From Cytophagales bacterium CG12_big_fil_rev_8_21_14_0_65_40_12 (GTDB lineage Bacteria > Bacteroidota > Bacteroidia > Cytophagales > Cyclobacteriaceae), in NCBI GenBank assembly GCA_002786855.1, contig PCUU01000056.1:519-64518 (forward strand): a stretch of DNA of 64,000 bases, in the 5' to 3' direction. The translations under genes were made by a program, and so were the position numbers. Each line of letters begins with the position of its first letter. Position 1 is the first letter of the stretch. The notes below the pieces were generated by a model. That model worked only from the letters and a program-made list of their open reading frames with translations. It made no database searches and was not told the DNA's origin. Of this stretch, positions 1 through 64,000 are shown in pieces.

Positions 1-1
1 C

Positions 2-1789
2 TCAATTGATCACAAGACTATCGCTAAACAATTCTTGATTACAGGGATTTTATGGGCGGTTATTGGAGCGGCAATGTCGGCCATTTTCAGGCTGCAATTA
101 GGTTTTCCAACTTCATCAATGGAATGGTTAAGACCTTTGCTAGGAAGATGGATTGGAGCAGACGGAGCGCTTGATCCAAATTTCTATTTGGCCTTGGTTA
201 CAATGCACGGTACCATCATGGTATTCTTTGTATTGACTGCTGGTCTAAGCGGAACTTTCAGTAATTTCTTGATTCCACTACAGATTGGAGCGAGAGATAT
301 GGCATCGGGTTTTATGAACATGTTGTCTTATTGGTTCTTCTTCCTTTCAAGTGTAATCATGTTTACGTCTCTGTTTATTGAGACAGGTCCAGCATCTGGC
401 GGTTGGGTAGTTTATCCACCACTAAGTGCATTGCCTCAAGCAATGCCAGGTTCTGGATTAGGAATGACGCTCTGGTTGGTGGCAATGGTATTCTTTATTG
501 TATCCTCTTTATTGGGAGGTATCAACTACATTACAACGATCATCAACCTCAGGACTAAGGGGATGACATTCTCAAGATTGCCACTTACAATTTGGGCTTT
601 CTTTTTAACCGCGGTGATCGGGGTGTTGTCGTTCCCAGTATTGTTCGCAGCTGCCTTATTACTTGTATTCGATAGAAGTTTTGGTACTTCATTTTATTTA
701 TCTGAGATATACATCGGTGGTGAGGCCCTTCCTAATGTAGGAGGTAGCCCAATCCTATATCAGCATTTGTTCTGGTTCCTAGGTCACCCTGAAGTTTATA
801 TTGTTCTTTTACCTGCACTGGGTATTACTTCTGAGATTATAGCCACCAATTCCAGAAAACCAATCTTTGGTTATAAGGCAATGATCATCTCGATGTTAGG
901 TATCACGGTACTTTCGTTCGTGGTTTGGGCGCATCATATGTTCGTATCTGGTTTGAGTCCTTTCTTAGGATCAATCTTCATGTTCTTGACCCTTATCATC
1001 GCTATTCCATCGGCTGTAAAAGTGTTTAACTACTTGACCACACTTTGGAAGGGCAATATCATTTTCACACCAGCGATGTTGTTTTCAATTGGTTTGGTGT
1101 CAGTATTTATTTCGGGAGGTATCACAGGTATTTTCTTGGGTAATTCGGCTATTGATATTCAATTACACGATACATATTTCGTAGTAGCTCACTTCCACTT
1201 AGTAATGGGAGCAGCGTCTTCTTTTGGATTACTAGCAGGTGTTTACCATTGGTTCCCTAAAATGTTCGGTAGAATGTTAGATAGAAAATTAGGGTATATC
1301 CACTTCTGGTTGACATTTGTAGGACTCTATGCAGTATTCTTCCCAATGCATTACATCGGTATTGCTGGTTTCCCAAGAAGATATTATTCATTCACAGGAT
1401 TTGATGCCTTTAGCGGTTTCACTGATTTGAATATGTTCATAAGTATTGCTGCCATCTTAACTTTCTTTGGCCAGTTTATTTTCTTATTCAATTTCTTCTA
1501 CAGCATATTCAGAGGAAGAAAAGCTACTGCTAACCCTTGGAACTCGAATACATTAGAGTGGACTACTCCAATCAATCCGGGGCATGGTAACTGGCCAGGT
1601 GAAATTCCTACGGTGTATAGATGGCCATATGATTACTCTAAGCCTGGTGCGGAAGAGGATTTCATTCCTCAAACTGTTCCTTTCTCTGAGACTTTAGATT
1701 CAAATCTTCCACATGAGAATGATTTGGTGAAAATAGAAAAGCAGGAGAGAGCAAGGGAGGTTGTGGTTGATGAAACAACAAGCCATTAA
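2..1789 (+). CDS. ctaD: Cytochrome c oxidase subunit I (5'-truncated by window edge)
   Basis: Catalytic heme-copper subunit that reduces O2 and pumps protons in the inner membrane. The frame is open from base 2, so the real start lies upstream and the first residues visible are SIDHKTIAKQFLITG. Diagnostic motifs are visible: MHGTIMVFF (heme a histidine), GHPEVYIVLLPALG (CuB histidine with the cross-linked tyrosine), AHHMF (the CuB histidine pair), and HDTYFVVAHFHLVMG (heme a3 and heme a histidines). About twelve hydrophobic segments and a hydrophilic C-terminal tail fit the A-type family. The gene for subunit II should lie just outside the window. It overlaps the next gene by 20 bp. Only the missing N-terminus is uncertain. 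Confidence 0.97.
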   Translation, partial: SIDHKTIAKQFLITGILWAVIGAAMSAIFRLQLGFPTSSMEWLRPLLGRWIGADGALDPNFYLALVTMHGTIMVFFVLTAGLSGTFSNFLIPLQIGARDMASGFMNMLSYWFFFLSSVIMFTSLFIETGPASGGWVVYPPLSALPQAMPGSGLGMTLWLVAMVFFIVSSLLGGINYITTIINLRTKGMTFSRLPLTIWAFFLTAVIGVLSFPVLFAAALLLVFDRSFGTSFYLSEIYIGGEALPNVGGSPILYQHLFWFLGHPEVYIVLLPALGITSEIIATNSRKPIFGYKAMIISMLGITVLSFVVWAHHMFVSGLSPFLGSIFMFLTLIIAIPSAVKVFNYLTTLWKGNIIFTPAMLFSIGLVSVFISGGITGIFLGNSAIDIQLHDTYFVVAHFHLVMGAASSFGLLAGVYHWFPKMFGRMLDRKLGYIHFWLTFVGLYAVFFPMHYIGIAGFPRRYYSFTGFDAFSGFTDLNMFISIAAILTFFGQFIFLFNFFYSIFRGRKATANPWNSNTLEWTTPINPGHGNWPGEIPTVYRWPYDYSKPGAEEDFIPQTVPFSETLDSNLPHENDLVKIEKQERAREVVVDETTSH

Positions 1790-2828
1790 GGGGAAATTAT
1801 TCAGGCAGTTTTCAGCTGTCACAGTAATTGCAGTATACCTTCTGATTTTGATCGGAGGTATAGTAAGAAGTACAGGGTCGGGAATGGGTTGTCCGGACTG
1901 GCCTAAATGCTTTGGAAGTTGGGTACCACCTACGGATGTTAGCCAACTTCCTGCAGATTACAAAGCAGATTATACTCAGCAGAGGGTTGAGAAGAATAAA
2001 AAGGTAGTGAGTTATTTAACCGCATTTGGTTTTGACGATTTAGCATATCAGATCGAAAACGATCCGAATATTCTAAAAGAGGAAGACTTTAACGCGGTAA
2101 AAACTTGGATCGAATATGTTAACCGCTTGATTGGTGCGGTAATTGGTTTGCTCATTTTCGGGACATTTGTTTTGTCTTTGAAATACTGGAAAACTGATAA
2201 AGCCATCACCGTTCTTTCATTTCTTGCATTTGTATTGGTTGGCTTTCAGGGCTGGATAGGTTCTATTGTGGTGAGCACCAACTTGTTGCATTGGATGATT
2301 ACCATTCATATGCTGTTGGCCTTGTTCATTGTTGGTTTATTGATTTACGTGTATTATAGATCGAAGCGCAGTGATTTAAGAATTTCTCTTGAGCATCCAA
2401 AAAGAATCTATGCCTTGCTCATTGTTTGTACTGTTTTAACTACAATACAGATTGTATTGGGCACTCAAGTAAGAGAGGCCATCGATGTTGCTTCTGAGAG
2501 TTTGGCACGCGTGGATTGGATAAAAAATTTAGGTTTTGAATTCAAGATTCACAGGTCCTATTCTATTTTGCTTCTTGTGCTACATGTCATTGTAGTTCAA
2601 AAACTGGTTGTGAGAAGTAAGGTGGAAACGATTCTTAAGTTTCCAGTAAGATTCTTATTCGCTATTGTGGTAATAGAAATCTTGACGGGAGTGATCATGG
2701 CTTATTTTGGTGTTCCTGCAGCTATTCAACCAATTCATTTGTTGTTAGGAACCTTAATTGTAGGTGTGCAATATTATGTTGTGCTCCTTATTGGGAATAA
2801 AAATTTAAAGTCAAATACCGCTGAATGA
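1770..2828 (+). CDS. ctaA: Heme A synthase (COX15/CtaA family)
   Basis: Inner-membrane enzyme that oxidises the C8 methyl of heme O to formyl, giving heme A for the oxidase encoded upstream. The protein has 352 residues with about eight membrane segments. Visible marks: RSTGSGMGCPDWPKC near the N-terminus with the paired cysteines, and conserved histidines in LLHWMITIHM, FKIHRSYS and QPIHLLLG. An upstream TTG at 1761 is also in frame, but the ATG at 1770 has a GGGAGG stretch 10 bases before it, so I prefer it. The start overlaps ctaD and the stop overlaps ctaB by 4 bp, which implies translational coupling within the oxidase assembly operon. Confidence 0.93.
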   Translation: MKQQAIKGKLFRQFSAVTVIAVYLLILIGGIVRSTGSGMGCPDWPKCFGSWVPPTDVSQLPADYKADYTQQRVEKNKKVVSYLTAFGFDDLAYQIENDPNILKEEDFNAVKTWIEYVNRLIGAVIGLLIFGTFVLSLKYWKTDKAITVLSFLAFVLVGFQGWIGSIVVSTNLLHWMITIHMLLALFIVGLLIYVYYRSKRSDLRISLEHPKRIYALLIVCTVLTTIQIVLGTQVREAIDVASESLARVDWIKNLGFEFKIHRSYSILLLVLHVIVVQKLVVRSKVETILKFPVRFLFAIVVIEILTGVIMAYFGVPAAIQPIHLLLGTLIVGVQYYVVLLIGNKNLKSNTAE

Positions 2829-3727
2829 TATCAGGTAATTCTACAAATCTCACTTTCGGTAGCTTGTTAGCACTAAAGGCCAAGGCCTACTTGGAGCTAA
2901 TGAAAATGAGATTGTCGCTTCTTGTGGCTTTCTCCTCTGCCTTCGGCTATTCTCTGGCCATGGGAGGGAATGTAGACTGGGCTCAGTTAATTATGCTATT
3001 CATTGGAGGTTGGTTGATTTCGGGAGCATCGTGCACAATCAATCAAGTTTTGGAAAAGGATTATGATCTTTTGATGAAAAGGACGCAATCTCGCCCTTTA
3101 CCTACAGAAAGATTAACCAAGCAAGAGGCAATCACTTTCGCTGGTTTTGTAGCCATGGCCGGTATTCTGATCCTTTTCCAATGGACGAATCTTTTGACGA
3201 CAGCACTGGCCGTGCTTTCAATGATCCTTTACAGTTTTGTGTATACTCCTTTGAAAAGAGTAGGGCCGATCGCGGTTTTTGTAGGCGCTTTCCCTGGGGC
3301 TTTGCCTCCATTATTGGGTTGGGTTGCGGCTACTGGCGTAATCAGTCATGAGGCGATGATCATTTTTGGCATTCAGTTCATTTGGCAGTTTCCTCATTTT
3401 TGGGCAATTGCTTGGGTGGCAGACGAAGATTATAAAAAGGCGGGTTTCAAATTACTTCCTGTGGCAGGAGAAAAGGATATGAAAACAGCTTTTCAAATAA
3501 TGACTTATACACTTTTCCTTATTCCTCTAGGTTTATTGCCAATGTATTTTGGGATTACAGGGATCAATTCGGGAGTGGTAGCCACCATTTGTGGGGTTTT
3601 GTTTTTGGCGCAGACGATTAAGTTAATGCGGGATCAATCAAGAAAATCAGCATTGAGAATTATGTTTGGTTCATTCTTGTATTTGCCGATCGTGCAGATT
3701 GCTTATTTATTGGACATGGTGAAATAA
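2825..3727 (+). CDS. ctaB: Protoheme IX farnesyltransferase (heme O synthase)
   Basis: UbiA-family prenyltransferase that attaches a farnesyl group to heme B, producing heme O, the substrate of the CtaA enzyme encoded immediately upstream. 300 residues, about eight or nine membrane segments. The first Asp-rich motif is seen in NQVLEKDYDLLMKRT followed by SRPLP, and the second loop in PHFWAIAWVADEDYKKAG. Length is normal for the family. It overlaps ctaA by ATGA and meets the next gene with a TAATG overlap, so the heme A pathway and the oxidase subunits are co-transcribed. Confidence 0.95.
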   Translation: MISGNSTNLTFGSLLALKAKAYLELMKMRLSLLVAFSSAFGYSLAMGGNVDWAQLIMLFIGGWLISGASCTINQVLEKDYDLLMKRTQSRPLPTERLTKQEAITFAGFVAMAGILILFQWTNLLTTALAVLSMILYSFVYTPLKRVGPIAVFVGAFPGALPPLLGWVAATGVISHEAMIIFGIQFIWQFPHFWAIAWVADEDYKKAGFKLLPVAGEKDMKTAFQIMTYTLFLIPLGLLPMYFGITGINSGVVATICGVLFLAQTIKLMRDQSRKSALRIMFGSFLYLPIVQIAYLLDMVK

Positions 3728-4311
3728 TGACAGAGAACTATCAATTTGTTGATCAAGGAGTGGAGCAGCCACTTTCAATGCATCCAAAGAAATTTGCGAT
3801 GTGGTTGTTCATTGTCACCGTAATCATGATTTTCGCTGCTTTTACAAGTGCGCATATTGTGAGACAAGCCAGCGGTAACTGGTTGGAATACGATTTACCA
3901 TCTTTGCTATGGTCTACTTCGGCCATAATCCTTTTGAGCAGTGCTTCGATGCATTGGGCTTATTTATCTGCCAAAAGGGATGAATTTCAGAAAGTTAAGA
4001 TTGCTTTGGCGATTACGTTTGTTTTGGGCATCATGTTTTTAGTAGGGCAATTTTTGGCCTGGGGGCAAATGGTAGACGCAGGAGTTTTCTTTGTAGGCAA
4101 CCCTGCGGGAAGTTTTTTATATGTTTTTACAGGTTTGCATGGATTCCACTTGATTGCGGGTGTGATTTATCTATTATATCTATTAATTTCGTCCTTAAGA
4201 CTTAAGGTACATTCAAAGAATATGTTGAACATGGAAATGTGCGCAACTTTCTGGCATTTTTTGGGAGGCCTTTGGATTTACTTATTTATATTTTTATTAC
4301 TTAACCATTAA
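3727..4311 (+). CDS. Cytochrome c oxidase subunit III, short paralogue
   Basis: Membrane protein of 194 residues of the heme-copper oxidase subunit III family, with five predicted membrane helices. The typical C-terminal signatures LHGFHLIAGVIYL and FWHFLGGLWIYLFIF are present. It starts at the A of the ctaB stop (TAATG). A second, longer subunit III follows 15 bp downstream; paired subunit III genes are a common arrangement in Bacteroidota. Subunit III stabilises the catalytic core and is not itself redox active. Which copy is incorporated into the mature enzyme cannot be decided from sequence. Confidence 0.9.
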   Translation: MTENYQFVDQGVEQPLSMHPKKFAMWLFIVTVIMIFAAFTSAHIVRQASGNWLEYDLPSLLWSTSAIILLSSASMHWAYLSAKRDEFQKVKIALAITFVLGIMFLVGQFLAWGQMVDAGVFFVGNPAGSFLYVFTGLHGFHLIAGVIYLLYLLISSLRLKVHSKNMLNMEMCATFWHFLGGLWIYLFIFLLLNH

Positions 4312-4326
4312 TTAGAACCTATTAAA

Positions 4327-5091
4327 ATGGCTAATACGGCTACAATCAGCAACAAAAGCTTATGGTCAGGTGGGGTTGAGCCTTTAAAGGCGAGCTATGG
4401 AAAACTCATGATGTGGTTTTTCCTACTCTCAGATGCTTTCACTTTCTCAGGCCTTTTGATCACTTACGCATTTCTTAGATGGAGTGCGCCAGCTTATAAG
4501 GGAGATCCAAGCGATTTCGTTTTTTCAACTGAGTATTGGCCAATCCCTGAAAAGGTCTATGATGCCTTCCCTGGATTTCATGGGGTTGAGCTTCCTTTGA
4601 TCTTCGTAGGTCTAATGACTTTTATCTTGATTTTGAGTTCTGTGACTATGGTTTTGGCCGTAGAGGCTGGACATAGAATGGATAAAAATGGGGTGGTGAA
4701 ATGGATGCTATGGACGATTATTGGTGGTATAGCCTTCTTAAGCTGCCAAGCTTGGGAGTGGTCTCACTTTATCACGGGTGGAGATGTAGCAACAATCGGT
4801 GATATTTTCAAGAATGGTCGTTGGGTAGAAAACGCAGAAATTTTTGGAGCGAACTTGGGCTACAACCAGTATGGCCCGCCAGCTTTTGCAGCACTTTTCT
4901 TCTTCATTACGGGTTTCCACGGATTCCATGTATTCTCTGGAGTTGTGATTAATATTATTACTTTCTTCAATGCCGCTAACGGTATGTACGAGAAGAGAGG
5001 GCATTATGAAATGATTGAGAAGGTTGGTTTATACTGGCACTTTGTAGACTTAGTCTGGGTATTTGTTTTCACCTTCTTCTACTTGATCTAA
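4327..5091 (+). CDS. Cytochrome c oxidase subunit III, long paralogue
   Basis: Second subunit III of the cluster, 254 residues, with a 90-residue longer extramembrane section between helices than the preceding paralogue. Family marks are GFHGFHVFSGVVINI and YWHFVDLVWVFVFTFFYL at the C-terminus. The inserted segment near residues 55-75 and 145-180 is rich in aromatic and acidic residues. The ATG is preceded by an AT-rich spacer with no clear ribosome binding site. It lies 12 bp before subunit IV, in the same operon. The gene is intact. Confidence 0.92.
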   Translation: MANTATISNKSLWSGGVEPLKASYGKLMMWFFLLSDAFTFSGLLITYAFLRWSAPAYKGDPSDFVFSTEYWPIPEKVYDAFPGFHGVELPLIFVGLMTFILILSSVTMVLAVEAGHRMDKNGVVKWMLWTIIGGIAFLSCQAWEWSHFITGGDVATIGDIFKNGRWVENAEIFGANLGYNQYGPPAFAALFFFITGFHGFHVFSGVVINIITFFNAANGMYEKRGHYEMIEKVGLYWHFVDLVWVFVFTFFYLI

Positions 5092-5103
5092 AGAAAAAAT
5101 ACT

Positions 5104-5475
5104 ATGGAACAAACAGTAAACGTGGTTGTACAACCAGTAGATAAAGAAAAAATTAGAGGTATCTGGAAGATTGCATTAATCCTTGCGGTAATCACTGGGA
5201 TAGAATATGCTTTTGCATTCATGATGGACGCAGGAACACTAAGAAATGTAATCTTCGTAGGATTGACCATTGTAAAGGCATTTTATATTGTTAGCGAGTT
5301 CATGCACCTTGGGCACGAAGTAAAAGGGCTCATTTATTCCGTCATCCTTCCAATGATATTTATTGTATGGCTGATTGTCGCCTTGGTAAACTTAGAGGGT
5401 GGCGCGGTGAAGAGCAGCAGAGGTATTGTTGATTACGCACCAGCAGGATCGGAACAAGTAGATGATGCACATTAG
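5104..5475 (+). CDS. Cytochrome c oxidase subunit IV (caa3/CyoD-like small subunit)
   Basis: Small membrane protein of 123 residues with three hydrophobic helices (about residues 20-40, 48-68 and 76-98), as expected for the prokaryotic subunit IV family (COX4_pro/CyoD-like). It follows subunit III by 12 bp and precedes a strong terminator-like hairpin, so it is the last structural subunit of the operon. The C-terminal 25 residues are hydrophilic. Identification rests on topology, size and position rather than on catalytic motifs, since the family has none. Confidence 0.85.
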   Translation: MEQTVNVVVQPVDKEKIRGIWKIALILAVITGIEYAFAFMMDAGTLRNVIFVGLTIVKAFYIVSEFMHLGHEVKGLIYSVILPMIFIVWLIVALVNLEGGAVKSSRGIVDYAPAGSEQVDDAH

Positions 5476-5503
5476 CATTAGTCGTATTGGAAAAATGAAT
5501 TTT

Positions 5504-5536
5504 AAAAATCAGACAGAGCAATCAGTCTGATTTTTT
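5504..5536 (+). terminator. Rho-independent terminator after the oxidase subunit genes
   Basis: An 11-bp perfect inverted repeat (AAAAATCAGAC / GTCTGATTTTT, 10-base loop) ends in six T residues and starts 28 bases after the subunit IV stop. It probably ends or attenuates the oxidase transcript before the SCO-like gene. Confidence 0.8.
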
Positions 5537-5556
5537 GTTGCTACAAACTCGAATTA

Positions 5557-6147
5557 ATGAAAGCCAAAGGCATCTACCTATTTCTTCTTATTCTTCTGCC
5601 CGTTTTGATTTTCCTTTTCTTAAAAGGATTTGGCAAAAATCAATTCGATATTCCCGTACTTTATCCCAATGGGGTGATCGATACTTTGGAGCAAGTGTCG
5701 TGTATAGACAGAAGTCCAGGGCAGTATATTGCTAAGGCTCCCGAATTGGAATTGGGTGTGGTTAAAATAATTCAGTTTGAAGAAACCGATGGTCCCGTAT
5801 TAAAAACTAGGCTAGAAGAGTTAGAAAAGGTGCAGGATATCTTTTATAAGAATCCTAAAATGCAATTGACCACATTCCTAAACAGTGCATCGATTCAAGC
5901 CAGTTCGATTTCCAACTATAACCGAAGGATTATCTTTCTCGATGATTTCTGGAAGTTTCAAGAATTAGATTCAGCAACTTGGTCATCACTCAAAAGCTGT
6001 GCTTTGATAATGACTGAGCTTGATAATAGAGTGGTGCTTGTTGATGCTGAGAACAAAATTAGGGGCTATTATAATATTATGGAAAGAGAAGAAACAGATA
6101 GGTTGATTCTCGAGTTAAGAATACTTCAGAGTAAAGAGAATGACTGA
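5557..6147 (+). CDS. SCO1-like thioredoxin-fold protein lacking copper ligands
   Basis: 196 residues with an N-terminal membrane anchor (about residues 5-23) and a periplasmic domain. Position, anchor style (ends in FLKGFGKNQFDIPV) and the C-terminal block VVLVDAENKIRGYYN ... DRLILELRIL match the end of SCO1/SenC proteins, which usually sit here between subunit IV and DUF420. The copper-binding CxxxC motif and distal histidine of SCO proteins are absent; only isolated cysteines remain (VSCIDR, KSCAL). I infer a diverged, non-copper SCO homologue or an assembly factor with a changed role. It overlaps the DUF420 gene by 8 bp, which argues that it is expressed and not debris. Confidence 0.65.
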   Translation: MKAKGIYLFLLILLPVLIFLFLKGFGKNQFDIPVLYPNGVIDTLEQVSCIDRSPGQYIAKAPELELGVVKIIQFEETDGPVLKTRLEELEKVQDIFYKNPKMQLTTFLNSASIQASSISNYNRRIIFLDDFWKFQELDSATWSSLKSCALIMTELDNRVVLVDAENKIRGYYNIMEREETDRLILELRILQSKEND

Positions 6148-6679
6148 GATTTCGAATAAGGAAAAAACATCAATGCTGTGGATTAAGATTTTATCCGTAG
6201 CTATCCCATTGGCGGTGGTGGTTTTGTTATCACTTCCTCAAAAATTAGATTTGGGCGACTGGGTATACAACCTTCCTCATGTTATAGGAGGAATTAATAC
6301 GCTTACTTCTTTATGCTTGATTTTTGCCCTTGTAGCCATTAAAACAAAGCGGGTAGATTGGCATAAAAAATTTAACACGGCTGCGCTGGTGCTTGGTGCG
6401 CTGTTTTTGGTGTGTTATGTAATCTATCATGCTTCGGCTCCATCTACTGCCTTTGGTGGCGAGGGAGCTCAAAAGTACTTATACTACTTCTTTCTATTGA
6501 GCCATATCCTATTGTCAATAGGCGTAGTGCCCTTAGTACTTTTGGCGTTTTATTACGCTTGGTCAGGGCTTTTTGATAAACATAAAAAAATCGTTAAGCT
6601 GACCTATCCAATTTGGTTGTATGTTTCGGTTACTGGCGTAATTGTTTATTTAATGATCAGTCCTTATTATTCCTTTTAG
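6140..6679 (+). CDS. DUF420 family membrane protein
   Basis: 179 residues with five predicted membrane helices and conserved histidines in NLPHVIGG, IYHAS and LSHILLS, typical for DUF420 (related to the CtaM/YozB group linked with heme-copper oxidase assembly). It overlaps the end of the SCO-like gene by 8 bp and closes the oxidase region. A function in oxidase maturation is inferred from family context; no catalytic residue can be pointed to. Confidence 0.8.
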   Translation: MTEISNKEKTSMLWIKILSVAIPLAVVVLLSLPQKLDLGDWVYNLPHVIGGINTLTSLCLIFALVAIKTKRVDWHKKFNTAALVLGALFLVCYVIYHASAPSTAFGGEGAQKYLYYFFLLSHILLSIGVVPLVLLAFYYAWSGLFDKHKKIVKLTYPIWLYVSVTGVIVYLMISPYYSF

Positions 6680-6681
6680 TG

Positions 6682-6710
6682 TTGAAACTCGAAAGCCATT
6701 GCTAAATTTG
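6682..6710 (+). promoter_or_regulatory. Bacteroidota-type promoter for the small CxxC protein gene
   Basis: TTG at 6682-6684, an 18-base spacer, and TAAATTTG at 6703-6710 fit the Bacteroidota sigma consensus (TTG, about 19 bases, TAnnTTTG). The ATG is only 7 bases after the -7 element, so the transcript would start at or next to the start codon, giving a leaderless or nearly leaderless mRNA. Confidence 0.6.
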
Positions 6711-6717
6711 TAGTGTT

Positions 6718-6984
6718 ATGAAGAAATTCAGAGGAGTATTTTTCACTGGTTGTTTTCTATTCGTTTTTAACCTCGTGTCCAACGCTCAATGTGCGATGTG
6801 CCGGGGAGCAGTAGAATCTACCGTTGCGGCAGGAGATACCTCAATGGCCTCGAATCTTAACTTAGGCATTATGTACCTCTTTGTAGCACCGTACCTGCTT
6901 TTTGGAGTCATAGGATACTTTTGGTACAGAACAAGCAAGAAGAATGGGAAAAAAATCAAAGCTTTCGGCCATACTATTGGGTAA
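6718..6984 (+). CDS. Small exported membrane protein with CxxC motif
   Basis: 88 residues: a signal peptide or first helix (residues 6-22, ending VSNAQ), then CAMC at residues 25-28, a polar stretch, and a second helix (about 48-68) followed by a basic tail. Short proteins of this design are often found next to DUF420 and DUF983 genes in Bacteroidota, but I know no assigned function. The CxxC might bind a metal or take part in thiol exchange outside the membrane (inference). The 3' end overlaps the DUF983 gene by 41 bp in another frame. Confidence 0.7.
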   Translation: MKKFRGVFFTGCFLFVFNLVSNAQCAMCRGAVESTVAAGDTSMASNLNLGIMYLFVAPYLLFGVIGYFWYRTSKKNGKKIKAFGHTIG

Positions 6985-7321
6985 GTGCCCACAATGCCAT
7001 CAGGGTAATTTGTTTGATGCAAATCCCTATCATCTTAAAAAGATGATGAACATGAATAAAAGATGTCCCCACTGTGATGTGAATTTTGAAAAGGAACCAC
7101 GTTTCTTTGATGGCGCCATGTACATCAGCTATGCCATGTCTGTTGGGCTATTTTTGGTAAGTGCCTTTATTATTTACCATACGGTTGAAGGAGCTACTGA
7201 AAACACCTATTTAATCGCCATAATTACCGAGGTAGTATTGCTCTTTCCGGTAATGTTCAGGTATTCACGCATCTTCTATTTGTATGCTTTTGGAGGCTTG
7301 AAATACAAAGGGGAAGAATAG
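6944..7321 (+). CDS. DUF983 zinc-ribbon membrane protein
   Basis: 125 residues. The N-terminal region has two CxxC pairs (GKCPQCHQG and KRCPHCDVNF), giving a zinc ribbon, followed by the family motif RFFDGAMYISYAMSVGL and two membrane helices. DUF983 genes are regularly found near cytochrome oxidase genes in Proteobacteria and Bacteroidota, and this one ends the oxidase neighbourhood. The biochemical role is unknown. The start at 6944 lies inside the upstream gene; no later ATG would keep the zinc ribbon intact. Confidence 0.85.
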   Translation: MGKKSKLSAILLGKCPQCHQGNLFDANPYHLKKMMNMNKRCPHCDVNFEKEPRFFDGAMYISYAMSVGLFLVSAFIIYHTVEGATENTYLIAIITEVVLLFPVMFRYSRIFYLYAFGGLKYKGEE

Positions 7322-7346
7322 AGTTTAATGAAATTTTGGAGATAAA

Positions 7347-7961
7347 TCAAAACGTATAGTTGATGATCGCTGAAAAGTCTATTCTGCCGAAGTCACCAAA
7401 GTTACTAATGGTTTTAATTCTGAAGCCTGTTTGAACAGATTTAGTTAAGGTTATAAAATAATCCATTCCTAAGTGAGGAAATATATAGCCCACTCTGGAT
7501 CCTTCTGACAATTCAAATTCAATATTTCCTGGAGATACTTGAATCATAGAGCCAATAAAGGATATTCTTTTCACAGAGGACAGACCAGCGAATAAATTGA
7601 ATGAGTCGTTTCCATATTGCATTGATTTACCAATAGAAAAGTGAAGCGATCTCAACCAAATTTTAGTTTCCAAATCATTTTCGATAGTGTACTCCCTGTC
7701 ATAAGAAGCTTGACCGAACCATCCACTCTTTAAGGTGTAATTCAAATTTACCCAATAAATGAAGGCAGTATTTGGGCTTGTGAGCTCAGTAGGAGGTGAT
7801 CCAAATTTGACACGATCGTTTTTCCATTCATGCATATAACCAATACCTGAACTTATTTTAAATCCTTTCTGATAAGTATTGAGGTTATTCTGAGGAGTTT
7901 GGGCTACACTTAGAAAGCTGAATTGTAAAAGTATTAAACTAGAAATGAGAATTTTAATCAT
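7347..7961 (-). CDS. Secreted outer-membrane beta-barrel-like protein
   Basis: 204 residues starting at the ATG at 7961, which opens directly into a signal peptide (MIKILISSLILLQFSFLSVAQ). The longer frame to 8021 runs into a 17-bp hairpin and is unlikely. The mature part has alternating hydrophobic and polar strands with aromatic girdle residues and ends in IINYTF, as in small outer-membrane barrels with a terminal aromatic residue. I do not recognise the family. It lies downstream of a lipoprotein gene on the same strand but is separated from it by a strong hairpin. Confidence 0.6.
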   Translation of the reverse strand: MIKILISSLILLQFSFLSVAQTPQNNLNTYQKGFKISSGIGYMHEWKNDRVKFGSPPTELTSPNTAFIYWVNLNYTLKSGWFGQASYDREYTIENDLETKIWLRSLHFSIGKSMQYGNDSFNLFAGLSSVKRISFIGSMIQVSPGNIEFELSEGSRVGYIFPHLGMDYFITLTKSVQTGFRIKTISNFGDFGRIDFSAIINYTF

Positions 7962-8005
7962 ATTTGAAGTCTTGAATATTTTCGTTCTTAGCGCACTATA
8001 AATAG

Positions 8006-8053
8006 AAAATGTAGCTAGCAATCTTTTTATGACAACATTGCTAGCTACATTTT
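8006..8053 (-). terminator. 17-bp perfect inverted repeat after the lipoprotein gene
   Basis: Arms at 8006-8022 and 8037-8053 are exact reverse complements (17 bp) with a 14-base loop containing TTTTTAT. It sits 5 bases past the stop of the lipoprotein gene on the minus strand and before the barrel gene, so termination or mRNA end protection is the likely role. Confidence 0.65.
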
Positions 8054-8058
8054 AGCTA

Positions 8059-9336
8059 CTAATCATTAATATTTGAAATATCTGGTTGTAAATAAAATTC
8101 TAATTTATCAAATCGATAAATGGCCTCACCATTTCGTGTACCAAACCCTAGGTCTCTAGTATGCCGCGCAAGATACAAGCATCGATCAAGGTTTTGTTTG
8201 GTTATAATTTTCTCCTTATCCTGCTCTCCTACATTTACATCTACACTAACATTTAAACCATCTTTGTTGTAACCAACTTTTCCAGTAATAGAAATCTTGC
8301 TACTTTCTTTTCTTGTGAAAACATAAAATAATTCCACCTCAGAGTTATCCCATTTTGATTCAAAATGTGGTATGTCAGAGTTTAACCACTCTCTCTTACG
8401 ACCATTTTCTCTACTAATCTGTTTTCTACCCATATGTTGATTAACGTTAGCACCTAAAACTGGGACGCCATCAGAGAAGGTTAACTGACCAGTAGCAACC
8501 CATAAAGATATGAAATTTCTGTCCCATGGAGCCCAAGAAAAGTTATCAAGAAGCCTGAACTCTGGCATTTTCAGTAGTACAATATCGTCAGTAGTTAGAG
8601 TTCGACAATCGATATCTCGGTTGTTGCCAGGAGGTGGATTATTTGAACTAGATGATCCTCCACCACTTGACCCAGCATCATCAATGATTACAAAAAGAGT
8701 TGGGTTATTATAAGCATAGTCGTCATCAACCCCACTTATTTCTACTACATCGTAATTGGGGATAGCGTTGGGCGCGTCTAGCCCACCGCTATTTGCAGTG
8801 CTGCCAGAGCTAGTCTTCGGCACCAAAATATAGCCAATGTTAGATGTTTTACTACCGTCTAATGGGTCGAATGAGACTGTAAGAGGTTTATCAGAATTGG
8901 CATGATTCTCTGCCAAGTATGGGCCATAAAGTGCCATGTTCTTATCTTTCAGAAATGCTTCTAAATCGGTGATAGTATTATCCGCAGACTGTGATTTGTT
9001 GTTGAGTTGATTACTCTCAAACTCAAGGGCCTTATTTTCAAAAAGCCTTGAGAATGTACCTTTTGAATTGTTGCTAGAAACAGCTTCTGGATTACCTTCA
9101 TGCAGAAGTTTACTAAAGTGGGCGGTTACCTCTCCATCGAATTCTTGGAGGCCATAACTCAGTAGTTCTTTTTTAACGTTAGGGTTCACTGAAATTTCAC
9201 TGACAGCTTGTGCCGTAAATTTCATCACATCAAGCATTTCTTGACGTGCATCAATGATTTCTGGCTGTGCTTCATCTTGCTGACTGCAAGAGAATACTAT
9301 GATTGACATAGTTAGGATAGTAAGATATTTCTTCAT
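8059..9336 (-). CDS. Hypothetical lipoprotein
   Basis: 425 residues. The N-terminus MKKYLTILTMSIIVFSCSQQ is a lipoprotein signal with the lipobox cysteine at residue 17. The mature protein has a helical, charged first half, a Gly/Ser/Asn/Pro-rich linker (about residues 225-240, SSGGGSSSSNNPPPGNN) and a second domain containing a segment with alternating charged strands (KVGYNKDGLNVSVDVNVGEQDKE). The linker suggests two domains. I do not recognise the family. Probably displayed on the outer membrane or periplasmic face. Confidence 0.65.
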   Translation of the reverse strand: MKKYLTILTMSIIVFSCSQQDEAQPEIIDARQEMLDVMKFTAQAVSEISVNPNVKKELLSYGLQEFDGEVTAHFSKLLHEGNPEAVSSNNSKGTFSRLFENKALEFESNQLNNKSQSADNTITDLEAFLKDKNMALYGPYLAENHANSDKPLTVSFDPLDGSKTSNIGYILVPKTSSGSTANSGGLDAPNAIPNYDVVEISGVDDDYAYNNPTLFVIIDDAGSSGGGSSSSNNPPPGNNRDIDCRTLTTDDIVLLKMPEFRLLDNFSWAPWDRNFISLWVATGQLTFSDGVPVLGANVNQHMGRKQISRENGRKREWLNSDIPHFESKWDNSEVELFYVFTRKESSKISITGKVGYNKDGLNVSVDVNVGEQDKEKIITKQNLDRCLYLARHTRDLGFGTRNGEAIYRFDKLEFYLQPDISNIND

Positions 9337-9747
9337 GATTCAATAATTTGTGTTAATTAGTGCGATAAATTATAACTAAAGCTATTTAATAATTATTAAA
9401 TAATAAAGTGTTTAATTATAATAAATTTGTTATGTATTTGAATTAAGCATTAGTATGTTTGAAATGCAAATTTCTTGATTTGAAAATGAGGTGGGTAACG
9501 AGTCGGTTGATGATGTGAGAGGGATTTTATGCTTTATAAGATTGATAAAATCATTCTGTTTTTTGGCAAAACTGGTCATTAAGAATTTTAAAGCTAAACG
9601 GACTACCATCGACAATTATGATCAACCAATTTCACGGCTTGTTTTTTGCAGTGAGAGCATGGGTTGTAATTATTAGTTTTGCCCTTATTTAGATCACAAA
9701 CAAAATAATTAGTACTTTGAACCTGTTCATTAAGTAAGATCAGTCTA
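9337..9747. other. Gene-free divergent region with AT palindrome
   Basis: About 410 bp between the lipoprotein gene (minus) and the histidine kinase gene (plus). Short frames here have no family features. A 20-bp perfect AT-only palindrome lies at 9383-9402 (arms TATTTAATAA) about 50 bases upstream of the lipoprotein gene and could be an operator or just an AT-rich promoter stretch. TACTTTG at 9713-9719 is one base short of the TAnnTTTG element and lies 29 bases before the kinase start. Nothing else is evident. Confidence 0.4.
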
Positions 9748-12700
9748 TTGTCAACGCTGCATTCAAGATTCAATACTCATCGGCATTTGATCATTTGCCT
9801 CGTTTTACTTTTAGTGACGGTCGTCATTGATGAGCTGGTATTTTCAGATCAGAAAAGAAGGGTATCGCCACAAACAACAATCGCAGCCAACATTGCCAAT
9901 GAACTTTCTATTTTGGACCAAAAAACCAAAGAAGTGTCGAGCACCGCTGTGGTTGATCTCAACCGTCTTTTCAATCGACTGTCTACTTCGGATGAGTATG
10001 CATTTTTTATTTACGAAAATGGTGAAATCCTTTATTGGTCTACCAATCGTTTCGTGCCTAAATACGGTACTTTGGAGGGGACGTATTTATACAAGTTTTT
10101 AGAGATCAACAAGGATCAATTCGTAGTAAAGCGAAGCGTTATCAATACCTCTCAAAATCGGCTGGTTGAAATTTATGGATTCCTTACCTTAAAATCTTCA
10201 GTACCAGTAACGAAGGACTTTACCACTACAGGCCTCAACGCAAAACTCTTTGGTAAATCGAGCTACGATCTGACGATTGATGCCACTCAGGCGGGTGATC
10301 ATCAAATAAAATCTCCACAAGGAATTTACCTTTTTTCATTTTCGGGCAGCGATTTAATGAAGGTCGATTATCCCGTCTATTCATCTGTGATTGTGTTACT
10401 TTTTGTGCTGTCGATTTTTTTCTACTTCAGGGCAATGTTCTTTTATAGTGGCTTACTCAATCAATTAGGCAAGCCGTTTTTGTCTATAGGTCTTATGGCA
10501 TTGATGCTTTTGGTATTGAGGGCGTTAATGATCCGCTTCTCGTTTCCCTACAGTGTGCGGCCATATGGCTTGTTTGATCCAATTCACTTTGCAGCCAGTA
10601 TCGTTGAGCCTTCTTTGGGTGATTTGCTATTGAACCAGATTTGTCTCTTGATCTTGGTTGCTTATGCCTTTAGATTATTCTATAGTCCAATTGCTCAGTT
10701 AAAATGGAATGATTGGGGATTGGCTGCAATTCTGGTTTTGTCATTCTTATCGTTTTTCTACCTCACCACCGAACTACAGTCAACCCTTCGGAACTCGCAA
10801 TGGGAGCTGGATATATCGAAAGACAATTCGCTCAATATTTTCAAACTGATCAATTACCTAGTCTTGTTCATCGAAGGTATTGTGTTCTTTCTGACCACTC
10901 AATTAGCGGCTTCTCGCTGCATGGTATCTGATAAGAAAGGACGCTTAAGGATTTTATTGATTGTTGTGTTCTTGGTATCTGGGTTAATGGCTTATTTTTC
11001 CGGAATTGGCCTATTTATTTATCTGTGTCTTTACCTTGTTTATCTCGCTTTGATCATCCGCCTCAAATTTCCGGATGAGATCAATAAACTGAGCTATAGT
11101 ACTTTTCTTTATTTCTTTACTGCTTCGTTTGTTGTCGCCTTGGTGAGCACGCTGGTTTTGAATGAAGACATCAAAAAAGAAGACAGGCAGGATAAAATTA
11201 GCTTGGCCACAGAACTGCTAACCGATAATGACCTCACTGCTGAGTTTTTACTTTCCGAAGCTAAATCTAGTATTGAAAAGGATATTCTTATCCAGACTAA
11301 TATTTCGAATCTCTTTTCTTCAAAACAGTTGATACGGCAGCGAATTAGAAGATCGTATTTAGGAGGGTATTTTGATAAGTATGATATCGAAATCCTATTG
11401 TTCAATGGATCTGGCAAATCCATTTCGAACGCAGCAGCCACAGAGTATGCCGCTTATAAAAGGCTCTATGCCCAAGATCAATTGGCCACAGAGCACAAAG
11501 GCCTTTACTTTGTCAGTTTCCAGTTTCCTTCGGTGAGCAATCAATATTACTTGTTCATTGATATCAAGCGCTACGATACGATTATAGGGCATATCATTGT
11601 GAAACTTGACAAAAAAGAGCAATTGAACAATAGCATCTTGCCGCGTTTACTTTTTGACGAAGCCAGTAAATTCACCGAACTCAATCATTTTGATTATGCC
11701 ATATTTCAGAATGGACAAATCAGCTCCAGTATTGGCGATTTCAACTATGAAAGGGATTTTCCACCCAACTGGCAGAACCTGCCCGAAATCTTCACGACAG
11801 GTATTGAGGTAAACAATTACCACCATTTGGCAGTGCAAGGACGCGAGGCCAACGAGTATTTTGTGGTCAGTAATCCTGTCTATCCAATGAGGTTCATGAT
11901 CACCAACTTTTCGTTGTTTTTTCTTTTTTCTGTGGTCATGATCATTTTGATTTTCTTCGCGAGTGCCATTTTTTATAACCTAAAAAAGAGCACCGTCACG
12001 ATTGCGGCTAAGGTGCAAATCCTATTGAATTTTGCGTTTTTCTTGCCATTAATCATCGTGAGTATTGTCGTTTTACGATTGGTGAACAACACAGTAAAAC
12101 GGAATATAGAGGACAATTATTTAGAAGTAGCAGCAAGTGCAGGCAGAAACTTGACATCGACCATGGAAGAGTTTCTTTCGGCTCAAAATGAAAATAACGA
12201 GAGCTTAGAAAATCGTGTAGCAGAAATAAGTCAATACTCACGTGCAGACATTAACCTCTTCAACAAAGACGGTGTATTGATTGCCACCAACCAACGGATG
12301 ATTTTTGAGAACCAAGTGCTTTCTACATATGCGAGCCCAAGGGCAATGGCAGAAATCATAGAAAACAGATCCAGCGAAAGACTTTATGAAGAAAGGGTAG
12401 GAGAGTTGGTGTATCAATCCACTTATGTGGGCGTACGATCTGAGCAAGACAATGAGTTATTGGGGATTTTGAGTATGCCATTTTTCGAATCGGAAGCGCA
12501 GCTTAAAAGACAACAGACGGATATTGTGTCTAATATTCTGAATGCTTTTACATTTATATTTATCGTCTTTGTATTGCTTTCTTTCCTTGCCTCAAGGATC
12601 ATTACTTATCCATTCAAGTACCTCACCCAACGCATTAAGGCCACCACTTTTTCAAATATTAATCAGCCGTTGGAGTGGAATGCTGAAGATGAAATAGGCC

Positions 12701-13434
12701 TTATGGTGCGCGAGTATAACAGAATGTTGGTCAATTTGGAGCGAAGTAAAAAGGAATTGGCCATGAGTGAAAAAGAGAGCGCTTGGCGCGAAATGGCCCA
12801 ACAAGTGGCGCATGAAATCAAGAATCCGCTTACGCCCATGAAGTTGAAACTTCAACATTTAAAAAGGATTTTAACAGAAGGAAAAGACCTAAATCAGGAT
12901 TTCAATAAGCCGCTCGATAGCCTGCTCAATCAAATAGAGTCGCTCAGCGATATTGCAACTTCGTTTTCCTCTTTCGCAAAAATGCCGATCCCAAGGAACG
13001 AGCGCTTGGATATAGCCGATGCCTTACGAAAGGCAGTTCGCTTGTTTAAAGCCGACAATGTTGAAATCAGCCCGAATATCCCAAGAAACCCAGTTTGGGT
13101 GGAAGGGGACGCTAACTTATTGGGTAGGATTTTCAACAACCTTATTTTGAATGCGATTCAAGCCATGCCCGAAGGACGGAAGCCCCAACTCGAAATTCAG
13201 TTGGAGGAAACACATTCCAAGGCACGAATCAGCGTTAAGGACAATGGCGCAGGAATTCCAGACGACATCCGAGACAAAATTTTTATCCCTAAATTTAGCA
13301 CCAAGGTAGAAGGTTCAGGGATTGGCTTGGCCATTGCCAAACGTGGGGTAGAACATGCCGGAGGGAGTATATGGTTCGAGACGGAAGCAGGCGTTGGTAC
13401 CACGTTCTTTATAGAGTTTCCATTAACAGATTAA
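9748..13434 (+). CDS. Large NtrY-like membrane sensor histidine kinase
   Basis: 1228 residues. TM1 near residues 14-30, an extracytoplasmic domain, a bundle of about seven helices (213-470), a second extracytoplasmic domain (about 480-730), two helices, a third extracytoplasmic domain (about 795-925), a helix, HAMP (about 945-1000), a HisKA domain with VAHEIKNPLTPMKL (phosphorylated His near 1022), and HATPase_c with NLILNAIQAM (N box), DNGAGIP (G1) and GSGIGLAIAK (G2). Kinase sequences resemble NtrY. No response regulator is adjacent, so it is an orphan. The only suitable start is TTG at 9748, after an in-frame stop at 9718. The signal is unknown; the multi-helix bundle with three outer domains is unusually large. 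Confidence 0.88.
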   Translation: MSTLHSRFNTHRHLIICLVLLLVTVVIDELVFSDQKRRVSPQTTIAANIANELSILDQKTKEVSSTAVVDLNRLFNRLSTSDEYAFFIYENGEILYWSTNRFVPKYGTLEGTYLYKFLEINKDQFVVKRSVINTSQNRLVEIYGFLTLKSSVPVTKDFTTTGLNAKLFGKSSYDLTIDATQAGDHQIKSPQGIYLFSFSGSDLMKVDYPVYSSVIVLLFVLSIFFYFRAMFFYSGLLNQLGKPFLSIGLMALMLLVLRALMIRFSFPYSVRPYGLFDPIHFAASIVEPSLGDLLLNQICLLILVAYAFRLFYSPIAQLKWNDWGLAAILVLSFLSFFYLTTELQSTLRNSQWELDISKDNSLNIFKLINYLVLFIEGIVFFLTTQLAASRCMVSDKKGRLRILLIVVFLVSGLMAYFSGIGLFIYLCLYLVYLALIIRLKFPDEINKLSYSTFLYFFTASFVVALVSTLVLNEDIKKEDRQDKISLATELLTDNDLTAEFLLSEAKSSIEKDILIQTNISNLFSSKQLIRQRIRRSYLGGYFDKYDIEILLFNGSGKSISNAAATEYAAYKRLYAQDQLATEHKGLYFVSFQFPSVSNQYYLFIDIKRYDTIIGHIIVKLDKKEQLNNSILPRLLFDEASKFTELNHFDYAIFQNGQISSSIGDFNYERDFPPNWQNLPEIFTTGIEVNNYHHLAVQGREANEYFVVSNPVYPMRFMITNFSLFFLFSVVMIILIFFASAIFYNLKKSTVTIAAKVQILLNFAFFLPLIIVSIVVLRLVNNTVKRNIEDNYLEVAASAGRNLTSTMEEFLSAQNENNESLENRVAEISQYSRADINLFNKDGVLIATNQRMIFENQVLSTYASPRAMAEIIENRSSERLYEERVGELVYQSTYVGVRSEQDNELLGILSMPFFESEAQLKRQQTDIVSNILNAFTFIFIVFVLLSFLASRIITYPFKYLTQRIKATTFSNINQPLEWNAEDEIGLMVREYNRMLVNLERSKKELAMSEKESAWREMAQQVAHEIKNPLTPMKLKLQHLKRILTEGKDLNQDFNKPLDSLLNQIESLSDIATSFSSFAKMPIPRNERLDIADALRKAVRLFKADNVEISPNIPRNPVWVEGDANLLGRIFNNLILNAIQAMPEGRKPQLEIQLEETHSKARISVKDNGAGIPDDIRDKIFIPKFSTKVEGSGIGLAIAKRGVEHAGGSIWFETEAGVGTTFFIEFPLTD

Positions 13435-13436
13435 TT

Positions 13437-16400
13437 GTGCAGCGTGGCTTTTACGTTTTTATCTTATTGCTCAGCTTAACCTCGCTTCTCAAAGCGCAGG
13501 GCAATGAACGATGCAAATGGATAAAAACTGACGGCAAGCCTGTTGTGCTTGATTCGCTTACGGCCATTCCAGAGTCGATTCGCATAGAAAATCAATCTGC
13601 CCTACCTTTTGAGTTTATGCTCAATACGAATCAGATCAAAATCACCTCTTCAAGCATAGATTCAGTTTTGGTTTGTTTTCGCACCCTGCCTTATGATTTG
13701 CATTCTAAACGCGCCAACAAAACATTGGATATTTATGACTCAACGGCATTGTTCAAAGACGCCATTCGCTATCAACAAACCCTAGCCCTGCCAAAACGAG
13801 AAGAAGCTTTTTCGACCCAAAATATTCAGAAAACAGGAAGTATTACCCGCGGTATTTCTTTTGGAAATCGGCAAGATGTGTTTGTGAATTCTTCCCTGAA
13901 CCTGCAAATGGAAGGGCAATTGACCGAAAACGTGAATTTGCGTGCCGTTATTTCTGATCGGAATGTACCTTTTCAGCCCGAAGGAAATACGCAACAGCTA
14001 CAGGATTTCGATAATATCTACATTCAATTGTACAACGATAATTGGGCGCTTACGGCTGGGGATGTAGTGCTGAAAAACGGGGTTTCTAACTTTCTAAAAT
14101 ATTACAAAAACGTGCAGGGCGCACAGTTTAAAACCAATTATACCTTATCGAACGGATTTAAGGCCGAAACTACCGTGGCTGCCTCTGTGGCCAAAGGTCG
14201 CTTTGCTTCGATAAATGTAGATCCAATTGAAGGAGTGCTTGGCCCATACCGAGTCCGTGGGCCGAATAATGAACGTTTTATCATTGTTATCGCTGGCTCA
14301 GAGAGGGTTTTTGTGGATGGGGTAGAACTGACAAGGGGTTATGATAATGATTACGTGATCGACTATAATTTGGGTGAAGTCACTTTTACCAATAAGGTGT
14401 TGATCACTCAGTTTTCCAGGATTCGGATCGATTTTGAATTTTCTGATCAGAATTATGCGCGATCTATTTTTCAGGCCAGCCATTACCAAACGAATGATAA
14501 GCTCAACTTCTCTTTCAACTATTATGGAGAAAAGGACAACCGAAATCAGCCTTTGGCCTTTGATTTAAGTTTAGAAGAGAAACGGATTTTAGCCGATGCC
14601 GGAGATGACCTGAATTCCGCAGTAACCAGCCGAGTGGATAGCGTTGAGTTTTCCCCTGACTTTATTTTATATCGGAAAACAACGGGAATAGATGATCTGG
14701 GAGGCGAGTATGAGATTTTTCAATACTCTACCAATCCCGATAGCGCCTTTTTCAATGTGCAGTTTAGTGAAGTAGGGCAAGGCAATGGGAATTACAGGAT
14801 CACTAATTCAACCACCAATGGCAGAATCTACAGGTGGACTGCACCTGTAAATGGCCAACTACAAGGCAATTATGAGCCCGTTTCTTTGCTCAATGCCCCA
14901 AATCAAAAGCAAATGGTGACGCTTGGCGCAGGGGCTAAACTGAATAAATATGATCAAATCAGTGCCGAAGTAGCTTTCTCCAAAAATGACTTAAACCTCT
15001 TTTCAGAACTGGATGCTGATGACGATCGAGGAAAGGCGTACAAACTGATTTACGAAGTGAAAGATCGCCCTGTCAAGGGTTTAGAAGCTTATAAATTCAA
15101 TGCAGGCGCAGCTTATGAATACAATGACGATGCTTTTTCATTCATTGATCGGGTACGTTATATCGAGTTCGACCGTGATTGGAGTTTCAATCCGAGCGAT
15201 TTTACCGAAAACTTCAGCGAAAATATTTTCAATAGTAATGTCTCTTTACAAAAAGATGGCCTTAATAATCTTGAATATAAATTGGTCAGAAGAAAGCGAG
15301 GCGAGGCCGTGGATGGCTTTCAGCAATATTTTAAAGGGATAAAAGAGCTGGGCTTTTTTCGAGTAAAAGTTGATGCTTTTTTAATGAATAATGATCAGAA
15401 TCTTGTCAGTTCTTCGTGGAAGCGATTGGCAACAGATCTTTCCATTCGTTCAAAATGGTTGATTCCAGGCTATAAATATCAGGTGGATCGCAATGAAGTT
15501 ACCAATAACCTGAATAGCCAAGTGGTGCGCTCTGCCATGAATTTCGAGGCGCATAGTTTTTACCTTAAAAATCAAGAAAGCCTTACCACTACATATGGCA
15601 TTGAATATCAATTGAGGAAAGATAGAACACCATTTAATGGGGAATTGATCGATAACAACGAATCGGAAACTTGGAGTGCCTTTTTCAATACCTCAATCGA
15701 TGAAACTCAAAATCTAAATGTACTTTTCACTTACCGAAATCTAGAGAACTTAAATAAGACAGGAGCGGATCGAAATGATAAAACCGTGATGGGTAGGTTG
15801 GATTGGCGAGGAGATTTCTTCGAACGTTCCATTCAGTCGGAATTGTCTTATAACCTGGCCAATAGCCGCGAATTGAGACGAGAGTTTATTTTTATTCAAG
15901 TCGCCACAGGAGAGGGTACGCATACTTGGCGTGACGACAATGGTGATGGAGTTCAAGACTTAAATGAGTTTTACATTGCCGTAAACCCCGATGAAAAGAA
16001 CTACGCAAAGATTTTTGTTCCTACGGACACTTACGAAGAAGCATTCAATACCAATATTAGCTACAGACTTAGGTTAAAAACGCCCAGTGATTGGTTTGCT
16101 GAAGGGGGCATCAAAAAGCTGTTGGCGCGATTTACCAACACAAGTTCTTATTCAGTAAACTCCAAAATTACTGATGACGACTTGGGCAATCGGCTTTGGC
16201 CCATAGGCGTAGACAATGATTTAATCCTTTCTTCGAAAGAAGCTTTGCGTTCCACCCTGTTTTTCAATCAATCGAGGGCTGCACTTGCAGCGGATTTGGG
16301 AATTGCTCAATTGGAGAATAAGCAATTGCTGCTCAATGGTTTTGAAAGCATTAATAGCGATGAAATCAGAGCCCATATTCGTTGGAACCTCAATAACCGC

Positions 16401-16883
16401 CTCAATTGGGATTTGACCCATACTTCAGGTCAAAAGGCGAGCAGTTCCGATGTGCTCACCCAGCGCAATTATTTGATTGATATCAAAACTTACCAGCCCT
16501 CGATTTCATGGCAGCCCAATAACTACTTCCGCATTACGACCAGTTGTGCCCTTAAAAACAAGCAAAATATTTTTACAGAAACGAGCACAGAGAAATCGTC
16601 AATCAATGAATTTTCGATTGATAGCCGTTTTTCAAAAGCGACCAAAACCACTTTAAGCGCAAGCTTTAAATACATCAATATCGATTTTGAAGGGGAAGAG
16701 AACTCACCGACAGGCTACGAATTGCTCGAAGCTTTAAGACCAGGCCGCAACCTTACTTGGAATATCAACTGGCAACAGAAACTGGGCAATGGCTTGCAAT
16801 TACTTCTCCGCTATGATGCCCGCAAATCTGAAGGCAACCCGATTGTGCATTTAGGCAGAGTACAAGTTTCGGCTTTGTTTTGA
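13437..16883 (+). CDS. Large outer-membrane/cell-surface protein of unknown function
   Basis: 1148 residues if started at GTG 13437, two bases after the kinase stop; this start opens directly into a signal peptide (FYVFILLLSLTSLLKAQ). The open frame extends upstream inside the kinase gene but would place the signal internally. Recognisable block: TRGISFGNRQDVFVNSSLN then LRAVISDRNVPFQPEGN and ALTAGDVVL, which I associate with a conserved but unnamed family of large beta-rich surface proteins in Cytophagales. Long alternating strands suggest a barrel. Tight coupling to the kinase suggests joint expression. Its 3' end is duplicated at the far side of the defence island (25981-26056). Confidence 0.7.
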   Translation: MQRGFYVFILLLSLTSLLKAQGNERCKWIKTDGKPVVLDSLTAIPESIRIENQSALPFEFMLNTNQIKITSSSIDSVLVCFRTLPYDLHSKRANKTLDIYDSTALFKDAIRYQQTLALPKREEAFSTQNIQKTGSITRGISFGNRQDVFVNSSLNLQMEGQLTENVNLRAVISDRNVPFQPEGNTQQLQDFDNIYIQLYNDNWALTAGDVVLKNGVSNFLKYYKNVQGAQFKTNYTLSNGFKAETTVAASVAKGRFASINVDPIEGVLGPYRVRGPNNERFIIVIAGSERVFVDGVELTRGYDNDYVIDYNLGEVTFTNKVLITQFSRIRIDFEFSDQNYARSIFQASHYQTNDKLNFSFNYYGEKDNRNQPLAFDLSLEEKRILADAGDDLNSAVTSRVDSVEFSPDFILYRKTTGIDDLGGEYEIFQYSTNPDSAFFNVQFSEVGQGNGNYRITNSTTNGRIYRWTAPVNGQLQGNYEPVSLLNAPNQKQMVTLGAGAKLNKYDQISAEVAFSKNDLNLFSELDADDDRGKAYKLIYEVKDRPVKGLEAYKFNAGAAYEYNDDAFSFIDRVRYIEFDRDWSFNPSDFTENFSENIFNSNVSLQKDGLNNLEYKLVRRKRGEAVDGFQQYFKGIKELGFFRVKVDAFLMNNDQNLVSSSWKRLATDLSIRSKWLIPGYKYQVDRNEVTNNLNSQVVRSAMNFEAHSFYLKNQESLTTTYGIEYQLRKDRTPFNGELIDNNESETWSAFFNTSIDETQNLNVLFTYRNLENLNKTGADRNDKTVMGRLDWRGDFFERSIQSELSYNLANSRELRREFIFIQVATGEGTHTWRDDNGDGVQDLNEFYIAVNPDEKNYAKIFVPTDTYEEAFNTNISYRLRLKTPSDWFAEGGIKKLLARFTNTSSYSVNSKITDDDLGNRLWPIGVDNDLILSSKEALRSTLFFNQSRAALAADLGIAQLENKQLLLNGFESINSDEIRAHIRWNLNNRLNWDLTHTSGQKASSSDVLTQRNYLIDIKTYQPSISWQPNNYFRITTSCALKNKQNIFTETSTEKSSINEFSIDSRFSKATKTTLSASFKYINIDFEGEENSPTGYELLEALRPGRNLTWNINWQQKLGNGLQLLLRYDARKSEGNPIVHLGRVQVSALF

Positions 16884-16920
16884 TTTAGACCTATAAAGTT
16901 TCAAAAACCTTATAGGTCTA
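16845..16920 (+). repeat. Left copy of 76-bp direct repeat (gene 3' end plus hairpin)
   Basis: Matches 25981-26056 at 66 of 76 positions by eye; the last 55 bases differ at only 4. It covers the final 12 codons and the TGA of the outer-membrane protein gene and the following hairpin (TAGACCTATAA 16886-16896 / TTATAGGTCTA 16910-16920), which probably ends transcription of that gene. Confidence 0.85.
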
Positions 16921-16930
16921 AAAGCTGCAA

Positions 16931-19258
16931 TCAATCAACTTTAAAACCCCACTTTTGAACAGTTTTTAAATTTACTAGAGCCAAAAATTTATTCTTCATG
17001 GTTAATTCTTTTTTACCTTCCGCTAAGTCCGCCATGAATCGGTATTTATATATTTCAAGGCGTTTATTTTTCTTATCCCATTTGACAATTTCTTTAATAA
17101 TATCAAGAGTTATATCTATTTCTTCTCTTGTCGAAATTTGATCGTCTTTAAAGAAGTCGTCCATATCGAAGAATAACTCAGGATTATTTACAACTATAAA
17201 ATTTAAAATGGTATCCCCTTGGTTAATTTCTATGTTTGTAAGTTCTCTATTACTTTTTATTTTTGACCCAATAGTAGACGCCATGTCATATTGGTATTTA
17301 CTCATACTCTTTGTTTCATAACCCCAGTTTTCTATTTTTTTCCAAGTTTTAGGGTGTATTGAGTTTATCCTTTGAATAGTTGCATTCATTTCGATCGCAT
17401 CAGTTTCATCATCAGATACTTTTCTTCTTTTTTCCGAATTAACATTTACTAATTCGTACTTAATTGAATCTAGATTAATGTTGAAGTCATGCTTTTTAAT
17501 CGCATCCCAACAATCTTCTTTTTTCGCCCATTCGCCATAAAGAGAGCCTGGCGCTTCTGATTTAATGAAATCTTCTATTTGCATCATTATTTCGTGAAGC
17601 TTTGTCTTAAACACATCACTGACGGTTTGTTGCTTCCATATTCTTAAAAGATCCAGTTTGTATTCTACTTTATACCCTAACCAAGCCAAGGAATATGGAA
17701 CTGTAATGTAGCGCATGTCACCTATTGAGTTTGGTTTCACTCCGTATATTTTCTCAGATGTAGAGAATAATATTGCCTTGGCAATTGCATCCTCAAACCA
17801 AATACTGTCAGGTTTTTTATTGAAGTTGTAATTCAAAAATTGCGCATAATTTTTCTGACTACCACGTACTACGATGTGCGGGCCAATGACTAATTTTTTA
17901 CCATGATAAACTTCTTCATATGTGTTTACATATTTAGCTAAGCTTTCTTTGGTGAACATTTGACTTCTTGGATTTTGTTTGTCAAAATGTTTTCTCTTAG
18001 AAGGAGTTATTCCAAAGCGGATTCGCTCATTTTTATATTGTCCTCTTGATCGTTCAAAGAACCAACGTGTTTGAGTAGATTCACCTGAAATAGGCGGTGC
18101 CCAAATTGTTCTTGACAGTTTTTCTATTAGGACGTGGTTCTCTCGGTTTGAGCTTAAATCAGAGGCAGAAACTCTGTTTTGCGTATTCGCATACTCAGCA
18201 ATTCTGCCTACTATTTCAGAGAAATTACCTCTATTTTTTACAATAGTTAACTTAACTGGAACAAACACTTTACTAATATCAACTTTATCTTTTTTCCAAG
18301 TGTGATAAACTGATGCGGTTGTTTGGCCTCCATTTACGATTTGAAAATCTTTTACATGGGCAATTGCTTTCCCTTGATTATTGGGTAAATCTGTAATGGT
18401 CACTTCTTCGGCAGTAGCAGCAATGCCATTATTAAAAGCCATAAACATATGTTGCTCTTTCAAAATGGTGTTGCGAATGCCTTTATTTATTTTCCCTGTG
18501 AATTGAAGAAAAGAACGAACATTTTGCTCTAAAAGCCTCGCTCCGTATTGCTCATAAATATCCGCTAAAGCAAGACCTGGGATAATTGCAAGCCAAGATT
18601 GATAATCTGAATTTTCAGTCTCATTCACAATGCAAGGAACTTTATACCCCGCTTGTTCAAAGTTGATTTCAATAGGTACCCTTGATTTATCTGAAAGATT
18701 GAAAAGATAGTTTATATCAATTGTTCTATAAAAAACTGTGTAGCCCGCGACTGTATCAGAAATTTTTTGTTCTGCCTTTATCTCCCCGTTTGTGATTAAA
18801 AAGATATTCACTCGGGTTAGGTATTCTTTAACTTCAGGTACATTCGCTAAGGTTTGAGCAAGATCAAATATTTCCGAACTCTCCTCAATTTCATTGACAT
18901 AATCCTTGTAAATGGCGTTTCTGAAAAATTTTACGGCTCTATCAATGGTTTTGTCTGCGTCACCTTTTGTTACATTTTGAATCGTAGCATCGCCATTATA
19001 AATGGTCACAAACAAATCAAGAGTTTCATAATTTTCATAAAGAGAATAGCCGTTGATTTTGTGTTCAACACCTCTTTTGCTAATCTTTTCATCAAAACAA
19101 ACTCGATAGTTTTCAGTCTCACCGGCATCTGATAAGAAAGATAATGCTAATTCAGTAAAAACTTGTTCAGGGTTTGTTCCTTCTTCTTCTGTAATTAAGG
19201 TTGAGTTAATCTCTTCTTGAATGTCTATATAGAACTTTTGTAATTCTTTGTTTTCCAT
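16931..19258 (-). CDS. AIPR (abortive infection phage resistance) protein
   Basis: 775 residues from the ATG at 19258, eight bases after the upstream stop; a TTG at 19282 would overlap that gene and is less likely. The AIPR family (PF10592) core is clear: YGARLLEQNVRSFLQ, KGIRNTI, MAFNNGIAATA and FQIVNGGQTTASVYH (about residues 238-320). The N-terminal 200 residues are a separate alpha/beta part; the C-terminal 250 residues are helical and charged. AIPR proteins are linked to phage abortive infection and to restriction operons with MutL-like ATPases; the activity is not defined in general. Last gene of the island operon. By position it may act as the effector or as a DNA/RNA recognition part (inference). 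Confidence 0.88.
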   Translation of the reverse strand: MENKELQKFYIDIQEEINSTLITEEEGTNPEQVFTELALSFLSDAGETENYRVCFDEKISKRGVEHKINGYSLYENYETLDLFVTIYNGDATIQNVTKGDADKTIDRAVKFFRNAIYKDYVNEIEESSEIFDLAQTLANVPEVKEYLTRVNIFLITNGEIKAEQKISDTVAGYTVFYRTIDINYLFNLSDKSRVPIEINFEQAGYKVPCIVNETENSDYQSWLAIIPGLALADIYEQYGARLLEQNVRSFLQFTGKINKGIRNTILKEQHMFMAFNNGIAATAEEVTITDLPNNQGKAIAHVKDFQIVNGGQTTASVYHTWKKDKVDISKVFVPVKLTIVKNRGNFSEIVGRIAEYANTQNRVSASDLSSNRENHVLIEKLSRTIWAPPISGESTQTRWFFERSRGQYKNERIRFGITPSKRKHFDKQNPRSQMFTKESLAKYVNTYEEVYHGKKLVIGPHIVVRGSQKNYAQFLNYNFNKKPDSIWFEDAIAKAILFSTSEKIYGVKPNSIGDMRYITVPYSLAWLGYKVEYKLDLLRIWKQQTVSDVFKTKLHEIMMQIEDFIKSEAPGSLYGEWAKKEDCWDAIKKHDFNINLDSIKYELVNVNSEKRRKVSDDETDAIEMNATIQRINSIHPKTWKKIENWGYETKSMSKYQYDMASTIGSKIKSNRELTNIEINQGDTILNFIVVNNPELFFDMDDFFKDDQISTREEIDITLDIIKEIVKWDKKNKRLEIYKYRFMADLAEGKKELTMKNKFLALVNLKTVQKWGFKVD

Positions 19259-19265
19259 AAAAATG

Positions 19266-20264
19266 CTATTGTATTTCGCCAAAAAGAGTTTCTTGGTCTA
19301 TTCTCCATTCCTCTGATTCGGATAAAACAATTGAATATCTCACATCCCCAACACCAATTGGAATTTGATTTTCGGTTATTCTCGGAAAATTCCCAGAAAC
19401 TTGGTACAAGTTTTCTTGGCGAATGGTATAACCTCTTTCTTCATATAAAGGCCTATGTGTTTCATAAAATCCAGATTCCAATAACTTTAGCTTAAATAAA
19501 TTAGAGGCCATTGTATTATCAATTAACAGTTCTGAAACCTCATCAATAAGTGAATTCAATGATTCTCCATTTCCAACTCTTATGTCAAGCGAAAGATGAT
19601 ACAGAAATATTTTTTCAATGATAGAATCATCCAACTGTCGTTCACTAGTGATATGAATTTTTTGATGATTATTACCGTGCGTAGTTTTTACTTCAACAGC
19701 CCAATTTGAATATTGAAAGTCTTGTATTGATTTTTCAGGACCAAGCCAGGATTTCATACAATAGTTTTTATCAGCGGTATTGTTCAAGAAAAAACGTAAA
19801 AAATAAATTTCCCCGTAAAGACCTCTTTGTGCTTCGTCTGACAACCCTTGTTTGCCAACTTTTTCAAATAAGGATTGCCATTTGGCTAATCGCTCTAACA
19901 ACTTTTCTACCAATGTTTGTTCAATTGTTACTTCCGATACTCCAAAAATCAAATCTTCACATAGCGTAGAAAAAATGTCTTTGTGTTGTTTGTTGAGTAA
20001 CAGAATAAGTAAAAATTTCTTTGTTTTATCTCGTTCATCAGGAAGCGTTTCAATCTTGATGTCTTTGAGTTTATTCCATTGGTTCTCATCAATAGAAAAG
20101 TCATTATTTATTCTAAAAGCAATACATCTTAATTTTTCTGGTGCTTTTAATGCAATAAAAATATCAGGTAAGACATCTGCTGAATACCGTTTGTATAGCA
20201 AACCTGAATGAGTGGAAGTATCAGATTCTAAGCCTAGCCAGATATTTTCAATTTTCGTCTCCAT
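19266..20264 (-). CDS. PD-(D/E)XK nuclease, DUF4420 family
   Basis: 332 residues starting at the ATG at 20264, which overlaps the end of the Z1 gene by 17 bp; the longer open frame lies inside the Z1 gene and is rejected. A PD-(D/E)XK core is visible: E152 in GLYGEIYFL, D182 in SIQDFQYS, and E191-V-K193 in WAVEVKTTHG. This pattern matches the DUF4420 (PF14390) putative restriction endonucleases that accompany Z1 helicases, GHKL ATPases and C5 methylases. Likely the cleaving subunit of the system. All expected catalytic residues are present, so it is probably active. Confidence 0.85.
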   Translation of the reverse strand: METKIENIWLGLESDTSTHSGLLYKRYSADVLPDIFIALKAPEKLRCIAFRINNDFSIDENQWNKLKDIKIETLPDERDKTKKFLLILLLNKQHKDIFSTLCEDLIFGVSEVTIEQTLVEKLLERLAKWQSLFEKVGKQGLSDEAQRGLYGEIYFLRFFLNNTADKNYCMKSWLGPEKSIQDFQYSNWAVEVKTTHGNNHQKIHITSERQLDDSIIEKIFLYHLSLDIRVGNGESLNSLIDEVSELLIDNTMASNLFKLKLLESGFYETHRPLYEERGYTIRQENLYQVSGNFPRITENQIPIGVGDVRYSIVLSESEEWRIDQETLFGEIQ

Positions 20265-23028
20265 AATCTTCAAAATCTTCTTCAACAACATCAAATCTGT
20301 CGAGTAACTCCTCATTAACAGCATAGGAGACAGGTGCATTAAAATTACTTTTGGGGAAACTTATGGCATAGCCCACGAATGGGTTACTTCCTTCAGGTAA
20401 TGAGTTTTTTGAGTCAATACTCTCTTCAGGGTCAAGCAAGTAGATTATTAATAATGGCTTTCTTGGGTCTCTTAATTCATTTCTAACTATTTGCCCATTT
20501 GGATACATTGCTTCACCTTCTTTTTTTCTGTGAAGATTTGTTAAGTTCATTGCACTCTCGTATTCTTCAGGAGTAAAATCGATAAATTCATCTGATGGAC
20601 TTATGATATGGGATTTTCTTAAATAATATATCTGTTCATTTGAATTTTTATCATCTTCAGTTCTTTTCCATTGACCAATTTGAACTTCATTAGAAGTTAC
20701 TTCAATGGTTGAATAATTTTTTGGGTTCGGCTTAGACATAAGTGCAATTCGCCAATTTGTTAATTCCTCATTCTTTAGTTGAGCAGTAATAAATTGAATT
20801 AATTTCCTAGGTTCTGCTTTTTTGAGATTTTCAACCGATTGAATTCCTTCAAAAAAGTTGATGACTTGTTCTCCGGGAATATCATACCACAAAAAAGCAT
20901 TCGGTTTGGATGTGAAACTTGAAGGAAGGGCAGCAATGAATTTTCGAGTGTTGCGGAAATTATTGTCGATGACCTGAATATCCTTTTTAAACTCATAGGA
21001 CTCAACTAGCCTACCTGCCCATGAAATCTGAACAGTAATCGCTGAGCGCATTTTATTTGTTGCCGAAATTTGAAGAACGCCAGGGTGCGTTCTAACTTTT
21101 AAAGCATATTGTTCTGGGGTGGAGCCTGCCACATCTGACATATATTCAAATTCTTCTCTAAGTTCCTCTGAAGCCTGCGTAATATGGCAGAACCATTCAT
21201 TCAGCTCTCTACTTGTAAATAGTCGGCACAGGTCTACATAGCCACCTCTATAACCGAACCAACGCCCCATTTGCATAAGAGTATCATACATTCTGGATGC
21301 TCTTAAATAGTAGCTTATAGAAAGCCCTTCTAAAGTCAAGCCTCTTGAGAGTTTGTTGCCACCAACTGCGATTACGGAGAGTCCATTTTTGTGATCGAAG
21401 TAGTCAAGGGCTTCACCAGAACCACCGTGTATTGATTTGACTTCAATGCGTGAAGCGGCATCATTTAAATTTTGTAAAACTTCGCTCCATTTATGAACTT
21501 GAATTTGTGAATCTAAACTTTTGAGATTTGAATCTAATATTTGTTTAGAAACAGAAATAAATGATTTGTATCCGTTTTCATCCTGTTCAAAAGTTGATTT
21601 GAGTTCATTTAATATTCCTGCATCATTTTGGTCGATTCCTCTTCGGTAATAAATGAATTGATTTGAAACTAATTCTGCAATATGGTCTTGCCAACGCATA
21701 AAACGTGAAACGTGAATCAGCATTGAATTATGTACATTAGTTTGTCCTCTTAATCTTCTAATGGCACAAGTGATTATAAAACAGCGAATTGCCCTTTTCA
21801 AAGATTCGGGAAGTGCAGATGGTAATTGGGCATCTTTTTTATGTCTATCAGGAACAAATCCACTGTAGTCATTTATTCTGTTTACAATTGGCAAAACTGT
21901 ATCTGAGGCCTCATCTTCTTCTAAGGGGCTAAACCCAAATACTTTCTCTGGACCAATATAGTTTGAGGGGGCTGGGATATTTTTAATAAAGTTTCTGGGG
22001 AATAAATTTTGGTCATCTAAAGGGATAAAAATATTGGCAAAAGGAGTTGCTGTATAACCCACATATGCATTCTTCCCAAATAAATTAAGAATTTGAGTAA
22101 TCCAGCCATTTATAGAACTCTGCCTTTCAGGGTCGTTAGAGATGTTAATAGAAGCATTATCTGCTTCATCATCAATCAAAAGCAATGATTTATTGCGAAT
22201 TACTCGACTGAGCTCTGTGTCTTCATCTGCCTGGGCGGCTAACCATTGATAAATTCTTCTAAGTACGTGTGGATTCTTTTTAATAACGGCAATAATTGGG
22301 TCTGGTGTTTCAAAATTTAAACCTAATGCATTTGCAGCACCTTGTGTAAAATCACCTTTTTCAAGACTTGAAGTTAATGAGTGTGCAACATTTGGCTTGC
22401 CAAAACCAGGCCTTCCAACACCAATCTTTATGCTCTTTTGATCAAAGGCTCTTGTATGTTGAGTGTCAAAACCAAGAAAACTCTCGTCAATTCGGATTTG
22501 TGTCTGACTTCTCAAATTATTGTGAATTCCAGCCATTACGATAATTAATCCGAATCCAGAATCAGCCGCTTTGCAAATAAGTCCTGTGTAATTGGCTGTC
22601 TTACCTGATTGGACTTGACCAACGACAAGCCCTTTTTTGTTGACTTTAATTTTTTCAGTTGGATCAAATAAGTTGTCTAGAATACTATCAGTTAACCTAT
22701 CCAGCTTATTGACAACATCTGGGGCAAAGTTTTTTTCCTCCTCAAGGTAATGTCTATAACTACCCCAGAAACCATTTTCAAAATCAATTTTAGCTCGTCT
22801 TTCGCTCAGCCAAGGTAAATTTTCATCTGCTTTTTCAATAGATCTAAATTCGTCTTGCCGGATTGTAAAAAGTTCTTCTACCTTTCTGATTAACATTTCT
22901 CTTGAATCAGGGATAGGTAGATTCATTTTCATAAAAGTATCAACAGCGGTTTCTACCTCTTGAACAGTGACCGAGTTCTTTCCGAAAAGCAATTGCCGAA
23001 TTATTTTTATGGGGTCTATATTACTCAT
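20248..23028 (-). CDS. Z1-domain superfamily II helicase/ATPase
   Basis: 926 residues of the Z1 family (PF10593). Helicase motifs: Walker A GQVQSGKT (137-144), Walker B LLLIDDEAD (283-290), motif III YTATPF (325-330), a Z1-typical GGNKLSRGLTLEGL (556-569), and motif VI QMGRWFGYRGGY with arginine fingers (586-597). The N-terminal 120 residues are helical; the C-terminal third is specific to the family. It would be the ATP-driven DNA translocase of the restriction system. The start overlaps the GHKL gene by 8 bp and its end overlaps the nuclease gene by 17 bp. Confidence 0.92.
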   Translation of the reverse strand: MSNIDPIKIIRQLLFGKNSVTVQEVETAVDTFMKMNLPIPDSREMLIRKVEELFTIRQDEFRSIEKADENLPWLSERRAKIDFENGFWGSYRHYLEEEKNFAPDVVNKLDRLTDSILDNLFDPTEKIKVNKKGLVVGQVQSGKTANYTGLICKAADSGFGLIIVMAGIHNNLRSQTQIRIDESFLGFDTQHTRAFDQKSIKIGVGRPGFGKPNVAHSLTSSLEKGDFTQGAANALGLNFETPDPIIAVIKKNPHVLRRIYQWLAAQADEDTELSRVIRNKSLLLIDDEADNASINISNDPERQSSINGWITQILNLFGKNAYVGYTATPFANIFIPLDDQNLFPRNFIKNIPAPSNYIGPEKVFGFSPLEEDEASDTVLPIVNRINDYSGFVPDRHKKDAQLPSALPESLKRAIRCFIITCAIRRLRGQTNVHNSMLIHVSRFMRWQDHIAELVSNQFIYYRRGIDQNDAGILNELKSTFEQDENGYKSFISVSKQILDSNLKSLDSQIQVHKWSEVLQNLNDAASRIEVKSIHGGSGEALDYFDHKNGLSVIAVGGNKLSRGLTLEGLSISYYLRASRMYDTLMQMGRWFGYRGGYVDLCRLFTSRELNEWFCHITQASEELREEFEYMSDVAGSTPEQYALKVRTHPGVLQISATNKMRSAITVQISWAGRLVESYEFKKDIQVIDNNFRNTRKFIAALPSSFTSKPNAFLWYDIPGEQVINFFEGIQSVENLKKAEPRKLIQFITAQLKNEELTNWRIALMSKPNPKNYSTIEVTSNEVQIGQWKRTEDDKNSNEQIYYLRKSHIISPSDEFIDFTPEEYESAMNLTNLHRKKEGEAMYPNGQIVRNELRDPRKPLLIIYLLDPEESIDSKNSLPEGSNPFVGYAISFPKSNFNAPVSYAVNEELLDRFDVVEEDFEDYGDEN

Positions 23029-24502
23029 TGGCTATGAATTCAATGTATTCTGGATAAAAATTAAATGGTTCTGTGTTGAGAATTCTGGCTTTTGCCTTTT
23101 CAACTGATAATCCAGTGGAAACAAAACCATTGAAAAGTTTTTGCATGGTTTCCTTTATTGCACTGTGATCAATTCCTTCAAACGGTTGCCCGTGCGGTTT
23201 TTCATTTTCGCTTTCTTGAAGAGTGATTAATGGGACAGGTATTGTCTCTTCAATAAACTGAATTACCTTTTCAATTTCCCTTTTTAATTCGCCTGATTTC
23301 GAATATAAATCAGTTAATAATGGGTGGTTGCGATTAATTTTATAAAAGCGCTTGCTGTGTCTAGCTCTTTCCTCCCAAAACGGAAAATATTCATCTGATG
23401 CTAATTTACGTTTGAGGACCTTCCCCTTGTGTCTGTAAACTTCTACTGCCTGATTTCGAGCTTCTTTCGCTATTGCCAAAATCTGTTCACGGTAAATTGA
23501 AGGAGGTCTGGCAATAGATTTTTTGATATCAATTTGCCAATCACTATCAAAGTTATTTGGTAAGTCAATTTGAATTCGGCAAAGGTCGTAATGAACTTCA
23601 CGCTTAAATAACCCCAACCAATCACCAGCTACTAAAAGTCTTCGGTTTCGATAAACATAAAAACCTTGATGGGCAGTCCAACTATCTTTAGGACCTTTCC
23701 CATAATTATACTGTTCGGCTGAAAGTTTAGAACGGTGTGGCAACACAAAACCTTTGATTCTAATTGAACCACTTTCCAATCGAGTTTCAGGCTTTGGTTG
23801 AAGGCCATCAACTCCAATCATAAATGGATCCCAAGATTTAATAAGACGGTCTCGAAAATAAATTTTCAATCCATCATCCATGAACTTGTGAAACACCATT
23901 GACAAATGAGATTTAACGGAATCCATAATTCCCAAAAACTTACTTTTTGCTTCTTCACTGTCTTCTACTGTATCTTTTGTAAGTCTGTCCAAATTCCACC
24001 AAATAACGCAAGTCCCTGTTTCTAAGGCTTCAATCTTTTGAGTCCAATTTTCTTCGTCTGGAATATGTCTGATTAATTTCCAAGCTTGTACTTGATTGAC
24101 ATAGTCTAAATCCCACGTCCAGAAAATAGGCTTGTAGTCTTTTGCTCTTGAAAAAACTGTGAATTTTCTTGATTGAGAAAATGAGGCCGTTTTTAACCCT
24201 AATCCAAAACGACCCAAATCGTCACTGCTTCTTTCTTCTAAGGGATTTCTACTTCCAGGTCGCATAGCTTGAATAAGTTGCTCATTATTCATCCCTGTGC
24301 CGTCATCCAGAATTGACAATGTTGTGTTTGAACCCTTCCAATTGTAATCAATCCATATATTTTTTGCTCCAGCAGTAATTGAATTATCAACAATGTCCGC
24401 AATAGCAGTTTCAATAGAATATCCAATGGCACGAAAGGTTTCAATCATTGAGCTTGCTTCTGGCTCTGCTGAAGCGGATTGAAAATCGGAGTAGTTTATC
24501 AT
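23021..24502 (-). CDS. GHKL (MutL/MORC/Hsp90-like) ATPase
   Basis: 493 residues. The Bergerat ATP-binding fold is complete: E31, D36 and N40 in ETAIADIVDNS, DDGTGM (66-71), and GRFGLGLKTAS (97-107). A second domain of the S5 type follows (residues 230-330), then a helical, basic C-terminal part. The sequence resembles the prokaryotic MutL/MORC-type ATPases described in restriction-modification operons with Z1 and DUF4420 proteins, rather than mismatch repair MutL, since it lacks that family's C-terminal region. A role as an ATP-dependent clamp that senses modification state is inference. Coupled to dcm by an ATGA overlap. Confidence 0.9.
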   Translation of the reverse strand: MINYSDFQSASAEPEASSMIETFRAIGYSIETAIADIVDNSITAGAKNIWIDYNWKGSNTTLSILDDGTGMNNEQLIQAMRPGSRNPLEERSSDDLGRFGLGLKTASFSQSRKFTVFSRAKDYKPIFWTWDLDYVNQVQAWKLIRHIPDEENWTQKIEALETGTCVIWWNLDRLTKDTVEDSEEAKSKFLGIMDSVKSHLSMVFHKFMDDGLKIYFRDRLIKSWDPFMIGVDGLQPKPETRLESGSIRIKGFVLPHRSKLSAEQYNYGKGPKDSWTAHQGFYVYRNRRLLVAGDWLGLFKREVHYDLCRIQIDLPNNFDSDWQIDIKKSIARPPSIYREQILAIAKEARNQAVEVYRHKGKVLKRKLASDEYFPFWEERARHSKRFYKINRNHPLLTDLYSKSGELKREIEKVIQFIEETIPVPLITLQESENEKPHGQPFEGIDHSAIKETMQKLFNGFVSTGLSVEKAKARILNTEPFNFYPEYIEFIANE

Positions 24503-25764
24503 TTAACTTTCAATGACTTTGAAATCTCCTTGGCTATGAATTCCGCCATCAAAGGAGGAACTGCATTCCCGATTTGCTTAAAGGCAGCAGTTCTATTGGC
24601 ATTTTCCTTTTCACCTTCGAAGTAATAATCATCAGGAAAGGATTGTAGACGTGCAGCTTCTCTAATACTAATTGATCTGTTTTGAGTAATATCAGGATGA
24701 ATATAATAATGGCCGTCTTTTGAAATATGAGCCACAACGGTTTGAGAGTAAGGTAAATTTGAACCTACTACTTTAAACCTATCTATAAATGAGGTCCTGT
24801 TTTGATGGGTTTGTAATCTTTCAGGCAGGTTGTTGTAATCAAGCCTTTCTTGGTTGCAGTTCCATTTTTCAACAGCGATTCTATATATCTCTTTATCTTG
24901 ATCTCTGTGTGGTCTGGCTATGTGCTGAGTTAAAACGTCAATACCATTTCGCAGGGCATGAGTTTCTAAATACTCAGTGGTTGGAGATTTATAGTTAAGA
25001 AATTTATCTTTCCCTTCGCCTGCATTTATTTCTGGCAAATCCCTTAGTAGGTCATTGACTAAAAAGTGGTTTTCGATTCTGATTTCTTCGAGATTTGGAA
25101 TATTCAATCTTTCAGTTTTCTTCCAACCCAAAATAATTATCCTTTTACGGTTCTGTAGAACAGCAAAGTTTCTCGCCTCAAGTACGTATAATTTAATTTC
25201 GTATCCCTTCTTGTTAAAAAGCATTTCCATTTCCGCCAAGTATTGACCCTTTTTGGCAGACTTTAAACCCAAAACATTCTCAAAAACAAACATTCTGGGT
25301 TCATATTTCTCTAGGTATTCAGCGTACTGCTGAAATAGATAATTTCTGGGATCACCTTCCATTTTGTTTTTTGAACGTGCTCTTCCAACAAGAGAGTAAG
25401 CTTGGCAGGGGGGACCGCCAATAATCAAATCAACAGATTTGTTATTAAGGTTCTTTTCTATTCTCTTGTGGATGTCTTCATTGGTTTCTTTTGAAATGGG
25501 AAGATTAATAACTGAGTTCAGTAACTTTTCTGGAACGTGAGCATAAAGCTGTGCTCTTGAGATTTCACCTCTGAGATATTTTACATAAGTGCTATAATCA
25601 CCAATAGATTTTAGGTGATGGTAAGCGATCCTTGTTTTCAAGGTAAAGCAAGCTGCGGCATCAATTTCAACGTGGGCTATAGGTTCGAAACCAACTCTTG
25701 TAAAGCCCTCTGAAAGGCCACCAGCACCAGCAAATAAATCTATATAATTAAATTTTTTAGGCAT
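24499..25764 (-). CDS. DNA (cytosine-5) methyltransferase
   Basis: 421 residues. Motif I LFAGAGGLSEGF (10-21) binds AdoMet; motif IV GGPPCQAYS carries the catalytic C120; motif VI FENV; motif VIII QNRKRIIILG; motifs IX/X RLQSFPDDY and QIGNAVPPLM. The variable target-recognition region lies at about residues 240-340 and is short; the target site cannot be read from sequence. First gene of the island operon, so it probably protects host DNA before the nuclease parts are made. The start ATG lies 217 bp from the right-hand repeat, in a region with inverted repeats that could control the operon. Confidence 0.95.
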   Translation of the reverse strand: MPKKFNYIDLFAGAGGLSEGFTRVGFEPIAHVEIDAAACFTLKTRIAYHHLKSIGDYSTYVKYLRGEISRAQLYAHVPEKLLNSVINLPISKETNEDIHKRIEKNLNNKSVDLIIGGPPCQAYSLVGRARSKNKMEGDPRNYLFQQYAEYLEKYEPRMFVFENVLGLKSAKKGQYLAEMEMLFNKKGYEIKLYVLEARNFAVLQNRKRIIILGWKKTERLNIPNLEEIRIENHFLVNDLLRDLPEINAGEGKDKFLNYKSPTTEYLETHALRNGIDVLTQHIARPHRDQDKEIYRIAVEKWNCNQERLDYNNLPERLQTHQNRTSFIDRFKVVGSNLPYSQTVVAHISKDGHYYIHPDITQNRSISIREAARLQSFPDDYYFEGEKENANRTAAFKQIGNAVPPLMAEFIAKEISKSLKVK

Positions 25765-25980
25765 TTGAACCTATGGTTTCATAAGTAAGATAGAATGTCA
25801 ACTTCATAAGCCGTATCTTATGTATTTCCTGTTTTAATAGTCAGTCTGCCTCCTTTAGGTGGTTACTTACGGTTTGAGTTTACTATTAAAATACAAACAG
25901 TCAATTTAGTAGATTAGGTTTAAGTAATTGTTGTTTAAGACAAGAAATATTCTGTAAAAATTATAGATAGTTTCAGGAAA
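25765..25980 (-). promoter_or_regulatory. Leader region of the defence operon with nested inverted repeats
   Basis: The 216 bp upstream of dcm contain: a 10-bp perfect inverted repeat TTTTAATAGT (25832-25841) / ACTATTAAAA (25882-25891); a 6-bp pair CATAAG-N6-CTTATG (25805-25822); and a second TTCATAAG at 25778-25785. No reading frame of note. These could be operator sites or a structured leader RNA; no convincing TAnnTTTG element was found, so the promoter is unresolved. Confidence 0.4.
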
Positions 25981-26056
25981 GTCCACTTAGGCAGGATGCA
26001 GGTTTCGGCTTTGTTTTAATTTAGGCCTATAAGGTTTCCAAAACCTTATAGGTCTA
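25981..26056 (+). repeat. Right copy of 76-bp direct repeat (displaced gene 3' end)
   Basis: Homologous to 16845-16920. In the matching frame it reads the last residues of the outer-membrane protein and a TAA stop, but no gene precedes it. Differences from the left copy fall mostly at third codon positions (GTG/GTC, CAT/CAC, AGA/AGG, CAA/CAG, TGA/TAA; one V/M change), so this copy evolved as coding sequence. Its 3' part overlaps the stop codon of the convergent DUF6155 gene. Confidence 0.85.
26026..26052. terminator. Bidirectional hairpin inside the right repeat
   Basis: Perfect 12-bp stem CCTATAAGGTTT (26026-26037) / AAACCTTATAGG (26041-26052) with a CCA loop. It has no T tract, but lies at the meeting point of convergent transcription and contains the stop of the DUF6155 gene. 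The left copy of the hairpin (16886-16920) is less perfect. Confidence 0.5.
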
Positions 26057-26561
26057 GGTCGGCCAGTTTCCTTTCAAAAGCTTCTGCATTAAACCAACGC
26101 TGAATTTCCACTTCATCCAAAATGGTATTTAATCTTTGCCAAAGGATGGGTTTTAAGCCATTGGTAACAATAAAATCAACTGCTTCATCAAATGAATTGA
26201 AAACACTCTTGAAAAAGGATTCTTGCTTAATTTCTTTCAATGCATTGAATCGGAGGGTGGTTTCAATATTGAAAAGCATTAAGTCCGCAAGCAACGAAGG
26301 ATCGAGTTCTAAATCTTTGAAATGCTTGATGGCTTTTTGAGCCACCGATCGCCTTGCTTTGGGTTTGCGCTTAGTGGAAGGAAAATACTCTTTGCTGATT
26401 TTGAACTTCGCATCCTCAATAAGTTTGTCCTCTTTAGGGTTGAAAACGAAATTATAATAGTCGCGAACCGGCTTGAACTTATCGTATAATTCTAAAACCT
26501 GAGTTTCTAAATCGGCTTTTTTAAGACTTTGCAAATACTTGGTCAGTGCTCGTTTGCTCAT
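26046..26561 (-). CDS. DUF6155 family protein
   Basis: 171 residues, helical and basic, beginning MSKRALTKYLQSL. The block YYNFVFNPKEDKLIEDAKF and the following ISKEYFP and RRSVAQKAIKHF match what I know as DUF6155, a cytoplasmic family of unknown function in Bacteroidota. No signal peptide or catalytic motif is visible. The last codons (KLADLDL, stop) lie inside the hairpin of the right repeat, which indicates that this gene and the hairpin were neighbours before the island arrived. Confidence 0.7.
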   Translation of the reverse strand: MSKRALTKYLQSLKKADLETQVLELYDKFKPVRDYYNFVFNPKEDKLIEDAKFKISKEYFPSTKRKPKARRSVAQKAIKHFKDLELDPSLLADLMLFNIETTLRFNALKEIKQESFFKSVFNSFDEAVDFIVTNGLKPILWQRLNTILDEVEIQRWFNAEAFERKLADLDL

Positions 26562-26743
26562 GCATTTCGGATTGGCCTTTCAAGTTAAAAAAGGCACGGC
26601 TTATTCTTCTAATTATCGAAATAAAGTGATGCTACAATTCAACTCCCATTTTTTACAATTCAAATAGATGAATCAACGGTGTAGCCAAAAGTGGGATCGA
26701 AATATAGATAGGTGGGGTTTAGTTTACTGTAAACACTACAACT

Positions 26744-27139
26744 ATGAAAAAAGCCATACTATTCACGTTCATGTTGGCCCTAGTAGGACTCAACTCAATC
26801 CAGGCCCAAGATTTAACGCCACCAAAATCAGGCAATGAAATTCGTTTAAAGGATTTCACGGTAACAATTGCACAGGGAGAAACCTTAGATGCGAATTTAT
26901 GGGTGGTAAAATCAAAGAAATACAAACTGGTTTTAGGAACACCCGAAGCTTCAGGAAAAACAGGTGTTGAATTTGATTTCAACGAGAAGTCAGGCGAAGA
27001 ACTGACCTACGATATGAAAATCAAAGTTGACGCGAGCACTCCAGTTGGGGACTATATCTACATTTTGAAAGTGCCTGGCGTTGGTAGAAATGCTGTAAAG
27101 GGCTCTACATTAAAGGTAAAAGTGGTTCAGGCGGGTTAA
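26744..27139 (+). CDS. Small secreted beta-sandwich-like protein
   Basis: 131 residues with a signal peptide (MKKAILFTFMLALVGLNSIQAQ). The mature part of about 110 residues is made of alternating strands (IRLKDFTVTIAQGE, YKLVLGTPEASG, LTYDMKIKVDASTPVGDYIYIL, TLKVKVVQ), resembling an Ig-like or CARDB-like fold; TPVGDY is typical of such domains. No lipobox and no C-terminal sorting domain. I do not recognise the family. A clear terminator follows it, so it is probably a single-gene transcript. Confidence 0.65.
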   Translation: MKKAILFTFMLALVGLNSIQAQDLTPPKSGNEIRLKDFTVTIAQGETLDANLWVVKSKKYKLVLGTPEASGKTGVEFDFNEKSGEELTYDMKIKVDASTPVGDYIYILKVPGVGRNAVKGSTLKVKVVQAG

Positions 27140-27161
27140 GGCTGGGCTTTCATGAGAATAC

Positions 27162-27191
27162 AGCCCTGAGGTTTAACTTTCAGGGCTTTTT
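27162..27191 (+). terminator. Rho-independent terminator
   Basis: AGCCCTGA (27162-27169) pairs with TCAGGGCT (27180-27187) over a 10-base loop and runs into TTTTT. It lies 22 bases after the stop of the small secreted protein gene and 13 bases before the kinase start. Confidence 0.85.
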
Positions 27192-27203
27192 GTATATTTA
27201 GGC

Positions 27204-28238
27204 ATGACCAAAAAGAAGATTTATGGATTGAGAGTCGCCATTGGCCTAATGGTCTTTCTTTTCTTTAAAATCACTTCGGAAGCTGCCAACGATTGGTCAA
27301 TCGCAACGCTCTATTCGGTGCTCTTTACCACCTTTATTGTCTTGATCATTTTCGAAGTCATAGATTTCAGCGGTCGAAAACTGATCCGTAAATATAAAGG
27401 CAGCCTCACATCTTATTCCGTCCTGTTCAAATTTTATTTGATCAATTGCATTGCTACCGCACCCTTTGTGCTTTTGGCTTCGATAGTGCATACAGAGGTT
27501 TTTATTCCCTACCTGCTTTGTCCTGGCTGCCCCGCTTCGCCAAATGAGTTGACCAAAACCATTGCCCAAGGTTTGGTGCTTTCTTGGCTCATAATTTCTG
27601 CGAAGACTTTTATTACCTATATGGAATATACGCGCAAGTCGGAGCGCGAAAAATCTGAAATCCAGCAAGAGTTGGCTTTAAGCAAATTCGAAAGCCTTAA
27701 AGATCAAATTCAACCTCATTTTTTATTCAATAGCTTTAGCGTGCTCACGGCAATTATTGAAGAAGACCCGAAGCTGGCGGTTGAGTTTGTCGCTAAACTT
27801 TCAAAAATCTACCGTTATGTATTGGACAACAAGTCACAACTCGTTGATTTAAAAACCGAACTTGAATTCTTAGAACATTATATTTTTCTGCTTAAGACAA
27901 GACACAGAGAGAGTATTCAGATCAATATCAAATTAGAAGGCGTTTCATCGCTATTGCCGATCTTGTCTTTACAGATGCTTGTAGAAAATGCTTTAAAGCA
28001 TAATTACTTCTCGAAAGAGATACCTTTGATCATTGATCTTTATGCCGAAAATGGCTGGCTTATAGTGACGAACAACTTGAATAAGCGAAGCGATATGAAA
28101 GAAAGCACCAAATTTGGCTTGCAGAATATTCAAAACAGGTATGAACTTTTGCTTGAGCAATCCATTGAAGTATTGGAGAATAAAACATCTTTTACAGTGA
28201 AACTCCCACTGATTACTAATCTAGATGAACTCAAATGA
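27204..28238 (+). CDS. LytS/YehU-type sensor histidine kinase
   Basis: 344 residues. Four membrane helices lie in the first 140 residues, followed by a coiled segment and a His_kinase domain (PF06580) with QIQPHFLFNSF (phosphorylated His at about 172). The HATPase region has the family's MLVENALKHNY and FGLQNIQNRYELL. A CPGC motif (106-109) lies in the loop between helices three and four, which might sense redox state or metal (inference). It overlaps the response regulator by ATGATG, a usual LytS/LytTR pair. TATATTTA just before the ATG is close to the -7 consensus and fits a short leader. Confidence 0.9.
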   Translation: MTKKKIYGLRVAIGLMVFLFFKITSEAANDWSIATLYSVLFTTFIVLIIFEVIDFSGRKLIRKYKGSLTSYSVLFKFYLINCIATAPFVLLASIVHTEVFIPYLLCPGCPASPNELTKTIAQGLVLSWLIISAKTFITYMEYTRKSEREKSEIQQELALSKFESLKDQIQPHFLFNSFSVLTAIIEEDPKLAVEFVAKLSKIYRYVLDNKSQLVDLKTELEFLEHYIFLLKTRHRESIQINIKLEGVSSLLPILSLQMLVENALKHNYFSKEIPLIIDLYAENGWLIVTNNLNKRSDMKESTKFGLQNIQNRYELLLEQSIEVLENKTSFTVKLPLITNLDELK

Positions 28239-28990
28239 TGAAAGTAGTAATTGTAGAAGATGAAATTCTTTCAGCAAAACGATTAGCGAAAATCGTCATG
28301 GAACTTGAGGCCGATGTCGAAGTACTCGCCATTTTGGAGTCAGTTTTCGAAGCTAAAAAATGGTTTGAAGCCAACCCAAAACCCGACCTCATCTTTTTGG
28401 ATATCCAGTTGAATGATGGAACGGGCTTCGATATTATTCAAGGGCTCAAGGACTATCCGCGCATTATTTTCACAACGGCTTATGAAGAATATTCCCTAGA
28501 GGCCTTCAAATACAATAGCATTGATTATTTGCTCAAACCTATAGATCCGATGGAGTTAAAAAATACTTTTGAAAAGCTCCAACGAATCAACAGTAAAGAT
28601 GAAAATGTCTATAGAGACCAAATTGAGGCCTTTAAGGCCAATTTTAATGCGGCATATCGCGAACGCTTTTTAATCAAAGTGGGCAACCAATTCAAAAGCA
28701 TTTCCATCAAAGAGGTGGCCTATTTTTATTATGCCGAAGGGCTTACTTATGTCCAAACCAATGTGCAGTCGCTGCCAATGGATTTTACCTTGGACCAGTT
28801 GATGGAACAATTGGATCCAAAGCAATTTTTTAGAATCAATCGTCAATGTATCATTAAGATCAGCTGCATTAAGGAGATTCATGCATACTTTAATAGCAGA
28901 CTCTTACTCAATTTAAGTCCTTCGTTTCCACAAGAAGTAATAGTAAGCCGAGAGAGGGTACAAGCTTTTAAGATTTGGGCGGGCATGTGA
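28235..28990 (+). CDS. LytTR-family response regulator
   Basis: 251 residues. The receiver domain (1-125) has the acidic pair E8/D9, phospho-acceptor D56 in LIFLDIQLN, T80/T81, and K101 in YLLKPID. A LytTR DNA-binding domain follows (about 145-250), with FLIKVGNQFKSI, VAYFYYAEGLTYV, FFRINRQCIIK and VIVSRERVQAFKIW. It is the partner of the preceding kinase, with overlapping stop and start. LytTR regulators usually bind promoter repeats of about 9 bp; the target here is unknown. The neighbouring genes offer no obvious candidate beyond the permease downstream. Confidence 0.93.
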   Translation: MMKVVIVEDEILSAKRLAKIVMELEADVEVLAILESVFEAKKWFEANPKPDLIFLDIQLNDGTGFDIIQGLKDYPRIIFTTAYEEYSLEAFKYNSIDYLLKPIDPMELKNTFEKLQRINSKDENVYRDQIEAFKANFNAAYRERFLIKVGNQFKSISIKEVAYFYYAEGLTYVQTNVQSLPMDFTLDQLMEQLDPKQFFRINRQCIIKISCIKEIHAYFNSRLLLNLSPSFPQEVIVSRERVQAFKIWAGM

Positions 28991-29011
28991 TTATATCTAG
29001 ATTTACAGGTC

Positions 29012-29182
29012 GCCCCTACAGGGCTTACTTCAAAAATAAATGGATTGTGGGCTAGTAAAAGAACACCCCTCTGGGGTTTGTAGATATAGAGTTGATCTTA
29101 TGGAATTGCCATATTTGAGAGTCCCATCGGGACGAACTGTTAATAGAATTCCGAGTTCGAATATTCAGAGCTCCAGCGGAGC
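29012..29182. repeat. Array of four evenly spaced micro-hairpins
   Basis: Four short palindromes stand about 50-56 bases apart: GCCC-CTACA-GGGC (29012-29024), ACCCC-TCT-GGGGT (29065-29077), GTCCC-ATC-GGGAC (29121-29133) and GCTCC-AGC-GGAGC (29170-29182). Three share a 5-bp stem and a 3-base loop, and flanks are partly alike (AGAG before, TATA/TAGA after). They look like decayed units of a dispersed Bacteroidota REP-like repeat. The array occupies the gap between the LytTR gene and the permease gene, where no gene is seen. Confidence 0.6.
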
Positions 29183-29269
29183 GGCCTATAAAATTTCACC
29201 ACAGCAATCGCTTATTTCAAATGGATTGGGTTTAGGCCATTAATACCTCCATTTTACTTATTTTCGGCC

Positions 29270-30016
29270 ATGCTAAACGAACTCTCTGTTGTAGATTGGG
29301 TGGCCATTATAGGCTCTGGCTTTGTGCTGGGGGTTTCCAAGTCTGGCTTGAAAGGCATCAGTATTATCATTGTCGCTTTGATGGTTTTTGTGTTTGGGGC
29401 TAGGGCATCCACGGGTATTTTACTTCCTATGCTCATTGTGGGCGATATTTTTGCGGTGATTTACTACAACAAACACGCTGAATGGAAATACCTAATCCGT
29501 CTTTTACCTTTTATGATGCTCGGTGTCATCATCGGCACTTGGGTAGGCGAGTCCATGTCCGAAACCGTGTTTCGAAAAAGCATGGCGGGTGTAATATTCA
29601 TTTCTGTGATCGTGATGTTTTGGTGGGATCAACGAAAATCTAAGAATGTACCTCAACACTTGGCCTTTGCAGGTGTGATGGGTTTAACCGCGGGATTCAC
29701 CACTATGGTGGGCAATCTGGCAGGCTCTTTTGCGAATATCTTCTTTCTGGCCATGAGGCTACCAAAAAATGCATTTATCGGCACAACAGCTTGGCTCTTC
29801 CTGATCATCAACCTTTTCAAAGTGCCATTTCATGTATTCAGCTGGGGTACAATTACGATTGAGACCCTAAAAGTGGACGCTGTGCTTGTGCCAGCGATTT
29901 TTTTAGGGCTTTATGTAGGTATTAAAATTCTGAAGAAAGTAAACGATGCGGTCTTTAGAAAATTCATCTTGGTGATGACCGGAGTAGGAGCCATCCTGAT
30001 TTTCTTTAGCTCATAA
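29270..30016 (+). CDS. TauE/SafE-family membrane permease
   Basis: 248 residues with about eight membrane helices and the family features GSGFVLGVSKSGLKG at the start and a second half-repeat GLTAGFTTMVGNLAGSF. TauE/SafE proteins export sulfite, sulfonates or related anions; the substrate here is unknown. The gene is convergent with arsC (9 bp between stops), so it is not in the ars operon, although a link to oxyanion export is conceivable. Start ATG at 29270 follows a TATTTTCG stretch that may be a weak -7 element. Confidence 0.8.
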   Translation: MLNELSVVDWVAIIGSGFVLGVSKSGLKGISIIIVALMVFVFGARASTGILLPMLIVGDIFAVIYYNKHAEWKYLIRLLPFMMLGVIIGTWVGESMSETVFRKSMAGVIFISVIVMFWWDQRKSKNVPQHLAFAGVMGLTAGFTTMVGNLAGSFANIFFLAMRLPKNAFIGTTAWLFLIINLFKVPFHVFSWGTITIETLKVDAVLVPAIFLGLYVGIKILKKVNDAVFRKFILVMTGVGAILIFFSS

Positions 30017-30024
30017 TTGGGGCA

Positions 30025-30642
30025 TTATTTTTTTATTCTAGAAAAGACATAAAGCATCTCTGTAGCAATTTCCTTGCTGCGCTCTAAATATTTAGCCTCC
30101 ATCAAGTCAGTACCGTCAAAAGCCTTTGGATCATCATAGCGCAGAGGAATTCTGATTTCGGCACCAGGTATAAACGGGCAATTCTCATCGGCATGCGAAC
30201 AGGTCATAATTGCCGCAAAGCCTGAGTTGGGGTTAGGCGCATCATCAAATTTCTTTGAGAAGGCTTTTATGTTTGGCGAAGAATCTGAATAGCTGACCTC
30301 ATAGATAGGGTTGGTATTGCCAGTTGATTCAATTTTGAAACCAGCGGCTTTAATTGCATTCACAGCATTTTCATTAAAGGCTGTTACTTCCACTCCGCCC
30401 GAGAAACAAGAAGTCTCAATCCCAAAATAAGCTGAAATCGTTTGAGCCCAAATTTGAGCCAATTGGCTTCTTCTCGAGTTATGGGTACAGATAAAATTAA
30501 GCTGAATGGGCAATTCGTTGTCCAGCTTGTTTTGTACGAAATCCACCATTGCTTGAAGCTGTGGAAATCGTTCTTCTTTAATTTGTTCAACCTTTAAATC
30601 TTTAATAAAGGCATCAAGATTTGGGTAGAAATTCTTTGGCAT
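30025..30642 (-). CDS. arsC: Arsenate reductase, low-molecular-weight phosphatase type
   Basis: 205 residues, with a 45-residue N-terminal helical extension before the phosphatase fold. P-loop FICTHNSRRSQ has the nucleophile C52. C148 and C155 (TCSHADENCP, spacing CX6C) match the resolving cysteines of thioredoxin-coupled arsenate reductases. The general acid loop appears as YDDPKAFDGT (170-178). It would reduce arsenate to arsenite in the cytoplasm. Cotranscribed with DUF6428 and arsR (12 and 19 bp gaps). The P-loop reads NSRR where many family members have NSAR. Confidence 0.88.
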   Translation of the reverse strand: MPKNFYPNLDAFIKDLKVEQIKEERFPQLQAMVDFVQNKLDNELPIQLNFICTHNSRRSQLAQIWAQTISAYFGIETSCFSGGVEVTAFNENAVNAIKAAGFKIESTGNTNPIYEVSYSDSSPNIKAFSKKFDDAPNPNSGFAAIMTCSHADENCPFIPGAEIRIPLRYDDPKAFDGTDLMEAKYLERSKEIATEMLYVFSRIKK

Positions 30643-30654
30643 AAGGTGGTAAGT

Positions 30655-31119
30655 TTAGCAACAACCAGAACCAGGAGCACAAGCATTAGCACCCACTGCT
30701 GATAGTCTGATTTTCTGTTTCTCTTGAGGTATTCCGCACTGATCTTGCGCTAGACAAGTAGTTTGTTTTGTGGTAAGCAGAAAGTTCTCTCCGTTAAAAT
30801 CCAGTCCGTATTTCCCAATGGTCGAACTTTGATACTCAACTTCAATAGGAAGATCTTCTAGTCCCAAGATTTTCTCGGAAAGCTCGATAATATGCACCAA
30901 TTTCTCTGGATGCAATCTGTGATCATAATCATTGGCCTCCCATAGCTGAAAACTTATCACATCCTCTTTCCGAACTGTTCCACCGCAATCTATAAAGTGT
31001 TTTGATATTTTACCTACTTCTGTAACGTGAAAGTGGTTAGGCACTAGATCGCCATTCGGTAATTCAAAGGCGATGGTTTCAAGGCCTTTTAATTGGGTTT
31101 TAATTTCTGATAATTTCAT
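30655..31119 (-). CDS. DUF6428 family protein of the arsenic cluster
   Basis: 154 residues without membrane segments. The block PNHFHVTEVGKISKHFIDCG and the cysteine-rich tail (TTCLAQDQCG ... ACAPGSGCC) match what I know as DUF6428, commonly placed between arsR and arsC in Bacteroidota. Conserved histidines and the terminal cysteines could bind arsenite or a metal (inference). Function is otherwise unknown. Confidence 0.78.
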   Translation of the reverse strand: MKLSEIKTQLKGLETIAFELPNGDLVPNHFHVTEVGKISKHFIDCGGTVRKEDVISFQLWEANDYDHRLHPEKLVHIIELSEKILGLEDLPIEVEYQSSTIGKYGLDFNGENFLLTTKQTTCLAQDQCGIPQEKQKIRLSAVGANACAPGSGCC

Positions 31120-31138
31120 GATTATAGAATTTGAGTTG

Positions 31139-31465
31139 TTAGCAGCAGCTGCCGTTATTTTTTTTATTGAAGAATTGGGTGAAGGTGGTGAACATGTCTT
31201 CCCATGCTTGCTGATCTATACAATAGCAAACGGATGTGCCTTCTACATTGCCCTTGATGATACCCAAAGCTTTTAATTCTTTTAAATGCTGAGAGATAGT
31301 AGGCTGAGCCAAGCCAATCTCATCTACCAAGTCGCCACAAACGCAAGCATTGATTTTAAATAAATGCTGCAAAATGGCGACCCTTGCTGGGTGCCCAATG
31401 GCTTTGGCCAAAAGTGCGATCTTGTTTTGTTCCTCTGAAAATATTTCGGTTTTGGTGACACCCAT
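31139..31465 (-). CDS. arsR: ArsR-family transcriptional repressor
   Basis: 108 residues with a winged helix-turn-helix: GHPARVAILQHL, the recognition helix AQPTISQHLKELKALG, and a wing ending in SVCYCIDQ. Cysteines C41 and C43 (ACVCGDLV) lie where arsenite-responsive ArsR proteins carry their ligand cysteines; C80/C82 and C107/C108 are additional. It should repress its own operon until arsenite or antimonite binds. A 24-base near-palindrome lies directly upstream. Confidence 0.92.
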   Translation of the reverse strand: MGVTKTEIFSEEQNKIALLAKAIGHPARVAILQHLFKINACVCGDLVDEIGLAQPTISQHLKELKALGIIKGNVEGTSVCYCIDQQAWEDMFTTFTQFFNKKNNGSCC

Positions 31466-31476
31466 ATGCTTAATTT

Positions 31477-31500
31477 ATTCATTGCAATATTACGATGAAT
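31477..31500 (-). promoter_or_regulatory. Probable ArsR operator
   Basis: A 24-base dyad with outer arms ATTCAT/ATGAAT and centre GCAATATTAC matches its own reverse complement at 20 of 24 positions. It ends 11 bases upstream of the arsR start codon. The site is where an autoregulating ArsR dimer would bind. Confidence 0.55.
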
Positions 31501-31558
31501 GATTTTAGAAATCAAAATGGTTGCTAAAGAATTTTAAGAATTTTGAATAAAGCTATTT

Positions 31559-31985
31559 AGACCCTTCGTTCCTCAGGTAAGAAAAACGGTCGTTGTCGCT
31601 TTTGAGCGAGGATAGCTATATAAGAGGCATAAAACTAATTTCATGCACACTGCTTTTCATCCTGAGCTCCGATGCTTCGGAGCGAAGGAATTAAGGCGAT
31701 TAGTAAGACCCTTCCTGCGTCAGGGAAGGAAAATGGTCTTTGCCGCTTTTGAGCGAGGATAGCTATATAAGAGGCATAAAACTAATTCTACGCACACGGC
31801 TTTTCATCCTGAGCTCCGATGCTTCGGAGCGAAGGAATTAAGGCGATTAGTAAGACCCTTCCTGCGTCAGGGAAGGAAAACGGTCCTTGTCGCTTTTGAG
31901 CAGAGATAGCTGAATAAAAGGCATAAAACTAATTTCATGCACACTGCTTTTCATCCTGAGTGCAGCGAAGGAACTAAATATAATT
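31559..31985. repeat. Three tandem 147-bp repeats
   Basis: Units start with AGACCCTTC at 31559, 31706 and 31853, giving an exact 147-bp period. Units 1 and 2 are near-identical after the first 40 bases; unit 3 diverges at the end and has lost a loop. Each unit carries a hairpin GCTCCG-ATGCTT-CGGAGC followed by GAAGGA, and units 2 and 3 carry a second near-palindrome CCCTTCCTGCGTCAGGGAAGG less one base. The tandem block fills most of the 534-bp gene-free space between arsR and ribF. No protein-coding potential is seen. Confidence 0.8.
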
Positions 31986-31999
31986 CCGTTCTGAAATTA

Positions 32000-32941
32000 T
32001 TAAGCTTCTGAGAATTGAGCCAACCTGGCCTTAACAGCAATTTCATCTTGCTGAAGCTGAGCCTTAAGCGCTTCAACCGAATTGAATTTCTCTTCTTTTC
32101 TGATCAAATCAATGAATTCAATGCTGATTTCAGAATCGTAAATGTCATCACTGAAATCGAAAATGTGCACTTCGATGGTTTTATCGTCTCCACCCACTGT
32201 TGGGCGATGACCAATATTGAGCATCCCATCGCGCTTTTGGTATTTATTACAAACCTTTACGGCATAAATGCCATCCGCAGGAATCAGTTTATAGGATTCT
32301 TTGATGTGAATATTCGCTGTTGGGTAGCCAATGGTCCTGCCAAGTTGCTTTCCATGAACGACCATACCAGAGACAGAATAGGGGCGACCCAGGTACTCAT
32401 TGGCCGTTTTTACATCTCCGGTTTCTAAGGCGCGTCTGATCTTAGTGGACGAAACCCCAATCGCGTCAATATCAAGCCTTGGAATTTCCTCTACCTCAAA
32501 ATCATATTTAGGTGCAAAATCCAAGAGCGTTTCAAAATTTCCTTCTCTGTTTTTGCCAAAATGATGATCGTAGCCAATGATTAATTTCTTGGTATGCACG
32601 CGTTCATGCAATATCACCCTGATGTACTCTTCGCTTGACATTTGAGCAAACTCTTGGGTAAAGGGGATTTTTACCAAATGATCTACGCCATATTTTTCGA
32701 GTAGCGTGGCTTTTTCCGGGAAAGTAGAAAGCAATTTAAGCGAAGGATCCCAAGGTTTAAGCACCATTCGTGGGTGCGGCCAATAGGTAATAACAACAGT
32801 TTCTCCATTGATTTGGTCCGCTGCCTCGCGCAAGCGGTTCAATATTTTTTGATGACCAAAATGTACCCCATCAAAAGTACCGCTGGTCACCACACTATTG
32901 TTTAGCTCTTCTATGTCTTTTATTCCCAGATGAATTTTCAT
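32000..32941 (-). CDS. ribF: Bifunctional riboflavin kinase/FMN adenylyltransferase
   Basis: 313 residues making FMN and then FAD from riboflavin. The N-terminal FAD synthetase domain (1-180) has VVTSGTFDGVHFGHQKIL with the HxGH nucleotidyltransferase motif and ends in GVSSTKIRRALETGD. The C-terminal flavokinase domain has GRTIGYPTANI and DGIYAVKV. Its start overlaps the truB stop (ATGA), so it is the last gene of the ftsX-DUF3098-uppP-truB-ribF operon. Confidence 0.95.
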   Translation of the reverse strand: MKIHLGIKDIEELNNSVVTSGTFDGVHFGHQKILNRLREAADQINGETVVITYWPHPRMVLKPWDPSLKLLSTFPEKATLLEKYGVDHLVKIPFTQEFAQMSSEEYIRVILHERVHTKKLIIGYDHHFGKNREGNFETLLDFAPKYDFEVEEIPRLDIDAIGVSSTKIRRALETGDVKTANEYLGRPYSVSGMVVHGKQLGRTIGYPTANIHIKESYKLIPADGIYAVKVCNKYQKRDGMLNIGHRPTVGGDDKTIEVHIFDFSDDIYDSEISIEFIDLIRKEEKFNSVEALKAQLQQDEIAVKARLAQFSEA

Positions 32942-33648
32942 TCCATTGAGTTCAAGTAGTTGATCAAGTCTTCTAACTGCCAGGCTTCTTCAACCGAATA
33001 TGCACCAATTTTAGTTCGTCTTAATGCGCTTAAATATGCACCAACGCCAAGTTTTTCCCCAAAATCATTGGCCAAGCTTCTTATGTAAGTGCCTTTGGAG
33101 CAAACCACTCTAAAATCTACTCTGGGTAAATCTACTGCTACTATTTCAAATTCTGAAATGGTAATGAGCCTAGATTTTAATTCCACTTCATCTCCATTTC
33201 GTGCCAAGTCATAAGCCCTTTTTCCGTCCACTTTAATGGCAGAAAAGATCGGAGGGGTTTGGGCTATTTCACCGATAAAGTGCTTTGTGTTGTCTTTGAT
33301 CTGCTCGATTGAGAGGTGATTTACATCTTGTTGAGCGGTTGGCTGCGATTCCAAGTCGTAGCTTGGGGTAGTGCTGCCAAGCATAAAACTGCCCGTGTAT
33401 TCCTTTACATCGGCCATATAACCTTCAATCGACTTGGTTTTCTTGCCCGTGCAAAGGATCAAAAGGCCGGTGGCCAAAGGGTCTAAAGTACCCGCATGAC
33501 CTATTTTCTTGATCTTGATATGGTGCCTGATTTTTTTCACCACACCAAAAGATGTCCATTCGAAAGGCTTATCCACCAGAATAACCTGTCCGTTTAGAAA
33601 ATTCTCTTGCTTAGATAGGGAAGGGTCGATCTCTAGTGCTTTCGGCAT
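32938..33648 (-). CDS. truB: tRNA pseudouridine-55 synthase
   Basis: 236 residues from the ATG at 33648, which shares one base with the uppP stop (TAATG); the longer frame to 33744 lies inside uppP and is rejected. Motif KIGHAGTLDPLATGLLI contains the catalytic aspartate. VDKPFEWTS near the N-terminus and KVDGKRAYDLAR are family marks. It isomerises U55 in the T-loop of tRNAs. Size is close to the minimum for the family; no separate C-terminal PUA domain is evident. Confidence 0.95.
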   Translation of the reverse strand: MPKALEIDPSLSKQENFLNGQVILVDKPFEWTSFGVVKKIRHHIKIKKIGHAGTLDPLATGLLILCTGKKTKSIEGYMADVKEYTGSFMLGSTTPSYDLESQPTAQQDVNHLSIEQIKDNTKHFIGEIAQTPPIFSAIKVDGKRAYDLARNGDEVELKSRLITISEFEIVAVDLPRVDFRVVCSKGTYIRSLANDFGEKLGVGAYLSALRRTKIGAYSVEEAWQLEDLINYLNSME

Positions 33649-34439
33649 TATAGGAGGGTGTAGATTACAGCACCTAATCCTACAACAAAGCAATAGTAGG
33701 AAAAGTATTTCAGTTGACTTTTCTTGACCAAGGCTATCATCCATTTACAGGCTACAAGGCCTGCCAAAAATGCGGCTACAAAACCAGCAATCAACAAAGT
33801 ACTATCCGTTTGCGATGCCGCTAAATCGCCACTTAAAATATCTTTGGCCATTTTCCCCAAAATCAATGGCACCACCATTAAGAAAGAGAATCTAGCTGCT
33901 TTTTCTCTGTCTATACCCAAAAGGACTGCAGTAGAAATCGTGGCACCTGAGCGCGAAATTCCCGGAAGGATGGCAATGGCTTGAGAAATACCGATGACAA
34001 TTGCATTAGGCATTGAAACAGCCTTACCAGTTTTCGAAGCTTTATCCGCTAAAAAAAGCAGGCCTGCTGTAAGTATGAGCATCGCACCCACCAGTAAAAC
34101 TTGTCCGCCAAAAAGCGTTTCGATTTGCTCGTCAAACAATAGACCGATGATGGCTGCTGGAACCATTGAGGCAACTATTTTTAATGAATATTGAAACGAA
34201 TCGTTGTTTTTGAATTGGAAAAGACCCTTAACAAGTTCAGTAATGTCTTTTCTGAAAATAACTACTGTACTCAAAGCGGTGGCGGCATGTAAAACCACTG
34301 TCAACAAGAGGCTTTCTTGCGGTACGCTGGTGTCTCCTAAAATGGTTTTTGCCAGTTCTAAATGGCCACTGCTACTTACGGGTAAAAATTCTGTCAATCC
34401 TTGGATAATCCCTAGGATGATAGCTTCGATTAAAGTCAT
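33648..34439 (-). CDS. uppP: Undecaprenyl-diphosphatase (UppP/BacA)
   Basis: 263-residue inner-membrane enzyme that recycles undecaprenyl pyrophosphate for cell wall synthesis. Motifs: GLTEFLPVSSSGHLEL (14-30) and PGISRSGATI (about 155-165), both contributing to the active site. About eight hydrophobic helices. Overlaps the DUF3098 gene by 4 bp and truB by 1 bp. Confidence 0.95.
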   Translation of the reverse strand: MTLIEAIILGIIQGLTEFLPVSSSGHLELAKTILGDTSVPQESLLLTVVLHAATALSTVVIFRKDITELVKGLFQFKNNDSFQYSLKIVASMVPAAIIGLLFDEQIETLFGGQVLLVGAMLILTAGLLFLADKASKTGKAVSMPNAIVIGISQAIAILPGISRSGATISTAVLLGIDREKAARFSFLMVVPLILGKMAKDILSGDLAASQTDSTLLIAGFVAAFLAGLVACKWMIALVKKSQLKYFSYYCFVVGLGAVIYTLL

Positions 34440-34654
34440 TTTGCTGGTTTCTCCTTCTTGAAAATGGCGAAAAATTCAATTACAAAGCCTGAAAGGATAA
34501 CGATTGGGCCTAAAGTAAGCCCTAAAAATCCTTGTCCGTGTTCTGTACTATCAAGCGACATGATGACAAAACCCAGGAGCAAAACCCCCAGTCCAATCAA
34601 CATCCATTTGTAATTTTCTTTCCCGAAGGCAAAATTATTTTTGTTATCTGACAT
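34436..34654 (-). CDS. DUF3098 small membrane protein
   Basis: 72 residues with two membrane helices (about 16-33 and 46-63) and a charged tail. Begins MSDNKNNFAFGKENYKWM, typical for DUF3098, which in Bacteroidota lies between ftsX and uppP. Function unknown; a role in the envelope is suggested by its neighbours. It is 1 bp from ftsX and overlaps uppP by 4 bp. Confidence 0.85.
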   Translation of the reverse strand: MSDNKNNFAFGKENYKWMLIGLGVLLLGFVIMSLDSTEHGQGFLGLTLGPIVILSGFVIEFFAIFKKEKPAK

Positions 34655-34655
34655 A

Positions 34656-35561
34656 TCAATAAAGTTCGTCTAGCGACATTTTTAAATATTTGTTCATGGC
34701 CCTGTATGTACTAATGAAGGCGATGAAACTACCTAAAACTATGAGTAGCCCATACAAGGCGAGGAGGTAAGTTTCTTCTTGCAACTCTACCAAACGATCA
34801 ATTTTGCTATTGGCAAACTGCAACAATCCGTATAAAAGAAGTGAGGCAACAATGCCAGCAATGGCTCCATGAAACATAGATCTTTGCAAAAAAGGCCTTT
34901 TAATAAATCCGCTGGTTGCCCCAACCAACTGCATACTTCTGATCAAAAAACGTTGAGAGAATAAGGCCAATTTAATAGTGCTATTGATGAGCATGGTGAC
35001 TATAATCAATAAAATGGCTGCAAAACCCAACAATAACAGACTGAGATTTTTAAGGTTTTTATTGATAGAATCCACCAAACTTTCTACATAGGTGACTTCG
35101 AAAACACCGCTAATTTGCTCAATGCTTTTGCTCAGACTGTCTAGTTTAAGGTTGGTTTGAAACTCTGGCGCAATGTTTACAACTAAAGCATCACGAAGAG
35201 GATTATCGCCAAGGAATTCAGAGAAATCTTCTCCAGTATCTTCAATGAATTTTTTGGCGGCTTCTTCCTTTGAAATAAATTTGATTTGAGGCTTTTCTTC
35301 TTTTTTAAGTACATACGCACTTGTAGAAATGTCGAGCTGAATTCTACTGCGTTGATTCTCGGATATGTTTTTTTTGAGGTATACCTGCAGTTCAATATTC
35401 TCTTGAATATTGGAAGTAAGCTTGTTGGTGTGGAGCAACAATATGCCAAATAAACCCACTACAAAAAGGGCCAAGGCCACACTAAAAATCACGGTGCCAT
35501 ATTGGTAAGCACCCACTTTTTTCTTCTTTCTAACTTTCTTTTCTGGCTTGTTCACGCTCAT
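34656..35561 (-). CDS. ftsX: Cell division permease FtsX
   Basis: 301 residues: a basic cytoplasmic N-terminus, one helix (about 22-44), a periplasmic domain of about 120 residues (LQVYLKKNISE ... FISKEEAAKKF ... NPLRDALVV), then three helices with the FtsX domain motif MQLVGATSGFIKRPFLQ. With the ATPase FtsE, encoded elsewhere, it couples division to peptidoglycan hydrolase activity. First gene of the operon; the promoter should lie in 35562-35665. Confidence 0.93.
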   Translation of the reverse strand: MSVNKPEKKVRKKKKVGAYQYGTVIFSVALALFVVGLFGILLLHTNKLTSNIQENIELQVYLKKNISENQRSRIQLDISTSAYVLKKEEKPQIKFISKEEAAKKFIEDTGEDFSEFLGDNPLRDALVVNIAPEFQTNLKLDSLSKSIEQISGVFEVTYVESLVDSINKNLKNLSLLLLGFAAILLIIVTMLINSTIKLALFSQRFLIRSMQLVGATSGFIKRPFLQRSMFHGAIAGIVASLLLYGLLQFANSKIDRLVELQEETYLLALYGLLIVLGSFIAFISTYRAMNKYLKMSLDELY

Positions 35562-35665
35562 TAAACTTGGTCAAAAATAGCAATTTATTCCTACTCAAAA
35601 CTGCCAAAAGGGGTTAATATTATTTAATCTCAATCCATAAGCCTCGAGTTACGGGCTTGGTAAGT

Positions 35666-36292
35666 CTAAATTTTGATTACTGTATCATCGGCAATCACAA
35701 AGACTTGATCTTCCTTTTTCAGTGAAATCTTGGCGGAGCCTGTAAAATGTCCGAATGCTGGAAGCAAGCCTCGTTTTTCACCAAACCAAAAGCAGGGCAA
35801 TGTCAAGCGCTGTTTTCCTTTTCCACTTAGCCCGATCGCTGGGTGAATATGCCCAGCTAGATTGTAGAGATTGCTCTCCTCTGGGATATGGCTGAAGTAA
35901 AAAGGGGCTGCCTCCAAATTATCACAGATGTTTAAATTTGAAATCGTATAGCACGATGCATCAAGTACATCGTGATTGCCAAGGATCAATCGAAATTGAA
36001 GCGGAGCCTTGGATTTTACCCATCTTTTGAAAATTTCCCAACCTTGATTGTGATCGCTATGGAACAGATCGCCAAGAAAGACGACTTCCTTAGGTTGGAA
36101 AAGATTGATCAGTTTTTCGATGGTGTAAATGTCTTTGGAATGGATGAGGTCAGAAACAGGAATCCCTGATTTTCTGAAATGGCCTGCTTTACCAAGGTGT
36201 ATATCTGCGATGATGAGCAAGCCTTTTTCTTTCCAGTAAATGGCTTTTTCAGGTAGAAGTAACAATCTTTGCCCCAGAATTTCGTGTTCCAT
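35666..36292 (-). CDS. pdeM: PdeM-like metallophosphoesterase
   Basis: 208 residues with a complete calcineurin-like metal site: IADIHLGKAGHFRKSGI, FLGDLFHSDHN, LGNHDVLD and LAGHIHPAI. This pattern, with HLGK and the FRK motif, fits the ligase-associated DNA damage response endonuclease PdeM family. In many bacteria it neighbours LigD-like ligase or exonuclease genes; here it stands alone, so its substrate is uncertain. Its start faces the DUF2147 gene across 57 bp. Confidence 0.82.
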   Translation of the reverse strand: MEHEILGQRLLLLPEKAIYWKEKGLLIIADIHLGKAGHFRKSGIPVSDLIHSKDIYTIEKLINLFQPKEVVFLGDLFHSDHNQGWEIFKRWVKSKAPLQFRLILGNHDVLDASCYTISNLNICDNLEAAPFYFSHIPEESNLYNLAGHIHPAIGLSGKGKQRLTLPCFWFGEKRGLLPAFGHFTGSAKISLKKEDQVFVIADDTVIKI

Positions 36293-36349
36293 TCAAATTT
36301 ACCTAAACCTTTTAGCAGGGTTGAAGGTAATAAAATCAAGATTGAATTT

Positions 36350-36787
36350 ATGAAGCTGATTATTTCTTTACTTTTTATATCTGTTTTGAGTTTAACTCCC
36401 AATACCAATGACGGAGATGCTATTTTAGGCACTTGGCTGACAGATGAAAATAAGGCCAAAATCGAAATTTATAAGGAAAAGGGCTTGTATCATGGAAGAA
36501 TCATTTGGTTGAAGGAACCGCTGAATGAAAAAGGCCAACCAAAGGTCGATAAGCATAATCATGACAAAACTAAACGTGCTAGGCCAATATTGGGAATGAA
36601 CCTTATTCAAGGATTCAAATTCAGCGATGGGAAATGGGAAGATGGAGAAATTTACGATCCTGAAAATGGCAAGACCTATTCTTGCGTCATTAAATTGAAA
36701 GGCAATAAATTAGAAGTACGCGGTTACGTGGGGATGACGATGTTCGGAAGGACTGTGACTTGGGTCCGTGCGGAGGTCACGGATTAA
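36350..36787 (+). CDS. DUF2147 family secreted protein
   Basis: 145 residues from the ATG at 36350, which opens into a signal peptide (MKLIISLLFISVLSLTPNT). DUF2147 features: ILGTWLTDENKAKIEIYK, ILGMNLIQGFKFSDGKWEDGEIYDP split by short spacers, and a C-terminal GYVGMTMFGRTVTWVRA. A periplasmic beta-barrel fold is expected; function unknown. An upstream extension in the same frame starts inside the pdeM gene and is rejected. The stop overlaps the convergent acetyltransferase gene by 4 bp. Confidence 0.85.
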   Translation: MKLIISLLFISVLSLTPNTNDGDAILGTWLTDENKAKIEIYKEKGLYHGRIIWLKEPLNEKGQPKVDKHNHDKTKRARPILGMNLIQGFKFSDGKWEDGEIYDPENGKTYSCVIKLKGNKLEVRGYVGMTMFGRTVTWVRAEVTD

Positions 36788-37248
36788 TTTTTCGTCCATT
36801 GGATTTTTACTGCTGAGATTTTTTCTGTTTCTAACCTAATATCATCGAGTACGTTGAACCCATTTTTTAAATAGAAAGCCAGCGGGGAAAGGTAAAATTC
36901 CCCATTCAGTTTTCTTTCTGAATTATGGTCTAAAACCCAGCCGTTTAAAGTCTGAGACTGCTTTTTGGCTTCGTTGATCAAACGGCTGCCCAATCCCATT
37001 TTTTGATGTTTCGAATCCAAAATAATCGAAAACCACCTTTCATTTTCTCGCTCAAAAGTGGCCATCCAACCGATTAACTGATGCTGCGCTTCAATTAAGT
37101 AATGAAGAGGATTTCCCGTTTTTGATAAGTACTCTTCAAAGCCAGCTATGTTTTCATAGGCTAAGCCTGCAGGGTATTCTGCATTCCAAAGTTGTACAAT
37201 TTGTGCTTTCTGGTTCTCATTCAGAAAATCCACCAGTTTGATTTCCAT
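36784..37248 (-). CDS. GNAT-family N-acetyltransferase
   Basis: 154 residues of the Gcn5-related fold. The acetyl-CoA loop appears as HQKMGLGSRLINEAKKQ (about residues 80-97), preceded by the strand RWFSIILDSK. The N-terminus LVDFLNENQKAQIVQLWNAEYP is typical for a small-substrate or side-chain acetyltransferase. The substrate cannot be predicted. Confidence 0.8.
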   Translation of the reverse strand: MEIKLVDFLNENQKAQIVQLWNAEYPAGLAYENIAGFEEYLSKTGNPLHYLIEAQHQLIGWMATFERENERWFSIILDSKHQKMGLGSRLINEAKKQSQTLNGWVLDHNSERKLNGEFYLSPLAFYLKNGFNVLDDIRLETEKISAVKIQWTKN

Positions 37249-37359
37249 AATTTGTAGGATACTTAAAAAGAGCGAATTGAAGATAGCGTTTTCGAAATTA
37301 AAATGAACGGGATCATGTGGCCTTAATGATTAACTTCGGGTTTGAATAAAGACAATATC

Positions 37360-37953
37360 ATGATCAAGTTATCCAAAATTGCCCTCATTAGTTTTTTGAC
37401 CATTTTCACTTTAAGTATTTCGGCCCAAGAGTTGCCTTATGCCCAAATCCCAAATGCGCCTCAAATTTATACCTCTGGCACTATCATGGGGCGCTTGGTG
37501 GATGGTCTTGGCTTTAGATTTTATTGGGCTACCCAAGGCTTGACCGAAGAAAACTTGACCTTTAGGGCTGGCGAAGAAACCCGAACAATTTCCGAAACGA
37601 TCGATCATATTTATGATTTGGTATTTATCTTTTCGAACGCTACAAAAGAACAACCCACCGTTTACCCCATCAACAAAGCCGAATTATCCTTTGAAGAAAA
37701 GCGTACCATGATTTTGAAGAATATAGAAATGGCCAGCGCTATCCTTAAGTTCAGTGAAGACAAGGACTTTGAACGCTACCAAATGATTTTCCAATATCCA
37801 CAAGGCAATGGGCAGAAATTACCTTTTTGGAATGCATTGAATGGCCCCTTAGAAGATGCACTTTGGCATGTCGGGCAAGTGGTAAGCCTGAGGAGAATGG
37901 CTGGCAATCCCTTGGATAGTAAAGTGGATGTGCTGAATGGAGTGAGGAATTAA
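37360..37953 (+). CDS. Exported DinB-like protein
   Basis: 197 residues from the ATG at 37360 with a signal peptide (MIKLSKIALISFLTIFTLSISAQ); an in-frame TTG lies 18 bases upstream. The mature part is a four-helix DinB/YfiT-like fold with possible metal ligands in IDHIYDLV (first His) and LWHVGQVVSLRRM (second His). DinB-fold proteins are usually cytoplasmic, so a secreted form is unusual. Function unknown. TAACTTCG at 37331-37338 may be a weak -7 element. Confidence 0.72.
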   Translation: MIKLSKIALISFLTIFTLSISAQELPYAQIPNAPQIYTSGTIMGRLVDGLGFRFYWATQGLTEENLTFRAGEETRTISETIDHIYDLVFIFSNATKEQPTVYPINKAELSFEEKRTMILKNIEMASAILKFSEDKDFERYQMIFQYPQGNGQKLPFWNALNGPLEDALWHVGQVVSLRRMAGNPLDSKVDVLNGVRN

Positions 37954-37976
37954 GTGGTATTTAGCGAATCCCCCTG

Positions 37977-37995
37977 CCCCCTTTAATAAAGGGGG
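37977..37995. repeat. GC-rich hairpin after the DinB-like gene
   Basis: CCCCCTTT-AAT-AAAGGGGG forms an 8-bp stem with a 3-base loop, 24 bases after the gene stop. No T tract follows. It may terminate transcription or be a remnant of a dispersed repeat. Confidence 0.45.
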
Positions 37996-38121
37996 AGTAG
38001 TTCGAATTACTTCATCGATAAATAATGAATCACAGCTGCTTAAAGAACTAATAATACAAGGGTTTATGTAAAAAGAGTAGGTAACTGCCTCTCCCTCATC
38101 AAGGGGTAAGGGGATTAAAAA

Positions 38122-38143
38122 AGCCCCAAATCGGGGCTTTTTT
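38122..38143. terminator. Bidirectional rho-independent terminator
   Basis: AGCCCC-AAATC-GGGGCT with six A before and six T after. It directly follows the stop codon of the S10 peptidase gene on the minus strand, and would also stop plus-strand transcripts from the DinB-like gene. Confidence 0.9.
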
Positions 38144-38145
38144 AA

Positions 38146-39621
38146 TTAGTATTTTGCTGGTGTTCCTGCTGGAGGCAAAGAGTTTTTAATGAACTCGCGA
38201 ATATCGTCATTAGCTTTTTCAAGGTCTTCAGCACGGAGGTACATCATATGTCCGCTGCGGTAACCTTTAAAGCTCATTCTTTCCTTCAACTTACCACTTG
38301 GGTCTAAATGCCACATGTTGTATTTGGCGTTAAAGTAAGTAGTTGCACCATCGTAATAGCCACTTTGGGTCATTACATGCAGGTATGGGTTCATCGCCAT
38401 AGCTTCACGGAGGTTTTCACCGGTATTATCACCAGATCGATCCCATGGATTAACTGGGCCGAACATATTGTATTTTATGTCGGTTTTGTAGCCTAGGTCA
38501 TTGGTGAAATAATGGTTGATGGCAGGAGTAAAAGAGTGCAGCCAAGAAGTCAGCTCGGAGTTGTAGTCTGGCCCCATTCCAGCGTCCATCCTGTCGATTC
38601 CTTTATAACGCGAATCTAATCGTCCAACGGTCCTGCCTTCATGTCTTAAAAGGTCTTTCCAGAAAAAATTCGTAGGCACATCTAGGTTATGGTCACGGAT
38701 TACGCTTTCGTCTAAACCAGAGTAGCGAGCAAACATCTTGATCGCTTCATTTTTTTCTGCCTCAGTTGCCCAAGCACCTTTCGCCATAACAGGCAGTAGC
38801 TTGTTCATGGTATAGGTTTCTGCTTCTTCTAGCACAGCAGGCAGGTCTTTGGCTTGTAAATCGGTAGGGAGCTGCTTATGGTACCAAGCCGCTGCCGCAT
38901 AGTAGGGTAATCTATTGGCTGCTTCCACTGGCCCACTTCTGTCAATCCCCAAGTCAGTAGGAGACACTAGGATAACACCATTGAGGTACATCCAATGGTT
39001 GTTTTGCAGGGCATAGGCCAAACCAGAAACGCGAGTAGTGCCATAGCTTTCGCCAATCAGGTATTTTGGAGAATTCCATCTATTGGCTCGGGTCACAAAA
39101 GTGTTTACCCATTCAGATAAATAGGCGATGTCTTGATTAACCCCAAAAAAGGTGGAACGTTTTGCTTCCGGATCAACGATTCTTGAATAGCCCGTATTCA
39201 CAGGGTTGACGAAGACAATATCCGCATCATCTAAAATGGAATGCGGATTGTCTTTGATTCCGTAGGGTTGTATGGGGTAACCTTCATCATCAATTTTCAA
39301 AATTCGAGGGCCGGTATAGGCTATGTGCATCCAAACCGAAGCAGAACCTGGTCCACCGTTGAAGGAAATAATCAAAGGTCTGCGGTCTTTGTCCTTGATA
39401 TCGGTCCTTTCATAATAGGTGTAAAAAAGTGTGGCAATAGGGTGGCCATCTTCGGCCCAAACGGGTTGAGTACCAGCCGTAGCAGCATAAGGTATTTTCT
39501 TACCCTTGATCATTACCTCGTGTTGGGTGGTAACTGCCGATTCTGTTTCGATTTTTCTACCCTGAGCGATCACCGTGACCGCCATAGCGAGTATAAAAAA
39601 TAAGGTGATTATTGATTTCAT
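38146..39621 (-). CDS. Secreted S10-family serine carboxypeptidase
   Basis: 491 residues with signal peptide (FFILAMAVTVIAQ). The alpha/beta hydrolase fold has the oxyanion segment SFNGGPGSASVWMH, the nucleophile serine in LIGESYGTTR, and the Asp/His region TQSGYYDGATTYF and YRSGHMMYLR. S10 enzymes remove C-terminal residues from peptides; bacterial members of this length are poorly studied. It lies 9 bp downstream of the large propeller protein gene, so both are probably one transcript for extracellular peptide processing (inference). Confidence 0.9.
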   Translation of the reverse strand: MKSIITLFFILAMAVTVIAQGRKIETESAVTTQHEVMIKGKKIPYAATAGTQPVWAEDGHPIATLFYTYYERTDIKDKDRRPLIISFNGGPGSASVWMHIAYTGPRILKIDDEGYPIQPYGIKDNPHSILDDADIVFVNPVNTGYSRIVDPEAKRSTFFGVNQDIAYLSEWVNTFVTRANRWNSPKYLIGESYGTTRVSGLAYALQNNHWMYLNGVILVSPTDLGIDRSGPVEAANRLPYYAAAAWYHKQLPTDLQAKDLPAVLEEAETYTMNKLLPVMAKGAWATEAEKNEAIKMFARYSGLDESVIRDHNLDVPTNFFWKDLLRHEGRTVGRLDSRYKGIDRMDAGMGPDYNSELTSWLHSFTPAINHYFTNDLGYKTDIKYNMFGPVNPWDRSGDNTGENLREAMAMNPYLHVMTQSGYYDGATTYFNAKYNMWHLDPSGKLKERMSFKGYRSGHMMYLRAEDLEKANDDIREFIKNSLPPAGTPAKY

Positions 39622-39630
39622 GGCTTTGGT

Positions 39631-42600
39631 TTATTTGCTTTTAAATTGATTTTCTTTGTTCAAACCCTTGTTAAGTTTTTTGACCGTTTCGTTAAGCATT
39701 TTTGTCTGCTTAGGCTTGAGTTTTACCAGCATATCTTTATAATATGCTAGTTGGGAAGATTGATCCTGGGTAAGTAAGCCAATCCAACCTTGAGCTTCGG
39801 AGTAAAGTCCTCTAGTACGGCTCAATAATTCAGAGTAAAGGCCGATTACATCCTCGATCTCCTCGCCCGCTGCTTTATCGTAACTTACCTTCTTTCGTTT
39901 TAAAGTGGCCATGTGAGCTTGCAGTGGCTGCATATTGGACATTTCGGCAATCACATTATTATACAGATTTCCGATTTCCATCAATTTGGCTGTCCAAGCT
40001 TTTCTATCAGCAATGTCAATGTTCAATCTTGGATCGTCTTTCACTTCAAAAGTTTGGGTAAAAATCTCACCCTTGACAGAAAGCTTTGCAACGTAATTTC
40101 CTGGTACAACTGGCGCTCCGCCCATGCCAAAACCACGACCTCTTGACGATGGCATGGCGGCCAAATCTTCATGATTCAGGTTCCAATATACTCTTTGGAT
40201 TCCTGCGGTGGTGTCAGGGGTCAAAGTCCTGATTAAACTGCCTTCGGTATCATGGATTGTCAAGGCAATGTCGGCTTTGCTGACGTGATTTTTCAAGTAA
40301 TAGTCTACCATTGCTCCAGAAGTGGGGTTTTCTCCTCTAAAGAACATATCGCCAACATGTGCTCCTTCACGAGTATAATTGATCCGCTCGGCAGTTGGAA
40401 TACTGAATAATGCGGCATTTTGAGAAGCAACGCTTGGCGTCAGTTCTTGAATAGCATTCAGATTGTCCAAAATCCAAACCCCACGTCCATGGGAGGCCAA
40501 CACCAAATCATTGTCCCTTGGATGAATTACCATATCATTGAAAGGAAGGGTTGGCATATTGTTTTTGAGTTCAACCCAGTTTTCGCCACTATTATTCGAG
40601 ATGTAGAAGCCAAATTCTGTTGCCAAGTAAAGTAAGTTTGGATTTTTTGGGTCTTCTCGCAAGGTACGCACTACTCGATTTGCGGGTAGGTTACCTACAA
40701 TGGATGTCCAGCTTTTTCCTCCGTCAGAAGTTTTATAGAGGTAGTTTTTGAAGTCATCATTTCTATAATTATTGATGGCGGCAAATGCTGTTCCGGGCTT
40801 GTGGTTTGAAACTTCGAGTGTGTTGATCCAAGTCTCTTTTGGTAGTCCGTTCAGTCTTGCCGTTACATCCGTCCATGTTTTGCCATCATCTTCAGAAACT
40901 TGAAGCAATCCATCGTCAGTGCCAGCATACAAATGGCCTTGAATAAATTTATCTTCGGCAATGGCGGTGAGGGTAGGGTAATAGGGAATTCCGTCATCAA
41001 GCGAAGCCGTGTTTTCATCCGCCATTTTTCCCATGATTTTCAGTTCCCTTCGGTTGACTTTGGTGGTTAAATCGCCTAGAGATTTCCACGAATTACCACC
41101 GTCAGAACTCTTCCAAAGTACATTTGTACCAGCATAAATGGTGTTTGTGTTGTGATAGGAAAGGAAGAAAGGGCCGTCCCAGTTGGCAGGTGCCATGGCA
41201 TTTTCTAAATCTGGCTCAGGAAGCCCAGGTCCCCAGAAATCCCAATTTCTTCTTGCTCCAATGGCGCCTTTTGGGTCGCCTGGGCGGATGGATTTGCGCT
41301 GGCCAGTGCTTAAATCGAGTTTGAAAAGCCCCAAGTATTGCGATTCTCCATACATCACACCAGCTTCTGCACGATGTGGTAAGCTGAGGAAACCATCACC
41401 ACCACCAGTTCTTCTCCAATCGGAATTCAAAATCCCATCACCATTGTAAGTCGCATTTGGTCCAACCCAGCTTCCATTATCTTGCAAACCTCCATATATA
41501 TTGTAAGGGATTGCCATATCAACCGAGATTCTATAAAATTGGCTTACAGGTAAGTTCGTAACGAACAGCCATGTTTTGGCCTGATCGTATGAAATACCAA
41601 TTCCTCCATCGTCTCCTTTGATGACATGACGAGAGTCTTTAGGATTCACCCACAGAATTCTGTCATCACCATGAAGACTTTGGCGCGGAGCGCGAAAGGT
41701 CTTTCCACTGTCTTCAGAAACGCTAAATTGATTTTGCATATATACCCTTTTGTCATTATTCGGGTCGACTAGCGGCTGGCTGGCGTACATGGGTCTTGGG
41801 TTCCAATCGCTCATGAAAGTCCAAGATTCACCTTTGTCGTCTGAACGATAGAGCCCAGCTCTTCGCTCATTGTAGGCTGTGGAGGCATTGTACTGAAAAC
41901 CTTGCTCAACAGAAGCATACATTATTTTTGGGTTTTTTGGAAAAATGGTAATACCAATTCGTCCATAGTCGCCTTCTGGCAAACCAGTTTTAAGCTCTTT
42001 CCAAGTTTTACCTCCATCGGTTGATTTGTGCAAACCAGAACCTGGCCCACCACCATCAAATCCATAAGGGGTTCTTCTGCGCTGATAAGTAGCGGCAAAA
42101 ATGGTATTGGGGTCAGAGGGGTCCAAGGCCACATCCACCACTCCAGTGTCATCATTAACAAAGAGGATTCTTTCCCAATTTTTACCCCCATTTGTTGTCT
42201 TGTACAATCCTCTTTCGTTATTCGCCCCCCAGAGATGTCCCATGGCGGCTATGTACACGGTGTTACTGTCGTTAGGGTGAAGCGCGATTCTGCCAATGTG
42301 ATGAGAATCTTTCAGCCCCATATTTTTCCAAGATTTTCCTCCATCAGACGATTTGTATACGCCATCGCCCCAGCTCGAACTTTGGCGATTGGCCCGCTCA
42401 CCAGTACCTACCCAAAGGATATTCGGATATTTTTGATGGAGTGCGATAGCGCCAACAGAATGAGTGGCTTCATTTTCGAAAATGGGTTTCCAGGTCACGC
42501 CATTGTTGCTGGTTTCCCATACACCTCCAGTGGCCGTTGCTACATAAAAGGTAAAAGGGTCCGATTCCTTAACCGCCAAATCGACCACCCGCCCACTCAT

Positions 42601-42720
42601 GTTGGCTGGGCCAATATGGCGCAAACTTAGATCTGAATAGGTAGAAGATGATACTTGGGCAATTGCAGCATTGGCAAAATAGGCCAATAAGACTACTGCA
42701 AAGAGGATGGTTTTTTTCAT
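39631..42720 (-). CDS. Secreted VPS10/sortilin-like beta-propeller protein
   Basis: 1029 residues with signal peptide (TILFAVVLLAYFANAAIAQ). Many BNR/Asp-box motifs are visible (SSDGGKSWKN, TTNGGKNWER, STDGGKTWKE, SDDKGESWTF, SSDGGNSWKS, SEDDGKTWTD, TSDGGKSWTS, SNNSGENWVE), as in VPS10-type propellers often annotated as glycosyl hydrolases. The C-terminal 270 residues contain a FlgD-like Ig segment (TIHDTEGSLIRTLTPDTTAGI) and a helical end. No hydrolase site can be identified. Partner of the S10 peptidase gene downstream. Confidence 0.85.
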   Translation of the reverse strand: MKKTILFAVVLLAYFANAAIAQVSSSTYSDLSLRHIGPANMSGRVVDLAVKESDPFTFYVATATGGVWETSNNGVTWKPIFENEATHSVGAIALHQKYPNILWVGTGERANRQSSSWGDGVYKSSDGGKSWKNMGLKDSHHIGRIALHPNDSNTVYIAAMGHLWGANNERGLYKTTNGGKNWERILFVNDDTGVVDVALDPSDPNTIFAATYQRRRTPYGFDGGGPGSGLHKSTDGGKTWKELKTGLPEGDYGRIGITIFPKNPKIMYASVEQGFQYNASTAYNERRAGLYRSDDKGESWTFMSDWNPRPMYASQPLVDPNNDKRVYMQNQFSVSEDSGKTFRAPRQSLHGDDRILWVNPKDSRHVIKGDDGGIGISYDQAKTWLFVTNLPVSQFYRISVDMAIPYNIYGGLQDNGSWVGPNATYNGDGILNSDWRRTGGGDGFLSLPHRAEAGVMYGESQYLGLFKLDLSTGQRKSIRPGDPKGAIGARRNWDFWGPGLPEPDLENAMAPANWDGPFFLSYHNTNTIYAGTNVLWKSSDGGNSWKSLGDLTTKVNRRELKIMGKMADENTASLDDGIPYYPTLTAIAEDKFIQGHLYAGTDDGLLQVSEDDGKTWTDVTARLNGLPKETWINTLEVSNHKPGTAFAAINNYRNDDFKNYLYKTSDGGKSWTSIVGNLPANRVVRTLREDPKNPNLLYLATEFGFYISNNSGENWVELKNNMPTLPFNDMVIHPRDNDLVLASHGRGVWILDNLNAIQELTPSVASQNAALFSIPTAERINYTREGAHVGDMFFRGENPTSGAMVDYYLKNHVSKADIALTIHDTEGSLIRTLTPDTTAGIQRVYWNLNHEDLAAMPSSRGRGFGMGGAPVVPGNYVAKLSVKGEIFTQTFEVKDDPRLNIDIADRKAWTAKLMEIGNLYNNVIAEMSNMQPLQAHMATLKRKKVSYDKAAGEEIEDVIGLYSELLSRTRGLYSEAQGWIGLLTQDQSSQLAYYKDMLVKLKPKQTKMLNETVKKLNKGLNKENQFKSK

Positions 42721-42898
42721 TTGTTTTGGTTGATTTGTCTAAAGCTTGAATATAAGAATAGAAAAATTGGGTTTGTGTGTGTTTTTGAAGAGTGGTCAAA
42801 CGATCTGAACGGTAATGAAATTACGTTTCTTTTACTTTACTTTGAGGTCGCAAAAGGCAGAAACTGGTCATTTCTGCAAGAAATAGACCGGTTCATCA

Positions 42899-43840
42899 AT
42901 GAGAATATTCTTTATCTTTCTTTTCTTGGCATTCGTAGGTGAATGCATTGCACAAGATACCCTGGAGTATCGGCCTAAGCTTGTAGAGTTAAGCCTGGAA
43001 TCTCATTCTGGCTACAATGCCACGCCAAAACCTTCTCAAAACATGAATAATCTCACCCGTGTCAAGCAAGACATGGCCTTGAAGATGAGATTTGGTGTAC
43101 CAGTAATTTTAAATGATAAAACCACATTTGCAGTTCAATTAAAATTCGATCAACAATATTATACTACCGAAAACAGCCAGAACGACCTGTTCAACTACCT
43201 CAACTCACATGAATTAAGAAACACAGGCTTGACCTTATTTTATCAAGACAAAAGTGTCCAGGACAGAGTTTTAACCTTTGCGCTTCAGACTGAATTGGCC
43301 AGCGACAGATGGGAGCTTAATGGTAACTCAGGGCGCTATTTGGTGAATGGAAATTATATGAAAGCGCTTAATGCTAAAACTAATATTGGTTTTGGAGGAG
43401 TGATTAATTATGCGCTTGGTGTTTGGAATATTTACCCAACTTTTAGCTACAAGAAACAGCTCAGTAATAAATCTTTGTTCGAGGTTTTTCTACCCAGCAA
43501 AGTAGGCTATCGCTATCATTTAAACCCCAAGACCTATTTTATTGCTGAAACCGAATTTGTGAATTGGCGATTTAATGTCACCGACCCCTTGGAGAATAAT
43601 TTGGGCGACATGGCCCTGATTCGAGCAGACGTTTACTTTAAATTCAGAGTAGAAAAGGAAATTCACGATTGGCTATGGTTTGGCGTGGACACTGGTTTTA
43701 TCCATAATGTCAATTACGGTCTTGTCGAACACGGCTCAAGAATAGCTAATGCTATTCAAGAATTCAATGTAAAAGATGCTGCCTTTTTGAGGTTTTGGAT
43801 TTTTGTGCTTCCACCCAATAAACTTTGGAAATCCCTTTAG
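42899..43840 (+). CDS. Outer-membrane beta-barrel protein (DUF6268-like)
   Basis: 313 residues with signal peptide (MRIFFIFLFLAFVGECIAQ). The mature protein shows repeated barrel strands with aromatic residues (TTFAVQLKFDQQYY, VLTFALQTELASDRWEL, NIGFGGVINYALGVWNIYP, YFKFRVEKEIHDWLWFGV). I assign it tentatively to the DUF6268 group. The annotation of barrel is firm in character, the family name less so. Overlaps the convergent aspartate kinase gene by 4 bp at the stops. Confidence 0.65.
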   Translation: MRIFFIFLFLAFVGECIAQDTLEYRPKLVELSLESHSGYNATPKPSQNMNNLTRVKQDMALKMRFGVPVILNDKTTFAVQLKFDQQYYTTENSQNDLFNYLNSHELRNTGLTLFYQDKSVQDRVLTFALQTELASDRWELNGNSGRYLVNGNYMKALNAKTNIGFGGVINYALGVWNIYPTFSYKKQLSNKSLFEVFLPSKVGYRYHLNPKTYFIAETEFVNWRFNVTDPLENNLGDMALIRADVYFKFRVEKEIHDWLWFGVDTGFIHNVNYGLVEHGSRIANAIQEFNVKDAAFLRFWIFVLPPNKLWKSL

Positions 43841-45096
43841 ACCTTATACACCATCTGAAAGTTGTTTCTGCTGCGCTGCTCAATAATGATTTGCTTATCC
43901 TTCATTAATGCCTCTATGGTGGCTTGATTATAATTTTTAATGGTGATCATTTCGAGACCTTCATTATAATAAATCAAGAAATCTTCTTTTAGTGCCATCC
44001 TCAACTGCTCTCTTTTCACAGGGTTATCATCCATACAAATCGTGAACGAAATCGCTGAATTTTGCATGAGATTGATCGTCAAATGATTGCGATTGATGTG
44101 TTCAAAAATCAAGTGAATATGCTGCTCATTGATGAAAGAAAAGTCACTTATTTTGAAAGAAATAACGGTTTGCTTGTCTTTGTGAATGATGGCAGGCGCT
44201 AAGTTTGGAATCACACATTCGTTGATCAAAGTACCGTTGGCATCGGGATTTTCGAAAGACTTCACATAAAGTGGAATTCCTTTTTGCGCTAAGGGTTTAA
44301 TGGTTTTTGGGTGAATTACCGTAGCCCCATAATAGGTCATTTCAGCGGCTTCTTTGTAAGGCAGCTGATCGAAGAGAACGGTGTCCGAGAATTTTTTTGG
44401 ATCTGCATTCAGTACACCCGGTACATCTTTCCAAATGGTCACAGATTCTGCCCCTAAAGAGGTGGCAAAAATGGCTGCACTAAAATCTGAGCCCTCTCTG
44501 CCCAGTGTTGTGGTATTGAATTTGGCATTGGAACCAATAAAGCCTTGCGTCAATAAAATTTTAGTTTCCTTGTGCTGGGCCACCTGCGATCGGATGATAT
44601 TTTGAGTCGCGCCCCAATCTACTTTGGCTTGCCTGTGGATGTTATCGGTTTTCACCAACTTTCTGGCGTCTAACCAAGTAGTTTTAATTTGGCGGGTGTT
44701 CAAATAGGCACTCACAATCCTTGTGGACAGGATTTCACCAAAAGAGACGGTTTGATCATACAAATAATCATAGCCTAACGAAGAGCTGAATCGTTCAAGT
44801 TCATGGCTTAGATTTTCAAAATCTTGCTGAATTTCTTGGTTCAACTGCTGATTTCCCTTTAGGCCTAAATCAGCGATAATCTTTGCGTGAAAATCCTTAA
44901 TGGTTTGCAACGAAGAAATGTAATCCTCTTCATCTATCAGTCGCTGAAGGACTGCCTCAAATGCATTTGTCATTTTGCCCATGGCCGAAACAATCACCAT
45001 GAGTTGGTCAGCATTATGGGCTTCAATTATGGAAGCCATGTTTTTAACCGAGTCGGCATCTTTCACAGAGGCGCCACCAAACTTAAATACTTTCAA
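43837..45096 (-). CDS. lysC: Aspartate kinase
   Basis: 419 residues catalysing the first step from aspartate to lysine, threonine and methionine. The kinase domain begins [18 protein letters not shown] and includes [19 protein letters not shown] and [17 protein letters not shown]; an ACT-like regulatory region follows from about residue 300, so feedback inhibition is likely. The start is TTG at 45096, with no ATG that would keep KFGGASV. No other amino-acid biosynthesis gene is adjacent. It diverges from fbp across 72 bp. Confidence 0.93.
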
Positions 45097-45168
45097 AGGT
45101 CGTTAGTTATTTTTCTTAATTTCGCTGCAAGTTATCAACGTTTTCGGAGATTAAAATTATTGTATTGC

Positions 45169-46164
45169 ATGGCAAAAGCTGAAAATTCTAGAATCGCGCT
45201 TCCTGTTGGGTCAAATTTGGACAGGTTTATCATGAGGAACCAAGAGGCATTTGCCTATGCATCGGGCGAACTTTCCCAACTGATCCGCGATTTGGCTTAT
45301 GCTGGAAAAGTGGTGAATCGTGAAATTAACCGCGCTGGTTTGGCAGGCATCACGGGAGCTTATGGTGCTGATAATGTGCAAGGTGAGGCCCAACAAAACC
45401 TCGATGTGGCTGCCAATATTCGATTCTCAAGAGCATTGCAAAAAGGGGGAGAAGTGGCCGCTATAATATCCGAAGAAGAAGAAGACATCATGGATTTGAA
45501 TAATCCAAGGGCCAAATACATTATCGCAATCGACCCATTGGATGGTTCTTCAAATATTGACGTCAACGTTTCTATCGGTACAATTTTCTCCATTTACCGA
45601 AGGCTTTCGCCTCAAGGTGGCCCAGTGCAAATGGAAGATGTACTCCAGAAAGGGAGTGATCAAGTGGCGGCTGGTTATATTCTTTATGGTTCTTCAACCA
45701 TGTTTGTGTACACCACAGGTGCAGGAGTAAATGGTTTTACTTATGAACCTTCCTTGGGTGAGTATATTCTTTCTCACCAGAATATGAAAATGCCAAATGA
45801 TGGTACAATTTACTCTGTAAACGAAGGGGCTTCTAAAACCTTCCCGCAGGAAGTAAAGGACTATATAGACAAGTGTAAGGATAGAGGTTATTCGGCCCGT
45901 TACATTGGTTCTTTAGTGGCTGATTTCCACAGAAATATGCTTAAGGGCGGCATCTATATTTATCCCCCTACGGAAAAAGCTCCAAATGGTAAACTCAGGT
46001 TAATGTACGAATGCAACTGTTTGGCGATGATTGCTGAACAAGCTGGAGGTATGGCTACGGATGGTAAGCAACGAATTTTGGACATTGAACCTACGTCTCT
46101 GCATCAGCGTGTTCCATTTTTCGTGGGCAGCAAGAAAATGGTAAAAGAAGCTTCGAAGGCTTAA
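45169..46164 (+). CDS. fbp: Class I fructose-1,6-bisphosphatase
   Basis: 331 residues; gluconeogenic hydrolysis of fructose-1,6-bisphosphate. Metal-binding and active-site motifs: [28 protein letters not shown], and the C-terminal block [20 protein letters not shown]. The frame extends far upstream through lysC antisense, but homology starts only at [14 protein letters not shown], so the ATG at 45169 is chosen. The stop overlaps that of the next gene on the other strand. TAATTTCG at 45118-45125 may be a weak -7 element. Confidence 0.95.
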
Positions 46165-46475
46165 GACTGAGCGTAACGTTTTCTGAATTCCACTTTCTGA
46201 AGTTCGCGTTCCCAAATCATTTCAGATATGGTTTGGGCGGGATTAGACGAAATGGCCAAAGCAGCTTTTAATTTCTCTTCAGATACATCGATCCGATAAA
46301 GCGAATTGATCAATCTATTGAAATCATGGCTGAGCAAATGCTCAACAAGTTTATAGAGTAAAGAAAAGGCCTTTTCAGCATTGATTTCTTCTTCGGCAAT
46401 CTTCCAGTGGTTTGAATTGAGCTGAAAATCCTTTTGGATCAGGCTTAGGCTTGTTAAAATATCTTTCTGTTCCAT
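46161..46475 (-). CDS. Hypothetical helical protein
   Basis: 104 residues from the ATG at 46475. All-helical, charged, soluble; no motif recognised ([55 protein letters not shown]). An earlier in-frame start lies inside a terminator hairpin. It follows the DUF5606 gene; the hairpin between them puts its T tract right against this start codon, so expression may depend on read-through. Confidence 0.55.
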
Positions 46476-46497
46476 AAAAAAGCCGGCTTTCACCGGC
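46476..46497 (-). terminator. Terminator hairpin abutting a start codon
   Basis: On the minus strand GCCGG-TGAAAG-CCGGC is followed by six T and then immediately the ATG of the helical protein gene. It would end the DUF5606 transcript or limit read-through into the next gene. Confidence 0.7.
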
Positions 46498-46502
46498 ATT
46501 GA

Positions 46503-46931
46503 TTATTTCTCTTTTTCTTCGGAAGTAGCTTCCTCTTCGGCAAATACCTCTGGATAATCCTTGGCTAAAACGTTGTACCAAGTGACTAGTTTCTTGATGT
46601 CCGAAGTATAAACACGGCTTTGATCAAAATCAGGAAGGATGTGTTCCATAAATGATTGAAGTTCATCAGAGGCAGAATTCTTGTTCAAACCTGTGTCCCC
46701 ATCGAATTCAGCATGAATTTTACGCATCACATCGGCAAGGGGAGTAGCGCCTTCTTCGGTGTTGGTGTAGATGGAGATTTCGCTAAGAACAGATACTTGA
46801 GAGTCGGCTCCCACGACCACTTTCTTTTTTTGCGAATCCAATGATTCTAAAATAATGCCTGATCTTCCTGGTTTAGCAATTCTAAACAAACCACCTTTTC
46901 CAGATACAGCGGCAATTTCTTCAAACTTCAT
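46503..46931 (-). CDS. DUF5606 family protein
   Basis: 142 residues from the ATG at 46931 (an earlier frame start is not needed). The N-terminal block MKFEEIAAVSGKGGLFRIA, then GRSGIILESLD and SVLSEISIYT, fits the small-barrel N-terminal domain of DUF5606; the rest is helical with an acidic Glu/Lys tail. Conserved in Bacteroidota; function unknown. Lies between engB and the helical protein gene on the same strand. Confidence 0.75.
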   Translation of the reverse strand: MKFEEIAAVSGKGGLFRIAKPGRSGIILESLDSQKKKVVVGADSQVSVLSEISIYTNTEEGATPLADVMRKIHAEFDGDTGLNKNSASDELQSFMEHILPDFDQSRVYTSDIKKLVTWYNVLAKDYPEVFAEEEATSEEKEK

Positions 46932-46997
46932 AGTGTCTTTTTGTATATAATGCCTCAAAGTAAACTTACCCTGAGGTAATGGCGAAAGAAAATTGAA

Positions 46998-47588
46998 TTA
47001 ATTATTTAGAATCACTTCGATGTACTCGCTTAACTCATCTCTTCCAGCTCCAGTTTCTGCCGAGCTACTGAATATTGTCGGCAAATCCTCCCAAGTTTCC
47101 TTAAGTGCTTTTTTAAATCGGGCAATGTTTTGCTGCGTTTTGTTGGTGGATTGTTTGTCGGCTTTTGTAAAAATGAGCGCAAAAGGAATTCCCGAAGCAC
47201 CAAGCCAGTTGATGAACTCTAAATCTATTTTCTGAGGTTCCAAACGACTGTCAATCAGTACGAACACTAGCTGTAGATTTTCACGACCAACCAGGTAATC
47301 TTCAATCATTTGTCCCCAAGCTGCTCGATTTTTCTTACTCGTTTGAGCATAGCCATAACCTGGTAAATCGACCAAGTACCAAGACTCATCGATCAAAAAA
47401 TGATTGATCAGCTGGGTTTTACCTGGTCGGCCAGAAGTCTTTGCCAAGTTTTTTTTCTTGGTAAGCATATTGATCAATGATGATTTTCCAACATTTGATC
47501 TACCAATAAATGCAAACTCCGACTTATCGGCAGGAGGGCATAAGAGGTAATCTGTGTTGCTTACAACAAAACTTGCGTTTTCAAACAT
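46998..47588 (-). CDS. engB: Ribosome biogenesis GTPase EngB/YsxC
   Basis: 196 residues, TRAFAC-class GTPase used in 50S subunit assembly. G1 GRSNVGKSSLINML, G2 region KTSGRPGKTQLINHF, G3 DLPGYGYAQ, G4 FTKADKQ, G5 SSAETGAGRDE. Intact and of normal length. Upstream of it lies a 470-bp gene-free stretch. Confidence 0.96.
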   Translation of the reverse strand: MFENASFVVSNTDYLLCPPADKSEFAFIGRSNVGKSSLINMLTKKKNLAKTSGRPGKTQLINHFLIDESWYLVDLPGYGYAQTSKKNRAAWGQMIEDYLVGRENLQLVFVLIDSRLEPQKIDLEFINWLGASGIPFALIFTKADKQSTNKTQQNIARFKKALKETWEDLPTIFSSSAETGAGRDELSEYIEVILNN

Positions 47589-48058
47589 GGCGCAAAGTTA
47601 ATCAAGCTGAGCAAAATGTTCGAATCTTATTTTTTTGAAGATCACAGTCAATTTCATTTTGGGTTAACGAAAGCATAACAGAAAGCGCGATCATCTAAAA
47701 TATAACACAGCTACCTTTAGAGAGAATTCCAAGGTCTTCAACCTTCAATTCGCCTAATCGAAAACATACATTTCATACATCGCAACAAGGGTCACCAAAA
47801 TGGTGGCCCTTGTTGTAGGCTCTATTTTGATTCGGATTGCTTGCCGATCTGGCTTGATTGATTTTTCAGAATTATCTCAATTTCTGCTTTCCTGATAAAG
47901 AAGAATTGACCAATTTGCGTCCAAAATTTATAGACTATGTTAATGCTCGGTTTTATTCTATTCCTTTTTGTTTTGGCGATCGTTTCTCCGAAGATTTTCC
48001 CTAACAACAAAGTTAGCTCTCATAAAAGGGATTGGGACGTTTGATCTTCCCAAAATCC
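47589..48058. other. Gene-free region with long hairpin
   Basis: 470 bp between engB and the pirin gene. Its main feature is a 14-bp hairpin at 47784-47814 (AACAAGGGTCACCA / TGGTGGCCCTTGTT, loop AAA, one T-G pair) without a T tract. A 62-codon minus-strand frame at 47822-48010 has no recognisable feature. The hairpin could belong to a small RNA or be a terminator remnant. Confidence 0.4.
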
Positions 48059-49081
48059 CTAATCTTTAGCCTCTTTTCTGCCATCTGCATGTAGCGCAAA
48101 TCTTCCTTTGTCTTTGCCATGCGTGTGGTCATATGCTCCCCAAGGCCAACCTCCAAATTGTGTTTGTTGGAATTCTCTCATGGCTTGTTGAATCTCCATA
48201 TTGGTATTCATTACAAATGGCCCGTACTGAGCTACAGGCTCGTTAATGGGTCTTCCCTGTAAAAAAAGAAGTTTAGCTTTGGTGTCTCCATTTTTAAGGG
48301 TGGTGATTTCGTGATCCTTTAATTCAATCACTGAATTGACCATAATTGGTTGATTGTCAATCATTAATTTGCTTCCTTCATAGAGGTATAAACTACGGTT
48401 TACTCCTTTCGAGGCAGCAGGCATTTGCCAGGTAGCTTCAGGTTCAATTTCTATTGTCCAAATGGCCACTTCATTATGGGGGTCTGCTGCCCAAGAATCT
48501 GGCGCTGGTGCAGGCGCTTGTACTCCATTTAATTTGCCAGTAATTACCTTTACGCGAGTCATATAGCCTTCAGAATCTCGATGCTCTACAGTTTGAATTT
48601 CATCTGACCACAGCATGGCAAAATGGGGCTCCACCATTTTACTTTTACTCGGTAGGTTAAGCCAAATCTGAAAAAGCACTAATGGATTAGGGCCATTCTC
48701 GTTCAATAAAGGGAACATTTCTGAGTGTTGAACTCCTTTGCCAGCCGTCATCCACTGTACATCGCCATTGCCAAAACGCCCAGCGGCACCAAGTGAGTCA
48801 GAATGATCCACCAAACCTTTTTCGGCAATTGTAACAGTTTCGAAACCGCGATGCGGATGAGCGGGAAATCCGGGTACAGTTTGACCGTGATACATGCTCC
48901 AACCGTCCTTTCCTGCAAAATCAGCCCCTAAGTTTCTGCCTTTGAGTTTGGCATTAGGCCCTAATTCGCCATTTCCTTCAGGATAATTGTCCTTATGAAA
49001 AGCACAGAATAGAAAAGGATCACTTGTTTGCCAGGGAAAATTAAGCGGATGTACGGAAATGATGGAGTTGTTCATGGCCAT
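48059..49081 (-). CDS. Pirin family protein
   Basis: 340 residues of the bicupin pirin family. Metal ligands are visible in the N-terminal cupin: [14 protein letters not shown] (HxH), a further His in [10 protein letters not shown], and Glu nearby. The C-terminal cupin is less conserved. Prokaryotic pirins are variously reported as quercetin dioxygenases or regulators; the role here is unknown. Two start codons (ATGGCCATG) are only six bases apart. Confidence 0.88.
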
Positions 49082-49231
49082 GGGTTTTGTTTAGCCTTTG
49101 AACATATCGATTATTCGTGAGGTTTCAATACAACAAAATTTTAATGGTCGATTTGATAAACTACCTGGAAATAAGATTTGGCTGCTTCAAATTGATCACA
49201 ATGCTTATCTTCGCCCCAAATTAAAAAAGGA

Positions 49232-49699
49232 ATGGACAAACTGGTTGGATTTATACGCACTGCAAGCTATCTCATTTTTTTAGGAGCTCTCATTTGGGCT
49301 TATGCGTCCATGGCGGCCGATGTCACTTATCGTTTTGATGGCGATGGAAGTGCTCTGGAAATCATTGACAAGAACACCTTCTTTTTTGCCAGTGTTGGTA
49401 TTTTTTTGATCACCAACATTATTTGTGTATTCTTCATCAGCACGCTAAAGAAAATCAAGACTACAGAAGATGGGCAAGGCATAAGAAATCGATCTTTGAA
49501 ATTGGATGTGATTACTTGGGTAAAGGGCTTTGCAAGTATCTTGAATATCATGTTCACTACCTTCGTATTCTTCCTAGGTTTTATGAATATGAATGAGCTC
49601 AAAATGAATATCCTGAGTTTCTACATTTATGTGGGACCCATCTTGTTGATTTTCTGGTTTTTCTACTTGGTGAAGATCGTTTCCGCTAAGCGGAATTAA
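49232..49699 (+). CDS. Hypothetical four-helix membrane protein
   Basis: 155 residues with predicted membrane helices at about 7-26, 50-72, 95-118 and 128-148. Family not recognised. Loops are short and the C-terminus basic (KIVSAKRN). It stands alone between pirin and parE, in the direction of parE but 256 bp away. Confidence 0.6.
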   Translation: MDKLVGFIRTASYLIFLGALIWAYASMAADVTYRFDGDGSALEIIDKNTFFFASVGIFLITNIICVFFISTLKKIKTTEDGQGIRNRSLKLDVITWVKGFASILNIMFTTFVFFLGFMNMNELKMNILSFYIYVGPILLIFWFFYLVKIVSAKRN

Positions 49700-49904
49700 A
49701 AACCGGTAGACACACGGCACAAATTTCAATTGGTTAAAATCTAAAATCGGCCATCGTAATTTGGTTGGTTTGCTTAGGGCTTGACTGTCAGTGGTTATGA
49801 AGCCTTGAGCCTGCAATAGATGATTTAAATGGGCTGATTTTAGCCTTTTATAGGGCAAAGTCAATAGTGCATTTTTAGATTTAATATTTTAACTTCCGAC
49901 TTAA

Positions 49905-49923
49905 TTGGTACTTACTGTACCAA
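49905..49923 (+). promoter_or_regulatory. Palindrome upstream of parE
   Basis: TTGGTAC-TTACT-GTACCAA, a perfect 7-bp dyad, ends 32 bases before the parE start codon. The position fits an operator or a 5' hairpin in the parE leader. No known regulator can be assigned. Confidence 0.35.
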
Positions 49924-49955
49924 ATTTCTACATCATCTTTTTTGGAGTTTTTTGA

Positions 49956-51821
49956 ATGGCGAATGAAGTATCGAACTACACCGAAGACAGTATTCGGTCA
50001 CTAGATTGGAAGGAACATATCAGATTAAGACCCGGAATGTACATTGGGAAATTGGGCGATGGGTCGGCCCAAGATGACGGTATCTATGTTTTAGTAAAAG
50101 AAGTTATAGACAACAGTATCGATGAACACATGATGGGTTTTGGTAAGACCATCGATGTGAAAGTGTCGGAACTGAAAGTCGAAGTAAGAGACTATGGTCG
50201 CGGCATCCCTTTGGGGAAAGTTGTAGACTGCGTTTCGAAGATCAACACAGGAGGTAAATACGATAGCGGTGCTTTCCAAAAGTCTGTAGGACTAAATGGG
50301 GTAGGTACAAAGGCAGTAAACGCCTTATCTTCCTTTTTCAGGGTGCAATCTTACAGGGATGGGAAAACGAAGTTGGCGGAATTTGCCCGTGGCGAAATCA
50401 CCAATGACGAGCAGGAAACCACTACCAGTGGAAGAAACGGTACGCTCATCACCTTCAGACCTGACGATACGATTTTCAAAAATTACCATTTCATACCTGA
50501 ATACCTTGACGACTTAATTTGGAATTACTGTTTCTTGAATGCTGGATTAACCATCAATTTTAATGGGACTCGCTATCATTCCGAAAAGGGACTTCATGAC
50601 CTGCTGTCAAGAAAAACTACAGAAGATAGTCTGCGCTATCCTATCATACATCTGAAAGGCGAGGACATTGAAATTGCCATGTCGCACACCAATCAATATG
50701 GCGAAGACTACTATTCTTTTGTCAATGGTCAGTATACAACCCAAGGTGGAACACACCAAGCTGCTTTTAGAGAGGCTTTAGTGAAAACGATTCGGGAATT
50801 CTATAATAAGAATTTTGAGGCTTCGGATGTTCGAGGGTCAATAGTAGGCGCCATAGCCGTTCGCGTGCAGGAACCAGTCTTCGAATCGCAGACTAAAACG
50901 AAATTAGGTTCTCAAAACGTAGGCCCAGATGGCCCGACCATGAGAACCTTTGTCAATGATTTCGTAAAGAAGGCATTGGATGATTTTCTTCACAAGAATC
51001 CAGATACTGCGAATTCGCTACTCAAGCGAATTTTACAATCGGAGCGGGAGCGAAAGGAAATTGCTGGCATTAAAAAACTGGCCAATGAGAGGGCCAAAAA
51101 GGCGAACCTTCACAATAAGAAACTGAGGGATTGCAGAATTCACCTCGATGATAAAAAGGGAGACGAAGACTTAAGAAATGCCTCTACGCTGTTCATCACA
51201 GAAGGGGACTCTGCTAGTGGTTCAATCACCAAATCAAGAAACGTTCAAACTCAGGCTGTTTTTAGTTTGAGAGGAAAACCACTCAACTGTTATGGCTATT
51301 CTAAAAAAGTGGTTTACGAGAATGAGGAATTCAATCTGCTTCAACATGCCCTCAATATTGAAGATGGCTTAGAAGGATTGCGATACGATAAAATCGTTAT
51401 CGCTACCGATGCCGATGTTGATGGCATGCATATTCGACTTTTGCTGCTTACCTACTTTCTTCAGTTTTTTCCAGACTTGGTAAGAAGAGGTCATGTGTAT
51501 ATTTTGGAAACGCCACTTTTTAGGGTAAGAAATAAGAAAGAAACGATCTATTGCTATAGTGAAGAAGAAAAACAGCGTGCAGTGGAGAAATTGGGCAGCA
51601 AGCCAGAAATCACACGTTTCAAAGGATTAGGGGAAATTTCGCCTGATGAGTTCAAAGGTTTTATCAATGAAGACATGCGTTTAGAACCCATCATTTTGAA
51701 AAAAGACACTAGCATTGAAGAACTATTGAAATTCTATATGGGCAAGAATACTCCCGATCGCCAAATCTTCATCATTGACCGCCTAAAAGTAGAAAAGGAC
51801 CTTATAACCACTGAAATTTAA
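49956..51821 (+). CDS. parE: DNA topoisomerase IV subunit B
   Basis: 621 residues. The GHKL ATPase domain has [15 protein letters not shown] (catalytic Glu, Mg-binding Asn), DYGRGIPLG and [15 protein letters not shown]; the Toprim domain has [11 protein letters not shown] and [16 protein letters not shown]. Length and the lack of a GyrB insert fit ParE-type topoisomerase IV, which separates daughter chromosomes. The stop lies 2 bases before the left end of a 477-bp insertion that separates it from parC. Confidence 0.95.
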
Positions 51822-51823
51822 TT

Positions 51824-52300
51824 GTCTGGAGCAGAATTAAAGAATGTTTTAATGCCAGAATGGAAAAGGATGAATTAACATATGCAATAATAGGCTGTGC
51901 TATGAAAGTGCACAATACAATGGGGCCAGGCTTTCAGGAGGTAATCTATCAACGATGCTTAGCGATAGAATTAGCAAGGGCAAATTTAAATTACCAAAGA
52001 GAACAATCTCAAACCGTGTATTATGACAGCATTGAAGTTGGAAAGCGAAGGGCTGATTTTATTGTTGAAGATAAAGTAGTGGTGGAACTGAAAGCAGTGG
52101 TTAAATTAGAAGACGCTCATTTAGCCCAAGCCAAAAACTACACGGTTGCCTATGATTTTCCAAAGGGTTTATTAATCAACTTTGGAAGCAAAAGTATGGA
52201 ATACAAATTAATGTTTAACCCAAAATACCAAGATCAGAAATGAAAGTTGGGCAATTAGTAATCCTGAAAATTCTAGGATTCTAATAATTCTGATACAGAC
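51824..52300. mobile_element. Small GxxExxY element with inverted ends
   Basis: The ends are inverted repeats of the form GTCTGnAnCAGAATTA (51824-51839 and, reversed, 52285-52300; 14 of 16 match). Inside is one gene for a GxxExxY protein, and near the right end a hairpin AATCCT (52260-52265) / AGGATT (52275-52280). The element sits exactly between the parE stop (2 bases before) and the parC start (5 bases after). No transposase is encoded and no clear target duplication is seen. Confidence 0.65.
51860..52243 (+). CDS. GxxExxY protein (PDDEXK_3 nuclease-like)
   Basis: 127 residues of the GxxExxY family (PF13366). The signature is GPGFQEVIY (22-30); a PD-(D/E)XK core is visible with D66 in RRADFIVED and E76-L-K78 in VVVELKAV. 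Nuclease activity is expected by fold but has not, to my knowledge, been settled for the family. It lies inside an element with inverted ends in the parE-parC junction and has nothing to do with topoisomerase function. Catalytic residues are intact, so the gene is under selection or recently acquired. Confidence 0.88.
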   Translation: MEKDELTYAIIGCAMKVHNTMGPGFQEVIYQRCLAIELARANLNYQREQSQTVYYDSIEVGKRRADFIVEDKVVVELKAVVKLEDAHLAQAKNYTVAYDFPKGLLINFGSKSMEYKLMFNPKYQDQK

Positions 52301-52305
52301 GATTT

Positions 52306-55050
52306 ATGAGTGAAAATTTAAGTAACGGAGAAGATAGAGAACTACAAGAAGTAAGGCCTGTAGCGGGCATGTACGAAGATTGGTTCCTGGATTATGCGTC
52401 TTATGTAATTTTAGAAAGGGCGGTGCCAGCCATACAGGACGGATTTAAACCTGTGCAACGCAGGATTCTCCATGCCATGAAAGAAATGGACGATGGCCGC
52501 TTTAACAAAGTAGCGAACGTCATAGGCCAAACCATGCAGTATCACCCACATGGAGATGCCTCAATAGGAGATGCCATTGTCAATATCGGCCAAAAGGATT
52601 TGCTAATTGAAACCCAAGGGAACTGGGGCGATATTCGTACGGGTGATAGTGCGGCAGCCGCTCGATATATTGAAGCTCGGCTTTCCAAGTTCGCTTTAGA
52701 AGTTGTTTTTAATCCTCAGACCACTGATTGGCAATTGTCTTATGATGGACGAAAGAAGGAACCCGTTACCCTGCCTGTAAAATTTCCTTTGCTTTTGGCC
52801 CAGGGAGTAGAGGGGATTGCCGTTGGTTTATCTACTAAAATATTGCCTCACAATTTCATTGAGCTTATTCAAGGATCGATAAAAATCCTTCAAGGCAAAA
52901 AAGTAAAAGTGTACCCTGACTTCCCGACAGGGGGAATGGCAGATTTTGAAGAATATAACGAAGGTTTGCGTGGAGGAAGAATTAAGGTAAGGGCTAAAAT
53001 CGAAGAGGAGGACAAAAAGAGCCTTATCATCAAAGACATCCCTTTTGGAACTACGACTACCACTGTCATAGATTCAATCATTAAGGCGAATGACAAGGGC
53101 AAAATAAAAATCAAAAAGGTGGTGGATAACACTGCCGAGCATGTCGAAATCTACATCGAATTGGCACCAGGCCAATCGCCCAATATTACCATTGATGCCC
53201 TTTATGCTTTCACAGATTGCGAAGTAAGTATTTCGCCAAACGCCTGTGTGATTATAGACGACAAGCCTCACTTCATCACCGTCAACGAAATCCTCAGGAT
53301 TTGTACGGACCAAACGGTGGTATTGCTGAGAAGAGAGTTAGAGATTAGAAAAGCCGAATTACTCGAAAAACTACTCTTCTCTTCGCTAGAAAAGATTTTC
53401 ATCGAAAACAGGATTTACCGTGATATCGAAGAATGTGAAACTTGGGAAGCCGTAATTGAAACCATCGATCGTGGTTTGGATCCCTTCAAACCTCAGTTTT
53501 ACAGAGAAATCACACATGACGATATTCTCCGTTTGACCGAAATTAAAATCAAGCGAATTTCTAAGTTCGACACTTTTAAGGCCGATGAACTTATGCGCAA
53601 GCTGGAAGAAGAGCTTGCAGAGGTAGAGCATCATTTGGCCAATTTGGTAGAGTATGCCATAGCATATTACCAAAAGCTTTTGGATAAATATGGCAAAGGC
53701 CGTGAGCGCAAAACCGAAATAAAGTCTTTCGAAAACATTACCGCTACGGTGGTAGCAGCCAATAACGCAAAGCTCTATGTCAATCGTGCCGAAGGTTTCA
53801 TTGGTTATGGCATGAAAAAAGATGAGTTCGTTTGTGACTGTTCTGATATAGATGATGTAATTGTTTTCAGGCGAGATGGCGTTTTTCAGGTCGTTCGGAT
53901 TTCTGAGAAAATTTTTGTGGGCAAAGACATCATTCATGTAGGCGTTTTCAACAAGAATGATGAACGAATGGTCTATAATATGATTTACCTCGATGGAAAA
54001 TCAGGCCGAAGTATGGTCAAGCGTTTCCAAGTTTTGGGCGTAACCCGCGACAAAGAGTACGATTTGACCAAAGGAGAACGAGGCTCTAAAGTGCTTTACT
54101 TTACCGCCAATCCAAATGGCGAAGCCGAGTTGGTCACCATTTTCCTTACCTCAGGAGCCAAAGCCAGGGTAAAGGTCTTTGATTTTGACTTTTCCGACAT
54201 TGAAATCAAAGGAAGAAGTGCCGGAGGAAACATTGCTACCCGTTATCCTGTCAGGAAGATTCAGCTCAAAATGGAGGGGAAATCTACTTTGGGGGGTGTT
54301 AATATTTGGTATGACGATGCTGTTGGCCGACTTAATCGCGATGATAGAGGAAGGCTTTTAGGCAACTTTCAAAGTGAAGACAAGATACTGGTCATCTTCG
54401 ATTCTGGCGAATATGAAATCACCAGTTTTGAACTGACCAACCGATATGAAACCGACAAAATTCATTTGATTGAGAAGTTCAATCCTAATGCGGTCATTTC
54501 AGTCATACATTTCGATCCAGAGGCACAATTGCATTTGGTGAAGAGATTCCAAATTGAAACAAGTACCCTGGATAAGAAATTTGTTTTCATCAGCGAGCAA
54601 AAAGGAGCCAAATTAGTTTTGGCCACTACGGTGCCACAACCTCAGGTAGAGGTCACCTACATGATCAAAGGGGTGAAAGAGCGAAAAACCATGTCGGTAG
54701 ATTTAGACATGCTCATTGACATAAAGGGCTGGAAGGCAATGGGGAATAAGCTTACACCACATGCCGTGAAAAAGGTTACCCTTTTGAATGGTAGCAGTGA
54801 TAAGAAAGCAGAGGCTGATGCAATGGAAGACATTCAGGAAGCAACCATAGCCGCTGAAGAAACCAGTAGTGAAGAAGCGATCCAAGCAGTTGAAATAGAA
54901 GAGGTTGAGCCTGAAAGGTCAATTCCAGTAGCGCCACCTGAACCTGTAGCCCAGCCAAAGCCAGTTGCACCACCAAAAACTGAACCGCCAACCAATGGGA
55001 AGGACAAAGAAGGTGGCTATAATATTGGAGATACCATCGAGCTGTTTTAA
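52306..55050 (+). CDS. parC: DNA topoisomerase IV subunit A
   Basis: 914 residues. The winged-helix region has PVQRRILHAMKEMDDGR and YHPHGDASIGDAIVNIGQ; the catalytic tyrosine is Y121 in AAAARYIEARLSK. The tower and coiled coil (about 350-480) are followed by a beta-pinwheel C-terminal domain (500-800). A low-complexity acidic then Pro-rich tail (about residues 830-895, PVAPPEPVAQPKPVAPPK) precedes a short conserved end GYNIGDTIELF. It cuts and rejoins DNA with ParE. The original operon with parE is now interrupted by the GxxExxY element. Confidence 0.95.
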   Translation: MSENLSNGEDRELQEVRPVAGMYEDWFLDYASYVILERAVPAIQDGFKPVQRRILHAMKEMDDGRFNKVANVIGQTMQYHPHGDASIGDAIVNIGQKDLLIETQGNWGDIRTGDSAAAARYIEARLSKFALEVVFNPQTTDWQLSYDGRKKEPVTLPVKFPLLLAQGVEGIAVGLSTKILPHNFIELIQGSIKILQGKKVKVYPDFPTGGMADFEEYNEGLRGGRIKVRAKIEEEDKKSLIIKDIPFGTTTTTVIDSIIKANDKGKIKIKKVVDNTAEHVEIYIELAPGQSPNITIDALYAFTDCEVSISPNACVIIDDKPHFITVNEILRICTDQTVVLLRRELEIRKAELLEKLLFSSLEKIFIENRIYRDIEECETWEAVIETIDRGLDPFKPQFYREITHDDILRLTEIKIKRISKFDTFKADELMRKLEEELAEVEHHLANLVEYAIAYYQKLLDKYGKGRERKTEIKSFENITATVVAANNAKLYVNRAEGFIGYGMKKDEFVCDCSDIDDVIVFRRDGVFQVVRISEKIFVGKDIIHVGVFNKNDERMVYNMIYLDGKSGRSMVKRFQVLGVTRDKEYDLTKGERGSKVLYFTANPNGEAELVTIFLTSGAKARVKVFDFDFSDIEIKGRSAGGNIATRYPVRKIQLKMEGKSTLGGVNIWYDDAVGRLNRDDRGRLLGNFQSEDKILVIFDSGEYEITSFELTNRYETDKIHLIEKFNPNAVISVIHFDPEAQLHLVKRFQIETSTLDKKFVFISEQKGAKLVLATTVPQPQVEVTYMIKGVKERKTMSVDLDMLIDIKGWKAMGNKLTPHAVKKVTLLNGSSDKKAEADAMEDIQEATIAAEETSSEEAIQAVEIEEVEPERSIPVAPPEPVAQPKPVAPPKTEPPTNGKDKEGGYNIGDTIELF

Positions 55051-55084
55051 ACATTTGGTTGTCAAGCATACGATTGAACGATAT

Positions 55085-55119
55085 AAGCTGCTGACTTTCA
55101 TTCAGCAGCTTTCTTTTTT
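55085..55119 (+). terminator. Rho-independent terminator after parC
   Basis: AAGCTGCTGA (55085-55094) pairs perfectly with TCAGCAGCTT (55102-55111), followed by TCTTTTTTA. It closes the parE-parC transcript just before the promoter of the methyltransferase gene. Confidence 0.9.
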
Positions 55120-55120
55120 A

Positions 55121-55128
55121 TACTTTTG
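55121..55128 (+). promoter_or_regulatory. -7 promoter element for the SpoU methyltransferase
   Basis: TACTTTTG matches TAnnTTTG exactly, two bases after the T tract of the parC terminator. No clear -33 TTG is present. The expected transcription start near 55135 excludes translation starts before it and supports the TTG at 55147. Confidence 0.5.
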
Positions 55129-55146
55129 CTTTTTAAAAACACCGCT

Positions 55147-55830
55147 TTGCAGCCTGAATTGATCGATCTATTAGAGGAATTTGTAACTGAAAACAAAGTT
55201 CAGTTAATCAAAAAGGTACTTGCAGAGCGTACAAGACATTTTGCCGTTGTGCTTGAAGATGTTTATCATCCCCACAATGCCAGTGCTGTGTTAAGGACCA
55301 TTGATTGCTTTGGTCTTCAGGATTTGTACATTACCCAAAAGCTCCATGATTATCAACTTAATCCTAACATTGTTCGAGGTGCCTCAAATTGGGTAAGCCT
55401 GCATAAGTACGAAAGGGCCGAAGGAAGCACAATCAAATGCTTTCAAGAGCTGAGGCAGAAAAATTATCGCATTGTAGCTACAACCCCAGACCCCAAATCT
55501 GCATCTATACACGAGTTGGATATTTCGCAAAAGACGGCAATTGTGTTTGGAGCAGAACATGAGGGGATTTCGGAATTCGCCAAGCAAGAAGCCGATGAAT
55601 TGGTGCACATTCCAATGTATGGATTTACGGAGTCCTTCAATGTTTCTGTTAGCGTAGCCTTGATCTTAATGGATTTGGTGCGAAGGCTCAAGCAGAGCGA
55701 TATCGACTGGCAATTGACGCAAGAAGAACAGCAGGAATTGAAATTTGAATGGTACCAAAGAATCGTAAAAAGATCTGATATACATATTAAAACATACTTA
55801 AAGGAACGTTCTATAGCCGACATTGGTTGA
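55147..55830 (+). CDS. SpoU/TrmH-family RNA 2'-O-methyltransferase
   Basis: 227 residues from the TTG at 55147; an earlier in-frame TTG at 55126 lies inside the promoter element. Knotted SPOUT fold motifs: VLEDVYHPHNASAVLRT (motif 1), IVFGAEHEGIS (motif 2), and MYGFTESFNVSVSVALIL (motif 3). The resemblance is to TrmH-type tRNA Gm18 methyltransferases, but rRNA targets are possible. Single-gene transcript. Confidence 0.88.
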   Translation: MQPELIDLLEEFVTENKVQLIKKVLAERTRHFAVVLEDVYHPHNASAVLRTIDCFGLQDLYITQKLHDYQLNPNIVRGASNWVSLHKYERAEGSTIKCFQELRQKNYRIVATTPDPKSASIHELDISQKTAIVFGAEHEGISEFAKQEADELVHIPMYGFTESFNVSVSVALILMDLVRRLKQSDIDWQLTQEEQQELKFEWYQRIVKRSDIHIKTYLKERSIADIG

Positions 55831-55905
55831 TAGCGAAATAGAAAAGGCGGTATACTTTTTTGTGCTAAGGTCGTTCTAGCTTAATCATCTCACAAATACA
55901 AAAAC

Positions 55906-58398
55906 TTGAAATCAAAACATCTCATTACCCTGCTGATACTTGGATGGTCGTCAGTTTTGGCAGTTGGTCAACAAACAATCATTCGAGGAAAAGTTACCGA
56001 TGCAGAATCGGGCGATCCCGTACCTTTTGCGAATGTGGTTATTCAAGGGAGTAATGTAGGTACTCCAACTGATTTTGATGGCAACTACGAAATCAGAGGT
56101 GAGGCTGCCTCTGATACTATCATTTTCTCCTATATAGGTTACGAAACTAAAAAGAGAGTTTACCAAAAAGGGATTACTCAGGTGATGAATGTGCAATTAC
56201 AGCCAGAGGCAACGAGTCTAGCCGACTTTGTGGTGACCTCAGGCCGTACCGAGAACCCAGCCTTTCCCATCATGAGGGCGATTATTTACAATAAGAATAA
56301 GAACGACAAGCGAAGAATTGATGCCTATGAGTACGATTCCTACAATAAAATCGAAATTGATGTAGACAACATTACCGATGAATTCAGGGAGAAAAAGTAC
56401 ATGCAAAAGATTTCTGCTGTACTTGATAGTATAGATCAGATTGCAGGAGAAGATGGGAAACCAATCCTGCCGCTTTTTATCTCAGAATCACTTTCTAAGT
56501 TTTATTTCAGAAGCAATCCTAGACTACAAAAGGAGCAAATAATTAAGACGAAAATTACAGGTATTGGCATTGAAGATGGTTCACTCATTTCTCAAATCAT
56601 AGGCTCCTCTTTTCAAGAATACAACTTCTACCAAAACAGGATGAACATTGTAGACAAGGAATTTGCCTCCCCAATAGGTGATGGATGGAGGGTAGTCTAT
56701 GATTACGAATTGAAGGACAGTGCCTTTGTGGACGGTGAGTATTGCTACATCCTTGATTTTAAGCCAAAAAACAATCAGGAGTTGGCCTTTATTGGTACCA
56801 TGTGGGTGGCAAAAGATGATTATGGAATCAAGCGAATGGATGCCACCATGCAGCCCACAGCAAACCTCAATTTTATCGAGAAAATCAAGATTCAGCAAGA
56901 ATTACAACGCATGGAAAACGGGGCTTGGATACCTGTTAAATCACGGGTGTTGATCGATGCTTCTGAAATCACCAAGAAATCGGCAGGGTTTTTAGCCAAA
57001 TTTTATACTTCCAACAAAAACATAACGCTGACCGAGCCGAAACCAAATAAGTTTTTTGAAAGAACCATTGAGTTAGAAGAAGACGCCCGTATCTCTGATG
57101 ATGCTTTTTGGGTAGCTAATCGTCACGATTCATTGTCTAGAACTGAAATCAGTGTAATCGCTATGATCGATTCGCTTAAGCAAATCCCAATCGTTAAAAC
57201 CTGGACAGAACTATTGAAAACCTTTGCAAGAGGCTATGTTGAAGTTGGAAAGTTTGACTTGGGGCCTTGGCCATTTTTAGTTTCTGCCAATAATATAGAG
57301 GGGTTCAGGACCCGAGTGGGAGGAAGGACCAACGAAAATTTTAGCTTAAAATGGCAGTTCAATGGCTATTTGGCCTATGGGTTCAAAGATAAGGAGTTCA
57401 AATATGGACTTGGCGTTACCCATATCATTTCACGGAAAAAATGGACGACCTTTTCTATCAATTATCGAAAGGACATTGATCAACTCGGGCTTCAGCCCGA
57501 TGGGATTACCGATATTGATAATGCCAATGCCTTTGTGGCGCTGACCCAATTAGGCAATCTGATCAGGCCTTTTGCCTATGAAAGAATTCAAGTAGATTTT
57601 ACTTCTCAAGTTTCTAAACCTTTCTCTTTTAGTTTAAGGCTTAAGAATCAAGATTTTTCTCCACTTTTCGATGGCTTCAGCTATTTCACGCAACCCGAAA
57701 ATGCCTTGTCGCCAGAGGCCTCGAATTATACTACTTCGGAAGCAACCCTGAAACTGAAATATGCCAAGGACGAAACCTTTATCATCAACGATAATAGCAG
57801 AATCAGCTTAGGTACTTTAAGATGGCCGACTTTTGTGGTGGCTTATACAAGAGGTTTTAAAGGGCCTTTGGGTGGTGATTTCAACTTTAACAAGTTGGAT
57901 GTTGGCATTTCACAAAGATTGAAAGTGGGGGTTTTTGGAGTTTCATTTTATCAAATCACTGCGAGTAGGGTATTCGATCCAGTTCCCTATCCTTTGCTGA
58001 CCGCTCATATAGGCAATGAACAGCCCATTTATGCCAGCTTTGCTTTTAATACCATGAATTTTTATGAGTTTGTAAGTCAATCTTACGCATCACTTCGTTA
58101 TCAGCATTTTTTCGAGGGCTTTATCTTGAACCGAATTCCTTTATTAAAAAAGTTGAAATGGAGGCTAGTGGCCAGTGGTAACTTACTTTATGGCCAGGTA
58201 AGCGACAAAACGCTGGCGAGTCAGCCTAACGTGGATTTCCTCACTTTAGATCCTAACAAACCTTTTAGCGAAGTTGGTATTGGAGTAGAAAATATATTCA
58301 AGGTATTCAGAGTGGATTTCTTCCAGAGACTTACCTATTTGGATAATCCAGATGTAACCCAGCGTCAAATCAAAGTGAGCTTTAATTTGTCTTTATAA
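55906..58398 (+). CDS. Outer-membrane protein with CarboxypepD_reg-like and DUF5686 domains
   Basis: 830 residues. The start is TTG at 55906, directly opening the signal peptide (KSKHLITLLILGWSSVLAVGQ). Residues 25-110 form a carboxypeptidase-regulatory-like domain (IIRGKVTDAESGDPVPFANVVI, FDGNYEI, less contiguous), as in SusC-like proteins; the rest is a DUF5686 barrel ending IKVSFNLSL. No TonB plug is visible, so it is not a typical TonB receptor. A role in outer-membrane transport or assembly is inferred. TATACTTTTTTG upstream resembles a promoter. Confidence 0.85.
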   Translation: MKSKHLITLLILGWSSVLAVGQQTIIRGKVTDAESGDPVPFANVVIQGSNVGTPTDFDGNYEIRGEAASDTIIFSYIGYETKKRVYQKGITQVMNVQLQPEATSLADFVVTSGRTENPAFPIMRAIIYNKNKNDKRRIDAYEYDSYNKIEIDVDNITDEFREKKYMQKISAVLDSIDQIAGEDGKPILPLFISESLSKFYFRSNPRLQKEQIIKTKITGIGIEDGSLISQIIGSSFQEYNFYQNRMNIVDKEFASPIGDGWRVVYDYELKDSAFVDGEYCYILDFKPKNNQELAFIGTMWVAKDDYGIKRMDATMQPTANLNFIEKIKIQQELQRMENGAWIPVKSRVLIDASEITKKSAGFLAKFYTSNKNITLTEPKPNKFFERTIELEEDARISDDAFWVANRHDSLSRTEISVIAMIDSLKQIPIVKTWTELLKTFARGYVEVGKFDLGPWPFLVSANNIEGFRTRVGGRTNENFSLKWQFNGYLAYGFKDKEFKYGLGVTHIISRKKWTTFSINYRKDIDQLGLQPDGITDIDNANAFVALTQLGNLIRPFAYERIQVDFTSQVSKPFSFSLRLKNQDFSPLFDGFSYFTQPENALSPEASNYTTSEATLKLKYAKDETFIINDNSRISLGTLRWPTFVVAYTRGFKGPLGGDFNFNKLDVGISQRLKVGVFGVSFYQITASRVFDPVPYPLLTAHIGNEQPIYASFAFNTMNFYEFVSQSYASLRYQHFFEGFILNRIPLLKKLKWRLVASGNLLYGQVSDKTLASQPNVDFLTLDPNKPFSEVGIGVENIFKVFRVDFFQRLTYLDNPDVTQRQIKVSFNLSL

Positions 58399-58542
58399 GC
58401 CGTCTATTCATTTTGAAAAACTCGATTTTTTTAGTGTTTCAAGTGTTTTTGAATTAATTCTCTTAAATATTATTGCATCTTTGCGCATTCAAATAATCAT
58501 GAATCAAATCCAAATGGTTTGTAGCATTTGGTGAACAAAATT

Positions 58543-60495
58543 ATGAGTAGCGAAAGTATCAAAATCACCCTTCCTGATGGTTCAGTTAAAGAATTTTCAA
58601 AAGGAAGTTCGGCCATGGATGTGGCCTTAAGTATTAGCGAAGGATTAGCAAGAAACGTATTGGTTGCCGAAATTAACGGTGAAGTCAGAGATGCCAATAG
58701 ACCAATTAATGAAGATGCTTCAATCAAACTTTTAACATGGAATGATGACGAAGGCAAGGCCACTTTTTGGCATTCATCGGCCCATTTGATGGCCGAGGCC
58801 TTAGAATCTCTATACCCAGGTACAAAATTCGGTATTGGCCCAGCGATCGACAATGGTTTTTACTATGATGTTGATTTTGGTGATGACGTAGTTTTCGACC
58901 AAACTCAAATGGCGAAGATCGAGGCGAAAATGCTGGATTTAGCCAGAGAGAAGAACGAATACATCAGAACAGAAGTATCCAAAAGCGATGCAATTGACTA
59001 TTTCACCAAAAAAGGTGATGAGTATAAGTTAGACCTGATCGAAGGATTGGCCGATGGCTCAATCACGTTTTATCAGCAAGGCAATTTTACGGATTTGTGT
59101 AGAGGCCCGCACATCCCTAATACTGGTTTTATAAAAGCCGCCAAGGTTTTGAGTGTTGCTGGTGCCTATTGGAGAGGGGATGAAAAGAACAAGCAGCTTA
59201 CTCGCTTGTATGGTATTACCTTCCCTAAACAAAAAGAATTAGCAGAGTACCTCCATTTGTTGGAGGAGGCTAAAAAGCGCGACCACAGAAAACTTGGTCA
59301 AGAATTAGAGCTGTTCACTTTTTCTCAGAAAGTAGGTTTGGGCCTACCGCTATGGTTACCTAAAGGAGCCAAATTGAGAGAACGCCTGGAGACCTTCATG
59401 AGGAAAGCGCAGGTAAAAGCAGGTTACGATCCCGTGGTGACACCTCATATTGGGCATAAGAACTTGTATATTACCTCAGGTCATTATGAAAAATATGGAG
59501 CTGACTCGTTTCAGCCGATCAAGACGCCTAATGAAGGAGAGGAGTTTTTGCTAAAACCAATGAACTGTCCTCACCATTGCGAGATTTACAAGTCGAGACC
59601 AAGATCGTACAAAGAATTGCCAGTTCGTTTGGCTGAGTTTGGCACGGTTTATCGCTACGAGCAAAGTGGTGAGCTGCATGGGTTGACCCGCGTAAGGGGC
59701 TTTACCCAAGATGACGCACATATTTTCTGTACGGAAGATCAGGTAAAAGAAGAATTTATCAAGGTAATTGATTTGGTGCTTTATGTGTTTGAATCTTTGG
59801 GATTTGAAAACTTTACTGCACAAATTTCTTTGCGCGATCCAGAAAATAAGCAAAAGTACATTGGTACTGATGAGGCTTGGCATAAAGCAGAATCCGCTAT
59901 TATTGAAGCTGCCGCAGAAAAGAACTTAATTACTGTAACTGAATTAGGTGAAGCCGCTTTTTATGGTCCTAAGTTAGATTTTATGGTCAAGGATGCGCTG
60001 GGTAGAAAGTGGCAACTCGGAACAATTCAGGTAGATTATAACCTGCCAGAAAGATTTGAGCTAGAGTATACTGGCGCTGACAATCAAAAACATAGGCCTG
60101 TAATGATCCACAGGGCACCGTTTGGCTCACTGGAAAGGTTTGTGGCAGTTTTAATTGAGCATTGCGCTGGTGACTTTCCACTTTGGTTAACACCAGATCA
60201 AGTAGCCATTCTACCAATTTCAGAGAAATATGGTGAATATGCGCAGCAAGTTTTTAAGCATCTAGAATCTGAAGACATTACGGGTTTTGTAGACAATCGA
60301 GACGAAAAAATCGGTAGAAAAATCCGTGATGCGGAGGTGAAAAAGATTCCTTTAATGCTTATTGTAGGAGACAAAGAACAAGAGAATAATCAAGTCTCGG
60401 TAAGAAGGCATGGAGAGGGAGACCTTGGAAGCATGTCGATCGAGGAGTTTATGGCTTTCTTTGTAAAGGAGAAGGCTAAATCGCTTAATCTTTAA
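58543..60495 (+). CDS. thrS: Threonyl-tRNA synthetase
   Basis: 650 residues from the ATG at 58543; a TTG at 58528 is in frame but adds only five residues without similarity. Domains: TGS (1-60, [13 protein letters not shown]), an editing domain with [11 protein letters not shown], a class II catalytic core with [12 protein letters not shown] (zinc Cys), [13 protein letters not shown], and [13 protein letters not shown], and an anticodon-binding domain from about residue 545. Upstream of infC-rpmI-rplT, 86 bp away, a common operon order. CATCTTTG at 58476-58483 is one mismatch from the -7 consensus. Confidence 0.96.
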
Positions 60496-60569
60496 TATTT
60501 AATTTGCTTCGAAGAGCTTATTGATAATTAGAAAATTATACCGATATTTGCACACATTTTTAACAAAAC

Positions 60570-60584
60570 AAGGAGGTTAACATC
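60570..60584 (+). promoter_or_regulatory. Strong Shine-Dalgarno and ATC start of infC
   Basis: AAGGAGGT at 60570-60577 is a full anti-SD match, rare in this window. ATC at 60582 lies 5 bases after AGGAGG, while the first ATG in frame (60591) lies 14 bases after it. Spacing therefore favours ATC as the initiation codon. Confidence 0.6.
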
Positions 60585-61136
60585 GCAAAAATGAGGAGAA
60601 AGTACCCCCCGAGAGGTAGGGTAGAAGAGCCATACAAAGTCAACGAGAAAATCATGGCCTCGAAAGTTCGTGTAGTTGGCGAGAATGTTGAAGTGGATGT
60701 CTATGAAATAGATAAAGCCCTTCAAATGGCTAGAGATCAAGGACTTGATCTTGTAGAGATTTCTCCAACGGCAGACCCACCTGTTTGTAAGATTGTAGAT
60801 TACTCTAAGTTTAAGTACGATCAGAAAAAGAAGCAAAAGGAAATTAAAGCCAAAGCTTCTAAAACTGTAATCAAAGAAATCAGGTTTGGTCCAAATACGG
60901 ATGACCACGATTTCAACTTTAAACTTAACCATGCGGTTGGATTCCTAAAAGAAGGATCAAAAGTGAAAGCTTATGTTCATTTTAGAGGAAGAACAATTGT
61001 TTATAAGGAAAGAGGGGAGATTTTATTATTGAAATTTGCCCAAGCTTTAGAGGAATATGCTAAGGTGGAACAAATGCCAAAGCTAGAAGGAAAAAGGATG
61101 TTCCTTTTCTTGACTCCTAAAGCAATTAAAAAGTAA
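60582..61136 (+). CDS. infC: Translation initiation factor IF-3
   Basis: 184 residues if started at ATC 60582, 181 from ATG 60591. N-terminal domain [13 protein letters not shown] and [27 protein letters not shown]-terminal domain [19 protein letters not shown] and [11 protein letters not shown]-3 discriminates against poor start codons and many bacteria autoregulate it through a rare start codon (AUU in E. coli); the strong Shine-Dalgarno sequence placed for ATC suggests the same logic here. First of infC-rpmI-rplT. Confidence 0.95.
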
Positions 61137-61163
61137 TACCAGTTTTTATTAAATAAATTTAAA

Positions 61164-61358
61164 ATGCCTAAAGCAAAAACTAAATCAGGAGCTAAAAAGC
61201 GTTTCAAATTGACAGGAACAGGCAAGATCAAAAGAAAGCACGCTTTCAAAAGCCATATCCTAACCAAGAAGGAAACGAAGCAAAAACGTAATCTTACAGA
61301 CATGACATTAGTGCACAAGTCTGATGAGAAGAACGTTAGAGCTATGCTAAACATTTAA
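61164..61358 (+). CDS. rpmI: 50S ribosomal protein L35
   Basis: 64 residues, highly basic: [20 protein letters not shown], then [17 protein letters not shown]. Typical L35 length and sequence. 27 bp after infC and 88 bp before rplT; that 88-bp spacer contains a small CTTGA/TCAAG hairpin (61404-61419) that might belong to an L20-responsive leader, but the evidence is slim. Confidence 0.97.
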
Positions 61359-61446
61359 AAAAGTACAGGTTAAATTGTTTCACCCGATGTTTGGTTATAA
61401 GCACTTGAGTTAAATCAAGACACCAAAGGTCAAAAAAATTAGAACT

Positions 61447-61791
61447 ATGCCAAGATCAGTAAACGCGGTAGCGTCAAGAGCAAAAAGAAAAAGAATATTG
61501 AAATTAGCCAAGGGCTATTTCGGTAGAAAAAAGAATGTATGGACAGTAGCGAAGAACCAAATTGAAAAAGGTCTTCAATTCGCATACAGAGACAGAAAAG
61601 CAAAGAAAAGAGAGTTTAGAAAACTTTGGATTCAAAGAATCAATGCAGGTGCAAGGCTTCATGGAATGTCATATTCTCAGTTAATGGGAGCTTTAGGCAA
61701 GTCAGGCATCGAATTGAACCGTAAGGTACTTGCAGATTTAGCGATGAACCACCCAGAAGCATTTACTGCTGTGGTGAATAAAGTGAAATAA
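61447..61791 (+). CDS. rplT: 50S ribosomal protein L20
   Basis: 114 residues, basic, with [17 protein letters not shown] and [20 protein letters not shown], as in all L20 proteins. Structural for 23S rRNA folding during assembly; in other bacteria it represses the infC-rpmI-rplT mRNA. Last gene of the operon, followed by a clear terminator. Confidence 0.97.
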
Positions 61792-61813
61792 GCTTTTAGC
61801 AATATTGAGGATG

Positions 61814-61839
61814 AACCCTAGCTTTGGCTGGGGTTTTTT
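61814..61839 (+). terminator. Rho-independent terminator after rplT
   Basis: AACCCTAGC (61814-61822) pairs with GCTGGGGTT (61827-61835; one T-G pair) over a TTTG loop, then TTTT. It ends the thrS-infC-rpmI-rplT transcripts. Confidence 0.9.
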
Positions 61840-61906
61840 CGTTTATGGCCGTGTGTAAAAAATAAAAGGGAAAGGCGGAATAACGAACAAGCGCATCATC
61901 TTGAAT

Positions 61907-62617
61907 CTATAGCTTTACAATCGCAGCTTCGTCCATAAACCAATACAGGTGATCCGAAGTCGGCTGAATATAGTAAGCCGGGTAGGTTTTATATCTGCCC
62001 ACTTGATGCATGATTTCCTCTACCTTCTCAGCTTTACTCGCACCAGTCACTAGAAAGCATACCTCTTTGGCATTGTTGATCACCTTGCCGGTAAGCGTTA
62101 TGCGCTGCTGACCAGAGTCTGGATGAGTTGCAACTGCACATAGTGCGTTGGAAGTTAGCAGTTCCATTTGATGAGGAAAAATAGAGGCGGTATGTCCATC
62201 TTCACCTAATCCTAATATGATCATATCGAATTGTGGCAGTCCATTGGCTTGTTCCAACTCGGTTTGAAGTAGATTTGAATAGCGTTCTGCTTCTGTTTCT
62301 GGGTCATTTTCGCCTAGCACTCTGTGAACATTGCTTTCTGGAATCGCTGCTTTGGAAATAAGGTGCTCAAAAGTCATTTTGTAATTGCTCTGGTCATCGG
62401 TGGGTGCAACGCAACGCTCATCTCCCCAAAACAAATGAATTTTATTCCAGTCAATTTTCTTTGCGTAGTCTTTTGCCAGAATATCAAAAAGTAGCTTTGG
62501 TGTTGATCCACCCGAAAGGGCAATGGTCAATCTTTCGGCATTCTTTTGCTGGTTAAACAAGTATTCGGCAAATGCTTGTGCGGTTTCCTTAGCTGAGCTT
62601 TGAATCAGATTCTTCAT
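61907..62617 (-). CDS. pgl: 6-phosphogluconolactonase
   Basis: 236 residues of the DevB/SOL type, second step of the oxidative pentose phosphate pathway. Marks: LTIALSGGSTPKLLFDIL, LFWGDERCVAPTDDQSNY, DMIILGLGEDGHTASIFP. Lies 3 bp after the zwf stop, so the two enzymes acting in sequence are made from one transcript. Confidence 0.94.
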   Translation of the reverse strand: MKNLIQSSAKETAQAFAEYLFNQQKNAERLTIALSGGSTPKLLFDILAKDYAKKIDWNKIHLFWGDERCVAPTDDQSNYKMTFEHLISKAAIPESNVHRVLGENDPETEAERYSNLLQTELEQANGLPQFDMIILGLGEDGHTASIFPHQMELLTSNALCAVATHPDSGQQRITLTGKVINNAKEVCFLVTGASKAEKVEEIMHQVGRYKTYPAYYIQPTSDHLYWFMDEAAIVKL

Positions 62618-62620
62618 TCC

Positions 62621-64000
62621 TTATAATTCACAATAATTGCCATCGTTCGTTAGATTGCTACAAGGGTAGCGCCAAACCATGTTTTTCCCTTCAATCAAAT
62701 CGTCAGCATGTTCAGGCCCCCATGTTCCGCCTGGGTAACCAAAAATTGGAATACTGTCGTCTTCTTGCCAAGCTTTGATGATTGGGTCAATAAACTCCCA
62801 AGCCGCTTCAGCAGAGTCTCCACGTGCGTAAAGCGTAGCATCTCCTTGCATGCAATCCAAGATCAACCTTTCGTAAGCCTCAGGCACATAGACATTGGCA
62901 AGGTCATCATAATGAAAATCCATGTTCACTTGTTCGGTGTTGAAACCAGCTCCAGGAATTTTCATTGAAAATTTAAGCAAGATGCCTTCATTGGGCTGAA
63001 TCCTCAATACCAACACATTTTGGCTGTTTGAGATTTCGCTATCATGGGCAAACAAGTGGTGATGATTAGGTTTGAAATGCACCACCACTTCTGACACTCT
63101 TGTAGGTAATTTCTTGCCCGTACGAATGTAAAAAGGGACGTCTGACCATCGCCAATTATCAATGAAGAATTTCATTGCAACATAAGTCTCAGTTTTAGAG
63201 GCGGGGTCTACACCTGGTTCCTGTCTATAGCCATCAGATTTTTTTCCTTTGATAGTAGATTCAATGTATTGACCACGAATCACATTCGTTTTGATGTCTT
63301 CCGCGCTCATTGGGCGAAGCGATTGAAAAACCTTGAGCTTTTCATTTCTGATCGATTCAGCATCTGCTTTTACTGGCGGCTCCATGGCCACCAATGCAAG
63401 GAGCTGGAGCAGGTGATTCTGTACCATATCGCGCATCGCACCAGAACCTTCGTAATAACCACCTCTTTTTTCAACACCCACGCTTTCAGCTGCGGTGATT
63501 TCAATCCTATGAATGTAATTTCTATTCCAAAGTGGCTCAAATATGCTATTGGCAAAGCGCGTCACAAACATATTTTGAACCGTTTCTTTGCCTAAATAAT
63601 GGTCTATTCTGTAAATCTGATCTTCAGTAAAATGACAAAGTAATTTCTTGTTCAGGGCTTTGGCAGAGGCTAAGTCATAACCAAAAGGCTTTTCAATGAT
63701 CAATCTTCTCCAACCCGATGTGCCATGATTCAAAGCAGCATTCGCTAAACCTTCTGCTATCGTACCATACAGACTTGGTGGAGTGGATAGATAAAAAATG
63801 ATATTGTCACATGAGTTGACATCAGCTTCCAGTTTTGTCAGTCGATCTTTTAAAATATCGTAGTCGTAATTTTGATTTTCATCGGAATCCAGAGACTGGT
63901 AGAACACCTTTTTTGCGAAAGATTGTCGCTGCTCTTCGCTTATTTGTTGGGTATTGTTCAGGTATTTGTTTTCAAGTACAACTTTTTTTCTGTACTCATC
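62621..64000 (-). CDS. zwf: Glucose-6-phosphate 1-dehydrogenase (5'-truncated by window edge)
   Basis: The frame stays open to the right edge, so the protein is cut there; 459 residues are visible, beginning DEYRKKVVLENKYL. The GTG at 63907 inside the frame is not the start. Substrate site IDHYLGKETVQNM is present, as are IEKPFGYDLASAKALN and EPGVDPASKTETYVAMK. The N-terminal GASGDL nucleotide-binding loop lies outside the window. It feeds the pgl step encoded directly downstream. Confidence 0.95.
   Translation of the reverse strand, partial: DEYRKKVVLENKYLNNTQQISEEQRQSFAKKVFYQSLDSDENQNYDYDILKDRLTKLEADVNSCDNIIFYLSTPPSLYGTIAEGLANAALNHGTSGWRRLIIEKPFGYDLASAKALNKKLLCHFTEDQIYRIDHYLGKETVQNMFVTRFANSIFEPLWNRNYIHRIEITAAESVGVEKRGGYYEGSGAMRDMVQNHLLQLLALVAMEPPVKADAESIRNEKLKVFQSLRPMSAEDIKTNVIRGQYIESTIKGKKSDGYRQEPGVDPASKTETYVAMKFFIDNWRWSDVPFYIRTGKKLPTRVSEVVVHFKPNHHHLFAHDSEISNSQNVLVLRIQPNEGILLKFSMKIPGAGFNTEQVNMDFHYDDLANVYVPEAYERLILDCMQGDATLYARGDSAEAAWEFIDPIIKAWQEDDSIPIFGYPGGTWGPEHADDLIEGKNMVWRYPCSNLTNDGNYCEL

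Follow-up and report, generated by a model that had tools for sequence, protein, structure and literature searches.

The window analysed here, a stretch of 64,000 nucleotides, carries between parE and parC a small nuclease gene bracketed by inverted repeats, which raises the question of whether this is an ordinary gene of the operon or a mobile element and, in the latter case, what moves it. Comparison with other copies supports movement over evolutionary time, and the feature is most likely a mobile palindromic element whose nuclease would help its movement or persistence.

Structure of the cassette in the parE-parC gap

The cassette, read directly from the window sequence, measures 477 bp and occupies positions 51824-52300 in the parE-parC gap, where the preliminary description had placed an element with inverted ends; these coordinates hold. 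The features of the region are as follows.

49956-51821, + strand, parE (left flank), a 621-aa ORF with its stop codon TAA at 51819-51821
51820-51839, + strand, left inverted repeat from the repeat finder, outermost 20 nt, including AATT outside GTCTG
51824-51865, + strand, left inverted array, GTCTGGAGCAGAAT and then worn units ending with CAGAAT
51860-52243, + strand, GxxExxY gene, 127 aa, predicted minimal Cas4/RecB-like PD-(D/E)XK nuclease
52257-52300, - strand, right inverted array, on this strand GTCTGTATCAGAAT TATTAGAAT CCTAGAAT TTTCAGGAT, read outward-in
52285-52304, - strand, right inverted repeat from the repeat finder, outermost 20 nt
52306-55050, + strand, parC (right flank), a 914-aa ORF with its start codon ATG at 52306

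The cassette starts with GTCTGGAGCAGAATTA (GTCTG at 51824) and ends with TAATTCTGATACAGAC (CAGAC finishing at 52300), lying 2 bases behind the parE stop and 5 bases ahead of the parC ATG and leaving both genes whole, just as first described. According to the repeat finder, the 20-nt pair 51820-51839/52285-52304 is 85% complementary, and the end-to-end alignment, limited to the bases between the flanking genes and the ORF, scored 12.9, a value reached by 2 of 2000 dinucleotide shuffles. Each end is an array of approximately 42-44 nt composed of units spaced 8-9 nt. The left array is more worn than the right one and extends into the GxxExxY start codon, the first bases of which are held by the last unit, CAGAAT. 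It shows 2 mismatches to the class-A end defined below, and both GTCTGAATCAGRAT-type ends together show 3, which places the element (row L001) in class A. Outside the right end, CAGAC is followed by GA, in contrast to the AA often found in other class-A copies. The hairpin AATCCT/AGGATT, previously listed beside the ends, is present at 52260-52280, but it corresponds to two adjacent units of the right array and not to a separate part.

The GxxExxY gene was the sole ORF of at least 60 aa between the ends, where no DDE transposase is encoded, and Rfam returned no match in 51000-53000. The exact word GTCTGNANCAGAATT occurred at two sites of the 4.06-Mb genome, which are both ends of this element. 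With one mismatch allowed, 8 further sites were found, compared to 2 for the reversed control pattern; best local alignment gave no GTCTG-type inverted partner within 650 bp at 6 of the 8 one-mismatch sites fetched, and no gene-less unit was seen in the window genome among those inspected.

The GxxExxY protein

The predicted protein matched TIGR04256 with 133 bits (curated cut-off 35) and PF13366 (PDDEXK_3) with 128 bits (curated cut-off 22), and its ORF was the one TIGR04256 match in the window genome. In the Pfam and NCBIfam searches, the 127-aa ORF exhibited only the PD-(D/E)XK/GxxExxY family, with no transposase family and no second domain. Residues G24, E27, Y30, D66, E76, K78, Q90, and Y94 were invariant in an alignment of 50 sequences, composed of the window protein and 49 of 80 named relatives, in agreement with the earlier statement that D66, E76, and K78 are intact. 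Five of these residues (D66, E76, K78, Q90, and Y94) follow the order D-ExK-QxxxY, which is the RecB family motif. The AlphaFold model (pLDDT 90.3, pTM 0.84) found its best solved structure match in SSO0001 (4ic1), which we take to be a Cas4, with a Foldseek E-value of 1.8e-4; the superposition gave Z 9.0 and an rmsd of 4.6 over 103 residues, this being the only chain with Z of at least 8, and RecB-like and restriction nucleases were placed below it in the structure match scores. Additionally, the PADLOC defence library gave a weak match to Cas4b (E 8.8e-5, residues 51-96). A sequence search of solved structures yielded two matches at E 0.38 and 1, which are not meaningful, and PHROGs yielded matches only to families without assigned function (E 0.002 to 0.05).

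The dN/dS values ranged from 0.026 to 0.089 in six GxxExxY pairs, indicating strong purifying selection; of the 13 pairs tried, 6 had no defined dS and another (L082/L086) was saturated, while 3 of the 6 pairs used have a dS above 1 by one or both of two methods. The six comprise the G006/G014 junction pair (L011/L013), L112/L115, L089/L091, and L087/L118, the members of the last three sharing their left flank or site, as well as L158/L159 and L117/L118. Such low values argue that the nuclease is kept functional, and the strong selection could possibly reflect a host function.

GxxExxY matches were present in 152 of the 296 sampled phylum genomes, with up to 12 per genome. Carriage by plasmids or phages was considered and rejected: 5 distant records were found among 72,556 plasmids, no phage record among 50,697 matched, and none of 50 pattern stretches from viral contigs was confirmed. 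The literature searched with the word GxxExxY and with PF13366 offered no function for the family, none of the four end sequences tried was found in it, and no description of such a cassette turnover mechanism was encountered. One passage of PMC8934634 concerns a gene called cas4 by another tool and GxxExxY by the authors' own pipeline. A passage of PMC12085832 refers to an algal virus genome annotated with a GxxExxY protein.

Two classes of protein and two types of end unit

Copies were gathered from relatives of the window protein, a phylum sample, and 80 named genome contigs. From the 185 copies found, 16 were dropped for short flanks or a low score, and the remaining 169 form a non-random set, consisting of the best 80 of 581 relatives of the window protein and, for most of the remainder, the best family-search hits; some sites are represented more than once, by copies from neighbouring species (16 multi-copy clusters). 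A profile trained on the window's relatives was used to score the proteins, class A being set above 125 and class B at or below 110; L128 falls between these cut-offs and was counted in neither class.

Inverted ends exceeded the 99th percentile of mononucleotide shuffles in 110 of the 169 copies, leaving 59 without such ends. The median end-pair score was 16.7, compared to 9.9 for ends paired across different copies; ends of different copies have units in common, and only 60 of the 169 copies exceeded 20.5, the 95th percentile of ends paired from different copies. Two unit types were recognised, A (GTCTGAATCAGGAT...) and B (CACAGAG/CGCAAAG), which are near-exclusive to the two protein classes. 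A units stood on both sides in 24/105 class-A and 1/63 class-B copies, and B units in 21/63 class-B and 0/105 class-A copies. For example, GTCTGAATCAGRAT with at most 3 mismatches was found at each end in 47 of the 105 class-A copies and, after mononucleotide shuffling, in none of the 105. The self-match of class-A arms (n = 76) peaked at a 9-nt lag (0.436 vs 0.302 by composition) and that of class-B arms (n = 71) at a 10-nt lag (0.359 vs 0.298). The bases outside class-A ends were often TT on the left, before GTCTG, and AA on the right, after CAGAC. No target duplication was visible by eye in 47 class-A flank pairs or in the filled/empty set, the sites being diverged; nor did the comparisons yield another footprint of integration or a copy in the act of moving.

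Because each unit type matches its protein class almost exclusively, the comparison suggests that protein and ends evolve together. Left and right ends of one copy were also more similar to each other than to the right end of the nearest relative (A, p = 0.003; B, p = 0.0001), a result to which we give no weight since close relatives have flanks in common in their left regions. Going by record title, 8 phylum groups were represented in the class-A rows of the tree, including 5 cyanobacteria and 2 Pseudomonadota, and these class-A proteins were 63-81% identical to the window protein. Cultured Crocosphaera, Anabaena, and Dolichospermum strains carry copies at 63-69% identity; the Symploca copy (81%) is possibly contamination, as its contig comes from a metagenome bin.

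Turnover at the parE-parC junction

The C-terminal part of parE was matched in 59/59 genomes, the window's own included; the very weak match in G041 is probably a paralogue. In the 50 of these genomes in which the stretch behind parE was read, the parC start motif followed in 38 and was absent in 12. The comparison of empty and filled junctions called for at the outset could be made within the genus, where the 19 genomes comprised 7 empty junctions (G001, G002, G003, G005, G008, G013, and G017, with 1-15 nt between the genes), 5 with class A (G000, G006, G014, G015, and G007), 5 with class B or what is left of it (an intact copy in G011 and G012, a broken one in G004, a decayed one in G009 and G016), one lone A end (G010), and one ambiguous remnant (G018).

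State labels (A, B, remnant, empty) were set by eye from the junction sequences; G009 and G016 were scored B from their remains, and G018 was left out of the state counts. On the parE+parC tree, in which 8 of the 18 inner branches are open and the base composition of G009 is unlike that of the others, the labels were as scattered as shuffled ones, requiring 10 changes against a shuffled mean of 10.7 (as low in 74/200). Three sister pairs with support of 98-100 (G006/G004, G015/G012, and G007/G009) combine A with B. Between G006 and G004, identity is 95% for parE (58 of its last 60 bases) and 94.5% for parC, yet the two bear different elements, and their flanks are 96-98% identical right to the junction. 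The flank identity of the other two pairs is similar near the junction and farther off (0.78-0.88), these pairs being too diverged for the detection of donor tracts.

The five class-A junction proteins formed one group in the best tree, without support (26/75), and the two intact class-B junction copies paired with an SH-aLRT of 90. Given this unsupported class-A group, a single old class-A insertion followed by several losses and replacements is possible; repeated insertion at the junction is possible as well. An ancestral tandem insert of A and B with differential loss would also give the pattern of the sister pairs; among the 19 genus genomes, none carried both at the junction. Vertical inheritance in all relatives, which had been named as the outcome that would speak against mobility, does not describe the junction as a whole, but the window copy itself looks vertically inherited within its closest clade (G000, G006, and G014), and it is probably an old resident of the junction rather than a fresh insertion. 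This one junction holds 9 of the 25 TIGR04256 matches of the genus (8 copies), making random insertion over thousands of junctions unlikely.

Other small genes were observed behind parE in other genera (L045:536-1597; L036:406-1441; L054:525-1175). The genes seen in the parE-parC stretch there encode a YhcG/DUF1016 PD-(D/E)XK nuclease (PF06250, PF17761), a SatD-family protein, with a 108-aa ORF beside it that matched nothing in Pfam, and a four-helix sensory-module protein (PF12729). On the whole, the junction seems permissive.

A second filled and empty site, and the choice of insertion sites

A clean filled/empty case was found in another genus at the L115 site, where, among 8 genomes, a class-B copy is present in 4 (G112, G157, and G084, with 452-453 nt between the flanks, and G219, with 545 nt), decayed in 1 (G096, 363 nt), and absent in 3 (G231, G127, and G123, 28-29 nt). 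In the filled genomes, the upstream stop abuts the left end, and the downstream gene starts with other codons than in the empty genomes; as read, this insertion would have involved no duplication and a small loss of target bases. Three further sites were tried as empty-site tests and set aside: of 10 genomes, G006 alone has the flanks of L119, the intergenic flank at L305 has diverged too far, and the site of L087 is rearranged in relatives.

Counting one copy per left-flank cluster, 58 of the 137 clusters were in sense to two co-directional neighbours, 5 were antisense, and 74 were mixed or undecided. At 42 of the 72 sites measured, the left end lay between -30 and +15 nt from the upstream stop codon. 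Some copies have an arm whose translation extends the upstream protein by a C-terminal tail, for instance that of hsdS (type I restriction specificity), a gene located upstream of class-A copies in 2/9 by Pfam and in 12/133 tails by a loose motif. Upstream genes of the hsdS type were noted at L172, L217, L161, L186, L208, L160, L196, and others. Sense orientation near stops may reflect selection and not targeting, since only intergenic, co-directional insertions may be tolerated or expressed. Genes within operons are mostly co-directional, and selection for expression would yield the same bias, so that the orientation need not point to a mechanism. At L082, the left end is preceded by about 30 nt similar to the beginning of the downstream gene, as though a gene start had stayed behind or been duplicated.

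Units without a gene

The longer A pattern GTCTGAATCAGRATTTNCAGRAT gave 66 hits in 16 of the 296 phylum genomes, the reversed control gave 0, and the window's own genome had no hit. Among the 30 pattern loci fetched, 12 showed gene-less inverted pairs, in 4 the ends enclosed a gene, and 14 had lone ends. The gene-less pairs correspond to 7 distinct units of 89-244 bp, one of which adjoins a GxxExxY gene. A GxxExxY match was present in 13 of the 16 genomes with A ends, compared to 139 of the 280 others (p = 0.019).

Beside one GxxExxY gene (L118; G006:C47:76612-77264), five gene-less units of 120 nt, related to those above, are arranged in tandem, pointing to local amplification; any match to this unit was present in 3 of 19 genomes searched. 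At another place, covered by L323 and L332 (G334:C1), three repeats of the left arm, with a period of 52 nt, precede the right-hand ends.

Mechanism and alternative explanations

With moderate confidence, we regard the feature as a copy of a widespread chromosomal mobile element in which inverted arrays of ~9-nt units surround a gene for a minimal Cas4/RecB-like nuclease, the arrays being matched to the nuclease class. The comparison of genomes supports an inserted unit with class-matched arrays and a conserved nuclease, its presence, absence, decay, and class replacement at fixed places, gene-less relatives, and spread across phyla. Acting on DNA, the nuclease would recognise or process arrays of its own class, possibly in single-stranded or fold-back form or where the DNA is broken; host repair would then join the element into a break or gap. 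Such joining would fit the observations, in which insertion left no visible target duplication and altered a few target bases. The GxxExxY gene would be read from the transcript of the host operon, as its sense orientation suggests. A more specific version is tentative and falls short of an even chance: the Cas4/RecB-like nuclease alone would recognise class-matched arrays and move its own cassette as well as gene-less copies in trans, with A and B competing for junctions.

Passive mobility, in which the ends are a substrate of host recombination or of a transposase located elsewhere and the nuclease is cargo, is unlikely while retaining some credit. The ORF holds no transposase family, gene-less pairs exist, and a GxxExxY match is absent from 3 of the 16 genomes with A ends. 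Cargo would hardly be expected to show the near-exclusive match of unit type and protein class, which suggests joint evolution, or the strong purifying selection on the nuclease.

Action at the RNA level, comparable to that of the intervening sequences (IVS) of 23S rRNA, is less probable again. The ends would pair in the transcript and RNase III would remove the insert, hence the harmless insertion; PMC4990558 reports that the Coxiella IVS is excised by RNase III. The layout of inverted ends around one small gene is IVS-like, the copies lie in sense orientation inside operons, and the IVS genes of the window's order (L249-L278) carry inverted arrays too. The arrays of the latter consist of other short units, e.g., GAGTATTGAGTA, and 11 of 26 IVS loci exceeded the 95th percentile of mismatched end pairs. 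GTCTG-type ends had been expected around GxxExxY and IVS genes alike; they do recur around GxxExxY genes in other organisms, but none of the 26 IVS loci had them on both sides (one had them on the left only and one on the right only, based on match coordinates and after dropping 4 of 30 loci below 3300 bases). If the arms paired in the transcript, changes that keep G-U pairs should exceed those that break pairing. Pooled over 114 copies, pairing was kept in 196 differences and broken in 169 (p = 0.17; share 0.48-0.59), which is not significant, and the lean per copy was borderline, 53 copies favouring G-U pairs against 34 (sign test, p = 0.053). Moreover, the 59 copies without an end pair over the threshold nonetheless have a well-scoring gene. 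We favour a role of the arms at the DNA level, as far as arm comparisons can tell, with a possible RNA part.

A homing endonuclease that cuts the empty or rival-occupied junction, its gene being copied in by repair from a filled chromosome, is slightly more doubtful still. In its favour, two classes have repeatedly occupied a single junction within one genus, and the junction shows presence, decay, and absence, the states through which homing cycles pass. Homing alone explains neither the new sites, copies of both classes being spread over 137 left-flank clusters, nor the class-matched inverted ends. The 127-aa protein has no second domain, and no tract from a distant donor lies beside the swap in the close pair G006/G004, the other two pairs being too diverged for this comparison. 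Finally, an ordinary small host operon gene, e.g., a nuclease for repair or defence, the nearby repeats being due to chance or structure, would suit the low dN/dS, the weak Cas4 profile match in a defence library, and hsdS among the upstream genes, but is very improbable in view of the empty and filled junctions, the A/B replacement, the end classes, and the gene-less units.

Should GxxExxY be the gene of an array-ended mobile element, the family would gain a role and a common repeat type would be explained. Mobility that involves a Cas4-like nuclease, with no transposase known, would also become open to testing, and the finding might bear on the origin of the Cas4-type nucleases of CRISPR adaptation.

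Comparison with known systems

By their defining features, the element is none of the REPtrons/TIRtrons, Cas4, or IVS. The likeness of the window protein to Cas4/RecB concerns the fold (4ic1), the Cas4b profile, and the D-ExK-QxxxY residue order. In Cas4, four cysteines bind iron-sulphur, whereas the window protein, with 127 aa, has two cysteines (C13 and C33), and its gene has parE and parC as immediate neighbours and no adjacent cas1. Mobile PD-(D/E)XK nuclease genes are also found among homing endonucleases of the I-Ssp6803I type; these are intron-borne and lack inverted arrays, in contrast to the present element. The Rickettsia palindromic elements are mobile, measure ~100-150 bp, and are tolerated in frame in coding sequence, and some arms here are likewise translated as C-terminal tails, the two being set beside each other by description only. 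To our knowledge, no nuclease gene accompanies the Rickettsia elements.

As far as the relevant parts of PMC3733652 describe them, the REP/RAYT and TIR/TIRYT systems consist of a small gene flanked by palindromic or inverted repeats that also occur without the gene, and RAYTs and TIRYTs are HUH tyrosine transposases; in the text of PMC3733652, no word starts with GTCTG. Both those systems and the present one combine one small gene with repeat ends and have a repeat family that also occurs gene-less. The present element differs in bearing a PD-(D/E)XK nuclease in place of an HUH enzyme, together with arrays of 9- to 10-nt units.

The IVS of 23S rRNA, according to a part of PMC4990558, is a small selfish insert around one small gene. 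The present element is likewise a small insert with one small gene, and the IVS genes of the window's relatives are also accompanied by inverted arrays. The protein family and the units differ, and the sign of RNA pairing is not significant here. The window genome has 8 IVS (TIGR02436) matches; in the window element only TIGR04256 was found, and not the four-helix S23 protein (TIGR02436) of the 23S IVS. Thus, REPtrons and TIRtrons are closest in layout, Cas4/RecB in protein, and the IVS in style.
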